A stretch of 64,000 bases of DNA, taken from the NCBI GenBank assembly GCA_033030425.1, contig JAUFSD010000020.1, positions 1,322,898 to 1,386,897 of the forward strand, written 5' to 3'. The position numbers and the translations under genes are program-made. The notes under the pieces were generated by a model, which saw nothing but the letters and a program-made list of their open reading frames with translations, searched no databases and was not told the origin of the DNA. Positions 1-64,000 of the stretch are shown one piece after another (positions within the stretch are counted from its first letter, which is position 1; every line of letters begins with the position of its first letter). This DNA comes from Verpa conica. Taxonomy: Eukaryota; Ascomycota; Pezizomycetes; Pezizales; Morchellaceae.

Positions 1-528
1 CTACTTGACAATACCACCATTTAGTGCACTTCTTACAAATTCCTTACTCACAGAACTCTCCTCGACCTCTACAGTCCACTACATTACAGACTTTCTTCTT
101 TATCTTCTCTTCGCTCTGCTTTAATCACTTCTTCACTACGGGTGATTACTAAATGCTTTTTGGTCGTAGTTGATAAGTACCTGAATTCCCAATACTTATG
201 CCGGTAAAGTTACCATGACCCCCGGTCCCTGAACCCGGGATGTGGGGGGGGGTATATTTCTGGCAGCAGGGCAGGTCGTGCGAGCCCTCGGCAGGAGGTG
301 GATGGCGATAGGGATTAGCAAGATGAGCGTAGTGGAGATAGCTAATGGAAAACGTACAACTTCCATAGGTACTAATTGAAGGCGGCCAGGGCAAGCGAGT
401 AGCTGGAGCTTTTGAATCTGCGGAATATCTGGGGTCTATTTTTTATACTGCTACTAAGAATATAGCACCTTCTCTTTGTGAGGTTTAGTTGCGATGGAAT
501 TCCCCGAGCTACTCCTTGTCTATATGTA
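1..528. other. intergenic, no gene recognised
   Basis: No coding region or RNA gene could be supported. Short open frames exist but show no domain or splice structure. A C/G run lies near 240-250. Confidence 0.5.
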
Positions 529-760
529 TTGTAGGGGACAAAAACACCCGGTCACCTACGGTAACAAAACGTTTGAGATGAGCATCACTACACAACAAAA
601 ATAGATAAGAAACAGAAGGTTCAACTTGAGAAAGAATGCATTGATAGTCTATACACTATTTACTTGTATTAATCTATGTATTTTTGTGGAGGAAGTTATC
701 ATATCCAGACGAGGCTCTCGGTTGCTATGAGAGTGGCCGGGTGCTTTTGTCCCCCTACAA
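529..760. mobile_element. MITE with TA-flanked inverted ends
   Basis: The left end reads TTGTAGGGGACAAAAACACC and the right end is its near-perfect reverse complement (ending GTCCCCCTACAA). TA lies immediately outside each end, the target duplication of Tc1/mariner-type elements. There is no coding capacity in 232 bp, so it is non-autonomous. A lone similar motif (GGGGGACAAAAGCGCTCGG) occurs near 26,994, possibly a decayed relative. Confidence 0.7.
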
Positions 761-908
761 TATATTTATGCTGGGTCACGTTATTTAGCCCGGTCAAGAG
801 TAAAATTCTATATCCTATCTATCAATATATCATCTACCACCCTTAAACAACCACTCATCCTACATTCGACCAGCTTGATAGGACAACAGTCTTGGGGTAT
901 ACAGTAAT

Positions 909-2265
909 TTAAAGTACAGACAGTATCACCGCCGTCACCGCCGCAAGGGCTACTCCTTCCATCCTCACACCAATTCTGCTCGATACCCCCTGATACACCT
1001 CCTCAGGGAGCCCCCTTGCTACGACTCCACTCCCCACCTCATGATTCACAAATGCCGGTAGCCACTCATGCAGCGCATTCATAAACAGCTCATGCGCCTC
1101 ACTCCCCGTCGTATTCCAGGTAGTACCGGAATCAGGAACATGCAATCCACCCTTCACAAGAATTCCAAGGAAGGTATCTCCACCTGGGGTTTCTCCGCTC
1201 TTTGGGATTATCTTAGTCTTGGCCCGTGTCGGTGCTACTTCTTCAATGCTGTCCAACGTGACCATACGCCACGGGTCAAATTCCCCATCTACCCAAAGGA
1301 TACTACTAGGGTTCATTAACCATCCGCCATATCTTTCGACCAGTGGAGTGAAGTTCGGGCCATCTTGAACGGTGGGACCAAAACTGGTTATGCAGTCTCT
1401 CAGGGCTTGATCACTAAACCAAAGTGCGTGGGGGAGTAAATCTTGCGGGCGTGACTTTTTTACTGTAGGTATAGTGCCTGGTCTGTTAGCTGAGCGTATA
1501 GAGAAACGGGTGGTGCCACATACCAAGTTCCAGGCAGAGCTGCCAGCTCCAGGAAACACTACTTATCTGTGCCATGTAATAGTCTCGGTCTACGCCTCCG
1601 CAGTGAGGATCATTTACTGTACTGTTCGGACTCGGTATCGACACCCTCGAATCATGCTGCAGTCTGAACTCCCACCACTCCATAAGCGTAGCTGCATATA
1701 GCTGGACTGCCGTATTAGCTGAGTGTTCCGCAAAGACCCCAAGAGATCCTAGGATATTTTGTGGTGGGTTCGCATTCTGCTGTAATGCTTCACAGAATCT
1801 CCCGAGAATACCATTAATCCCATAACTCTGATCGATTAGCGAGCTCCTCCTCCTCCTACCGATAACCTACGAGATGGAGATTTACCTGAAAATCATTCAA
1901 AAACAAATCTAGCGCTACTCAAAGAGCACCCATCACTTCTTCGGGAGATACTGCCTCTTCGTCATCACGGTAGCCGAAGAGCCGGTATACGTCAGACCCC
2001 TTAGGACCTGTAATATTCCTTACCAGACTGTCTAGGGCTGACAGGTCTCCTCTATGGTACGCATCGTCAACGTATAGTGCGATAGCCCAAACATCCGCTG
2101 AACAGTTCGCGTATCTATAGTTGTCCATGAAGTCCTCAATGACATGATAATATGCCGGGTTTTCCACCCTTAGCTGGACAATAGCGCTAGGTACCACCGC
2201 CGCATGGAAGATCTCTGGGTTCCGGGAGCGTGCCCAGGCTGAACGAGCGCCGGGGTAGGATCCAC
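909..2265 (-). pseudogene. Peptidase family S28 (Pro-X carboxypeptidase-like), C-terminal part only
   Basis: Serine peptidases of family S28 remove residues after proline and are secreted or vacuolar. Read on the minus strand, exons 2265-1937, 1827-1524 and 1489-909 join in phase. They contain the nucleophile motif GGSYPGA, the acidic motif WVDGEFDPWR and the histidine motif GGLHVPD, so the triad is present. WSWQLCLELG and NRPGT fit the conserved region before the Asp. The tail ends in a hydrophobic stretch (ALAAVTAVILSVL) that could be a GPI-anchor signal. The start is missing: the first exon begins at an acceptor (AAG before GTGGATCC at 2265), and no N-terminal S28 sequence was found upstream. 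The last intron would be only 34 nt, so a frameshift there is the alternative reading. I treat it as a truncated gene or pseudogene. Confidence 0.72.
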
Positions 2266-3869
2266 CTTAAAGTTATGGGCTACTGCTTGGGCGAGATAGC
2301 GGGGGAGGGGGAAGGTAGTATTTATAGGGCTGGGGGCGTCCTATCAGTGATAGTAACCTTTGAGGCTGCAGTAATCATTACGTGTCAAAGTGAAATATGA
2401 CTGCATATATTTGCTTGTTGGAGGATTGTGCTCGGGAGTCGCAAGGGAACTATCGTTGACTGTTAACAGATCAGATTGTACTCTTAGAATGAGGGGGATT
2501 TTTTTCTACATTGGGATTCTTTCCTGAGGGTGTCACACCCTAAATAGCGGATATAGAGGGACTTAAGACTATCGCCAGTGGTTCAGCTTCTTTACTCTTG
2601 GTTATATGCTGTAAGTTGCGGCAGTGGCTAAGTCACCAGTCACATGTGGGAAGGCGTCCGCGTTAGGTGCCCTGGGATCAACAAACTATCAAGCACCTCT
2701 ATTTACCGCATAGTTGAAAGTTGGTATACGAGTGATAATCAGTAACTTGAAATCTCGCACATTGCTTTTACAGAATTATTCAAGCCAACCGCCAACACCT
2801 GCCCCCCGGTGTTGATCTAGCCACCAGCGCCTAAGCTTCACCTGCCTTATAATGGTATACTTTGCCACACTGGTATATCCTTATGATAAAAAATGCTGCC
2901 CCCTTGTGTAACCGCTAACCATGTCTTTAGCTAGAGTGACAGTCCAGTCAGAGGGTTTTCTGACTTAGTTTCCCCTAGCCCATCCCCTAACCCAGGAAAC
3001 AAGTCAGGCCCTCGTTGGTAGGAGGCCAAGGATTAATACCCGCCGCCTGAGTCTATCCTGCTGACATAGCTATGATTTCCGCCCCCACGGGGGAGGGGGG
3101 ATGGCACGATAAGGATAGAACACTTAAACTTGTAAGCAATACCAAGAATGTGCCAAGATATTTGATTCGGAGATTTTTATGGCCCCTTACGCCCAAATAT
3201 TAGCCATTCTCAGATGTTCAGCCAAGTCCTATATGATGAACTAAGGAAAAATGCTACAGATACTAAGGGTACTCTTATAGAGTGATACCCTTATCTCCCA
3301 TACAAAGTGCCCACGAACTCCTTAGTGTATACTTGTAAAGCGTGTATACTGTACCGAGAGATTACCGGCTATATCTGGAGGATGTGTACTTCACGTACAC
3401 TCTGTGAAGGGCTGCTGTCTTAGCTGAGGAAGCCTACTCAGAACCAGGTAGTCTTGAAAACTTACACCTGGGTTGGGAATTCGGATAAGTGATTGCGATT
3501 CTCTATCCATGTTGATTACGATCTGTGTGGTTGTGAGATACACTCATCAAAATTGAACAGCAATAATCGAATGTAAAAAAGAATAACCCTAACGCCTTTA
3601 GATGCACCGCCTTGCTTCCCTATCGATCCATATTAACACTTGAAAAGCCTGGAGTGCTCGATACATATTCCGATTCTGCATTGTAGGGGGAATTGAAAGG
3701 CCAATGTTCAGGCAACCAGCATTCAGGCAACCAACTCTCCATAGAGGCCCTACCTAGAGAGTGGTATCTCAACAGCTTATCCACTCTCCTGGTTAATACC
3801 CCCGACACAGATCAATACCCTTTGCCACAGATAATACGTGTATACGTGGCATAATAGAATTTCGTATAC
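2266..3869. other. intergenic, no gene recognised
   Basis: I searched this stretch for the missing S28 N-terminus on the minus strand and saw no match. There are no convincing open frames. An isolated minus-strand frame at 3620-3808 has no features. Confidence 0.5.
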
Positions 3870-4953
3870 ATGAACTTCCTCCATCGTCTCTACCACCGCC
3901 CTCTCACTTACACTTCACTCCACCACACCTTATTTTTTGCCCAAGGTCTCAAAACAGCCCCTATATCCAAGATGGCGCGCAAGAAGAAGAAGTCACGCAG
4001 TCCTCGTGACACAAAAGCCGCAAGCCACCCACCTCTCTCTACATTCTTTTATTTATTCCCAGATTTCACCCGTAACACTAGCATCACCCCCGAAGTTGAC
4101 TTCCGTCGCCTACAACAAAGCCACGACTGGCTAACCCCGGTATATAATATCTTCCGCCGTGCCTTTCTTCTCGCACTCGCGGTAGAGACCAAATCCCCAG
4201 TCCATGAATTTTTCGCCTCCAGAACTGCTTTTCTCGAGTATGATAGTACCGCCTCGCCACATGTCGAGTTTAGGCGCCTTCAGAACCAGTTAGGGAGACT
4301 ACCCAGTGACGCTGAGTACAAAGAAGACTGCAAGTTGTTCTTGAATGCCTTCAACCGTGAGTTCAATGGCCCACTAGACTCTTTTTACCGAGAATTCAGG
4401 GACTTTGAGTACAACCCGCGCGCCCCACCAATGGCCGAATTCCGGCGACTCATGGGGCACAAAGGATGGCAGCCAAGGCCTCCGGGAAACCAGGATGCAA
4501 AGTCACGAAAGTATAATGATGCGAGAAACCGCTTCTTCGGGGTATTTAGGAATGAGTTTACGCGGCACTTTGGAGGAGATGAGGATGTCCGGACGTGGCA
4601 GGGACTCTGTGTTACACTGGGAGTGCTACCAATCCCGGAGAGTAAAGATAGTTGCAGCAAGGTTTGAACTATCCCTCTCGAGGTGGTAGGAGAGTTCTGA
4701 CGGGGTTTTATAGGTGCTGAGGCCGCTCATGGTGAATATATATGACTTGGTGCATCATAAGAGGACTGGAGAGGGGTTTGACTTCTTCAAGACGCTAGAG
4801 GATTTAAGCGAGTATTCGATCGAGAATAATTTAATCTACCCGCTGAAGAGGGCGAAGGAGGGACCGTTCAGGTTTTTGCTACGGAAAATTCTCGTGGGGG
4901 ATAGTAAGAGGAAGCAGCCGGCTCGGCAGGTAGCTAGGGCGACAGCAGTCTAG
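3870..4953 (+). CDS. Ascomycete repeat protein of unknown function (two exons)
   Basis: Exon 1 (3870-4661) and exon 2 (4714-4953) are joined by a 52-nt intron with donor GTTTGA, branch-like TTCTGAC and acceptor TATAG, in phase, giving about 343 residues. The protein has three tandem modules of about 65-70 residues. Each has an aromatic start (F/Y-rich), the motif EFRRL or DFRRL, and an ending such as FLNAFNREF. A short C-terminal module follows, with WQGLC..LG..PIP, then VNIYDLVHHKRTG and a basic tail. This layout resembles a common family of uncharacterised ascomycete proteins that I know only by pattern; no catalytic residues are evident. An early KKKKSR cluster could be a nuclear signal. 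An internal ATG at residue 35 is an alternative start. Confidence 0.78.
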
Positions 4954-5432
4954 ATTTAGGTATTGACCTTCCAATGAGAGAATACCAGGCATGAATAGCA
5001 CCTAGGATGAAAGTGGAGGTGTTGGGGCGAGTGTATTGGGACACTTATGGAATAGGTGGTCCCACATGAATAATTAGTGAGTGGCTTGAATAGATAAAGT
5101 TCAAAGAGCTGTAACTTAGTTAATTATAAACCTAACAAAGTGGAAGATATACAAGAGCGAAACCTTCCTTTTATACTGTAAAAATGTTTCGATCCTCAAG
5201 GTATTACAGCCAATATCCAAACTACTACAAAGACATAAGAAACGTTGTACAAACGGCTTATTCAAACAGTAGAATCGTCTAATTGGCAATTATTTGTGTG
5301 ATGTGTTCCCCGCCCCGTTAGGCTTTTATGTCTCTCACGCAATACTTCATCGGCTCCCTTTACCAAAAACATTTTTAGTTCCCCCTAGAGATACGACTAA
5401 GTGTTCTACCCTAACATAAGTTGTATGAATAG
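4954..5432. other. intergenic
   Basis: No gene or repeat was recognised up to the MITE that begins at 5433. The last 8 bases (ATGAATAG, 5425-5432) are that element's target duplication. Confidence 0.5.
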
Positions 5433-5584
5433 CAGAGGTTTAAATGGGCCGGCCCATTAACTAATTCAGGCCGGCCCAGCCACCTTTTATGTGGCCCGGG
5501 CCAGCGATCACCATACTAAATCAATTATTGGGCCAGGCCGGGCCACCCTATGTTTGAGCCCGGGCCGGCCCATTTAAACCTCTG
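5433..5584. mobile_element. hAT-type MITE, copy 1 (GGGCCGGCCC ends)
   Basis: The left end is CAGAGGTTTAAATGGGCCGG and the right end is its exact reverse complement. The element is flanked by a perfect 8-bp target duplication, ATGAATAG at 5425-5432 and 5585-5592. An 8-bp duplication with CAGAGG-type ends is the hAT signature. The 152-bp body is very rich in GGCCGGGCC palindromes and has no coding capacity. Confidence 0.9.
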
Positions 5585-6342
5585 ATGAATAGTGAAGCTC
5601 TGGTAAACTTATGCTAAACTTGAACATATCTTGGGCTTAAACGCAGAGACTCAGGGTTATAAGGTTTCCACAACTCTGTAGGCCGTTCGATAGCCCAGTC
5701 CGATGAATTTCCTCTAGACGCTTTCTTTAGCTGAAGCCCAGCTTTTTTAGATGTCGGTAGAAAACAATCAGAGCCGTCATCGAACTTTGAAATTACATTC
5801 CGCAGTGTCTCTCTCCAACCGAGCTGATAAAACCCTAGCTCAGCCGGAGCCATATACCACGGCTATCACTATTATGAGCTCAGTTAACCATTATTGAGCA
5901 TCTACATTGACCGGCTACCAAGTGATATTAGACATCTCCCAGGGTTTATTACCTGCACAATGAATCCCAAACGATATTGGGTGGCATGTATGGTACGGAC
6001 ATGGAGTCAGTATACCCTTAGACCCAAGGCGTAGGGAAATGCACCCCCACTACTTGGTAAGCACTGTGGTAGTTTCATGAACGCTGAGTCCCAATGGAGT
6101 CTCCAAACAAAAAGGCGAAGTACTCACCAACATCCTCAATAACCCAAGTAATCTTAACTATCCTACTCTATTAATAACCTTATTTCCGCTATACCTCAGC
6201 CTTACCTCCTTATAACTCTTCTCTGTTTCCTACAGTTATATTTGTTGCAAGGTCAGTCTAATGTAGGTATACTTCACTTTTTACTGTGAGGACTCCGTTG
6301 TGGCTCCCACCTGAAGTGGCGGACTGTTGAGGCTCTATGGGC
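5585..6342. other. intergenic
   Basis: A minus-strand frame at 5614-5853 (79 codons) has no recognisable domain, and I do not call it a gene. Nothing else is supported. Confidence 0.45.
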
Positions 6343-6796
6343 CGCATACCGTAGTAATTGGAATAAGCGGTCGGTCACACAGACAGTCAAAATAGACTTT
6401 GGGCGTTCTAAATCAAAAAGCCTTAAAATCAAAGACATTGGCTGGCCACTTTCAGCCGCCAGGGAGTTAAAGGGGGGAAATACAGCTCAGTGATCAGCAA
6501 AAAAAAAGGGAAAATCTTTCTAAGTACCAACAGTCCCTGGTGGAGGCAGACTTTTACTTTTGGATTTTGGATTTTTTTTTTGCCATCAGTAGTGCAATAT
6601 TGATACTCTTTGATATCTCATTTAGGACATTGAATACTACCTTTTCTTTTTTTACCCATGTCACATATCCTATTTTCTACCCTGTTTCACCCCCCCATTA
6701 GGACCGCCAATACCGGCACAAAGCCCTCAGAACCCCCGAAGTCTATATAGACCGCGTGTGTGACCGACCGCTTATCACAATTACTACGGTAATGCA
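6343..6796. repeat. Imperfect long inverted repeat
   Basis: Arms of about 68 bp at 6343-6410 and 6729-6796 are reverse complements with scattered mismatches. The best core is ATAAGCGGTCGGTCACACA, with GTAGTAATTG outside it. The spacer is about 320 bp and includes A-runs and T-runs. It may be a decayed MITE or a foldback element. No clear target duplication was found. Confidence 0.65.
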
Positions 6797-7295
6797 GGCG
6801 GTCGGCATCTGCCGCCATTACTGGAATGTCACCAGAAAGGTTTTGATGAGTCGATATGGGGATTTTTGGGTGAAATTCCTCAATCCCGCAACCTGAGGAG
6901 AAGAGGGCCCTCTCTATCACTCTCCACTTTTATCTTCTTTCTCTAAGGTTTTTTAGTATTTTTCCAATGTTTAGTCACCCATGACAAATCAGCGTCACCC
7001 CTTAAGACAACATAATGTTATCTCTGCTTTAGAAGGATAATGATACAAACGCATGCTAAGATTAAAACCCTAATATTTTCCCTGGTAGGTCTCATATGAT
7101 TGGGGTGGGTTAGGGTCCACATCTCCCGGGGCAATGAATCATAATAATAGAAATTTGTCTACCAACGACTCCACATCGCTTATAATTGAAAGAATAATGC
7201 ACGATATGAGAAGTGTCATAGATTGGAGAGAAAGAGAAATCTGGCGAGTAAGGTGATAAATGGATTCAAGAGACTGTATGAAAACTATCATGGAG
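6797..7295. other. intergenic
   Basis: No supported gene. A minus-strand frame at 6687-6920 overlaps the inverted-repeat arm and is probably fortuitous. Confidence 0.45.
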
Positions 7296-7440
7296 CAGAG
7301 ATTGACTTGGGCCGGCCCATTTAATAATATGGGCCAGTCAAACTCTCTTTTAGGTGGCCCGGGCTTGTCTTTGCCATAGTAATATGTTATCTGGTCCGGT
7401 CCGGGCCAGAGCAACTCTTTGCAGCCCAAGTCAACCTCTG
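7296..7440. mobile_element. hAT-type MITE, copy 2 (GGGCCGGCCC ends)
   Basis: The left end CAGAGATTGACTTGGGCCGG is matched by a right end finishing CCCAAGTCAACCTCTG. The flanks are TCATGGAG and TCACGGAG (7288-7295, 7441-7448), an 8-bp duplication with one change. The internal GTGGCCCGGGC is shared with copy 1 at 5433. The decayed duplication and end mismatches suggest an older insertion than copy 1. Confidence 0.87.
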
Positions 7441-8405
7441 TCACGGAGTGGCTGCTAGGTCTCTGGGAAGATTGCTTTGGTGAGTCTGTAAAATGATATA
7501 TTATCATGGGTGGATAAAGCTATTACCCTCTACTGATTTATATAGAGGTTCTATGATAATTACGTTGTATGATCAGTAGGTTACCCATTTGAAACTAAAG
7601 CGAAAGCTTCGAGAAGAACACAGGAAGCAGGAGAGACAGGTAGATTTCATAGTAAATTTGTAGTCAGTTATTCTATATATAGCATACGTATCTCTTTATG
7701 ACTATTTGGGTAGTGTTGGAGCACGGTCGACAGCAGTCGATTCATATGACAACGTAGGCATGTCAGGTATATGAGGTTGTGCTAACGCTCTCCCCCGGAC
7801 GTATTATTGAACCATCATTCTATTGCTTACACTCACACTTTTACATATTCTATTATTAATAGTAATGATACTTATGAACTTATTAAATAGTTGAAGTGAG
7901 GATGCCACTAGAACTCGTCGTGAGATAGCCCTAAGACAGCTAGGGCACCTACATAAACAGTAGATTCTCTGGTTAGACTATGTATTGACTGTACTAATAA
8001 TACCTAGAGGGTCGGCCACGGTTGCGGCCCCCAGGTGTTATTAACGCCGAATTAAGGTTAACCAAACAACCAAACAAATCATAGTAGCAATAGAAAATAA
8101 TGAAGAGAACTTTTAACAAAATAGTGATTAAAGAGACTGGCATAGCCTAGAGGTACGGCTTAACAGCTGTTCCCATCTCAAAAAACTACCCCACTAGCAC
8201 CCCCACATATTTCTTCTTTCTAGCTCCGTCTAACGGACCGCTCTACGAATCATTTTCTACTGGAATTTATATATTTCATTAGAATGCTCACGTAAAGCCA
8301 CTTTCAGGGTGGAGGATCGATACCTACAATTGGAATTGAGCATCAAACTAACTCACTAATTCGCCTCCCCCGGAGACAACTAGCAATTTCACATTGAGTA
8401 TAACC
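7441..8405. other. intergenic
   Basis: AT-rich, with no supported coding sequence, tRNA or repeat recognised. Confidence 0.45.
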
Positions 8406-9248
8406 TCAATGCATACTTCTAATAGAGGCGCCCTCATCTAAGCCTTGTGGTAGGCCCCGGAGTGTGCTGATAAGGCGTAGTTTACTTGATGACAAGCGAT
8501 ACTCCTGCTCCCTAGTAAGAAACCACCTTTCCTCAACCTCAGTTGTGCGAGTAGTTTTAAATGAAGAGTAGCTTGGTGATAGATTGAGACCGTGCTCTGT
8601 GGTCCTAGCTGTAAATGAGAGTGTAACCTCCCAAGGCAACATCGAAAGTAATGGGAGTGTTGTATAGAGATATGTTTCAGGCTCCTCCTCAACCTGTAGT
8701 GTTTGTTGCTCTCTGCCAATCGCCTTGACTCCAACCTTCCGGGTGATTTTCTGTAACAAAGTATGTGCCCCTACTTCGGCATCCATATTTTCCGCTACCA
8801 TGTTGGCCACGCCTAAAACTACTGCCCTTTTTGTAATGCTTACACTATCAAATTTCTCACACAGTTGATCAATCTCCTCATCGGTAATGGGTTTCCAGGC
8901 AAACCCGCAAGTTTCTGAGGAACGGCAGAACTCCACCCGCTGGTACTTCTCGGGGCGGGAACCGGAGGTGCGGTCGCCGGGGCTACTCGTGATGCCATTG
9001 AACCCTCGTTTTCCTAATATCGAGCGTATTTCAACTTTTGGGTGTTGGCGGTTGGGTATTTTTCGGGCGAATGAGGTAATCCTTGTATGATTGCCAGGAC
9101 TCTTCACAGACGAGATTAAGTTTAGGGAGTGCTTCGTCCTTTTTTTAATACGCCTGATTTCACGGAACCGGCGGGGCATTTTAAAGAGCTCTTCCGCCGT
9201 GATATATGACTTGTGAACCCCAGTAGGGGCCCTCCCGTGGAGGTTCAT
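8406..9248 (-). CDS. Hypothetical protein, 280 residues
   Basis: A single open frame begins at the ATG ending at 9248 and runs to a stop at 8406. I do not recognise the family. The N-terminal third is basic (MPRRFREIRRIKKRTK and following), which would suit a nuclear or nucleic-acid-binding protein. The middle has an acidic, helical-looking segment (ITDEEIDQLCEKFDSV). No signal peptide, membrane segment or catalytic motif is visible. Upstream exons cannot be excluded, because the region before 9248 stays partly open. The length makes chance unlikely, but expression is not shown. Confidence 0.5.
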   Translation of the reverse strand: MNLHGRAPTGVHKSYITAEELFKMPRRFREIRRIKKRTKHSLNLISSVKSPGNHTRITSFARKIPNRQHPKVEIRSILGKRGFNGITSSPGDRTSGSRPEKYQRVEFCRSSETCGFAWKPITDEEIDQLCEKFDSVSITKRAVVLGVANMVAENMDAEVGAHTLLQKITRKVGVKAIGREQQTLQVEEEPETYLYTTLPLLSMLPWEVTLSFTARTTEHGLNLSPSYSSFKTTRTTEVEERWFLTREQEYRLSSSKLRLISTLRGLPQGLDEGASIRSMH

Positions 9249-9850
9249 GTTCTCGATTTTCCTAAGCGCAATGCGTTCGTCTAGTGCAATGAAGGACTAC
9301 AGGTACAATTAGCTAGAAGACAACTGTTTTATCAGAGTGGTGCGTACCGGGCGGTTATTACGAGCATCTCTGCTCTGTTTGAGTTTGATCGATAGGTATG
9401 TTTGGGCTTTGGAGAGGAACATGGCCCTTAGATTGAAGGAGAATATTTCTGAAGGTTAATATCTGCAGTCACAAGATATTGTGAGTGCTGGAGAAGAGGG
9501 AGTTTCTTGATTGAAATTCTGATATTAAGTAGGTGCTTATGGGGACTTGCGCAACCCAGAGAAACACCAAGTGACGAGGTGATTCTAGGAAGCAGCGTAA
9601 GGGGAAGATGAAGATGATTATCTGATGATAGGCTGAAGTACCCGTGGTGGTTAGGGTGTTGTGGGTGATGATTAGAGATGGTGATGGGTGAGTTTGAGAA
9701 AACAAGGACGATACTTTAGGTCAGAGGGTGGATACCTTATACATATATGTATGGGGGCTTCCCTTCTTCGTAAAATACATACATACATGAAAGTGTGCAG
9801 GGTTAGGGTTGCAACCGCGACTTATTAAATGAATGAACTAATCATAGGTA
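9249..9850. other. intergenic
   Basis: No gene supported; a 78-codon minus-strand frame at 9469-9705 has no features. The stretch ends with TA (9849-9850), which abuts the large transposon. Confidence 0.45.
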
Positions 9851-9904
9851 CAGTCAGTACGCAGAAATGTTCGTGATCGGCTGACTAAGCATACCCCATC
9901 AAAA
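9851..9904 (+). repeat. Left terminal inverted repeat of the 12-kb transposon
   Basis: It starts CAGTCAGTACGCAGAAATGT and ends in CATCAAAA. It matches the right end at 53 of 54 positions. TA precedes it. Confidence 0.9.
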
Positions 9905-10233
9905 AAGTGAATAGCGAAGAAATACATTTTAATTTACTATAAAACAACCAGACAAGATAGAGAGCTGCAATAAGAATAGAGAGAGGTAGAATGAAATAGA
10001 GAAGCAAGTACACATATTTTAAAGTAAAAAAAAATTACAAAAAAAACCCGAAAATGTTACGCAATATCTAGCTACAGTTCGTTGCCATATGTCACCGTAA
10101 CTGCCCGTGGCAACCGCCCCCCGAGGCCTCGACCGCGCAACCACGTACCCCTCGTACCCCCCCAATTATGGCCATAGACAAGCGGTTTTTTGTGGGAGTA
10201 ATATATACTATCTAATAAATAAATCCATACTAT

Positions 10234-11331
10234 CTAATATTTTGTATACCAGCCCTTTGCCTTTATAACAGCCTCAATCCTCCTAGGAATACTTTCTACC
10301 AGTCTATCAAACAGAGTGTCAGGTATTAATTCCCAGCAGTGAATAAGAGCTTCTTCCATGATAGGCTTTAATACATCTGGTGATTGAGTATTATCTGCCA
10401 GGTGAGAATAGTGTAGATGGTAGAGCTTTTTGAGGTGTACCCAAACATGCTCAATGGGGTTGAGATCTGGAGAATAGGCAGGCCAGTCCTCCAACAACTC
10501 CACCCCATTATCCACCAACCAGTCTATTGAATGGTCTGCTGTATGGACTCTGGCATTGTCCTGCATGAAAATAGGCCTTATATCCTTCTGGCGCAATTCC
10601 TCCACAAAATCCACCAAGTTAAACTCTAAAGTCTCCACATATGACCTAGCATTTACATTCCCTTTTATCCCCACCCTTGCTCCATCACAAGGACCCTTCA
10701 ATCCCCCAGCAAAGCATGCCCACATCATCTTTGTTATCCTGCTCGTCTTATTCATGCCTTTAACACACTCTGGAAGCCATTTTTCCTTTGCAGTTCTAAA
10801 GACCCATTGGACTAAAGGATCTGCATATTTTTCAACACTGCACTCATCACTCCATATCACTCTCCTCCACTTCTCCACCCCCCATTTCCGGTGCTTAATA
10901 CATCATTTAAGTCTTCTTTGAGCCAGAGAAGGTGATAGTTTGGGTCTTTCTGCTTTAATGTGTTTGTGGACACCATGCTCTCCAAGTCTTCTCCTAATTG
11001 TTGTAGTAGACAACTGAACAGCAAAATTTAAGCGAAGATTATTGTAGGATATATCGCGGTTGTGTCTAGTAGCATTCACTAGATTGCGCTCATTCTTTTC
11101 AGAGGTCTTTTTAGGTCTCCCAAGTCTTGGGGATGCGATTGTGGTGCCTGTTTTAAGGAAGCGCTGCCAGGCAGTTGAGAGAGTTGATATTGGTACACCA
11201 AGTCTCTTAGAAATCTCGGCAAAAGTGAGGCCTGCTTCATGCATTCCTATAGCCCTGCCTAGGGTGAACTCTGGCCATTCTCGGCGTTCAGTTTTGCGGC
11301 TTTGCTTAGGGGTGGTGTGGGGTGGGGCCAT
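10234..11331 (-). pseudogene. Tc1/mariner transposase with one in-frame stop
   Basis: Tc1/mariner transposases cut and paste DNA at TA sites. The frame from the ATG ending at 11331 encodes helix-turn-helix sequence (AGLTFAEISKRLGVPISTLS, then a GRPKK hinge). After a single in-frame TGA at 10903-10905 the same frame resumes with the DDE core: VIWSDECSV (first Asp), FMQDNARVH (second Asp) and YSPDLNPIEHVW (Glu). It ends KGWYTKY. With the stop read through the protein would be about 365 residues, the normal length. Only one lesion is visible, so it is a young inactivation or possibly a readthrough case. Confidence 0.9.
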
Positions 11332-11399
11332 GGTTGCACGGGTGGGGTAGCGGGGTGATCGTGGTTGCGTTGCATTTTTACGTTCACATTTGGTACCTG

Positions 11400-12835
11400 A
11401 CTATAGTACCGTGTATACCACCCCTTTGCCGCAATGACTGCTGCAATCCTATCTGGCATTGACCTCCATAGCTTCTCAAAAAACTCGTCTGGAATTGTCT
11501 CCCATACCTGGGGCAACACCTGTGCTAGTCTCTGCTTTACAGCTTCTTTTCCACCTGGAGTCTTGCCAATATTTGGGTACTGTTGATGGAGGCGTCTTTT
11601 GAGCTCAACCCAAACATGTTCAATAGGATTAAGATCAGGAGAGTATAGAGAGTGAACTTCTACTGGAATTCTATGGCGCTGGAACCAAGCAGTAACATTA
11701 TGAGCTTTGTGAATAGGAGCATTATCTTGTTAGAAGAAACAATCTCCATTAAACTCAACACATTTGCGCCATACTGCAGGAAGGTAATGCGATAAAAGCC
11801 GCACATAACGCGCCAAAGTGCAATTTTGAAAAATCGGGACTAGAGGGCCTTTTGTGCTACCGTGGAAGCATCCCCATACCATCAATTGAATGCCTTTATC
11901 CTTTGATTTAGGGTGGACACATTTGGCTAGCCATTTTTCTGGTAGTTTGCGGAATACCCATACTTGGCGGGGTTTTTGCCTTTTTCCACGCTGCACTCAT
12001 CACTCCAAACAACACATTTAAACTCCTCCACACCCCAATTCTTCCGTTCTATTACCCATTCTAGTCGTTGCTTTGCATGTTCTAGTTTAAGCAAGAGTCG
12101 GCGCTTGGCTAGCCACTTTTTGATTTTTGCTTCGCGTAACACCCGATCCACAGTAGCTGTCAAGAACACCCATTTCCTAGTCTGCCTTATCTATCTCCTT
12201 GTTTCATGTATCGTTTCATATCTCGTAGGATTCTGGTTACCATTGGTCATGTAAGAAGTACGCCTTGCAGGACGAGACGTCTATAGTTTCATATAGAAGG
12301 AGGTCACTCCTTCAGTTTCATATTGTCTCATTGTTGATCTCAGCGTCCCTCCAGAAAAGGTATAAAAGGGACGCATCTCTGTCAGTTAGTTAGTTCTTCA
12401 CGCAACAACTTGCATTGTTACCATACCTACCTTGTCCCTGAGTTCCTAGTTTTTCGATACTAGCCTTGCCTCGTGATTATCACCTGCTGTTCCCCAATAG
12501 GTGATCGGTTTTTACAGTAGCTAAGGAAACACCCTACGCATATTTATCTCTAAACTCGGTACGAGTCATTGTACGGTTTGATTTAGCTGCACGTACAATC
12601 TGTCGGCGCTGCTGGTGATTCAGCAAAGGAGTACGGCCCGATCGTGGAATATTGTCGATAGAAACTCGTGCACATGCGCGTACCAGGAAGCTTTTTACGG
12701 TAGACCATGGACGACAGACTAGGTTGGCAACTGTGGTAACACACCAATATATGCGGAAGAATGCAAGGATCGTTCCTTTTTCGCAATCATCTATTTGTTT
12801 TCGGGAGGTTTTGGTTTTGTACTTCGGGACTTTAG
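11400..12835 (-). pseudogene. Second, degenerate Tc1/mariner transposase
   Basis: Fragments on the minus strand align in order with the neighbouring copy. An N-terminal helix-turn-helix region with the hinge IDNIPRSGRTPLL lies around 12.58-12.69 kb. CVVWSDECSVEK (first Asp) lies near 12.03 kb, QDNAPIHKAHN (second Asp) just after a stop near 11.73 kb, YSPDLNPIEHVW near 11.6 kb, and the KGWYTRY end near 11.42 kb. It is broken by stops, frameshifts and a roughly 350-bp insertion around 12.17-12.52 kb that contains a probable solo LTR. Sequence around the break (ACAGTAGCT...AACACC) occurs on both sides of it. Confidence 0.85.
12249..12520 (+). mobile_element. Probable solo LTR inside the degenerate Tc1 copy
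   Basis: The segment starts TGTAAGAAG and ends TTTTTACA, so it has short inverted TGTAA/TTACA ends. It contains a promoter-like GGTATAAAAGGG about 120 bp in. This fits a retrotransposon long terminal repeat left after recombination. I could not find a matching 5-bp target duplication, so the boundaries are tentative. Confidence 0.45.
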
Positions 12836-12848
12836 CTTTTGGTTTTGT

Positions 12849-12880
12849 ACGGGGGCGCGTATAGACCAGTTCGCAGTTTC
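12849..12880 (+). repeat. Internal inverted block, left copy
   Basis: The 32 bases beginning ACGGGGGCGCGTATAGACCA are repeated exactly in reverse complement at 21827-21858. This is the inner part of the long terminal inverted repeat of the 12-kb element, displaced from the outer part by the Tc1 cluster. Confidence 0.85.
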
Positions 12881-13054
12881 AATCCTGCAGTGGGTTGCAA
12901 CCACCTATACCTAAAAACTTATTGGCAAATAAAATAAAATAAATTCATACTAGTTTAAGAGCAGAGAAGATTAAAATATTAATTATGAATCCAAAATTGC
13001 TATGTAGTATACAAAGTAGTAAATATTACTTCTGCTATTACTATGTATTTCTCA

Positions 13055-13240
13055 ATGTGGCAGCTGTGAACTCTGCCGTTGCCATGTGTTTCTCAAAACG
13101 GTAACTGTGAACTTTGCCATTGTCATGTTTATCCCAGTGTAGCAACTGTGAACACTGCCGTTGCTATGTGTTTCCGAAAATGGTAACTGTGAACTTTGCC
13201 GTTACCATGCTTATCCCAATATGGCAACTGTGGACTTTAT
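13055..13240 (+). repeat. Left subterminal repeats of the 12-kb element
   Basis: About five imperfect units of roughly 40 bp share GGCAACTGTGAACTTTGCC and a following ATGTGTTTCTC or ATGTTTATCCC spacer. The core GTAACTGTGAACTTT appears in reverse complement near the right end. Such repeats are typical transposase binding sites. Confidence 0.8.
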
Positions 13241-13283
13241 TCTCACTGTATTCTTTTAAGTTTTCTTAATAGTACAAAAATAT

Positions 13284-15091
13284 TTATTCCTCAAATTCGC
13301 TAGCAGTATTATATGCAGATCCAGATCCAGATTCTCCACCTTCATCTACAATTTCGTCATTATTTTCCTCCATATTTTGTAATCCACTTTCTCTAATATG
13401 TTGAGCATCTATGCTAATAGGATAATCTTTTTCAAGAGGAGAAGATATTAAATGAACTCGAGGGTTTCGATTTCCTTTAATATATACATGATTTCTGACA
13501 TTTAATCTAAGCGTACAATACATAAGGAAATGTGACTTCTCACCATTGAGTTCTCGTTTTTCATAGGTAACTGGTAGTTCAAAACCACCTTTTAGCAGCA
13601 AATGTTTACACCATGACATAGTTTGAGCTGGTAGAAATATATCATGATCTAATAACATTTATATTAGCATGTCTTTGTATTTAAATTAGAGCAAAATTTG
13701 GATATTTTACCATAATTCCCTACCATATCTTCTAAGCAAGAAATCCCTTCTCTTGATGGAATATAGGCATAGTCAGATATATTATCTGGTGGATAAAAAT
13801 AATTATAATAAGGTATTCCAGTAGGTAAACTAGGCCGATTCTTTTGAGCTCGAATTTTGTGTGAATTCCAATTTTCTACAAAGCTATGAAGCTTTTCACG
13901 AATTATAGGCATGTAGATAAATAACAGAGCAATTTTATCTTCATTTGAGCCATCAAAAAGATTTGAATTTTGTAGCTCAACAAAATATCTCTAAAAAAAT
14001 TAATTTAGTTAATTAATATATTGATATATAGGAGATCAAACATACCTTCCATTCAATTTCTTTTCCTTTAGACAACTGTGCCCACCATGACTCTATTCGG
14101 ACATTTTTTGTGGAAGCACCATACATAAATGTACTCGAGAGATGGATATTTGGGGTTTGTGTTTTATGTAAATGCCAGTGACCATCTGCAATTAACATAG
14201 TCTCAGTACCTCTATCAGCTCGTAAATATTGAGGAAATCGATTGTGCTCTTGAATAGCTTTTAAGTATTGGCTTAAAACGCTAACTCCAGTTCTAGCAGA
14301 AACTCCACAATAAAACCATACTATCATACGAGAATAAGCATCAATTGCCGCATATATTTCTATCCCAAAAAACTCGAGCTTCATATGACCATCAATTGAC
14401 CAACACCAATTAGGACCTGGACATGTGAATTGTGCATGTTTCCGATTAACATCTTTTGTTCTAGATTCCACACCTTGAGGATCTACAATCAATAAAGCTT
14501 TTCGTATTCTCTCCCTACAAACAATATTAGTTATTTAAATTTATATAGGAAATGTTAAATTCCATACGTTGAAGCTACAACTCCTAGGCTTTTCAGATGA
14601 ACCCAAACAGCTCGGTGGCCAGAGAGAACAATATCACCCTTTAATAACTCTCGTTCCAAAATAATCCTCAAGTTTTCATCTGCATGAGTTAAATCCCTAC
14701 TCAATGTACGTCGAACCATACCCATTGACTGACGGATCCTAATCATTTTTCGCATCTCTATTTGGAATCCGTTTTTCTGCAGAACCTAATACATTAGCTA
14801 ACATTTAAAAATATATTAATATAAACCTACTCGAAGTATTTGTTCATCATTCAAATTTTGTTTCCAAAATAGATAGCTTAACTGGATCCGTAGAGTAGGA
14901 GAATCTTCTGAAGGTAATATTTGTTTCCGAAAGCTCCAAATATTGAGCCGGGTAGAAAGTGATCTTTCAGAGCAAACAAATCGATTATCAGCAAGCTTTT
15001 GTACTACTTGTTTTAGAGAAAGGTTTTGTTCAATATATAGTTGATATATAAAATCTTTATACTGTTCAAAGGGTAAAGCTGATCGAGGCAT
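13284..15091 (-). CDS. DDE transposase: Clr5 domain plus integrase core
   Basis: Five exons (15091-14831, 14785-14568, 14514-14046, 13990-13711, 13648-13284) join in perfect phase into 530 residues; each intron has GT-AG ends and a CTAAT/CTAAC-like branch. Residues of about 8-58 fit the Clr5 domain (FEQYKDFIYQLYIEQNLSLK...ERSLSTRL), a fungal DNA-binding module. The catalytic core resembles integrase/rve proteins, with Asp201 in WSIDGH, Asp260 in LRADRGTE and Glu301 in RIESWW. The C-terminus is acidic. The start ATG directly precedes the Clr5 domain. No stop or frameshift was seen, so the enzyme may be functional. It is the only complete transposase inside the 12-kb element and presumably acts on its ends. 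Confidence 0.85.
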
Positions 15092-15235
15092 AGTATAGCT
15101 GGTAATAATGAGTTTAGAAAGTAAAATGAGTTTAAAAAATTGTAGAGAATTTTGGGAAAGTCTATACATTATATAACAAGTTTTCGAATAATATAAAAAG
15201 TATAGAAATGATATAAAAGGCATACTAATAACATG

Positions 15236-15332
15236 AAAAGTGTAAAAGCAGTACAGGGGGTTTAGAAATGACATAGGGGGCGTACAAGAAGTACAGGGGG
15301 TTTAGAAATGACATAGGGAGCGTATAAGGAGT
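15236..15332 (+). repeat. 40-bp tandem repeats, left remnant
   Basis: Units containing GTACAGGGGGTTTAGAAATG and ACATAGGGGGCGTACAAGAA repeat about twice here. They continue beyond the inserted element at 17015-17420, so the array was split. Confidence 0.85.
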
Positions 15333-17014
15333 TAGTGTTTGTCTTGGAGCGATTCGGGACGGTTCCTAAAATTCTGAACCCACCCCACCGTGGGTTTGGG
15401 GGCAGATTTTGACTAAAAAAACCGCCCGGCCGGGGCGATTCCCTGGTCGGGGATGGTTTGGGGCGGTTCCCTGTAACGGGGGCACTCCCAGGGGAGTACT
15501 GCCGTACCAAAAAAAACCAACAACCTCCCTTTCTGACGAGAAGCTTCAGCAGCGAGGCTTAGAACCGCTCGTCAACACGGAAGGTCGACAGTCCCTAGGC
15601 AAAACAGGAATAAGGATTTAATGGATAGATAACTAAAGACTTTAAAAGGCTCTGCTTCCCAGGGGAAGACAAACGTCTTTAGCAAAGAGTATGAGGGTCT
15701 CTGAACAACGGTTGTTCGTTGACTAGCAAGAATGATTGTCCTGGGGGGAAGGACGGGTTTAAGCTATGATTTTGATTGCGAGCAGGCTGCCAAGAAGCGG
15801 GGGAACAATTCCTCCGCGCTTGGAAATCAACTGAGTCTAGAGCGCCCCTAAGAACTAGCGGGGTCGATAGACTAGCGACTAAAAAGCGTTGGTTACTAAA
15901 AGCTCTGTAACTATTGCTAAAATGGTCCGATTTCAAATCCGATTGCACCTATGGATTCGCAGCACTGTCCCCCATATACCCTCCGAGTTTGGTTTGGTTG
16001 GACGAATTTTCCTGACGGTTTTGGGGTTATTTTTGGGGTCCAAAACTTGTCTTTTTGTTAGGGAATCAGCAACTCAGGGGGGCCCCCTCTGCAAACGGCG
16101 GGTGGCACAGTGGGGTGCCTCGGGGGTGTTAGAAAACACAGAGTCCCCTAGGTAGGGTAACCCACTGGTGATTCCTGCCGTTGCTTAGATTCCTTTCCCA
16201 CGTTCCTAGTCCAACCTGGGGTCGTGGCGGAGAGGTAATCTTGATCCATAAGGACCTTAGGGCGACGCACAAGGCATAGCCCCATATGGTTCGATTCGTG
16301 ACGCCGCCAGGTTAATTATTAATTTTGCTGGCGGCCCTAACAACTAAGCATAGCTTTGCTCTCGTTTCATGACTCTCGGCCTTCCGTAAGGATGGCCTTC
16401 AGCGAAGCTGTTATTATTCCTCCTAGAGGAACAGGAGCTTAACTCTGTTCAGGGAGGTAACTGCTTCAGTCTCATTGCACTAGTATTTCCCGTAGCTAAG
16501 AGCTACAGACGCATTACTCTGGTCTCTGTCGCATACCGACGACGGTGAGCTTCGCTCCGTCCTAGGGGCTCGCCAGCTCGCTTAGGGATCGGGCTATCAT
16601 AGTAATGGCTTTCCTTAGTATCTATTGACCGGAATGGGATAGCTAGTCCTATGCCTCAAGGGAGATCCTTAGGTGTCTCTATGGAGAGGTACTTGAGACT
16701 AGTTATGACGATGGTTAGATCGTCACATTCCCCACTGGGGAGAGTTCTATTTCTGCACCACTATGTATATACCGTCATTCATACACCATTCATACGCCTT
16801 CCATACGCCTTTCATGGTGCTTTGGAACTCAATTGCAGTCCCCAAAGGCTGTATATATCAATTTTTCTCTAATTGGGGCCCCGAGATGCACGGTCCTCCC
16901 CCCGTCCTTTGCTCAAAATCCAGAATTGCTCCGCCTTGTGGAGCGGTTTAGGGCGGTTTTTTGGTGCGGTTCTCCGAGGCATTTGGAGGACCGAGTCCCC
17001 CGTGACAAACACTA
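15333..17014. mobile_element. hAT-like non-autonomous element, 1.68 kb
   Basis: The ends are TAGTGTTTGTC and its exact inverse GACAAACACTA. The flanks are TAAGGAGT (15325-15332) and CAAGGAGT (17015-17022), an 8-bp duplication with one change, fitting hAT. Further in, both sides share AAAAAACCGCC. The insertion splits a 40-bp tandem array. The interior (about 15.6-16.7 kb) has no transposase. It is GC-richer than its host and full of short hairpins such as GTAGCTAAGAGCTAC, as if it had captured foreign DNA, possibly organellar; I cannot name the source. Confidence 0.7.
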
Positions 17015-17420
17015 CAAGGAGTACAGGAGGTTTAGAAATGACATAGGGGGCGTACAAGAAGTACAGGAGGTTTAGAAATGACATAGGAGGCGTACAAGAA
17101 GTACAGGGGGTTTAGAAATGACATAGGGGGCGTACAAGAAGTACAGGAGGTTTAGAAATGACATAGGAGGCGTACAAGAAGTACAGGGGGTTTAGAAATG
17201 ATATAGGGGGTGTACAAGGAGTATAGGAGGTTTAGAAATGACATAGGAGGCGTACAAGAAGTACAGGGGATTTAGAAATGACATAGAGGGCGTACAAACA
17301 ATATAAGAAATTTACTCATGACATAGAAAGCCTATATTTGATACAAATGACATAGAGGGCGTAAAAATGACATAGAGAGCGCAAAAATGACATAGAGGGC
17401 GTACAAATATTAATAAAAAT
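17015..17420 (+). repeat. 40-bp tandem repeats, main array
   Basis: Roughly seven clear 40-bp units of GTACAGGAGGTTTAGAAATG plus ACATAGGAGGCGTACAAGAA are followed by decayed units ending in CATAGAGGGCGTACAAAT. The array lies between the transposase and the 17607 gene of the 12-kb element, possibly a shared promoter region. Confidence 0.85.
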
Positions 17421-17606
17421 GTAATAAACCTGTTTTTATAATGACGTCAATAAAAAATATCTAGATTATAATATTCTTTTTAAAGATCTGATATAATAGA
17501 ATATATACTTATTCAAATCCCCTTTCTGTTTCTCTTACATATTCTCTCTCTAGTACTTCTACAATCACTAATTACTGCCTTCTCGAGTTAAAAAACTATT
17601 TAAATT

Positions 17607-19211
17607 ATGCCTTCAACAGAAAAGCCTGCTGGCCGATGGTGTTCTCAAAGTTTAAGTGGAAAAGAACATGAAAATAGTATCAATCTCCGATATGAATGTT
17701 CTGGGAAACTTGTTCCGGATTCTCTCAAAATCGTATCAAAACGAGTTCTAGCAACAAACGTATCTCAACCCTTTATATCCTCTGAGCTTCCAAAGCGGAA
17801 GCGTGTTAAGAGGTCAAAAGACAAGGCTACTTTAGCTCCTCCACTCATTGATTTAATATCTAGTTCAAATTCTAGTGAAGAATATGAACCTTTTGTACGT
17901 CAGAGTCATTCTACAGATACAAATTCTCATACATCTTTATTTAAAACAGGTCAGTCCACCACTCGTTTAATTATCGAAGCTACTAGGCAGAAATCAATTA
18001 AAAATAGTCAAATAGAAGCCACAAATAAAAGAGTTGGGAGCAGATTTGGTCTTTCAGATATACCATCAGCTATGGCAAAAAGCACTACTCGCTCCGGATA
18101 TGATAGTCAAAAGATATCAGACAGCCGAAAACTTTCCATATGGTTTAACTCAACTCCTAAAAGTTGGCCAAAAACCGGAATACCTTACTGGAGTAGCTTT
18201 TTACAAGTTGGTAAGAATTCTCTTGAAGTATATATAACTATAATTTAACTATTATTAGGGGTTTCTACAAAGCAGTTCTCCAATCTCAATGAGGAAATCA
18301 ATGGATCTTTGAAAAAATATATTAAAAATAAACTTTTTGACAAATCCACAGCTTGGATTGAGTGGTGCCGTCGTAGAGAGAATATTGACAATGACTCTTT
18401 ACGTCATACTAACTATTATTTAGCAACTGGATTTCATGCCAAAGAAGGTCCTCACTATATTGAAGCCAAAGATGAAGGACCTGGCACGATTGGTCAACTT
18501 TTAAGTAGTTTTCCAGCCGGTGCTGGTGCTGGTGCTGGGAGGATTTTCATAATTGTAGAAGAGTTCTATGATAATTCTGATGAAGAAATACCTATATCTA
18601 GTAAGAACGCCCCAAAAATCATATACAGACATAATTAAATGAATATTGCTAACTAAATTAATTAGCCCTATTAAAACCAACTATATCCAATATAAAAATT
18701 AAAAAAGAAGTTATTAAGCAGGAAGATATTAAGCAGGAAACGGAAGCTACTCAGAAAAAGCCAAGTTATTTACATCAAGAGAGGGTAAAAAACGCTAGCA
18801 GTAAATCAGATTCCGAATCTGAATCAGTTGAAGATAGTTTAAGCTCTGACACTGATAACATACTTGAGAATACAGTAATTATTTCTAAGTAAAATTTTTG
18901 GTCAATATAGCTAATTTGCTTAAAGCTTCAAGAGAACCACAATTTTCTAGCGGATTTTGAGCTTCCTTCACATATACCTCCAAAAGAAGAAACATTTATT
19001 CCTGCTGGTAGTAATTTAGGAAATAATTTCGAATCACAGAGTACTAATTAAATCAACTATTTTAAGAAATTTTGCTAATTACGATTTAGATATAATTGAT
19101 GATGATAAAAACCCACCAGCTAGACGTACAAGATCTCAAAAAAGACCCAAAATAAGTATATTTACCCTATACCTAAACTCATATGTTATGAATAAATTAT
19201 ACCTAACTTAG
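17607..19211 (+). CDS. Unknown transposon-borne protein, about 463 residues
   Basis: Five exons (17607-18210, 18259-18600, 18666-18874, 18926-19040, 19090-19211) join in phase. The first three are well supported and the last two are tentative. I do not recognise the family. The N-terminal half is Ser-rich with a basic patch (LPKRKRVKRSKDKA) that looks like a nuclear signal. The central part (SSFLQVGVSTKQFSNLNEE, WIEWCRRRENI, TNYYLATGFHAKEG) looks folded, and a short Gly-Ala run follows (AGAGAGAG). The tail is Lys/Glu/Ser-rich and acidic. It lies divergently from the transposase inside the same terminal repeats, so an accessory role in transposition or chromatin is a reasonable guess, no more. 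Confidence 0.65.
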
Positions 19212-19859
19212 TTTTATATAGTTACATACTAGTATTCTCCGGTTTCTAGATGTTAACTTCTTATATATATACTATTATAATATTTTGCTCCTATTAAAAT
19301 CTCTTTGGAGTTTCTATTGTTTATGTTTTGTTTAATATTAAATTTATTCCAGTTAATATTCTGAGAGCTAGGGTTACTACTAGGGTTGCCTAGGGTTAGG
19401 GCGGCAGCTACCGAGTGATTGCTCATGATCTAAATTTCCGAAAATAAATTTTATAACTATGAATTTAAATATAAAAGTACTAGGTGGAGCTATATAACTA
19501 TTCTCTATATACAGTCCTTTTATCTATATATATAAACTATTTTTGAAGTAGTTTAACTATTAAAGCTGTTTGAGTTACGAAAATTCGAGTGAGAATTGGT
19601 GATTTGCGTACTATTTATTTTTTTAATTTATGAATAAGTGCTTTAAAAACTTGAATAATTCAGCTATGGTAGTTAACGCTATATAGAGTATAATAGTCAA
19701 TTTATTGAATGTATTCAGATTAACCTAAGTATATAAAATGTATACTAAAGAAATATAATGTGTACTTAAGAAATATAATGTGTACTTAAGAAAAATATAA
19801 ATAATAATAGAATTATCATGCTATGATAATATAAGAAATCACATTACTCAAACAATTTC
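19212..19859. other. AT-rich spacer inside the transposon
   Basis: No coding sequence is visible. Telomere-like AGGGTTAGGG occurs near 19,390-19,400, and a short direct duplication (AAGAAATATAATGTGTACTT) lies at about 19.75-19.79 kb. Confidence 0.5.
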
Positions 19860-21297
19860 CTACTCCGATTTTTTACCTTTCTTCCCACTTTTCTTCTCCA
19901 CAGCTTCTTCAATAATGTTTAGATCCAAAATAATGGGTTGAGTGGAAGCCACTTCACAGTTACATGGCTGATATTTTTTTCCTTCTGATAGCCAATCTTC
20001 AGTGGCAAAATTCATAGCTTCTGCAAGGTTCCAGCCGCTATTAATACCAGAATGATATGCTCCAGGCCATACAATTATCATTTCTCCTTTTGTTTGAGTG
20101 AATTGATAGCAAGCATAGCCTGATTTCTTCCAAGCTTCAGGTGTAAGAGGAGGAGAGCTTAAAACAAAGCCTTGGTGACGTAAAGCTTGTGGACATGTAG
20201 TAATCTCAAGCTCCTCAATAGTAGCTATTAAATAGAATTAATATAAATATAACCTATTTTTTAGTATAGAGAAACTAACCTTTAGATTCTGTCACAAACA
20301 TCTGCATGCAATGCCCAGGAATAATATGCCAAATTTTAGGAGCACCATCAATAAGGGTGTTTGCAGAATGGCAATGATAGTCTTCTACATGCCAGGCAAA
20401 AGCAGTACCAGGAGTACCAAAATAAACGTAAGGTGTAGTGATTCCTGGTATAGAATCTAAACCAGGTGTAAGGAGAAGGTTCCAGTCGTTATTAAAGAGA
20501 TGAGTCCATGTTCTATCCATATTAACCATTGAAACTATACTTTGTTAGATATTAAACATTTTTATAAAATGAATAGGGATATACCATCTGTATCTACCCC
20601 ATAAGGTCTTACTTTAGACTGCTGGTTTTTCGATTTCACAACTTCTTTATTCACTTTTTCCCAAAATGAATCCATAGTACCAATTAATTGATAGTCTTCC
20701 TTTTTGATAATCTGATTATGCCAACGTGACATTTTGACATATGCAGGCAATGAAGCCACTGTATAAGCCTTCCCTCCATCGTTAATACTGCTTGTAAGTT
20801 CTTCAAAAACTTGATTTCTGACAAGAATATCAATTTTGGATAAGGGTTTAGAAACAGGAGTTTTAAACCATTCTTTCCCAGTTTCGATAGGTGGAAGACA
20901 TAGCTTTAAACCTCCATAATGCCTGCCTAATTGAGAGAGCATTTGCAGTAGAAGAGGAAACTCTTGGATGCCTTTGGAAGTGGGTGTAATAGTAGGAGGA
21001 TAAAGAGTATTTGTATGCTTTACAATAGCATATGTGTCAGGGATTAGATGGAAACGTAAAGGTTTAGGGACTTCAGCAACTGAATTGGCTTCATTTGGTT
21101 GAGGTAGAATAATTGGTGTTTTTGCTATTCCATAATTATTTAATTATTCAACTATATAGAATTTTATACATACCAATTTCAAGTACTCTATTTTTTCTAG
21201 TCCACTGGCGCTTATATTCTCTTTTAGGATTAATACTATCCTTGCTTACTTTTTTATTAGTAGCAATGGTGTTGATTGTATGGTTGATAAAAGACAT
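19860..21297 (-). CDS. KDM4-like JmjN/JmjC histone lysine demethylase
   Basis: Four exons (21297-21174, 21124-20585, 20534-20280, 20224-19860) join in phase into 427 residues. Residues of about 78-122 fit a JmjN domain (YPPTITPTSKGIQEF... KLCLPP). The JmjC domain follows, with iron ligands His270 and Glu272 (AWHVED) and His364 (YHSG). Asn280 and Lys288 match the 2-oxoglutarate/iron-site residues of KDM4. Cys317, His323, Cys394 and Cys396 (TTCPQALRHQ, PCNC) match the KDM4 structural zinc site. Known KDM4 enzymes demethylate trimethyl-lysine on histone H3 (K9, K36) in the nucleus. The tail is Lys-rich (KKSGKKGKKSE), and no PHD or Tudor domain is present. It lies inside the terminal repeats of the 12-kb element and shows no lesion. 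Confidence 0.88.
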
Positions 21298-21365
21298 TTT
21301 ATATGAACTTGTAAGCAATTAGTATTTTGGTTTTGTGAATTATGGTTGCGCTGCCTCACTTACTT

Positions 21366-21560
21366 TGATGAAAGTTCACAGTTACTGTATTTGGAAGGTG
21401 CTCTGAAGAGTAGCAACAGGAAAGTAACAGCAAAAGTTCACAGTTACCGAGTTGGGAAGGTGCTCTGAAGAGTAGCAACAGGAAAGCAACAGCAAAAGTT
21501 CACAGTTACCGAGTTGGGAAGGTCTTTCTGAAGGAAGGCAACAAAAGTTCACAGTTACCG
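21366..21560 (-). repeat. Right subterminal repeats of the 12-kb element
   Basis: Four copies of AAGTTCACAGTTAC (three within AAAAGTTCACAGTTACCG) are spaced by GAAGGTGCTCTGAAGAGTAG-type sequence. In reverse complement they share the GTAACTGTGAACTTT core of the left subterminal repeats, so the two sets face each other. Confidence 0.8.
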
Positions 21561-21826
21561 GTTTGAAAGAGTAACAGCAAAGGAATAGCAGAGCAGAAGG
21601 AATAAATCTTCTGTGCCAAGCACACTGAATCTCGGCGCAAGCCTTGGCGCTGCCTCGGCATCCTCAAGTGAAATAAGTACCTTTTGTATAATTAGTATTA
21701 CTTATTTTCTCTGTCTTATTTTATCTTATCTATTACAGCTGTTGAAATTCTATATATTATTGACTTAGTTGTGGGACCCAGCTGTGGGTACCCGGCTGTG
21801 AGCCATTGAGTTGCGACCGAAGAACC

Positions 21827-21858
21827 GAAACTGCGAACTGGTCTATACGCGCCCCCGT
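21827..21858 (-). repeat. Internal inverted block, right copy
   Basis: Exact reverse complement of 12849-12880. Here it lies about 80 bp inside the outer end repeat, the undisturbed arrangement. Confidence 0.85.
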
Positions 21859-21937
21859 AGTTTTGCCATTTTGTGTAGGTGTTCTGGGTTCTCGATGGTT
21901 CAGGGGCTTGCGCTGCTGCTGGAAGCGAACCCACAAC

Positions 21938-21991
21938 TTTTGATGGGGTATGCTTAGTCAGCCAATCACGAACATTTCTGCGTACTGACTG
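21938..21991 (-). repeat. Right terminal inverted repeat of the 12-kb transposon
   Basis: It ends in ATTTCTGCGTACTGACTG followed by TA, and matches the left end with a single difference in 54 bases. A long minus-strand frame that crosses this boundary (21716-22165) is therefore not a gene. Confidence 0.9.
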
Positions 21992-23224
21992 TACATGTAG
22001 CCGGAAATTATCAGTATACAAGTCAATCATGTAAATTATGGGTATTTGATTTAGAATAACTGACGAGGGGTAACTTAGTCGATAATTAGGGAAGAAGATC
22101 CTTGATGATATAGACTGGAAGGTGGCGGTATATGACTGCCCTGGGATATCATCAGAAGCAGTCACATGATTATTTGCTCATTATGTATGGTCACTGTGGG
22201 GAGATCCCAGCGGTGATACAAACTTGATTTAACTAGAATATGTCTACAGAAATCCGAGTAATATCGTTGAGCTTAAGAAATCTACCAGGAGATAGAGACA
22301 AGTAAACAACTATTAAGACTAAGGATTCCCATAGGTAAGGCAGGGAACGAAGGGTGTATGTAGCTTAACTGTCTAATCTTCAGTATTACTACATATCTTG
22401 AAATAAACAATATTGATAAAGCCAGGGTTACGCTAAATCGGTTGAGTGCCAACGAAATTTCCGTGTGGTTTTCTCAACGACACTAAGTGGCATAAATTCA
22501 AAGCTATACTGTCTAATTAACTCAAGAATATACACCATTAGGGTTTTTAAATTCATGTCACTGAATGGGGTGGCGAAAGTGGGCATTTCTACTACTCAAA
22601 CTTATATGGTTAGGGTTATATATCTATACTGTTATAAGATGGGAGGCTTCTGGCTTTCTGGTTCTATGATATTTATTAGTGCCCTTTATTCTGCCGGATT
22701 ATATTGTGTGAATGGCTGCAGTGGCTGTGTTATAGTACTACCGAGGGGTTACTTATGGACCTCAGAAGGCCCGGAGGTGTGGGCTGCACAATTATTTGTT
22801 GCTTTCTGTGTAGGTAATGGCCAATATATACTCTTACCTTATATATTCCAAGGTGATTCCACCCACGGCTTAATTCTTTGGGATCCCTAGCTTACATAGT
22901 CTTGGTCAGTAGTGTCACGTGAAGACTACATAAAGTTTTAGTCATACACTAGCTCATGATCCTCCATAAGAGGATCATGTCCTTGGATGGAGGATCAGCA
23001 ATATACATTACTTCATTTTTTCATCTTTTGATTGAAGATATCAGGAAGTTAGCCTTCCAGCCGGCGAATGTGTCTTAGGGACAGTGACCAGGTGCGACAG
23101 ATAGTGTTGAAATAGCTTTTTGGTACTAGCTCCTGTATCAAGCGTCATAAGTAATATTTACGCCGATGTATATTGGTAGCGCAACGACCCGTGGAACTGC
23201 AAAACCTAGCCCTGCGCTATAGCC
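21992..23224. other. intergenic, decayed repeats
   Basis: No gene could be supported. A 141-codon plus frame at 22465-22890 has no domain and an odd composition. Sequence near 22,995-23,045 resembles the 3' end of the dispersed repeat described at 23225. Confidence 0.45.
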
Positions 23225-23373
23225 ATATCCCGATGTGGCGCTGAGGCGCCGAGGCGCAGGTGGCTCGCCTACAAGCCTTGGCACGCTAGTCATTAGACAT
23301 CTCTCGTGGAGACCAGACGAGATATCATCATACATTACACTCAATTTTCTCGTCTTTTGAAGAAAGAAGTGCC
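23225..23373 (+). repeat. Dispersed repeat, copy 1
   Basis: It begins with GATGTGGCGCTGAGGCGC, continues through AGGTGGCTCG and CTTGGCACGCTAGT, and ends near CATTACACTCAATTTTCTCG and TTTGAAGAAAGAAGTGCC. The same blocks in the same order occur at 33409-34080 (minus) and 38443-38708 (plus). The family is not identified. Confidence 0.7.
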
Positions 23374-23590
23374 TCTAGTGCCAAGAGAGTTGAGATTGAT
23401 ATTGTAAAAGCCTGGGTAACCTGTTATGAACACGTCACAGTTTCAACCCCCTCATTACATGATACCCCCAGAGCTAGTTTAACTAGAACAGAATCCTTAC
23501 GGCATAAAAGCAATTGATTGAATACTTACTGAGTATCTTCTGCGAGTTACAAATATCCTCCTACCAGCGCAGCTCTAGACTAAATCTAAC

Positions 23591-24072
23591 ATGACCCGTG
23601 GTGTACCTCTCAAAACTAAGAAACTTGCCCAAGAAGACGCCGGGTTTAAGTGCTGGCTGTGCGGTTTAGAGGACAATGGTGTTCCCTTGCAGGTTTCTCA
23701 TGTTATACCCCAGTCTAAGTCAGGGCAACATACAGTAATCCCCCTTGTTGACTAAAATCTGGATTGACACACAATTCTGACATAAAGAAGTTCAAAATCT
23801 ACTGTGATATGAACCTAATCAGTAATAAGGATATCAACTCCATTGATAACCTTCTTTATCTCTGCAAGAACTGCGACAGCTACTTCGACGAGAAGGTCCC
23901 GGCGTGGATCGTTTTACCTACAGAACTAGAGGAGATCCTTTCTACCGAAGAGAAATTCCAAGAAGACCGAAAGGTTGCCGCCAAAAAGGGTACTGCAATG
24001 GGCCGCATACCCCTCACTGGAACCAAGCGATCTCGAGATATAAGATACCAAATTCGTGAGAATTCTGTGTAG
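23591..24072 (+). CDS. Small HNH-type protein, 142 residues
   Basis: Exon 1 (23591-23734) and exon 2 (23788-24072) join in phase across a 53-nt intron (donor GTAATC, branch-like TTCTGAC, acceptor AAAG). The protein has CWLCG near residue 23, the first histidine in SHVIPQS, the Asn in DNLLYLC, and a second Cys pair, CKNC. This is the layout of a zinc-ribbon HNH nuclease. The usual Cys-His at the end is Cys-Asp here (CDSYFD), so the last catalytic histidine may be missing. After it comes a PAWIVLP motif seen in fungal HNH proteins, then a basic tail. An unrelated larger HNH gene lies at 60303. Confidence 0.72.
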
Positions 24073-24377
24073 ACAGCTACGCTAAAACACCCTCCGTTTC
24101 GTCGGTGGGCTGGCAGCCCAATCTTGGCCATCGCTCATAGCTCAGTGTTGTTTAGACCGCTGAATTGTTTGTCTAAGAGAGTTGGAGAGATATGACGATA
24201 TATCCTCCAGCAAGAGAAAACCCTAAACCCCAATATGGGCTGCCTGCCCTAGATCCTCAAACATATCAAATAGAGATACACGTGACTCATAGATGAAACA
24301 GAACATCGGATATCCTAATTAGGAAGCATCTACAACACTCAGCAATTATCGGCAGGCATATACGCCTCTCGGAAGAA

Positions 24378-24776
24378 ATGTGTGGTATCCCCGATCAGGT
24401 CGCAGAAACGCTTCACCGGCTACTTTTTCTTTATGGAACCCCTGAACCAAAGGTCGTATTGCAGCCTGGGTCTCCTCTGGAGAGTGGCAAACGGAAACGC
24501 TTAAATACCGATGACGAGGACGACACTACTCTGGCTAACGCTCAAATAGTCAGAACCGGACATAGTCATGATACAAGAGCCACCCGATCCGTTCCCCGAA
24601 ATAAGAAGCGCGTAGCCTTTGATAAGCGTGGAGCAGGTATAGATTCAGAGACATACTCAGAGGGGGTCTCAGACACTAAAAGACCAGCTACCAAAGGAAG
24701 GAGATCAGGCTATGAAGGTTATGAATCTAGGGTTACACGATCTACAGAACTACCTCCGACTCAAAAAAACGAGTAA
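24378..24776 (+). CDS. Hypothetical low-complexity protein, 132 residues
   Basis: The open frame starts at the ATG at 24378. The first 30 residues could form helices (IPDQVAETLHRLLFLYG). The rest is Ser/Thr/Arg/Lys/Asp-rich and probably disordered, with basic clusters (GKRKR, RNKKRV, KGRR) that could act as nuclear signals. No domain was recognised. It follows the small HNH gene by about 300 bp on the same strand and might be a separate short gene or an exon. Confidence 0.35.
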   Translation: MCGIPDQVAETLHRLLFLYGTPEPKVVLQPGSPLESGKRKRLNTDDEDDTTLANAQIVRTGHSHDTRATRSVPRNKKRVAFDKRGAGIDSETYSEGVSDTKRPATKGRRSGYEGYESRVTRSTELPPTQKNE

Positions 24777-25615
24777 ATCCACTGGTGGAGTAAATAACTA
24801 GTGAGTACCTGTTGCAACAAGTGGTTGCCACGATTTGTCTTATTTTATTTCTAGCGGCCCAGGGTTCCAGTGGAACCTCTTGGCATACTATATGTATTTG
24901 TTCCATAAAGGAGGGCTTTGCGCTGGTAATTTCTGTTTTATTAGGATAAGGATTGAAATTGTTACAGCTCTTTGAACTTTGGTACTCTCTTGAGATTGGG
25001 AAAGCCTTCTCCGTAGATTTGGATAGCGAGAGATGGTATGGGGCTATCACGGTCTTTTCCCTGTATTTCGTGATTTTCACGATTCACCCGGGTGTGCCCA
25101 TTGGAAGGCCTGGGGATATTCCTGGATCGGCTGGGAAATTTATGGTATATGAGTACGTTCCTGGGTCGAATAAAACAAAGAAAACTACAAGACCCACTGT
25201 AGGAGTGATAATAGGTAACAATTGGATCCGGAAGTATCTTCACTTGCTAACCTACTTATACATCTATGGTGACTAACCTACAAAACTAGTCTCTTACCTC
25301 TAGTTACGGAGGCTCATAGACTAATGTGAAAGTGCGCCATTCAGGACTCGGAGACTTTATTGGTATTTGACGTTCTCAACACATTGTGGGAGGGAGAGAA
25401 GAGCTAAGGGCAAGGTATATATAAGATAAATGTCTTGCCGGGACTAGCCCCAGATATAACGCCTCCGGGCATGTAAACTAGAACAACTTTCCAAGACAAG
25501 AAAGAGTGCCCCCACAACATTCTATGAGTGGGAACTGGCCACAAAACACTTTCCGCTAACTCCTGCTTTCGCAATATTTCTACTGGATACCGTCACCCAC
25601 GATTATATTCGCTAG
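24777..25615. other. intergenic
   Basis: Frames of 90-110 codons exist on both strands around 24.95-25.27 kb, but none shows a domain or splice evidence. No repeat was recognised. Confidence 0.4.
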
Positions 25616-26633
25616 CTAGACTGGAACCCAAAACACAAATTTTTCATCCAATCCCCCAAACATATCTGCATGCTCCCCCTTAATAAAAAAGCACCGGTAA
25701 ATACCTTCGGAGGTTTTTGCACCAACCGAGATCATTTCCGTTCCTTGCCGGTATGACTGGAAGGCATAAAAGTGTAGTAGTTCGGCCCATGGACTGGAAT
25801 AATTGTAGCTACCTAGGTCGGTTGATACCCTATGTGTTGTTTGTTTGTTTTCTGCAATCATAACTTTTACTGTGCCGGGCTCGAGTGATGTAAAAGCTTT
25901 GAAAGCAAATTTTGGGCTCCAATCTGCTTGGTCCAAAAGAGAGCGGCCTACCATCTCACGTCGCGGGTTACCGGCCGAGCAAACATAGAAGGTAGAAGCA
26001 TTTACCTGGCTCAGTTAGTACACATAAAATCTAAGGCTGTATAGAAACACTCACTGGCATAGGTAGTGCACTCGCTAAGGTAGTTTCAATAGGTGTTGCC
26101 ACTAAAGCCGCACTCGCTGCTTCACGCTCCCGGGCGGCCTCTAATATTTGGCGCTCATAGCGTTCGGTTATTTGAGACAAGCGCAGTTCATGATATTCAG
26201 ATTGTGTATTGAGTAACATTTGCTGTTGGTAAAGCAGTGGTGATATATATGCATTGCGAACCTATAATACTTACTCCATTAAGTAAGGTGCGACAATTCC
26301 CGTCGGAGGTAGGGACATACTGTGCTGATCAAATTGTTGAAGACAGTACCCGTAGGCAGTGATCGTGCTAAGCCAGCATTGAATTCTGAGTGAATTAGCT
26401 ACTCTAACACAGGGTGGCAATATTTATAGTACATGCGTACCGTGGAAAATTGCTTCAAGAGTCTCCTTCGTGAGATATTGATCAGGCAAGCATTGAGCTG
26501 GTAGGGCGGGCAGAGGTGAGACCTGATTATATTTGTCAAGCTGTGATAAAGATTTATCCGGTAGACTTATCGTATAATATCTTACCTGTTCATTGACAGA
26601 ACGACTACGGCTGCGAACTCCCTTGGCTATCAT
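25616..26633 (-). CDS. Five-exon protein of unknown function, 245 residues
   Basis: Exons 26633-26586, 26522-26441, 26324-26275, 26222-26055 and 26005-25616 join in phase; donors are mostly GTAAGA/GTAAGT/GTGAGT and the acceptors are CAG, one after CTAACTGAGC. The protein begins MIAKGVRSRSRSVNEQ. It continues with a helical, coiled-coil-like stretch (ITERYERQILEAAREREAA) and ends in a 130-residue C-terminal region (SAGNPRREMVGRS, SYNYSSPWAELLHFYAFQSY, FVFWVPV). I recognise no family. The perfect phasing over five exons is the main evidence that it is real. No signal peptide or membrane segment is visible. Confidence 0.62.
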
Positions 26634-27444
26634 TGGAGAGATATTGATTGTGATGCCAAGAAGTGGGGCAACCCTAACCCATCCCTCCTCGCCGGAGCCT
26701 CACTACAGGTTGAAAAGAGTTATAATGCGGTGCTTGGGGCACAGGTGGCTCATACTGAAGCTTTGGAACATTATTAGGTGCTCCACGAGAGAAGGGATCA
26801 TAAATTATTTTGAATTATCTCAACTTTAGAGAAAAGTACTTGGAAGTGTTATAACAGAAAGTCTACCAGCCATATCCTGAGGCTGAGAACGCCTAGGTTA
26901 CTCCCTATCTTAGTTTAGCAGGTCACCTGACGAGTTGATGATCAGATTAGATAACGCTCTCAGCGCCGCATCAGGGCCGCCCTAATCTGTGCGGGGGACA
27001 AAAGCGCTCGGGTTCAACTTGCAGGTATAGTATTATTGCTAGCTACCGAGTTAAACTGAGCACTGGGGAATCCTAGCCTTTTCGTATAATGATATCGCAT
27101 CGCATAGCAATAACCCTCCGACATTACCCCACATACAATCAGGCACTCCCACCCAATACACTACAGCCATCATTCATAGGGCCCGTAAGTCCTGTAGAGT
27201 ATCCTCAAGGCGGACATGTTGCAACCCGCAGAGATCACCAGATAACCTTATCGGTATCGCGTCGCTCCATTTACCCCTTTTGGGCCTGTAACCGAAAGGG
27301 TGGATGCCTGACATTCTCGGTGACTCCTCTCTTTATAAGAGGGAGAGGAATAACAAAAACCAGTCTTTCAACCCTCACCTACAATAATTTTTCGTCCCCC
27401 CAACATACCCATAGAGAAAGAGATAAGGCCTCCATTTACGCAGA
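26634..27444. other. intergenic, promoter side of the Dicer gene
   Basis: No gene supported. The stretch separates the minus-strand gene (25616-26633) and the Dicer-like gene, which are transcribed divergently, so both promoters should lie here. A MITE-like fragment (GGGGGACAAAAGCGCTCGG) lies near 26,994. Confidence 0.45.
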
Positions 27445-30400
27445 ATGAATCCCCCACCAAAATCCATTCCAGCCGGACCCGAGAGGACTCGTTCGCGAGG
27501 CTACCAGATGGAAATGCTCAATGAGAGCTTGAAAAGGAATATTATCGTTACTGTACGCGACACGCATTATATGTGTAGTCAAAGTAATATAAGCTGACCG
27601 GGTATGTGTGCTCCGTTGTGTAGATGGATACGGGCTCCGGAAAGACGCATATGTATAAACCACCGGATATCCGCTTTAGGCCTGATTCCAGGATACTCCG
27701 CTGACTATGTGATATTAGTGCCATACTCCGGATCCGTTCTTACTTGGAAACCGGGGAAGGAAAAGTATTGATATACTCCACCTTTGTTATACTCGCTTAT
27801 ATTAATTGACAGTAGATATGCTGGCTCTTAGTCCCCAGTGTACCACTAGGAACCCAGCAATTTGAAGTCCTCAAAGAATCTTTACCACCGGTTAATATCC
27901 AGTTCTTGAGCGGGAGCGATAATGTAGATAAGTGGAAGACACAGGATATATGGGATCGAGTTTTGAAGTTGCGAGAGAAGACAGCGACGGTTGTGATTAG
28001 CACGCATCAGGTTTGTCACCACCCAGGGTTGGAAATGATGAGGACCAGGATTGACGTGATGAGTAGATTCTGCTGGATGCATTGACCCATGGGTTTTTGG
28101 GTATTGATAGGATCGGAGTGCTGATATATGATGAAGGTTCGCCGACTTTATTGTTCTAACACTTGAGTTCCTGAATAAAAAAGAGTGCCTAGTCAGGTAT
28201 ATTACACGTACTGACTGAAAAGCTACACGCAGCGCACCACTGTGTCGGCAACCACCCCGCAAACCGCATCATGAAAGACTTCTACCACCCAAATTTTCAC
28301 CGTGATGTTCCCTCTATCCTCGGGCTCACGGCCAGCCCCATCGTCAAGTCTAAGCCAAATCAGCTTAGGTAGGTACCCCTACCAAGGCAAATGATCTGTT
28401 GCTAACTCATCTATAGGGTTATTGAGTCCAATCTAAACGCTATATCTAGAACACCGATCTTGAATCGTGATGAGCTAATGCAGTACGTTCATCCACCGGT
28501 ATTGAAGAATGTCCTATATGAGGCTGCACCATCCATTAAAAAGGTGGTTGAGATGAAGGTGGAGGATGAAAAGCCTTGGGAGGGGACTGGCGAGAAAAGG
28601 GGGCTTAGTCCCACGGGTGATGGGCCGGCGATTGCGAGGTTGAAGCTGTCGAGGACGGGGAGCGTTGACTTCAAGTAAAACCCCTAACCCTAAAATTCAT
28701 TTTCTTCGTTTATTTTGATATTCATTTCTGCCTCTCTCTCTTATTTTCTGTCCTTTTTGTGTGGCTTATCTAACTTCCATCCCATAGGACAAAGTCCCGG
28801 CAAACCCCCCCGTGGTGCACACCAGCACTCAGGTCCCTGCTGCAGGCTTATTCCAATATGAACATCATGGAGGACCCTAAAGTCCTACAACTCCTTGCCA
28901 CGGAGCCCCCTGACCTTACCCGAATCCAGCAGACAATCGAGCATAAGAAAACACGGTCGCAACACCAAATGCGAGGTATTGTAAATAAGGCTGGCCACGT
29001 CCTTACAGAATATGGTATCTGGGGAACGGAATGGTATATCACAATGATTGTAAAGAGGGCACTCGAGGCCATGGAAGAGGACTCTGAGTCAGATGTATTG
29101 GCGGGGTGGGATGAAGAGGAGAAGCGTTATTTCGGGGGTGTGTTGAGAAATGTCGAGGTGGGGGTAGGGTTTGGGGATGTAAGGTGGGGAATTACGGATA
29201 AGGTGAAGAAGCTGATCGCGTTATTGGTGATAGAGTTTAATAGCGAGGGTGGGGGAAGGGAGTTTTCAGGTCTGGTGTTTGTGGAACAGAGGGTTGGTGT
29301 GTCCGTTTTGGCGGAGATCTTGAGGGAACATCCCGAGACAAAGGATATATTTGAAGTTGGAACTTTAGTGGGGACATCGGACAATTCAGCAAAGACAGGA
29401 AGGTTGGTGTTTGAATTAGTCGGCTTAAGAGAGCAGAAAGAGACAATCGATGGTTTTAGGAAGAAGGCAAAGAATATTGTTATCTCAACGAGTGTGGTGG
29501 AGGAGGGTTTGGATATACCGGCCTGTCACTTGGTGGTTTGCTTTTCGCTTCCACAGAACGTCAAGAGCTTCATCCAGCGGCGAGGACGGGCGAGAAGAGA
29601 GAGGAGTACGTATTATCTGATGTTTGAAGAAGGCTCAGATACGAGGGCGAAGATCGGAGCGTTAGAGCACTTGGAGAGGGAGATGATAAAGGAATATATG
29701 GATGAGACCAGAGAGCTTGAGCACAGGTTGGATATTGATGAAGGCGAAGTGGATGAAGATGGGGTAATAAGTGATGCGGAAAATAGGAAGTTTCTTGTTA
29801 AGAGCACCAAGTATGTTTTTCTATTCTCATCTCATACTCATCTCACGCAATATTAATATTATATATAGTGCTTTGTTGACGCTTGATTCAGCTGTATCCC
29901 ACCTTCACCACTTCTGCGATACCCTCCCGTATACGGAATACACAGACCTCCGTCCCATATTCACCGTAGAAGTCTCATTGCCTGATCGAGGGTTATTTTT
30001 TCAAACAGACAAGAAACACTATCGAGCGGAAGTCCTGTTGCCAAACTCTGTACCACAAGCTCTGCGGCATGCAACGAGTAAATTTTCATGGGAAAAGAAG
30101 CGCTGGGCGAGGCGGGATGCTGCGTTTGAAGCGTACCTCGCGTTGTATAAATATGAGGACCCACTTATTAATGACCACCTGCTACCGCTTTCTTCAGCAA
30201 CTACCGTTACGAATATACCATATACGAGACCAGCTACCTCTCTTATGGTGAAAACGGTGGATCCATGGGAGGGTACGAGTTGGACAGAATCGACTGTAAT
30301 ATATGCTACACCGATTATACTACACATGCCGAACGCGGAACCGGTCGAGATGAATATACTAACTACCATGCAATGCCCTCATATTGACAAGATTCCAATC

Positions 30401-32512
30401 TATTGGACCAAATCCGAGATAGGGGAGGTTACTATCGGTGAATCATGCTGTCTCGGGGTAAATTGGAGTATTATTGAAAGAGCGAAAATAATTACGTACG
30501 AACTGTTATATACAGTACATACATCAAGGATGGGAGATGGTGTAATGAACCTTCCATACTTGTTCTTTTGGAAAGATGTTGGGACTCCAGCCTGGGGTGT
30601 AGAAAGTGATAAGAATAATAATGCATACGATGCATATAAGAAGGGCCACTTTTCACCAAAAGAGGTAGGGATCATCAGAGAAGCTAAGCAGGCGCACTCC
30701 CGCTACATATTTTCTCGGTGGAGGAACGATATATCACTATTGGGAGACGTGGATATCACCACGAAGTACAGTGGTAGACCGATCGACCTGGATCAGCCCA
30801 TCATGGAAGTCTATAAGTTTCCCAATCGCCGTGACTTCCTTCATCAGTTAGCGAATGAGTCTGAGCTGGAGACTATTCTTCTCCTTCCTCAATACTGCAC
30901 TATTGACAAAGTCCCATGGCACTACTCTCAGTTTGCCTTATTCGTCCCAGGGATAATTCACAGGATTAGTACAACCTTAATTGCTTCGAATATTCAAAAT
31001 ACCCTACTTTTATCGGTGGGTTTCAAGTCAACCTCCAAGGTTCTCACCGCACTATCTACCTCGTCAGCAAGGGAGCTGCATGACTACCAGCGGTTGGAGT
31101 TTCTCGGGGATTCAGTGTTGAAATTGTTAGCATCAGTCAATCTACTCGATGAGCACCCGTCATGGCATGAAGGAATGCTTTCTACCCGGAAGGCAGAGGT
31201 AATATCCAACACAGCTCTGGCTAAAGCAGCACAGGAGAAAGAATTGGCGAGATGGATCATTTCTGAAGAATTCACGGGGGCTAGGTGGGGCCTGCACTAC
31301 GATACCTCAGGGCATGATGGCTACAAGAAACAATTGGAACCTAAGCGTTTACTACATTCCGGAAATAGTCTATCGAAAAAGGTGCTGGCAGATGTTGTGG
31401 AGGCGCTTATTGGCGCGGCGTATGATGAAGGGGGATATGAACAGGCCCTTAAGTGCATCGTGGCGTTTGATCTTGATTTAGTCTGGAAACCGTTACGGAC
31501 AAGAGCGAGCTCCCTGCATGAAAGAGCGGGAAACTGCCCACGAGTTGATATATCATACCTCCGCGGTTTACAGGAGCTCCTCGGGTACGAATTCAAGAAC
31601 CAGGCCGTTCTTCTGGAAGCGATAACTCACCCTTCCTCTGAACTCCGTTCACCGTCCTATCAACGTCTGGAATTTCTTGGCGATGCACTACTCGATATGT
31701 TGGCGGTTGATGAGTTGTTTTTTGACCCAAAGCACCTCCTGCCGGCTGATATGCATCTGTATAAATGCTCTGTCGCTAATGGCAATCTTTTGGCGTTTTT
31801 ATCTATGGGTTGCTCAGCAAGAGAAAATATACCAAAGGTTGAGGAGTTAGGACGGGACAACTTTCATGTCATCACTCAGGAGCGGAAAACCAATATATGG
31901 GACTATGTTCATCTCTCACACCCAGAGATGATCAAAGCAAAAAGAAGATTTATCGACTACAACGAACGTTCCGGTACCCGTATTCAGACTCTCCTAGACA
32001 CAGGAACACACTACCCTTGGGTCGAAATCTCACCGCTAGAAGCAGACATAACAGGTAAATGTAAGCTTTTTGCAGACATGGTTGAGGCTATTTTTGGAGC
32101 AGTGTTTGTGGATTCCGCGGGAGACTTTGGGGCTATCAAGACATTGGCGGAGAGATTTGGCATTGTAGGAATTTTGAGGAGATTCGTGAAGGATGAGGTC
32201 AATGTCTTGCATCCTTTCAATAGATTGGCTGAAAGTGCGGCCAGGTTAGGTAGAGGACCGGTCTCATATCATGATAGTTTCGAGAACGGCTTGTATGCAC
32301 ATACGGCGTCGACTGAAGGGGGGGAGCTGGCTACCGCCAAGTCGACTTGCAAGGTGCACTCAAAGTTGTTGGCCGCTGAGATGGCTTTAGAGGTTTTGAC
32401 ACGGGCGGCGAATGATGAGGAGGATTTAAGGACACAAAAAAGCCCGGCGACTGAGACGTTTAGACCTGACTACGATGGTGACGTTTGTATGGGTGTTGAC
32501 CCTGCATCTTGA
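27445..32512 (+). CDS. dcl2: Dicer-like protein 2 (RNA interference ribonuclease)
   Basis: Nine exons (27445-27552, 27624-27652, 27719-27764, 27816-28010, 28067-28136, 28233-28368, 28417-28674, 28788-29810, 29869-32512) join in perfect phase into 1,502 residues. The DExH helicase carries the P-loop MDTGSGKT (residues 37-44), the DEAHHC box (about 149-154) and motif VI IQRRGRARRE (about 544). A Dicer dimerisation region follows from about 626. RNase IIIa has YQRLEFLGDSVLKL near 1028 and VVEALIG near 1129; RNase IIIb has YQRLEFLGDALLDM near 1219 and DMVEAIFG near 1358. The acidic metal-binding residues are present in both. The C-terminus looks like a degenerate dsRNA-binding domain. No PAZ domain was recognised, as is usual for fungal Dicer-2. 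The enzyme cuts double-stranded RNA into small RNAs that silence viruses and transposons. No lesion was seen. Confidence 0.95.
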
Positions 32513-33408
32513 AACCTTTTTTAGGAAATTAGCTGTAGACCTCCGGGTGGGTGGTGTATCTCTCCGAACACCTTTGCCACTGCAGTGAGAATTCCAATAT
32601 TTTACACCAGCTACATACATTTGAGATCTTAGAGCATAACTATTACTTGAATATTGCATTAGGCCACTCGCGAGTTCAGAGGGGAACATTGTACTATCTA
32701 CTTATCCCAATCGGTTTCCAAGCGGCTAGGGTGCTGGGACCAGCACCATAGGAGCTGACACATCAAGGTATATTTTGGTGTATTCGAGACGGGTATTAAG
32801 TGCTAAGGCAGAGGAGGAAGTTTTGCCTCCTTCCTAACCTGCTTCTTCATTATCTGTGGTGTAGAATTGAGAGGCACGATGCTTGACGCCACATGATAGC
32901 GAGATTGTGTGCCCACCCTAGATAATCTGATAAGGATAAGTGCGGCTCCGCGGCAATGCACAGACGGGAACACCCCGGTGTCAAATCTGGCCGCGAACCG
33001 CGAATCCGCTGAAGAGCAGCGATTAATTACTCCCATGAGCGCGATTCTTAACCTTCTCTTCCCCGATAGACACTCGGCCATACCATATCCCCAAAGTTCT
33101 CGCGAGCATGAGTTGGAAGTAGCACAATGCATCTCTTGAGGTTGACCTAGAACCTCACTGATAACGCTATATTTTTTACAAAGTGGCCTTAGCTTCAAAC
33201 AGAAGAAATAAATAGACACTCTTCATATTTAACCTAGATGAGGAAATGAAGAGGCCTCGCTGCCGGGCGCCGGTGGTGCCGTAGCTAGCCGTGCAGCTCG
33301 TCCTAAACCAGTCAAGCGACCGAGTGCGCTCATCTACTCAAGTCTGTTTTTGACAGTATATTTTTACCGGGACCCTCGTGTCAGATCATGCTCACCCTTG
33401 GCATTGAA
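32513..33408. other. intergenic
   Basis: Only short frames on both strands; none has recognisable domains. Confidence 0.45.
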
Positions 33409-34080
33409 GGCACTTCTTCTTTGGAAGAGGAGAGAATTGAATGTAACATATGATGATTCTCTTCTCTCATCACCATGAGAGAAGATACATACAGTCCCTA
33501 GACAGATATGTTCGTGATGGGGTTTCAGGTGAAACAGCGCACGGCTCCTGAAGGAAGGCCTAAAATCGGCCTCACTCAGAAAATTTACTGTAAAACAAGT
33601 ATATATATAAAAAATACAGTACTTGAGATGTGGATAGCTGAGATCAAACATATTATTTAGAAATTTTTTTCAGGGTTTGATCTTATCTGGTTCTTTTTTA
33701 AAATAATTTTGAACTGTGCTTAAAACTGCCAGTTTTTCCGCCGAGCCTAATTTCCACACTACTTAAAGGGCCAAAACACCATCTAAAGTGCCATTTAGTA
33801 AGCTTTAAAAATTCAACAAAAGCTAAATACATACCTTAAAAAATTATTAAGGGTATAATTAAGTATTTTGAATAGTGGAGATTAAGTAAGAGTTTAAAGA
33901 GGATTTTTATCATTTTTTTTGATTTTATAATAAATGTTTTAGTACATGAAAAGAATAATGTCGTCACCTGAGACCGCATCACGAACATATCTGTCTAGGG
34001 ACTGTATATGTAACTATTAGCGTGCCAAGTCTCCCAAACGAGCCACTTGCGCCTCAGCGCCACATCATGGCATGACACCT
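33409..34080 (-). repeat. Dispersed repeat, copy 2, split by a MITE
   Basis: The left part (GGCACTTCTTCTTTGGAAGA and following) and the right part (GCGTGCCAAG, GAGCCACTTGCGCCTCAGCG, CCACATCATGG) are the reverse complement of the copies at 23225 and 38443. They are parted by the 513-bp element at 33492-34004. Confidence 0.75.
33492..34004. mobile_element. 513-bp MITE with ends like the 12-kb transposon
   Basis: The left end is CAGTCCCTAGACAGATATGT followed by TCGTGATG, and the right end is its inverse. TA flanks both sides. The interior is AT-rich and non-coding. The ends share CAGTC and CAGA-ATGTTCGTGAT with the terminal repeats at 9851 and 21991, so the same or a related transposase may move it. 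Insertion into a known dispersed repeat confirms the borders. Confidence 0.85.
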
Positions 34081-37000
34081 CGTCTATGCAGTAGAGTCTA
34101 GGCTTGTCGCCAGGAATTATTGATCGTCTCCTACTAGTGTAGGGCCGGCCCCTCACTAAGATGCTGGGTGAGTCCTTTTGCAGAGTTATACGCTCTTATT
34201 CTCTCCTGGACTTTCTCCTCTATTCTTGCTTTAAGGGTAGGGTGCGCTGATAATTTTACGCGTGGGCTGTTTAGTCTCCCTCTATTGTGATCTGAAACAA
34301 TCATGATTCAGCTGGAATAACCACCTATAGAACTAATTTTCAGATCTATAATCCGCATAGAGTTGGTACAATTCAAAGCCGACAGATGTTCGGGCGCGAC
34401 TTCCAAAGTGCGACCAGTCGTCTGTTCGTCTTTGATATAAAGTTAAGATATTTTCTTAAGAAAGCACAAAATAGTCTTAATATAACCAGCGAGTAATGGC
34501 ATAGAAATCATGGATCTCCGAGAGATAAAGATACAGCCATGATAGTCATTAATCTAGGGGAGCTGGAATCAAGTTTCTAGCTGTTTGGCGGGGTCTATAG
34601 CTTCTCTACAACTTAGTAAGAATTGACGGATAATGAGATCCACCCCACAAGAACCCCTAGCTAGAGTCCGCATTATAATGGGTAATTCTAACCCGCATCC
34701 ATATCAGTTTACATCATCGCGTACACTTCTCAGACTACTATAATATTTTATATATAATAGAATTATTCCCCCGTTGGGGTTACTGAATCATCCCTCACAA
34801 ACTACATCACGGAATCTGCAGGAGTCTGGCCCTCGCTCGAGTAGCCACTCAAATATGAGCATAACTATTACCACCACCTCCTAGGATGTCTTCTTTATAA
34901 TATACAGCATCGTGACCCTACTATGCAAGTCAAAAGTCAATATCACCAGTAGAGTGGTTACATTGCTGCTAAAAACGTGTGTCGCCCGTTAAAATGATCG
35001 AGTGTTATTGGTGTCTTACATGATCACCGGTATGACCGCCTCGCTGAGAGCGGACATGGTAATATTCATAATAACAAATGGGACGGAGAAGATTTCATAA
35101 CGCACAATTCATTGGTCAACATGTGTTCTGGTGGTCCGGCAATCGCACGACTGCCTTTTGGGGATTCATACTTCAGCAATAGAGGTTTGATACTGTGTAT
35201 CGCAATCACGACAGCCCAAAAGTCTTATCAATTCAGCCCTTACTAGGATCTAAGCCATACAGGGCGCTTAGTCAGGTTATTTATACACTGCCTAATCCTT
35301 ACCACCACCGAAATCCCGCTACCTTGCCCCCTTCTATATCACACTTTCTACCCTGATACTAACTATAGCAAAACCATGATTACTTTCCTACCCCCTATGA
35401 TTTAGTTCTCAAAATTACCCTCACTGAGTATTTCTATCCTCGTCGGCTCCCGAGCGAAAAGTCCATGTACTTACGATTGATTCATTCATTCCCGAGCGAA
35501 ACCCATATAGGGTTAGGGCTAACACTCCACGCATCAGTACTACACACCAACGCTGATAGTACGTATATAGTAATCTGATAAATACATGCAGTAGAGACGA
35601 ATAGTCTCATTTTTTGGCCTATAATATATATGTACCCTATAGTGGATAGCATCATTGGCCGAATTCGCTTTCCGTCATGAATAGGACACCACTTTATTAT
35701 ATTTTCAAATTAGCTAATGTCTCTTATATAAAACCTATACAAACACAGTATTTAGATTTCCTGTCATGGAAAAGGAGTAGGTTATCTAGACGCAAACCTA
35801 GAAGAGCTCAAGTAAATTTTATTTTAATAAGGTAAAAATACGCTAATCAAAAAAATCACACAGCCCCACTGAACAGATTCTGAACTTGAGTACTGGAGAA
35901 TAGCACATAAATGCCTAGTATCTCATAGAGACCCCTCTTATTTATGCCAACTAATTGCCTACGTAGTTTACCTATTAGATAATGAAACCCACTATATGGA
36001 ATAGTTACCCATATGTCCAGTAATCACATTCGTTCACTATATTCTCCTCAAAACCTCAGCGACCGCCGTCACAGGAGTCAGTGGTTGGTGAATAGTGAAT
36101 AGTGGTTGGAGGCAAGCACACGGGAGACGCGTTGTTATACTGGTCTGTGGACGCGACTTGCACGGTTCTCGGCGCTGGGTCCCAAGCAGCCGCGGCTACT
36201 ATTTCCGCACACAGAAAGGAGGACCTTCGGGCGTCCTGGCGGTAAATCAGCCATGTGGTATGAATAAATGGCAGTCCCCAGTTGAAAGAGAGATACGCAG
36301 GGTAGCCCTACAAGAGTTGAGATTAGCCAATTATAATTCTAGGACGACTACTGAGTTTTTTAAGCGAGATGTAGGCCTGTATGATTATTGTAGGGACAAA
36401 CATCTCTGCTGCAAGGGCGCTAGCCGAGCATCGGTATGGCTAAACACCCACCATCTCAAACCACCTGTCCGCCGAGCCTCCTTTGCTCATCCAGACAATC
36501 GCTGAAGACATAGCCCACCATATACTTCTAGGTTGGGGTAAGGTTCTTTGTTCCGTGTACCTTGATCCTGTTCTGGCGGGGCGCACGCTTCAGCTACGGA
36601 TACCACCGTCTCGGGCCTTAGTAGCACCCAACAGCTCTATTACCTAGGTGCGTATGTAAAAATCGAAGTGATCCCACATAAACCTACCCTAATCCCAAGA
36701 TCTGCCTATCATTATACCTCTATCCCAGACCTCACCAGCATCTTAGCCATGGAAGGCCGTGGTGACAACTGGTTCGCTATGCATATCAAGAATAATTCGG
36801 GTTCCGCGGCCCTTGTTTAGGAAGCGCTCTGCGTACGTGGGAAGTTCTACTCATGGCAACAAAGCGGCTAATATAACAGGTAACGATGCCACAGAACCTA
36901 GATTCTCAACGGGGGCTTAAGGTGGATTTGTACCTGTGACAAAGGTACAGGGCCATTGGGGTTGGATGGATATATGTGGTTAAATATTGGTAACGAACCA

Positions 37001-38442
37001 TTTGTAAGATTTCCTGGGACTGCCCAGGCGGAAGTGAGATTATTATTTGTTTCATGAATCCCGAACTGGTGGTGCCAGGTTATACCTTCAAATACGGCAG
37101 TACTAGGAGTACAACGAGGGCACTTGGAGAGGCTGATATAGTTATAAAGTACGCAAGCTCTCTTCTAACCTCACTTATGATTTATTATTATTATTATTCT
37201 CTGCTAACCTCTCCTATCTGTGGTACACTTACTATGAATGTTAGGGGAAAGTTTTACTTGCTAGGGGTTAGGTTCAATAATGAGGAGGTGAATTAAACTG
37301 GGTACTGGCCAGTGGATTAGGTTAGAAATTAGTTATGGATCACCGATGCATTAGCCATAATTGTCTACCATATCACCCGTTACACAAGCGTCTTCCCAGA
37401 TTATGGGACAGCCGACACTAGCCTTATTCTTTCTGTGCACTGCTGAATACACAGAGTTCAAGGACATGCTAACCCCCTAACGTGACCCTAACCATCCACC
37501 GTGTTTTTGTTTTTTGTTGGGTGAACCCACAACCACCAAATATAGCCAAAGACATAGTGAAACCCCTGTCTAAGACCTTCTCTACCCCCTAGTCTAGTAG
37601 GCAAGGAGCTAGGGTAATCTCGAGCGCGGCGGCCCTCGATAGTCGACTCCACCCTCCGGACCAGCAAAAGTCAGCGGGGAAAGGTGGGGGGTTGGTATAA
37701 GATGATTTTTGCACTGCTATGAGTGTAGAGACAGTACTATTAGGGAGGTTTTTATAGTGGTGTATAGTATAGTAGTGTATTATGTATCATAATAATAAAT
37801 GCGCTAGTCAGAAAATCTAATAATGACTACAATATATAAACTTCTTATCCTTAAAGAATCTCTAATACCTCTAAAAAATAAAATATAGTAATAGACATAT
37901 ATGCAAATAGTCTCTACATAGCATATGATAAATATAAGGGTATACTATTTATCACCTTTTAACTTGCTTTAGTCAATTATACAACCTAGGCGCGCTATAA
38001 TACTATAAACCTACTTATGATTAATTCATTCATTCAATCCTATAAACTTGTAGGTTCAGGAGGGAGAAAGCGAGTGCTTTTCCATGTCTAGATCTATATC
38101 CACTTAGCCTGCCCCCTACAAATATACTGCTATACACCATCATGAAAGCTCCCTCAGCAATACTACCTATCTCTATATCTACAATGATATAAAAGATATT
38201 TTATAGCACTTTCCTAATTTCTCCCCGGGATTTTTACAGGCCTGGTAAGTGGAGCCGACCGTGGAGCGCCGCCATGACCCAGAAGCTTACCCTACCTACA
38301 AGAATATGGGGTGAAGAGGGTACTAGCCAGAGGTTTCGCTGTGCCTTTGGCAATATTTGGGGTTGGGCATTGCGGAGGCTATTTGGCTCAAATGCCAGCT
38401 GGCATCGGAAACGCTTTCTCGCTTAAAAGTATATCTTTGCTA
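34081..38442. other. Gene-poor region
   Basis: I could not support a gene over 4.3 kb. The longest frame (36095-36505, plus, 136 codons) has a Cys-containing segment (DYCRDKHLCCKGAS) but no known domain. A frame at 37054-37296 lacks features. Much of the rest is AT-rich. A TAGGGTTAGGG block occurs near 35,510. Confidence 0.4.
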
Positions 38443-38708
38443 GGTGCCATGTCATGATGTGGCGCTGAGGTGTAGGTGGCTCATATGTGGGGCTTGGCGC
38501 TGCAGGCTGTTCCGTGTTGTTTTGACTAATGATCTACCAATCGAAGATATCATGATGATCTGGTTGTGACCTGGTGGTCACGGAGCTATTTATCTACATC
38601 ACTAGCATCATCAGCTAGCGCTGTGCCACAGCGCTGTAGCAGTTACATATCTTTTCTCATGAGACAATCAAAATTACATTCAATTCTCTCCTCTTCCAAA
38701 GAAGATCA
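38443..38708 (+). repeat. Dispersed repeat, copy 3
   Basis: It starts around GTGCCATGTCATGATGTGGC, includes GGTGGCTCATATGTGGGGCTTGG, and ends at ATTACATTCAATTCTCTCCT and CTTCCAAAGAAGATC. This is the same order as copies 1 and 2, with a longer middle that contains short inverted repeats (GCGCTGTGCCACAGCGC). Confidence 0.7.
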
Positions 38709-39209
38709 GGTGTAATACCCGCCTCGGTCCTTAAGATTCGATGAGGGAATTATGATCAATGCCCTATTGTAGCATGCTGACTCAAAGAATGTGATGATCA
38801 TAATGATCAAAGAAAGAGAGGCTCTAGCTCATATGTGTGCCAACGTGAGCGTCCCGTGACACCAAGGCTCCCATCTTTGTTGATTAGTCATCGATGACGT
38901 AGATTAGAAGGGGATCTGGACTAACTCGGAAGAGGAACATACAAGAGAAGTAGAAAGACTACTTCTCCTCGAGTTGCTCCTCGAATGAAATAACTTGGTT
39001 AAAAGAATCATAACAAGACTTTATCTCTTCTATAGCCGGGCGCAATTCCAGGTTGCTCCACCAATCCTACTGTAGTCCGTGTAATAATGCTATTAGAAAG
39101 TAACTACCTATCGCCGTGGATTGTAAGGATATTCGCTCTATATAACTTGAGCCTCAGTACCAAGTTGTAAATCTCCTATTCCTGCCTATCAAGAACCTTA
39201 AATGGAACC
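38709..39209. other. intergenic
   Basis: No gene or structured repeat was recognised. Confidence 0.45.
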
Positions 39210-39384
39210 TGCTAGAATAACACAGCAATGCGTCTTGGCAATCTGAATTACAACGTAAAGACCAAATGGATTCCTCTGAACCTCTTATAATGCTTAGGGC
39301 TAGAGATACTCAGGTCATATGCACCTATATGCGGACCTAGTCGATTCTCAAAACGCCATGAAATTATGAGTATAGTACCATGTA
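39210..39384. repeat. Partial, diverged copy of the 42322 MITE
   Basis: ATAACACAGCAATGCGTCTTGG and the right-hand ATGCGGACCTAGTCGATTCT resemble the MITE at 42322-42558 but with many changes. The left terminal repeat was not found. Confidence 0.55.
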
Positions 39385-40292
39385 GCCCTGATTATTATCG
39401 TACTAGGGGGCTATTTGTTTCCTTTTGCAGGACATACACCTACCTCGCTATATTTTAGCTTCATCCCCACCCAATATTTTGTGGTCTTATGACCGCCTAG
39501 TGCTTTTCAGTCTGCCCCTTATTCCCAGCAGTTATTAATTAATTTTTACGCTTAGGAAATACCAGAGTTCTAGAGGGCGGGCGTATACTAGTTTTTTTTT
39601 TCGTTGTTACGGGAGTCCTAGCGTAGGAACGCACATAGTGGGTACTGAAACATGGGACAGGCGTTATTCAGCGAGATGCCAATTGTATTTGCTCTTTATA
39701 TTTTTATTTTCTTACTTCTTGCTACCTAATGGACGGCTGTACTGACCGGTATAGTAGAATATTTATAGGAGGATATAATTTCGACAGAAACTGCGTATTT
39801 CAAAAGCTAGATAATTATATCACGTGACAATAAAATTATCGTTCTCAACCCTAACCCTCTGGGTTAGCGGGTCTCCCGTCTCCCTCTTCTCCTTCCTTTC
39901 CTCCTGTATAATACATAATCGGTAAATTATTTGATCAATCAGATGGTAATATTGCTTATGAACTGACTGTTGGGACTAGTATAGCTTTGATCACATCTCA
40001 ATTCAGTAAGGCAGGCCGTGGCAAAAATCTATACCTTTCATTTGAATTGATGAATAGAACGTAAATTGCCTGTTTCATTCTATTGAATCACCTAGCGTTC
40101 TATTTAATATCTAATTTCAATGTCGCTGTAAAAGATATCTAAACCGGTTATCCTCACGGCGTTTAGTCCTATTTAAAGGTGGATGTAACATATATAACAT
40201 AGGTAGTTCTCTGTAGCGAGCTAAATGAAGACTATGATTCCCAATATACAAAATAGTTTGCTTCGATCAGTTTGTCAAAAACCTCCTTTCGC
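39385..40292. other. intergenic
   Basis: AT-rich, no gene recognised. A short telomere-like CAACCCTAACCCTC lies near 39,850. Confidence 0.45.
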
Positions 40293-41713
40293 CTATATCA
40301 AGTAATAGCCAGCCTTGTTTGCTCGCTCGCGAGGCACCTCCGTCGTGTACATGACTCCCTGTAAATACGTAACCCCCCTTTGTGGTCCGGCTGTTTCGTA
40401 GGAACGCTGGGAGGTTCGCGGGTAGAAATTATCTATACTGGTGATGCGAGAATTCGTAATGTCGGAGGTAAACGGTCCCAAGTCATTCTGCTTGTAATAC
40501 TGCCGCCATTTATTTTCAACTACGGATTCTGCCTCACGTAGCATGAGGACCAGGGCAATAGATGTTCTCTTGAACCCTTCATCGTTAAAGGAGCGATACC
40601 TGACCATCTGCAAGTGCGTTCCATTGATAGGGACTTCTTCTGCATTTATAGCGCCTGGTATGACGGCCGAGTATTTGGGTACTATCTGTAGTAGTTTAGA
40701 ATATAAAAATAAAGGAAGCATAATTAAGGCTTACCATTATTGAACCAAATGGGGTTATAGTTTCGTTTGTTTCATAAAAGAACTTTGTCTTGAACTGGCT
40801 GCTGATAGCATTATACTGGCATGTCTCTTTCATGAGCATCTCGGAATTCATCTCCAGATGCTTTAATAGTTTTTTATTGGTAATAACGAAAACTGAAGCG
40901 ATATTGGCAAGGAACTTGCCCATAGCAACACCATTTCCCCCTTGGTGGGGAGTTCCGTAGTAAAGTATTCCATATGTTGAGAGGTGAATTGACTTGTGCT
41001 CCTTCAGGTGGCTTTCACTAGCTGTATTTGCATGTATCAATGCCTAAAGGCTGTTAGCCTCTGATAGCCGGGAATGAGGGAGTTACGTACGATCTTACAA
41101 ATGATTCCCCCTAAGCTATGCGCGACAAAGATGATGGGTCTCCTATCAGTCTACCATTTCCTATTAGAAGAAATAATAACTAATATCCTTTCAGTCACCT
41201 TTCAGTCAACCTTTCCAATAACTTACCTTCGTAAAATCCCTATATGAGCTTAAGTCACTCACTAATGCTATACCATGGTCGTGTAGATGTTGCTGGGACA
41301 CGAAGCCATGGGTCCTAGCATCATAGCCAAATGTGAAAATGCGAGCGTTTGGAATCTTGTTCGGTAATAGGTGTTTGAGCCAGTTAACCCCATTGTCAGC
41401 AGTCCAAGTATTTTCACGGTGGCCATTGAGTCCATGCACTGCTACAATACTACAGACATATTTAGTGATTGAGCTACCATATAGGTTTATGGAGAAAGCT
41501 GATATAGTTGCAGTAGGATCTAGGTCTACCCTTGCCACCGTTTCTTCTTGGTTATAGTGTAAAAGAATAGGATAGTTGCTGTATCTTGGTCAGGGCTTCT
41601 AGGAATACTTACTCTACAATTGGGTCGACTCCAGGCGATAGTTCTTTTAGACCAAACGCTGCATGGTCGACTTCAGAGTCATCATGTATCAGTGTCCCCT
41701 GGGCCTGAGGCAT
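40293..41713 (-). CDS. Stand-alone alpha/beta-hydrolase of the NLR-associated type
   Basis: Proposed exons are 41713-41613, 41530-41227, 41142-41091, 41043-40735 and 40685-40293. The fold is the lipase-like domain often found in front of fungal NB-ARC/NACHT proteins: AFGLKEL, SIVAVHGLNGH (oxyanion region), WLKHLLPNKIPNARIFTFGY, the nucleophile elbow FVAHSLGG, and YGILYYGTPHQGG. After IVPKYSAVIPGAI it runs on for only about 110 residues and stops, so the ATPase and repeat domains seen in the paralogous domain of the gene at 46.1-59.3 kb are absent. The join between the second and third exons is out of phase by my reading, so there may be a frameshift, an undetected splice site or decay. Substrate unknown; a role in self/non-self signalling is inferred from family context. 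Confidence 0.7.
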
Positions 41714-42321
41714 TATTAATAAGCGAATATATGGGGAAAAGAAGAAATACCTTGTTGCTTGTGGGTGTGTTCTTCCGGAGGATTCGTCTTAACATTATCA
41801 CGATTTAGGGGTCTTTTGTACTGTAGCGCTCGGCCGGACGGTTATAAATGTTGGAGATATTGAGCTTCCCGAGGTGGATATACCCGTTGCGCTGAGGTGC
41901 TTTTAACTAAAACTAGCGTATGGTAAAATACAGGTATAGCGAATATGGGTAGAAAGGTTTATCTATATTATTACTTACCGACCGTTTGTTGAACTTTCCT
42001 GGGTATCATTCTGCTGGGGGCTTCTGCGTAGAATCGTCCATGGGGTCAGCGCTCGATCATTATAGGCACTAAGCCTAGGTGGGAAGGTGGGGATGAAACT
42101 GTCCACTCCATCATAGATGCATATTGTGGCTTTCTCGGGGCAGGTAAGAAGTACCAGGCAATGCAAGTTTTGGACAGGGAGCTTGTACTCACAGTAGGGA
42201 ACCTGAATATGCAAGTGTCGAATGCAAGGATTTTTGTTGGAGGCTATACCTCATGCAGGTGGAGGGCCTCTATCAATTGGTGAGAGTAAGACTTGCATTT
42301 TAGGGTTCTTTATCCCCACTA
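41714..42321. other. intergenic
   Basis: A minus frame at 41975-42214 has no features. Nothing else was recognised. Confidence 0.45.
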
Positions 42322-42558
42322 CTCGTAAACCGCTGACGTTTTTAGAATGGACCGGGTCCGCATCTAGGTGCATATGATTGTTAGCCCAGTAGATACCGCC
42401 CAAATAACACAACAGTGTGTCTTGGCGACTGTTCAGGAAGAATCTAAAAAAAATATATTGGCTCTACACTGGGGTAAGGGGAATTTTGTATGTTTAGGTA
42501 GGTCATCTGCACTCATATGCGGACCCGGTCGATTCTAAAAACGTCAGCGGTTTACGAG
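42322..42558. mobile_element. 237-bp MITE with long inverted ends
   Basis: The left end CTCGTAAACCGCTGACGTTT and the right end are inverse copies with about one mismatch over the first 42 bases. TA lies on both outer sides. There is no coding capacity. A decayed relative lies at about 39.2-39.4 kb. Confidence 0.85.
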
Positions 42559-45500
42559 TATGGGTATTCGGGTGACTTGCATTGTCCGGTACATCTCGCC
42601 CGCATAGTGCAGGTTACATATCTGGCTCTATCCATAGGAAGATGTACAACACACTCGCAGAAAGCTCGTAGCCTACCGCATATAATGTTCGGCTAGCGCC
42701 TGTCGCGTGTCATATAGGTCACGTGGTGCCAAGGATCGTGCGCACAATCATATTCACCTAGTAAAAGAACAAAATAGTGGCCATAGGCAGGGTTTGAGAT
42801 GACACGGTACGAGGCGTACTGAGTTAATGGATCAGAAACGTAAATTTTACACCCATAAGTATACCTGAGTGGTTCATTCTAGTTCTTCTAGCAGCGGATA
42901 TAGGATAAGAGTTCGACAACTGTAGCCAACTGAAGTGTAGATTACAGGATCTGGCATGGGGTTGTCTAGAGTCTAGGTTTCCTCCGCTTCGTTTTTTCGT
43001 ATCGCCGATCAGCGGAGATTCTTGGTCAAGCCGATCAAACTGTTCGCTGTTGACAGCTACTAGGGGCTAGGAGTATGCAAATGATATCGGTTTCACATTA
43101 TTGCATTAAACGATAACTGCGCTGTCACTACCGCTGGTAAATTAGAATCTTCTATATTTATGACTTGGTTATCTACTGGTTATAGTGCCACACTGACAGG
43201 TCTCAATATCCACATGAGATCTCTTGTGTTTCTATGTGCGCCTTACCAAAGACTTGGCAGAATATTGTTGGGCAGACTTATCAAGATGCCCTCATCTAGT
43301 CTAGTTTTGAATGAAAAACCTGGCGATTGTGGACTATGCAGGATTGGAAGAGTATGAGTGGTTCTGAAAGTCCGCTATTTATAGGCCTTGTGGACAAATT
43401 CACCAGCACCTAGATGAATGTCTAACTAGATACAATTGCATCTATCTCACCTTAGGCATAAAGAAAGTGGCTAAGGTCATGGGTCTTACTATAATTATGG
43501 TCTAATTGTATCTTTAATAAGGATACAGCATAGCAATAGATGTTCCTGTTCGATTCCCGCTCAAATACAGATTGGTAACTCTGGGCCTATGTAGAAAAAG
43601 CCCTATTCTCAGTCCACGCAGTAAACCTACTATGGTCTCTGGTAGAGTTAATGCGGTGCACTACTCAGGGGTTTGATTCGCCTTTTGATGTCTTCAGCAA
43701 AGATTGAATACTGTATAACCTTACGGGGTTCGACGCTAGAACAGCCAGGGGCCGCGGAGGTTTTGCCACCAGGCCAAGGAACATACATCTATATGAAATG
43801 AAACTGTTTTATTTTTCATTTAATGTGTTGAACAATGTGCAAAAACAGATATTAACCCCGACCACAGCGGTTCGAATTTTGTAAGATAATACGGTAGTGA
43901 GCACTGACCACAGATCCTTGCTTGCTGACCCTTCTTCTGAAATAATTTTGTAAGATATCATACAAGGAGTGAGTAGAGTACTGGAATTGATACCGCATAA
44001 GGTCGCTGTTATTTATGCGTTGGGATAATGCAGTACTTAACGCGCGTGAATCCCTGTTCTCGCAGTGGTATCTGAATATGCAGATATTGGGTACAGGGGG
44101 TTTGTTTGCAGGTAACACCTCTAGCGAGTAAGATACACAATAATTGGTTACAGTTAGGGTCGCATGTCGAGGTTCGTCATTCCTCCTTTGAGTCATAAAA
44201 GAAGAATGTTATACTCTCATAAGCTCAAAACAGTGATGAAGGAAGCATTATCCGCTCCTGCCTTATCCAACCTGTTTATTGCAATTTCGGTTAGTCTCGG
44301 TTTTCTACAGCCTCCGGCAAGGTTATTGCAGGAACATGGTGTTCGGGGTCCATGAGATCTATTGGTCTTTCAGACTCTCTTGTAATGAGTATTGGCTATA
44401 GTAAACCTGTTCATCAATGCTTTTTTCTACAATATTCTTGCTGGAGGCTGTAGTGTATTACTTTCCAGCGGACGGTAAAAAGGATCGGAAGGTGCGAGAC
44501 ACGAGAATCGGTGTTCCTATTTGTTCTTTAGAGTTTTGGTAAATATTCTAATAGTATAATTGGCGACAAGACTCTTTTAGCAGACCCTGATTCATCGAAC
44601 TCTTTGCCGTACACTGTATGGAGCAATTAGTAGGGCGAAAAAAGAAATATAGTGGTGTGTGCGATTTAGTTTCATGCGCAGCCCCGTACTTAGATAGAGC
44701 GTGTGATGTGTTTTTGCGCAGCCCCGTACTCTTAGTACCTATTATAGAAGAGGTAGAGCATAAACCTGGCATCCTATGAGAGCAAGATACAAATGAGCCT
44801 AGGTACAGCCTCTGGCAGAATTATTCTGGAAACAGGGATTATCGAGCAGGGGCTTCCAGCCAATGCTATTGTCCAAACCTTCATCAAAAACGTAGAAGAC
44901 GAATTATCTTGCGCGCCACATTTCCACAATAATTCTACCGGGAGCTGTATATTTCGGGCACTTCTCAGAGTAGGTAACTAAATCGCTAATCTCATCTGAC
45001 AAAGTAAAGTCGATGAACAAGCACTGGGTCCCACAGACTTGTCGGCATATCTGGTGGCGGAAAATAATGATAGATCGATGATATGTAGAGGAATGGGGTC
45101 TATAGGTGATAATAACTAGCCGAAATCTCCAGATACCTGCTAAGTGGATGGTGAAAATATTACACCTGTATGTGATAGGGTAGATGGTTATACACACACA
45201 TGTGGCTACCTGTAGCATGGGCTGATACAGTCCCGTCACCTAGGGGGCCCGTCGCGGTATGCAGTCATCTGCGATCCAGCCTAATTCATGGCCGGAAACC
45301 TACATGGTACACTGTGTCCGGTGGTAGCAAGAGTGCGGGGCACTAGCTACAGCACAACCAGATAGTTGCAAATAAATTTCATAGCTCTTAGCTGGCATTT
45401 GGTCACCTCTCGCGATGCCTATAGTATCCTGGGGCGATAACAGGGGTCGCCACGTCGTTTATTCTCGAAACAGTCACTGAGCAGTTAAATTGCCCAAAAC

Positions 45501-46102
45501 ATCGGTTGATTTGGTCTTTTGTTCGTTTAGGTTAGTGTGGATATTTAGCGGGCCCGATATCATGATGGGCCCATGGTCAGTATTTGGCTCTGGGATCGGT
45601 AGAGCATAGCAGGGCAAAACAGAAAAGAAGAGAGAGGAGCCAGGGCTAGCGAATGGTTAGGGTGCTGACACTTCAGTGTATGTTCTCAGAACTAGTTGGT
45701 GCGCTACGATAATTTTAAGTACTCTGTCATTTCCAGAAGGAAGTAGTACTACACTGTCTAATACTATAGAGTATCATATAGCTTATCTCATTTTGTGGTT
45801 GAGATATGACATTGTATTAAGCAAATTCTAGAAGTACTTGAGGGGTAGACCTGGTGGGGTACTTTCATATGCATGTTTGATCGTGGTAGCACTAGACGTA
45901 ATAAACTAGCACCTGCATGAATTCCTTGTCCCATGGTGCAGATTATTGACGTAACATCTTACAGACTACGTTGCAATGGTATCTTGGTAGGAGTTACTAT
46001 TTTACTATACTTGGTATACTTAAATATGGCGTTTCCGTTCGATCGATACCCTTCAAACATCATCACAACCCCCATCTCGTCTATTTCTCATATATCAGAA
46101 CA
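42559..46102. other. Gene-poor region upstream of the giant gene
   Basis: No supported gene in 3.5 kb. Two nearby copies of GCGCAGCCCCGTACT lie near 44.68 and 44.72 kb. An inverted pair (CTACAGCCTCCGGCAA against TTGCTGGAGGCTGTAG) lies around 44.31 and 44.44 kb. A tRNA-like GTTCGATTCC at 43,549 has no partner acceptor stem, so I do not call a tRNA. Confidence 0.4.
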
Positions 46103-49100
46103 ATGTACTCTGGATACGGAGGAAAAGGCTCTAGCTTGAGTGTTGCGTCTCATTTAGCACTCAATGCTACCATACTTTCTCAGCAATACCCCTCTGCTGC
46201 TGAACATGGCCGCTCCCCTACAGTAGGACAAATCTATCAAAGACGTTATACGTACCCCAGCGTTCGCGGTGATGCTTTTGGTCAAACACCACCAAGCTCT
46301 GAGCAACATAGTTGTTCCGCTCCTCAACCTCCATGTTATTCTGCTTCTACCCCTACCGCTACCCCTACCCCTACCCCTACCCCTACCCTTACCCCCCCTC
46401 TTCCTCCAAACGAGGCTGGTCCTCGTATCCCGTACCCTGCTTCTACCAAGAAGAATGTCACTCATCCTCGCATCCCCCCTCCTATTCCCCCTAAAAAGGG
46501 TGTCACTCTTCCTTCTCGTACCCCTCCCAATATTCCTCCTAAAAAGTCTGTCACTCCCCGTTCACGTGTACCACCCCCTGTTCCCCCTAAGAAGGGTGTC
46601 ACTGCTTGTCCTCGCATTCCCCCCCCCATTCCTCCTAAAAAAACTGTAACATTTGTTCCTCGTATTCCCCCGCCTGTCCCTCCTAAGAGAGCTATCACTG
46701 CTTGTCCTCGCATTCCCCCCCCTGTTCCCCCTAAGAGAGCTATTATTTCTTGTCGTATTCCTCCCCCTATTCCTCCTAAAGCAAATGTTACTGCTTGTCC
46801 TCATATTCCCCCCCCTGTTCCTCCTAAGAAAACTATTGCTTCAAAAGATCCATATTCTCAGCATACTTCTTTCACTTCACCTCTTCCATCACCCCCCACT
46901 CTTTCCCGTAGAAGCAGTATCACTGTGGCATTACCAAGCTCTGAGCAGGATGGTTTGTTCGTCTCAGTTCCATCTACTGCGCTCCGCCCCCCCTCTCCTC
47001 CTCCCGAAAACCATGTAACTCAAAAACTTCCAAGTACTCAGCAGCATACATCTTTCGCTGCTCATCCTCCTCTTCCCGCTCCTCCTCTACCCTGCGACAT
47101 CAGTGCAATTCAAACACCGTCTAGTTTCCAGAGACACACAACCCCCGCTGCTTCTCTTTCTAGTATAGATGTTATCGCTCCGACACTTGCAAGCTCTGAA
47201 AGATCTGCTCCATTCACAACCTATAGGGACAGTACCACGCCAGCCAATACTGGTTCAGGGATGGACCATCCTCCTACTACTCACAGAGGTAGTAACTCCT
47301 CGTTAAACCCTGCCCCAAGCTATATTGCTTCTCCTCCATATAGAAACGGTGACATTCTGGAATGCCAAGATTCTCCAAAACGCACTCATTCCGCTCCTCA
47401 CCGAGAACGCGTCACTCCGGCACCATTAAATTCAAAGAAACGTACTGCCACTGTTCTTACAGACAGTATTGCTCCAACATCTCCGATCCATCAGAGAAGT
47501 GATCTCTCAATCTCTCGTACAAACAGCCTAACTCCGATTTACCCATACTTCGAGAAGCGTACTTATCCCTCTCCTCAGGGGGAAGATGATGCTCCGACGC
47601 CTCAGAATTTTCTACGACATACTGATTTCGCTTGTCATGGAGACGTTATTACTAAAGTACATCCAGGTTCGCCTGGGCGTACCCCCCCCACTACCCATGG
47701 AGATCCTGCGGCTCCAGACCTACAGCTGGGGGCCCCTGCTCCTCATAGAGAAGGCGTTTCTCCGGAATATACTTCTGAACAGCCTATATCTTCATTTTCT
47801 CGGAGAGGTGAGTGCACCCCGGCAGCTAGTACAGGCTGTAGCACTCCAAAACGTCATCTTTCTCAAGAACGTATAGGTTCCTCTCAGAGTAATGATATTA
47901 TTCCGGTACCGCTAAGTTCCCAACAACGTACCTCTTCAGCCCCTCTTGGGAATGGTATTACTCGATATCCACCATATTCTCAAAGAAATATTACTTCCAC
48001 TATCCAGAGGAATGGTTCGACTCCAATATGTCTAGATATGCAGCATCATAACACAGTTCCTCATACAGAAGATTCCTCTCCCATATACGATTCTAAACAG
48101 CATACATCTCCCACTTCTCGTAGTATCGGTATTAGTCAGTCACCTCCAAGTGCTCAGACAATTGCTTCTTTGCGTCCTCATGGGGGCGGAGTAGGCCGAG
48201 AACCTCCAAGACGGCAAGAACATACTCCTTCCCCTACTGAGAGGGGTGGTAGCACCCCCAAATCGGCAAGGCATCAAGAGCGTATTCTATCCGCTCACTA
48301 TAGAGAAAGTGTTGCCAAAACATCCCTAAGCTTTCAAGAACGTACCTTTGGTGTTTATAAAGATTGTATCACTCCAGTCCTTGTGGATTCCCAGCGGCAC
48401 ATGCTTCCGACTTCTCATGGAGAAAGTATGACTCCGCCACTAGACAGTACTCAACAGCATACTGCACCTGTTACTGATGATAACGGTGACTATCTTATAC
48501 GAGTCAGCTTTAAAGAAGATATCTTTACCCCCCACCAGAATCCTAGTCCTACTATAACTCCAGATTCTAAAAGGGCTGATTCTTTTACTCTTACAAACGG
48601 TGGCCCTTCTAGACCTTTAGAGTTTCTGCAACCGGATTTGACACCTCATAGAGATACTCTCGCCGTGGTAGCTCCTAGCGCTCAAAACTATACTTCCATT
48701 AATACCATTGTCACTCGGGTACCTCCAAGGCTTCAGCAACGTCCTACTTCCTGCTCCCGAGAAAATAGTGGCCCTCCGATCTCCCCAAGTACTGAAAAAG
48801 AAACCTGTACTTCTCATGGAAATGCTGGCCCTCTTATATATCAAGGTTCTCAGCGACGTACTTGCTCCGCTTCTTATGAAGGCTTTGTTGGCCGAATAGT
48901 CCCTCCTGAAAAGCCTACATCCATTCATCATAGAAATAGTGCACCTCGGGTGTCTCAAAGCCCTCAGAACCGTAAATCTACCGTTCCCGATGGAGGCTTT
49001 ATTGCTCTGGAGACTCCTAGTCCTCAACAATATGTTTCGACTATTCATCGTAGTCTTAATACTGTCCCTTCGGGCTCTCAGGATTATACGTCCACTCTTC

Positions 49101-52100
49101 ATACCAATGGTATATCTTCTGGTCATTGTAAGGGCAGTATCACCGGAGAATCCGTAGTCTCTCATGAAGGTACTTCTTTCGCTCCTCGTAGAAGTAGTAT
49201 CGTCCCAACGCCTCTAGACTCCCAAAGCCGTACTTCATCCACTTCTTATATGAGTGGGAACAATGCCGATCTAAAAGCTCAAAGCTCTGAATCTACATCG
49301 AATTCACAAAGCAATAGTGTAGCTCTGGTACCTTTGGTCTCTCACAAAGGCACCCCCTTTACTTCTGATAGGGATGGGGGCCATGTTGATGCGGTACCTC
49401 CAGATTCTCAACAGCAAGCCTCTACCTCTCGTCGGCGTAGTGTGGGCCCGACCTCTCAATGCAGCACTCTTTTCACCCCTCCTTCAGATGGGGTTGCTGT
49501 CAATTCAATATCCCAGGCTTCAAAACAATATGCATCGACGACTCAAAGTAACGGTGTCATAGCGCCGCCAGGTAATCAGCAAGGTATTTATTTCACTCCT
49601 TATAGAAATCAAAATAATATTAACCCGATACTCCAGATTCTCGGCATCATTCTTTCGATCCTTGTAGGAGTATCAACCAAACGCCTAGAGGCTCTCAACA
49701 ATGTACTTCTTCTATTTCTCATATGGATGGAACAGATGCTCATCCAATACCGCAACATTCTCAACATAAATCTAATACTGAAAGGATCAATACTTCCTTC
49801 GCTATATATAGCAACGGCATCACACCAGAACCTCTGCCTTACCAGCAAGGTACTTCTTCCAACAGTCAAGTAAATGAATATGATGCCAGTCCGATAGATA
49901 CAAGCTCTCAACAGTATACTCCCGCACCTCATAAAGGTGACGTTGTCTTGATACCCCAAGGCTCTGGGCAGCGTACTTCTCCTAGTTCTCATGGGGGCAC
50001 AATTGCTTCAATATCTCTCGGTCTCCTACAGGATAATTCCTTTGCTTCTTATGCAGGTAATGACGGTCAGATACCTACAGGGTCTCAACAACGTATCTCC
50101 TCCGCTATTCACGAGAATAGTGCTGTACCGATAACATCAAGCCCACTACAAGGCACCGGCTCGTCTCCCTGTAGTGGTGCCGACTTGCTAATTCAGAGTT
50201 CTCAAGTAGATACTTCTGCTCTTCATAGGAGCAACGCCTCTACAATACCTACAGGTCTGCAAAATCTTAGTTCTACATGGTGTGGGAATGGTTCAGGGGT
50301 GCCTGTAGTCCCTGAGCAGAGGGCCCCTCATGATTATTACATCGATCGGACAAGTTCTCGTTCTCAAAAGGGTGCCTCTTCTGCACTTCATGAAAGTGAG
50401 ATTGCTGTGGTATCCGCAGGCACACAACCTCTTCTGTCGTCTGGTTCCCAGATTGATATTACTGACAAAATAGCCCATGGCCCCCAACGTGGTAATTCCC
50501 CTAATGGAATTAATACCGAAACACCCTCGCCCCCTAAGAAACACGCTTCTCATGAAGGTCATGTCTATCCTATACCTCCCGGCACTCAACTGATTACTTC
50601 TGCTTCTCATGATAGTAATCGTGCTGTGGTACTGTCACCCTTAGAAAAACATACTTCAATTTCTCATAACGATGATGATGGTTGGGTACCACTGTGCTCT
50701 CAACAGAATACTTCTTCTCTTCATGAGGGTAGTGTTAATATTGTATGCCCAGGTTCTGGACTGCAAATCTCGTCTAGTGTTGCAGTAGGTGGTACGGATC
50801 AGATACCCCAAGGATCCCAAGATCATAGTTGTTCCCCTGATAGAGTTGGTGTTGTGATAACTCCGGTCTCTGGCCAACACACTCCTACTTCCCATGAATT
50901 CGATTTCGACCGGATACCTCCTATCTATCAACAGCATACCTCTACTCTTCACGGAAATGAGACAGTTAAATTACCTCCAGACTTAGAACGGACTGTTACC
51001 CCACACGATGGTGTTCATTGGGGACTCCCTAGTTCCCAAAGGAGAAGTCTGACTGCCCCTCATACGGGTGGTGTCGCTGCGGTATATCTAGGTTCACAAA
51101 TACGTACTCCGTGTGGCCCCCAGGGGGATGGTGCCTCAGGACCCCAAGAACGGAGCTTCCCAGATATAACTGGTCCTGTAATACCCCAAGCCCCTGAAGC
51201 CTACGACCCTGCTTTCCATGGGGATTATATAGACCAGATACCCCCTAGGTTGCAGCAATATACCCCCTCTGCTCCCCATGGTGATGATGCCGCTGTGACG
51301 GACCTAGACCATCCAGTATCCACTCAGTCTGCTCCTCAGAGCAGTGATGCGGATAAGATACATCGAGGGCCCCAACAAGGAAGTCTCTCCGATAGCGATG
51401 GTCTTGTGCTACCTCTAGTTTCTGAGCTGGAGACTCCTGTCCCGCATGAGAATGATTTTGATCAGGTACATCCTAGTTCTCAAAAACCCTCTTCTGCCCC
51501 TCATGGGGAAAATACCCCGGTGCTACATCCAGCCCTAGAACTCCGTTCTCCATCCAATTCCTACATGAATCATGGCAGTCATATATCTCTAGACTTGCAA
51601 AGACGTATTTCTTCTGATGAGAATGATGTGGTGTATCCGGAGTGTGAAGAACGCACCGCTTCTTCCTATAAAGAGCCTGCCGATGGGATAAATTCAAGTC
51701 CTGAACAATATTCATCATCTGATCCTCACAAGGCTGATACCACTGTGATAACCCTCGGCCACCAAGTACACACTCCGTCTACCTTTGGAGGGGGTAGTGC
51801 GGGTCAGATATCCCTAGACTCTAAACATATAACATTTACCCCTAATGAGGGAGGTGTTGATCAGGTATCACCAAGCTTCCAACAGAGTACAACTTCCGCT
51901 CCCGCTCCAAATGGAGACTATATCGGTCAGAAGAGTTCAGCCCCTCCACAGGATACACCCTCTACTCCTCATGAGAATGATGATTCTCTGGTACTTCTTG
52001 GTTCTCGGCAGTGTACCCCCTCTCCTCCTCAGCGAGATAATGCCGCTGCGATAGTAACAGATTCCGAGCAACGCATTTCCTCTTCATATTGTGCTGATAA

Positions 52101-55100
52101 TCGGATCTCATTAGGCTCTCAACAGCGTACTCCTTCTACTTCTTCTGGGGATAGTGTTGGTTGTAGGCTTCCAAATTTGGAACTACGTACTCCCGTATCT
52201 CCCCAAAGAGATTTATTTTCAAATTCTCGGGGTTGTACCTCTTCTGCTCCTCATATAAATGACGATTCTCCGTTTCCTCTTTCCTCTGCGCAACATGGTT
52301 CGTCCACCTTTCATAAAGATGGCGTTGATCGGATACTCCTAGTTCCCGAAAACTGTACACCTTGCGGTCCCGATGAAGGTAGTACCGACCAGATATCCTC
52401 AGATCCTCAAGAGCCTACAACATCCACGCTTCCTGAGAGCTATGTGACCGTAAAATTTAGAGACCCTCAGGAACATACCCCTACTATTTCTAATGAGGTT
52501 GATATCGGTCGGATGCCACGACATTCTCAATACGGTACTTCCTCCTCGATCTTAAACGGAAATGATCTCGCTGCGATAGCATTAGTCCCCGAGAGGCGCG
52601 TCTCTTTTACGGCTCGGGGAAATGATAACAATTGTATTCCTTCCAGTTCCAAGTGCCTTGCTTTTTCCGCTCCCTGTATTTATAGCACTGATCAAGGTTC
52701 TTCAGGTCCTCAACAGCATATCCCTTTCGCTTCTGACGGCGGTGATGTTGCTGTGGTACATGCAGACTCTCAACAGTGCACTTATTCCGCCCTTGATGGA
52801 AGTAATCTCGACACGACGCCTGTAGGCCCTCAGCAGCGTACTTCTATTTCTCGAGATGATGATGTCGATCTGATACCTCTCAATTCACATATCCCTACTT
52901 CTCCTCGTGGAAATAATGTCGCAGTGATATCTCTAGGTTCTGAAAAGTCCACTGTTTCTGCTTCTCATAAGAGCTGTACTATTGAAACAACCCCAAGTCC
53001 CCAAGGGTGTATTCCTTCTGCTCTCCATAGAGGCAGTACTGATAAGAAACTCTCCGGCTCTCAGCAGCGGGCTTCTGTCACTGATAGGAATCATGGCCCT
53101 CCGGTGATTCCACTCTATCAACAGGGTACTTCTTTAACTGCACCTGAAGCGAGTGATGTAGCTGTCATACCCTTAGGCTCCGAGCAACTTTCTTCTACTG
53201 GCTGCAAGGGTAGTACTGATCAGCTACCTCCAGAATCACAGCCGCTTTCACCATCCAGTGTCCAAGGAGAGATTACTAATCAACTACCCTCAAATTTGGG
53301 ACAGCAAATCTCCGCTACTTATGCTGGAAGCGATTGCTCCGTGATACCTCTGGGATTACGGAAGTGCACTTCCTCTACTCCTGATGGGGGTTGTGTGGGT
53401 GCGTTAACTACAGGCTCTAAACAAGAAATTACTCCTAGTCATCAACACCCAACTTCCACTCCCCCGCACGAAAACGATGTCGCTATAATATCTTCAGCCC
53501 CCGAACAAACCTCTGCCACTGCCTATAGTGACGGTGTTGACCAATTGCCCATGACCTCCGAAAACCGTACTGGTTCTGTTGGGCATGGAACTAGTGTTGG
53601 TAAGACGCCCCAACAGCGGACTTTTTTCACTCACAGGAGAGATGACCCTCCGGCACGCGGAGTATCCCAGCAAAGTACCTTCTCTTCTGCCCCACGTGGA
53701 GATGGGGTAGCTACATTTCCATTAGGCCCCGAAGAACCCATCGCCCATCCTTCTCACAGTATTTGTGTCGGTCGGGAGTCTCACAATCCCCAGAAACCCG
53801 CCGGTCCCGCTCCCCACAGGGGCAGCATTTATCGGATGCCCTCCATCTCGCAATATCATCCCCCCCCTGACCCTGATGAAGTTGATGCCACTGTGATACA
53901 TCTGTTATCTCAGCAGTGTGATTCTTCTGTATCTCATGAAAGTGACACCGATCCGTTACCCCCAAGCCCCCGACTTCCTCAGCAGCGTACCCCACTACCC
54001 CCTCATAAAGCTGATCTTTCTCTAATATCTCTAAGCCTTTTAACCTCCCAGGAGCGCACCCTCTCCGCCCCTGACATTGATAATACCACTGTGATACCTA
54101 TAGTTTCTCACGGTACTGTTTCCGGTCTAAATGATTTTACCGACGCGGTACCCTCCAGCCCCCAAGAGATTATTTGTTCCAATCTTCCTGGCGGTGTCCT
54201 CGGTGGGATACACAAAAGTCCCCTCGCTACTCATAAGAATAATGTCACTGCAGGACCAGTAACCTTTCCAGGACATACCCCCTCCAGTCATCATACAGAT
54301 TATGCCGATTCGATACCTGTAAATCATCAAAAGCGTACTTCCTCGGGCACTCATAAAGGGCTTATCACGACAATAGCTAGAACCTCTTCCGCACCTCATA
54401 CGATAGATGCTGACCTCTCAAGGCCGGGTACTCAGAAACGTACTGCTTCCACTTCTAATCTTGATGACACTACTCCAATACTCCGGGACTCCCAGTATTT
54501 CTCTACCCCTCACAAGAATGGCATTAATCCGGTACCTTCAACTCCTCAAAGGCATAGGTCCTCCGTTCCGTATAGAGATGACACTCCCCCAAAAGCCCCA
54601 AGCCTTCAAGGGTGTCCCTCCACTTCCATACATACGGGTGATACCAGTATGATGCCTGCAGGTCTTCAAGGATCTCAAAGATATACTTCACATTCATCTC
54701 ATACACCTAATACCACTCCGGTATCCTCAGATACTCAACAGAATACTGCCTCCGCTATTGATACAAGTCACACTGCTCCTATACCTCTAGGCTCTCAAAA
54801 ACGCAACTCGTATACTGCTCGATCGCATGATTCCGACCCGATGAATTCAACCTCTCTTCGGCGGAATAACGAATGCTCGCAGGTTTCAGTATCCCAAATG
54901 CGTACTTCTTTAGATCCTGACCCATATAATACTCCAGACCGGGCAATGGGAGATACTACCCGTACAACAACACGTACTGATGGTCCTCCTATACCCCTGA
55001 CCGACTCTCTCCGCACATCTTTAGACATTGCCATAGATAATGGTCTCGGCCAAGGCCCGATGCTCCAAAGCCAAGAATATGCTTATAAACGTGCTTTCAT

Positions 55101-58100
55101 AAGCGCTAAACACCGCCCAATAGACTCAAGAGACTCTAGGGAGGTACCTATAATGCTTACTAGTGATATGCTACCTGAAATTTCTGGGGGAGGGCAGATA
55201 TCCCTAGATAAGACCAGGGAGGACATATCGTCAAGCTCTACACAGAGTAGAGTGTCAGCTGAGTCTGTACTGCCACAAGGCTCCAGTAAGGGTTCGATAT
55301 CTCAAGAATGCTACCCTACAAGCGTAGACTCTACCCAAGGTCAAGTTCCCCAAGAATACATATCAGAGATACACGGTTCAGGCAACACCGGGGAATCGCC
55401 AAGTCCTATTTCAGGATATATGAATTCTATTAATAGGAAGATATCTATGAGGTCAATCCCTAACAGCTCAGGTCATGGTGAACCATCTCATACGAGTACT
55501 CCAGCGGTCTCAAATCAGGGTGAAATATCACCGAGCCAGGAAACACGATTCCCTTTGCGTCAGATATTCAAAGAAAATACTTCACTAGTAACTCCTGACG
55601 ACTCTGCTCCTACGGCCCTAGATCCCGGCCAGGGCTTTGAGTCGCGGTTGTTCACCCAGGGCCCTGCATCTCATAAACCCTACCAGAGTCTTCTACCCCC
55701 ACGAAGCCCAAATCTGAAACCCCGAGTCTCCACTCGAATCCCACCCACTCTACAATTTATGTGCACACCGCCGGATGTTCATCAGGGGTTAAATATGCAA
55801 GGCCAGAATGAGGCCCGAGGGTCACAAGAGCCCCTCATACATGAGACGCACCATCCATCATCAACACTGAAGAATCGTGACCAAACTAAAGGTCCGACGC
55901 ATGCCAATTGCGCTACAGTCAGTATGACCCAGGCGGATTCTATACAGAAACTCGCAAAGTCTACTCAGAAAGTGCAATCAAGAGGTCGTATGCAAATCTT
56001 AAAGAATGTGGCTCTGGGTCTAAGGTCGTCTCATAGTGACAGTTCACCTTCCTCGAAACGTATGGGACCTGAGGGGGGATACGGGCTGAAGCAATTACAC
56101 AATAATCTTCATGCAAATGTCGAGTATGTACTTTCGTGATAATCTTATTAATAAGATATCTCTATCGGGAACTGTACTTACTGTTACGGGCACCTAGCCT
56201 GGTTGCTGTGGATGGACTTACAGATAGTACCCACGACTCATGGACAGCAAAAGAGGGTCAGATGTGGCTCCGAGACTTTCTGCCCGACATAATCCCAGAA
56301 TCCCGTATCTTCCTCTACCGTTATGATAGTACTTCATCGAACAACCAAGAGCTACACGATCACGCAATAGATTTGATCACAAGTCTCAGCCAAGAAAGAG
56401 AGACAACCTCTGTAAGTGGCGGATACCTGAATAAAGGAGTGTTGCTTATAATAATTTAGACTATTGAGCGACCAATTATCTTTATTGCGTATAGTATAGG
56501 AGGGCTTATTCTTAAAGATGTAATTATGCCCCTTATGCCCAACAGCGTGATCTTTGTAAGGCGATATAACTCTTCGATGAAGGAGATAGGGTTTCTTTTG
56601 TGATCCTGTAGCTCTCCTCGCACAAAATACCCCTGCAACTATAACTATGCTTAATTATATTAAAGTTTCCACTAACATGTACTTTCTAGGCACTCATTCA
56701 CTCTAGTTCTACTAATGAAGAGCATCTGAGAAACCACCAAGCGATAAAGGTTTCCACCTGCGGGGTACTTTATTTCGGCACACCTCACCAGGGAACAATG
56801 AATACCAAATGGAGAAATGTATGCCGAAGTACAGCTTCGCTTTTTAATAAGAATACCAACCGTATTCTCAAAGGCCTAGAAGAACATTCAAAAGAATTAC
56901 AGAAACAACTTTCTCAGTACACCGCTATTAGTAAGGATTTTAAAACAAAGTTTTTCTATGAGACGTTACAGTCGTCTGGTACAATTGTAAGTTCAAACAA
57001 TCAAATCCGTAAAAATGATAGCCTTCTTGGCTATATGCCTAGGAAATGCTCGTCAAGGTTTCTTTAAGGGACAAGACGCAGGTTCTCCCGCTCGTGGTAG
57101 GGGGTATTTGTTCATAAACAATCCCCCGGAGCTCCCAGAGAAAAAGTGCTTTTGATAGGGTATAATGGGTTATCACTCAAGAGAGGCTAACATCTAAAAG
57201 GTTGTACCCAGGGCGGCTGCAGTAGTCCCAGGATTTACTAATGCAGAGATAATTGCAATACACAAGAAACACAAGAATCTAGTCAGATACGAATCAAGAG
57301 AAGATGATAGTTTTATTAAAGTTTGTAGAGTTATTCAAGTAATGGTGGATGAAGCCCCTAAAGCTGCTGCAAAGAACTGGGCACGAAGGGAAAGGATGAG
57401 AAGTAATTAAATACCCCCCAAAGAAAGAAATCTCAGCAACTGACTGGTCTATAGACGCCGAAACTGGTGTCATAAAGGACGACTTTGTCATCCCCATAGC
57501 CATGAAGTATGAGAGCTGTGGTTATTTCACTGGTCGACAAACGGAATTATCGAAGCTCCAAGAATTGATCAAGGGAGGGGGGTCAACTCCTATCATCATT
57601 CATGGCATGGCTGGTATTGGGAAGACACAAATTGTCTTAAGGCACATTTGGGCGTCTATGAAAGATTATACATCAATTTTCTGGATCAATGCGACCACCA
57701 AGGAAACAATACAGAGTGGCTTTCGTGATGCAGCCTCACGCTTGGTAAAGAAGTACGCAAGGGTATCGGAAAGGGCAAAGCCTGACTACTCTCAGATAGC
57801 GAAAGACTTGGATATTGTTGGTGCGGTTGATGAATCAGGTGTTGCCTCTCCTAAAGAAGAACATTGCGCATCTTTTGTACAAGGAGTCAAGCAATGGCTT
57901 AACAGAGAGGGGAATGAGCATTGGCTTCTTGTCTTCGATCACGCTGATGATGTAGAGAACATTAACATAAAAGAATACCTCCCACCTGCCTTCCTTGGCA
58001 CCGTGTTAGTTACAAGCAGGAGGACAGATTATAAGGCTATTGCGACACCATTACCTGTAAAGGAAATGCTGCAAGAAGATGCAGAGGATCTATTTCGGCA

Positions 58101-59333
58101 ATGCGCAGGACTACAGGACAGCTCCAGCCATATAGGCAAGTCTCCACAAAATATATTTATAGTCATACAGTAGTCATATCCATGGGGGGATATTTCCGTG
58201 TACATGATACCTTTGCTGACGGGCGAGACAGCTCGTACCCACACGGGTGCTGAAATGATCAACGATTCTATCAAGGAGATTACCAAAAAGCTTGGATACC
58301 TACCTATTGCAATCATCCAAGCCGGATCTTATGTCAATGCTAGAAATATATGCGTAAGTGATTATGACAAGATCTTTGAAGAAACTTATAGTAAGATCTT
58401 GCATAAAAAACCACCATCTCTAGCTACCGGCTCGGGATACATTGGTGAGACGGTATATACTGCGCTCGAGATCTCATTTAAGGCAGTAGAGGACACGTGC
58501 GGGAGGGCTACTGAGGAGAACGCTACATACGAGAGCGCTGCTCATTTTCTCTCTTTGTGTTCCTTCTTGTATGGTGAGGATATCCGCGAGGATATGTTGT
58601 ACCGGGGTAAGGGGATGGAGTATGGTAAGTCCAGGATTTAAATAAAGTATTGAGATATATAACTATACTAAGAAACCTGAAAATAGACTCGAGTGTTGGT
58701 GATCACATGGAGGTACTATTTTCGCATTCTTTGATTGAGCGAAAGACCTCGGAAGATAGCTTCTATCTCAACCCTGTTATACATGCATGGGGCCACGAGC
58801 GTCTCAAACCGGATCAGCGTATTAGCAGAACAAAGGAAGCCGCCGCCCTAGTTGCCTCAGCAGTAAGATACGCATATAATCAACATAGCTATATCGAATA
58901 CGGAAGCAAGATCATCATGCACGTATATGTAGCAACTTGTAACATTCTGCGGTATCTCTATTCTAGTGCAGGCAGAGAAGAGTTCAAGTCTATCTCCCCG
59001 CTAGTTAGACTTAGTAAGGATTGGAGATGGTGGGAGGGCGCAGAGAGGCTACAACTCCTAGTTGTGAGTAGATTCGAGACGCTATATCAAGGGAAGGTGC
59101 ACAGAGATAGTCTAGGAGCTAGGACTTCTTTGGCAGTGATCTACAGGAGCCAAAGACGGTGGAAGGAGATGGAGACACTTTTAAGGGTAGTATTGGACGA
59201 TTGTCGGGGAGTGGGGGATAAGGGAAGGCAATATGCTCATAAAGCGTTGATTTCATTGGTTTCGGCCTATAGAGAGCAAGGACGACTAGAAGATGCGAAG
59301 AAACTGGAAGGAGAATTAGTAAAATATGCTTGA
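46103..59333 (+). CDS. Giant NLR-like protein: repeat region, alpha/beta-hydrolase, NB-ARC, TPR
   Basis: Exon 1 runs from about 46103 to 56123, with a one-base frameshift near 49630. It is followed by 56198-56411, 56460-56519, 56690-56986, 57201-57402, 57437-58135, 58232-58624 and 58687-59333, all in phase, for about 4,180 residues. The first 3,340 residues are PPxPPKK repeats and then well over 100 imperfect Ser/Thr/Pro-rich units of about 20 residues. The exon ends YGLKQLHNNLHANV and continues across the intron into DLVAVDGL...MWLRDFLPDIIPESRIF, a hydrolase domain (serine in AYSIGG, then GTPHQG). The NB-ARC domain has GYFTGRQ, the P-loop GMAGIGKTQ, LLVFDHADD, VLVTSRR and LGYLPIAI. The C-terminus has TPR-like helices (ARTSLAVIYRSQRRWKEMET, VSAYREQGRLEDAKKLE). 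Such STAND proteins sense non-self and trigger cell responses. Upstream exons are possible. The frameshift may be real or an assembly error. Confidence 0.85.
46463..46842 (+). repeat. Eight PPxPPKK-type polyproline repeats (coding)
   Basis: In frame with the giant gene, units of 15-16 residues such as CPRIPPPIPPKKTVT repeat eight times. Each carries P-x-x-P-x-K/R, the class II SH3-ligand pattern, except that one ends PPKAN. An upstream (TP)n run (46,340-46,400) precedes them. Confidence 0.85.
46850..54900 (+). repeat. Degenerate repeats of about 60 bp (coding)
   Basis: Units such as SQQRTSSAPHGDGVAVIPLG occur end to end at about 19-21 residues each. The firmest positions are Gln-Gln-x-Thr, a Ser/Pro/His segment, Gly or Asn, and a hydrophobic-Pro turn before the next Ser-Gln. 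Units have diverged strongly, so the array is old or under relaxed constraint. Confidence 0.8.
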
Positions 59334-60302
59334 AGGATTTACAGGGTTGAGATTCCTATATATAATTAGTTGAAAAGATCTCAATATATGTACAAGGCGG
59401 GCCTGTGATGTTTGAATCTAGAAATGAAGTCGTTCAATTCATTTCTCTTTCTTCTTTCAAAATCATCAACTTCAAACGCATTGACAGTTATCAATTATAG
59501 TCATTTCCATATGTATTTAATGGGTTTCTCGTGGTGTGAAAAGATGATTGGTGGTTCATTTCTTCCTTTATTGGCCTGATCCAACGTAGGAGGCTGTCCC
59601 AGCTACTGTAAAGTCATGGGTGGAGGGTCTCTCCTGTGGTGGCTACTACAGTACTCACTTGGTGAAACCCACCCATAAACTTCTTTACCCGCTGTATTGT
59701 ATCCAGAGAACAGCTCTCAAGACTTCGGCCTAGCTATATTATTGACCGCAAGTCCCGTCCCTTTGTCGAGCGTCAGTTGACCCTAATCCAGGTCACATAC
59801 CAGGCAAAAGCCGTATAATGATCTACTTTTCATATTATTGTATTAGTGTACAAGGAATCTTGCCCTCTATAAGATAGTATAATTATTATATTAATCCGAT
59901 TATTCTTATTGCTATCTTATGTGGTTGTGCTGAGCTTTACACAGGCCATACAAACTTTCTATGGTGTAACCAGTTTGATGTGATCAGATATATCCCGCCT
60001 GGAAACCCGCCAAGCCCTACAACCCTCCCTTGCCAACAGCACCACAACCCTCTGAACATGCCTTTTTTATTGACGCAATCGATTCAGAGGGGTCTAATTA
60101 GTCTGTAGCCAAAGGCTGGTGAAAACTATCTTATAGGTGGTGGCGCTCTCATATGTGCCTTGCTCACAATTAACTCTAAGAATTGCGGAGCCTCAACACC
60201 CGGTTGGAATACAACCCTTGTCCATCCCCCACCGTCCTCAGTAACCCACCATCGCCTAAGTTTCTATACTCTAGTCACCTCCAATGATTCCTCTATTCAA
60301 TC
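59334..60302. other. intergenic
   Basis: No gene recognised between the NLR-like gene and the HNH gene; partly AT-rich. Confidence 0.45.
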
Positions 60303-61825
60303 ATGACCCTCCCAATCGCCCCACCTAATCTGTTCTTCAATCTTACACTTCATCTAGCAAGGCCTGACCGAGATGATGACGGTGGCGGTAGTGCGCGAGA
60401 CGGTGATGCCTCATCGAGCGAACAGCCCCCTTCGTCTACGGCGCCTCCGGCTCTTGACCCCTTCGAGCGTGCTATGAATCGTATTCAAGTCCTAGTAGGC
60501 TCTCTTCTAACTCCCGAGATGTCCGCTGCCCTACAGTCTCTATTGTCGGTCCTCCACGTCCACATCTCACCACTCGTACCGCACCCTCTAATTCTCCGGG
60601 TTGCATCAGGCGATCTTCCTGATGACTCTCTTCGCGATATGGCCAATACAATATGCGCTGGTCTCCTCGTCTTCGCTGCCCTTGGTGGTCGCTTGAAGTC
60701 TATAACCGAGCCGTCCCTTCCTCTCACCCCAAGTGACGCCTCTCCTTCAACTCCTGGCATAGGTAGCCCGTCATTACCATTAGAGACGCGAAAACAAAAG
60801 TCTAAGTCGTCAAGCCGCAGCCAGAGAGTACGCCGTCTCTGCGAAGCACGTGACCGCAACACCTGCCAACTTACTAAACGCACTTCTGGTGCCATTATCT
60901 CACATATTTTGCCGTTCAGCATGCGTGGCGAGAAAGAAATCAACTTCTGGAAGTTTGTTGCCTTGTTCCGTGGCGAGGAGGAGACAGTAGCGCTACGAGA
61001 TGCCGTTGACATGGGTGCTGGGATGGGGACTGACTCGTTGTTGAATGTATGGATGCTTACGGAAGATGCCCACGGCTTCTTTGATAAAGGTTGGGTTTCC
61101 GTTCTTCCACAAATTACGGATGCGCAGATGCCATATGACCCGAACATGGTAGATCAAGTAAGCCAATAACCCTAACCCTGAAAATTAACTTTCACACCTA
61201 ATTTGCGTAGTACTCCGCCATTGTTGAATTTCCATACGGCTCCCATAAGGCACTCATTGGTGTGGCATCTTATAATGCGCGTGGGCGGCCTCTTGGAATG
61301 AGGATGCTAGAACCCGGAGAAACCATTCACTTCACCACTTCAAACCCTTGCACAAACCCTCTCCCACACCCACTATTATTCCAACTTCATGTAATTATAA
61401 GCCGGATAGCGGCTTTAAAAGCATCCGCTGGATTTCCACTTCTCACAAACTATGACTGGGAGACTGATAGCCAAGATGGCGTGGTCGGGAATGAAGAGTT
61501 TCAGTATGAATGGTTTCAAGATCAGGGAGGCACAACACCTTTATATACTCCAACCCAATATGACAACGAAATGAAGGACGAACTTCATTATCCATTATCC
61601 CGGCTAGAGTCCGGTCCTATGTCCCCGCAATTATCAGCAACCTATACCGATAGCAGTAACGAGAGCCAACATGTCGATGGGTATCTTCAAGAGCATCCCC
61701 GGGTGGTGAAGGCCATCCAGGCAGAGTACCAGTTAAGGATGGATGAGATGTGGGAGAAGATGGTTGCACGATTAGGGGAAAGGGGAAAAGGAGTTAAGTG
61801 GTGGAAGGAAGACCCGTTGTCCTGA
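60303..61825 (+). CDS. HNH_2-type nuclease domain protein, 489 residues
   Basis: Exon 1 (60303-61157) and exon 2 (61211-61825) join in phase over a 53-nt intron. The N-terminal 180 residues are acidic then Ser/Pro-rich, with two helical stretches. The domain starts near residue 185 with RDRNTCQLTKRTSGAIISHI: a Cys-x2-T-K start and the first His in SHILPFS. The Asn in LLNVWML and the last His in EDAHGFFDKG complete the H-N-H set. This fits fungal HNH_2 proteins, common and lineage-expanded in filamentous fungi and of unknown biological role. Exon 2 continues with GSHKALIGVASYNARGRPL and a Trp/Glu-rich tail (YEWFQDQGG, MDEMWEKMV). No defects were seen. It is the last recognisable gene before the chromosome end. 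Confidence 0.83.
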
Positions 61826-62806
61826 GTGAATAATTTACTATCCCATTAAGGCCGATTTCGTTACTTATGGTAAAAAAAAGACCATTATACCCTTTTTGCC
61901 TATAATGGCGGAAAAGTCACAGTCAGTCTTTAATATACTGGGGCCTTTCGGGCGCTGAAAGCAGGGATCGATAGAGAAAAGGAAGGCGAATCGACCCATA
62001 CATTTAGAATTGCTAAACTCCATGATTTTTACATCCATATATCCAGTAGAAGGGGTGGTCATTTTCCATGGGGGAGCGCCAAGAGCTGCCGAGACCAGCA
62101 GCACCTGCCTTATCTGGCAGCGCCACTATGTGCGCCATAATTAAAAGCGACTTTATAGATGGCGCCATAATTAAAAGCGACTTTATAGGCGCCACTAAGC
62201 AATATTGCGCCACCCCCCATTGATTTCCTTCGATCGAGGGAAATAAGGTTCACCTAACCCTCGCTCCCCTGCGCGCAAGCACCCATAGACCCCCATATCG
62301 ACCTCCCATATAGACCCCCCATAGACCCCCCCATATAGACTCCCCAGCGCTGCAGCCCTACCCCCCTGCCTGCCTGGACGCTTGCTGCAAACGTCGCTGC
62401 GGCGTTGCTTCGGCGCAGCCGTGCAACCTGCTCGATCCATGGCGGTTTTCGGCTGGTAGCAAGGTTTTGGCAACTTTTGTAGTCTCCTGTGTATTGTTAT
62501 TTCTAGAGAGGGACAATCAGACAAGGTCTTAGCGGTCATAAGCTCTCTCTCTATGTACCTGGACACAGTCGGGTACCTTTTTGCCTGCCTCTCGCCTGCC
62601 TCTCGCCTGCGCGCTGCTGCAGGTTGCCCTAACACCGTGAGCCCTGGACTACGGCGCGCGGTGCAGTGCTGCATATTGACCTGCGCAGCGCCTTGCAGTA
62701 CCTCTACCTGCCTGGAGTCTCTCTCTGACGTCTCTCTCTGACGTCTCTATGGCGTCGCCTGCTTGCCTGCCTGCCTGCTTGCTTACCTGCTGCCTGCGCA
62801 ATCTCA
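61826..62806. other. Subterminal low-complexity DNA
   Basis: It holds a 31-bp direct duplication (GCGCCATAATTAAAAGCGAC and following, about 62,132-62,190), then a short array of CCCATATAGACCCC-type repeats (62,280-62,345) and C/T-rich tracts with many CTGCCTG units. Frames here are probably fortuitous. Confidence 0.55.
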
Positions 62807-63835
62807 CGAGTCACCAAATATCACTCGGCATATGTCACGATTTCGACTTTTGAGTGAGGGGGTGCAGTCTTTTTTCACAGTAGGGCCTGACTGACAGTAG
62901 TCCAGGTGTCCTAAAATACTTTGTATGCACTTCCTCTTGTCCAGGTACTTCTATCTCGGCACCTGGACCTCGGCACTTGCCACTTCACGGCCGCGATTTA
63001 TGACTTCGCTGACTGCTGACAACCTGCGCCCTGCGCCCTACCCCTACCCCCCTACCCCAGGCACCCCACGTCTGCCCCAGCACTGCCTGACTGCCTGCAG
63101 TCGCTGTGGCGCTGCTTGCTTGTCTGCTTGCTTGCTGCGCTTGGTGGGGGGTCGACTGCGCGAGTCATGGAAAATCACTCGGTTTTGTCGCGATTTCGTT
63201 TTTTGAGTAGGGGAGTGCAGTCTTTTTTCTTTGTGGGGCCTTGCTGGCAGTGGGGTTGATGTCCTGTGACTTCTCTTCTTTACTTTTGCCTGTCCAGGTA
63301 CTTCACTCTCGGCACCCGGACCTCGGCCCTCGCCACGGCACGGTTCTCCCCTAGGCGTTCGCTGACAGCCAGCAACCTGCGCCTGCGCCCTACCCCCACC
63401 CCCCTGCGCCAGAGACCCCACGTCTGCCCTAGCACCCCCTAGCTGCCTGCTAACTTGCTTGTCAGGCTTGCTGTGGCGCCGCTTGACTTTTGTCCGTGGG
63501 CGCTTTGGCACGAGTCATGGAAAATCACTCGGTTTTTCTCCCGGCTTCTTTTTTTGAGTCCTGGAGTGTGGGTGTTTTTCTCTGGGCTCGCCCCCTGACA
63601 GTACTCTGTGTGTCCAGTGACTTCTTGGGCGCCTCTGGGCCTCTTCTCTCGCTGTCTTGGTACTTCTCACGCTTGCGTCACGGGCTGTCACTCGGTTGTT
63701 TCTCGGCGCACCTTTGCTGGGGTTTCTCGCTCTCTGGCCCTGTGCAGGGGTGAACCTACAGGCGGAAACCCCCTAAAACCAGTCGCACCTCCCGTTACCC
63801 CCGAGGACCCGAGTGTTTCTTTGTGGTTCGCGCGC
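62807..63835. repeat. Subterminal satellite units of about 350 bp
   Basis: Three successive units begin at about 62,807, 63,160 and 63,509. Each starts CGAGTCA...AAATCACTCGG, followed within 60-70 bases by TTTTTGAGT and GGAGTGCAGTCTTTTTT or a variant. Units one and two also share GTCCAGGTACTTC, GGACCTCGGC and CAACCTGCGCCTGCGCCCTA. The third unit is partial or diverged. The region is GC-rich. Confidence 0.8.
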
Positions 63836-64000
63836 GGTTAGTTTAGTTAGGGGTAGTTAGGGTTTAGTTAGGGTTTAGTTAGGGTTTAGTTAGGGTTAGT
63901 TAGGGTTAGTTAGGGTTAGTTTAGGGTTTAGTTAGGGTTAGTTTAGGGTTAGTTTAGTTAGGGTTAGTTTAGTTAGGGTTTATTTTAGTTAGTTAGGGTT
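63836..64000 (+). repeat. Degenerate telomere-like repeats
   Basis: TTAGGG units alternate with TTAG inserts (GTTTAGTTAGGGTTAGTTAGGG and similar) right up to the window edge. The G-rich strand points to the right, as expected next to a right chromosome end. Irregular spacing indicates subtelomeric or eroded repeats rather than a pure telomere tract. Confidence 0.85.

Follow-up and report, generated by a model that had tools for sequence, protein, structure and literature searches.

Does a fungal transposon carry a histone demethylase gene of the KDM4 type as cargo of its own, or has a host gene been trapped by accident between transposon ends? The question is raised by a JmjC gene in the genome of Verpa conica (assembly GCA_033030425.1), which lies in the window analysed here, a stretch of 64,000 nt on contig JAUFSD010000020.1; contigs of the same genome are designated below by C-numbers. 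The first-pass annotation of this DNA described a single transposon from 9851 to 21991, with near-identical long inverted ends, a TA duplication and a KDM4-like gene inside.

Borders of the element and the older transposon around it

We find that the KDM4-like gene is indeed carried by a DNA transposon, but that the extent and the duplication first assigned to this transposon were wrong. The element occupies 12848-21859 (9012 bp), starts with TACGGGGGC, ends with GCCCCCGTA, and is nested inside an older Tc1/mariner element, to which the outer ends belong. Its inverted ends are perfect over 33 bp, with the left arm (TACGGGGGCGCGTATAGACCAGTTCGCAGTTTC) at 12848-12880 and the matching, identical right arm at 21827-21859 (ends, duplications and subterminal repeats are given on the plus strand throughout), and they lie within the inverted inner blocks, 12848-12891 and 21816-21859, that had been reported correctly. 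The termini read TACGG..CCGTA, the TA being part of the element's own end, and the target duplication is the 6-bp GTTTTG, found at 12842-12847 and 21860-21865 and identical on both sides (6/6). This end recurs in a second copy, on contig C25; since that copy stops at the inner block and has a 6-bp duplication of its own, we place the element's true terminus there. A pattern scan of the genome for the end of the element, with up to two mismatches, returned 11 places, made up of five pairs and one lone end, and the control, in which the pattern was written backward, returned one match.

The long inverted ends of the earlier description do exist, as two 57-nt arms at 9848-9904 and 21938-21994 that are 98% complementary; a genome search with them gave two matches, both being the arms themselves. 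They flank pieces of a Tc1-like DDE_3 ORF (10237-10902 and 11262-11729), and the degraded Tc1-like transposase body runs on the minus strand over 11262-12847, with its ATG across the insertion at 21867-21869. When the flanks of the inner element are joined in silico, the minus strand of the older element reads through 105 codons from this ATG in a Tc1-like frame, which in the occupied site stops after 8 codons. Because the joined flanks restore the frame, we conclude that the KDM4-carrying element inserted at the very start of a Tc1/mariner transposase gene, within its first codons. The older element is also broken by a solo LTR at 12158-12516, with GTAGC on both sides. A single transposon reaching from one 57-bp end to the other, with the KDM4 gene as its cargo, is consistent with the inverted order in which these ends flank the region, but it is extremely improbable given that this pair of outer ends has no further occurrence in the genome, that the C25 copy does not extend beyond the inner block, and that the inner element has its own duplication and lies in an otherwise restorable Tc1 frame.

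Genes and repeats

When GT..AG introns of 45-65 bp are spliced out in the models, the window and C25 copies alike give open products of 530, 390 and 427 aa, and the three undamaged multi-exon genes of the first-pass annotation are thereby upheld as gene models. The transposase gene (13284-15091, minus strand, five exons, 530 aa) encodes a Clr5 domain and an integrase core, rva_4 in Pfam (E 1.6e-32; rve falls below its cut-off), with the residues D201, D260 and E301, which are kept wherever aligned among 24 relatives, the first column being missing in two. The protein has 39 database relatives, the best of which, from Morchella importuna, is 58% identical across 66% of the query, a match that by itself would make a host close to the morels likely. 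Gene B is predicted on the plus strand at 17607-18892, with at least 3 exons and at least 390 aa, the 3' end of the model being uncertain. It has no domain above cut-off in the domain search and no relative in the protein database. An identity as an alpha-kinase was dropped, there being no match to alpha-kinase; a genome-wide alpha-kinase search also gave no match, which is no proof of absence, since the same search was negative in 14 of 14 control genomes.

The KDM4-like gene (19860-21297, minus strand, four exons) encodes, according to the splicing model, a protein of 427 aa. Its JmjC domain (PF02373) is recognised at E 2.1e-24, and its best relatives of solved structure are Rph1 (5.5e-29), KDM4D (1.8e-28) and KDM4A (6.4e-27). 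Aligned to Rph1, the protein has H270/E272/H364, Y257/N280/K288 and C317/H323/C394/C396, which we take to bind iron, 2OG and zinc, respectively, as in KDM4 enzymes. Of the complete JmjN/JmjC set that had been claimed, the JmjC domain and the catalytic residues are thus present, but the Pfam search finds no JmjN at E ≤ 1; residues 85-139 align weakly to the N-terminus of Rph1, the JmjN region of KDM4, and the matches to KDM4A, KDM4C and KDM4D span this stretch without a break. The protein shares with KDM4, Rph1 and KdmA a JmjC domain with iron and 2OG residues and the KDM4-type zinc residues (C..H and C-x-C); it differs from them in its length of 427 aa, in the Pfam result for JmjN, in being transposon-borne, and in that no targeting domain (PHD, Tudor) is recognised in the Pfam search. 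In the protein database it has a single match, at 33% identity over 42%, and among viral contigs no KDM4 relative was confirmed. The identity to the host's own KDM4 (C5:743301-743892) is 37-40%, which makes a recent capture of that host gene unlikely.

The inverted subterminal repeats that had been noted are also confirmed: the left set (13043-13232, families I3-I10) has units 82 bp apart, and the right set (21371-21588, families D3 and I3-I10), inverted relative to the left, has units 62 bp apart. A 40-bp tandem repeat array (15163-17406, families D1 and D2) is split by a nested MITE-like insertion at 15334-17013, with ends AGTGTTTGTC and TA outside. This insertion measures 418 bp in the C25 copy and 1680 bp in the window, because of a further insertion of ~1.25 kb at about 15473-16727. 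An RNA family search returned one match, below its gathering score, and a tRNA search returned none.

Copies, relatives and superfamily membership

A second full copy with the same three genes, of the kind that the first-pass annotation had named as a check, is found on C25. It measures 7852 bp and aligns to positions 12848-21859 of the window, halting at both inner ends and without the outer ends. A search of the genome with the KDM4 protein found the element's own gene at two places, in the window and on C25, both inside the same transposon ends. The weaker matches, on C2, C18 and C5, were to JmjC genes of the host, which on inspection appear to encode a divergent JmjC protein, a KDM5-like protein and a KDM4-like protein, and a JmjC family search added three loci, none near a listed IS3EU transposase match. 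All six other JmjC loci (C18:1056843, C2:2711626, C5:743367, C2:3199391, C1:2647235 and C2:735228) lie at least hundreds of kb from the listed IS3EU transposase matches or on a contig that has none. Because the gene sits inside the same ends at two of two places, its linkage to the transposon is not one of accidental nesting, and we reject for this genome the idea of a host gene trapped by chance; the nesting that had been raised as a concern does exist, but it is that of the whole KDM4 element inside the Tc1/mariner element.

The transposase search gave at least 61 exon-wise matches at no fewer than about 20 places (grouped by eye). Both ends were read for six elements (window, C25, C1, C8, C11 and C18), and several others were read with 1.5-kb flanks; at the C5 transposase locus no ends were found within the 9.6 kb read. 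Three more elements, on C2 and C19 (C19a and C19b), have nearly the same ends as the window element. The termini TACGG..CCGTA are found in the window, C25, C2, C19a, C19b and C1 elements, and the left end of the C8 element reads TATGG. Six-bp duplications identical on both sides (6/6) flank the window element and those on C25 (CATATA), C2 (CATATG), C19a (GCATAT), C1 (GCTGAC), C8 (GGAAGG, from the printed ends) and C18 (CAGAGG), with 5/6 for C19b; the C11 element has a 7-bp repeat, GTTACTT, which is out of register by one if taken as 6 bp.

In the published description of the IS3EU/GingerRoot transposons (PMC10045372) the termini are TA..TA, the duplications are in most cases of 6 bp and the transposase is a DDE enzyme of the integrase type, and the element has all three; by comparison with that description only, the N-terminal Clr5 domain, gene B and KDM4 go beyond it. 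Published TET-carrying IS3EU elements are reported to have TAYGG..CCRTA ends, inverted repeats of more than 30 bp, and duplications of 6 bp (PMC12730594), and here the inverted repeats are perfect over 33 bp and the transposase is likewise of the integrase-type DDE kind. In its ends, duplications and transposase the element matches the IS3EU superfamily, and it would belong there by sequence. The stretch from 12848 to 21859 is a well-bounded, two-copy transposon of the IS3EU type, typed by these features rather than by placement in a reference tree, with a captured gene of the KDM4 type.

The relatives differ in their cargo. The C1 element (6400 bp) and the C8 element contain the transposase and gene B, with no KDM4 match inside their ends, and hence KDM4 is not needed by the wider family. 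The C11 element (5639 bp, 44-bp ends) has the gene order of the window element, with a transposase on the minus strand, a plus-strand gene and, on the minus strand, a TET/JBP gene whose match is above the Pfam cut-off; its plus-strand gene has no detectable similarity to gene B. In the C18 element (8069 bp) a 462-aa ORF has a weak TET/JBP match, 22 bits against a cut-off of 34.9, and the plus-strand ORFs lie on the opposite side of the transposase. An unrooted tree of transposases, built from relatives in this genome and in the database, groups the window and C25 copies with P0002, C5, C1 and C8 (support 1.000) and leaves C11 and C18 outside. This grouping implies either a gain of KDM4 along the window branch or its loss along the other.

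A possible anti-silencing role and its alternatives

Over 7749 aligned positions the window and C25 copies show 58 differences, of which 50 are transitions, in CpA (13), CpC (14), CpG (13) and CpT (10) contexts. No RIP-like excess is apparent from these counts, since CpA, with 13 of 50, is similar to the other contexts. Within the KDM4 gene 4 differences are non-synonymous and 7 are synonymous (Fisher p = 0.0028, with no correction for the three genes compared), and no purifying signal is visible in the transposase (4N/1S) or in gene B (5N/1S). The 4N/7S count gives some sign that the KDM4 gene may be under constraint; part of this signal may come from the stretch having had another history, because its synonymous rate is 6-8 times that of the transposase and gene B.

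We propose that a cut-and-paste transposon of the IS3EU kind took up a gene for a KDM4-type histone demethylase. The transposase would cut at the 33-bp ends, with the subterminal repeats as its probable binding sites, and the predicted demethylase would remove H3K9me3 and/or H3K36me3, the KDM4 family being known to act on K9 and K36 of H3 (PMC4949671). This removal would take place near the element or throughout the nucleus and would keep the transposase expressed, so that KDM4 may play here, on histones, the part that the TET/JBP enzymes of related transposons play against DNA methylation. Erasure of histone marks to the element's benefit appears to us the most likely mechanism, with a probability of roughly 0.6, and is favoured because of the intact residues, the suggestion of constraint, and the parallel cases of TET/JBP transposons and giant viruses. 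Against this explanation are the existence of only two KDM4-carrying copies, the lack of a Pfam JmjN, the C1 and C8 relatives without KDM4, the lack of purifying signal in the transposase and gene B, and the C11 plus-strand gene that is unlike gene B.

Several of these observations would also suit a gene that is a neutral passenger of no use to the element and is still open because the copies are young: the two copies are closely related, elements of the same clade do without KDM4, and the differences in transposase and gene B look neutral. We nevertheless consider a passenger unlikely, because the protein is too divergent for a recent host capture and yet keeps all checked catalytic and zinc residues, because the splicing models are open in both copies and the ratio of differences points to constraint, and because TET/JBP occupies the third position in C11. 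Less likely still, in our view, is a protein that opposes silencing without catalysis, or that helps the element through a broad, non-local change in host expression. A non-enzymatic anti-silencing role has been proposed for Epe1, a putative demethylase of fission yeast (PMC7192584), and no targeting domain is recognised in the protein, but the iron, 2OG and zinc residues, which non-catalytic action would not need, are all kept.

An erasing role of this kind would have precedents. TET/JBP-carrying IS3EU elements occur in rusts and in Tuber indicum, and their cargo has been argued to allow escape from methylation-based silencing (Kojima 2025, PMC12730594). The element described here resembles them in its ends, repeat length and 6-bp duplications, in a transposase that lies opposite to a second gene, and in having captured a dioxygenase, but the captured enzyme is of the JmjC histone demethylase type; moreover, TET lies between the transposase and an alpha-kinase gene in the published elements (PMC12730594), whereas here KDM4 lies beyond gene B, which has no alpha-kinase match. 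A term search of that paper returned no JmjC, KDM4 or Clr5. The same source mentions SET-domain histone methyltransferases in oomycete Harbinger and MuDR transposons (PMC12730594), which are likewise captured histone-modifying genes; these are writers and the KDM4 type is an eraser, and superfamilies and hosts differ.

VANC of the Arabidopsis VANDAL transposons has, to our knowledge, no demethylase domain. It is a sequence-specific binder, encoded by a transposon, that opposes host silencing (PMC5735166, PMC10398659), as is proposed here for the KDM4-like protein; transposons and kingdom are different ones. The nearest precedent for KDM4 on selfish DNA is that of the endogenized giant viruses of Amoebidium, in which KDM4-like, JmjC-only genes are the most enriched class and are thought by the authors to counter host chromatin (PMC11244446). 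In both cases selfish DNA carries divergent KDM4-like genes with introns and without PHD or Tudor domains, and the host keeps its own canonical KDM4. The carriers differ, being virus insertions in a protist there (PMC11244446) and, here, a fungal transposon that has inverted ends and encodes its own transposase. The first-pass annotation knew of no described fungal transposon family of this composition. IS3EU is a known superfamily; a search of titles and abstract openings, which is weak evidence in that subscription papers and Repbase reports lay outside it, returned no KDM4- or JmjC-carrying transposon.

We suggest, at even odds, that IS3EU elements have here an interchangeable slot for an anti-silencing dioxygenase, filled in one lineage by TET/JBP against DNA methylation and in another by KDM4 against histone methylation, and that this may be the first transposon, giant viruses set aside, found with a histone demethylase of its own. 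If the slot exists, transposons would acquire erasers for one silencing layer or the other, and if a transposon carries an eraser of histone methylation, the arms race between transposon and host would also run at the histone layer. Transposons with and without the putative eraser, together with their TET cousins, share one nucleus in Verpa conica, and would form a compact natural system in which to test if anti-silencing stays local and if it increases transposition.

TET/JBP genes in related elements

Two further IS3EU-type elements of the same genome show matches, one of them weak, to TET/JBP, a dioxygenase family thought to act against DNA methylation. In the element at C11:1011003-1016641 (L050/L080), which has a 7-bp flanking repeat, GTTACTT, the TET/JBP gene matches the KDM4 gene of the window element in both order and orientation. 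The other, of 8069 bp, lies at C18:38902-46970 (L083/L047/L084; CAGAGG, 6/6) and contains an ORF of 462 aa with a weak TET/JBP match, as well as inverted repeats nested at around 40.6-44.0 kb. A family search of the genome returned eight additional TET/JBP matches (C4, two on C23, C21, C11:1361108, C16, C25:560974 and C5:1216767), five of them under the Pfam cut-off; neither an IS3EU transposase match nor an exact GGGGGC-type end was found within 1.5 kb on either side of the four loci inspected.

Elements sharing the ends of the KDM4 element

Ends nearly those of the KDM4 element also bound elements of 2.85 kb (L019), 3.46 kb (L020) and ~14.2 kb (L017/L018). By DNA comparison, these share with it only the ends and nested repeats, and they are probably non-autonomous derivatives. 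Within the KDM4 element, a repeat of ~1.25 kb (15473-16727), absent from the second full copy on C25, matches one stretch of L020 at 97% identity and also resembles parts of L017.

The older element and chromosomal position

The transposase gene of the older Tc1/mariner element also holds a solo LTR (TG..CA, 12158-12516) flanked on both sides by GTAGC. A second Tc1-like ORF set (10237-11400), which may belong to a separate nested element, lies between that element's left end and its transposase. Degenerate TTAGGG-like repeats, read in the last 60 bases, close both the window and the contig (63900-64000), and the KDM4 element, about 42-51 kb from this contig end, looks subtelomeric.
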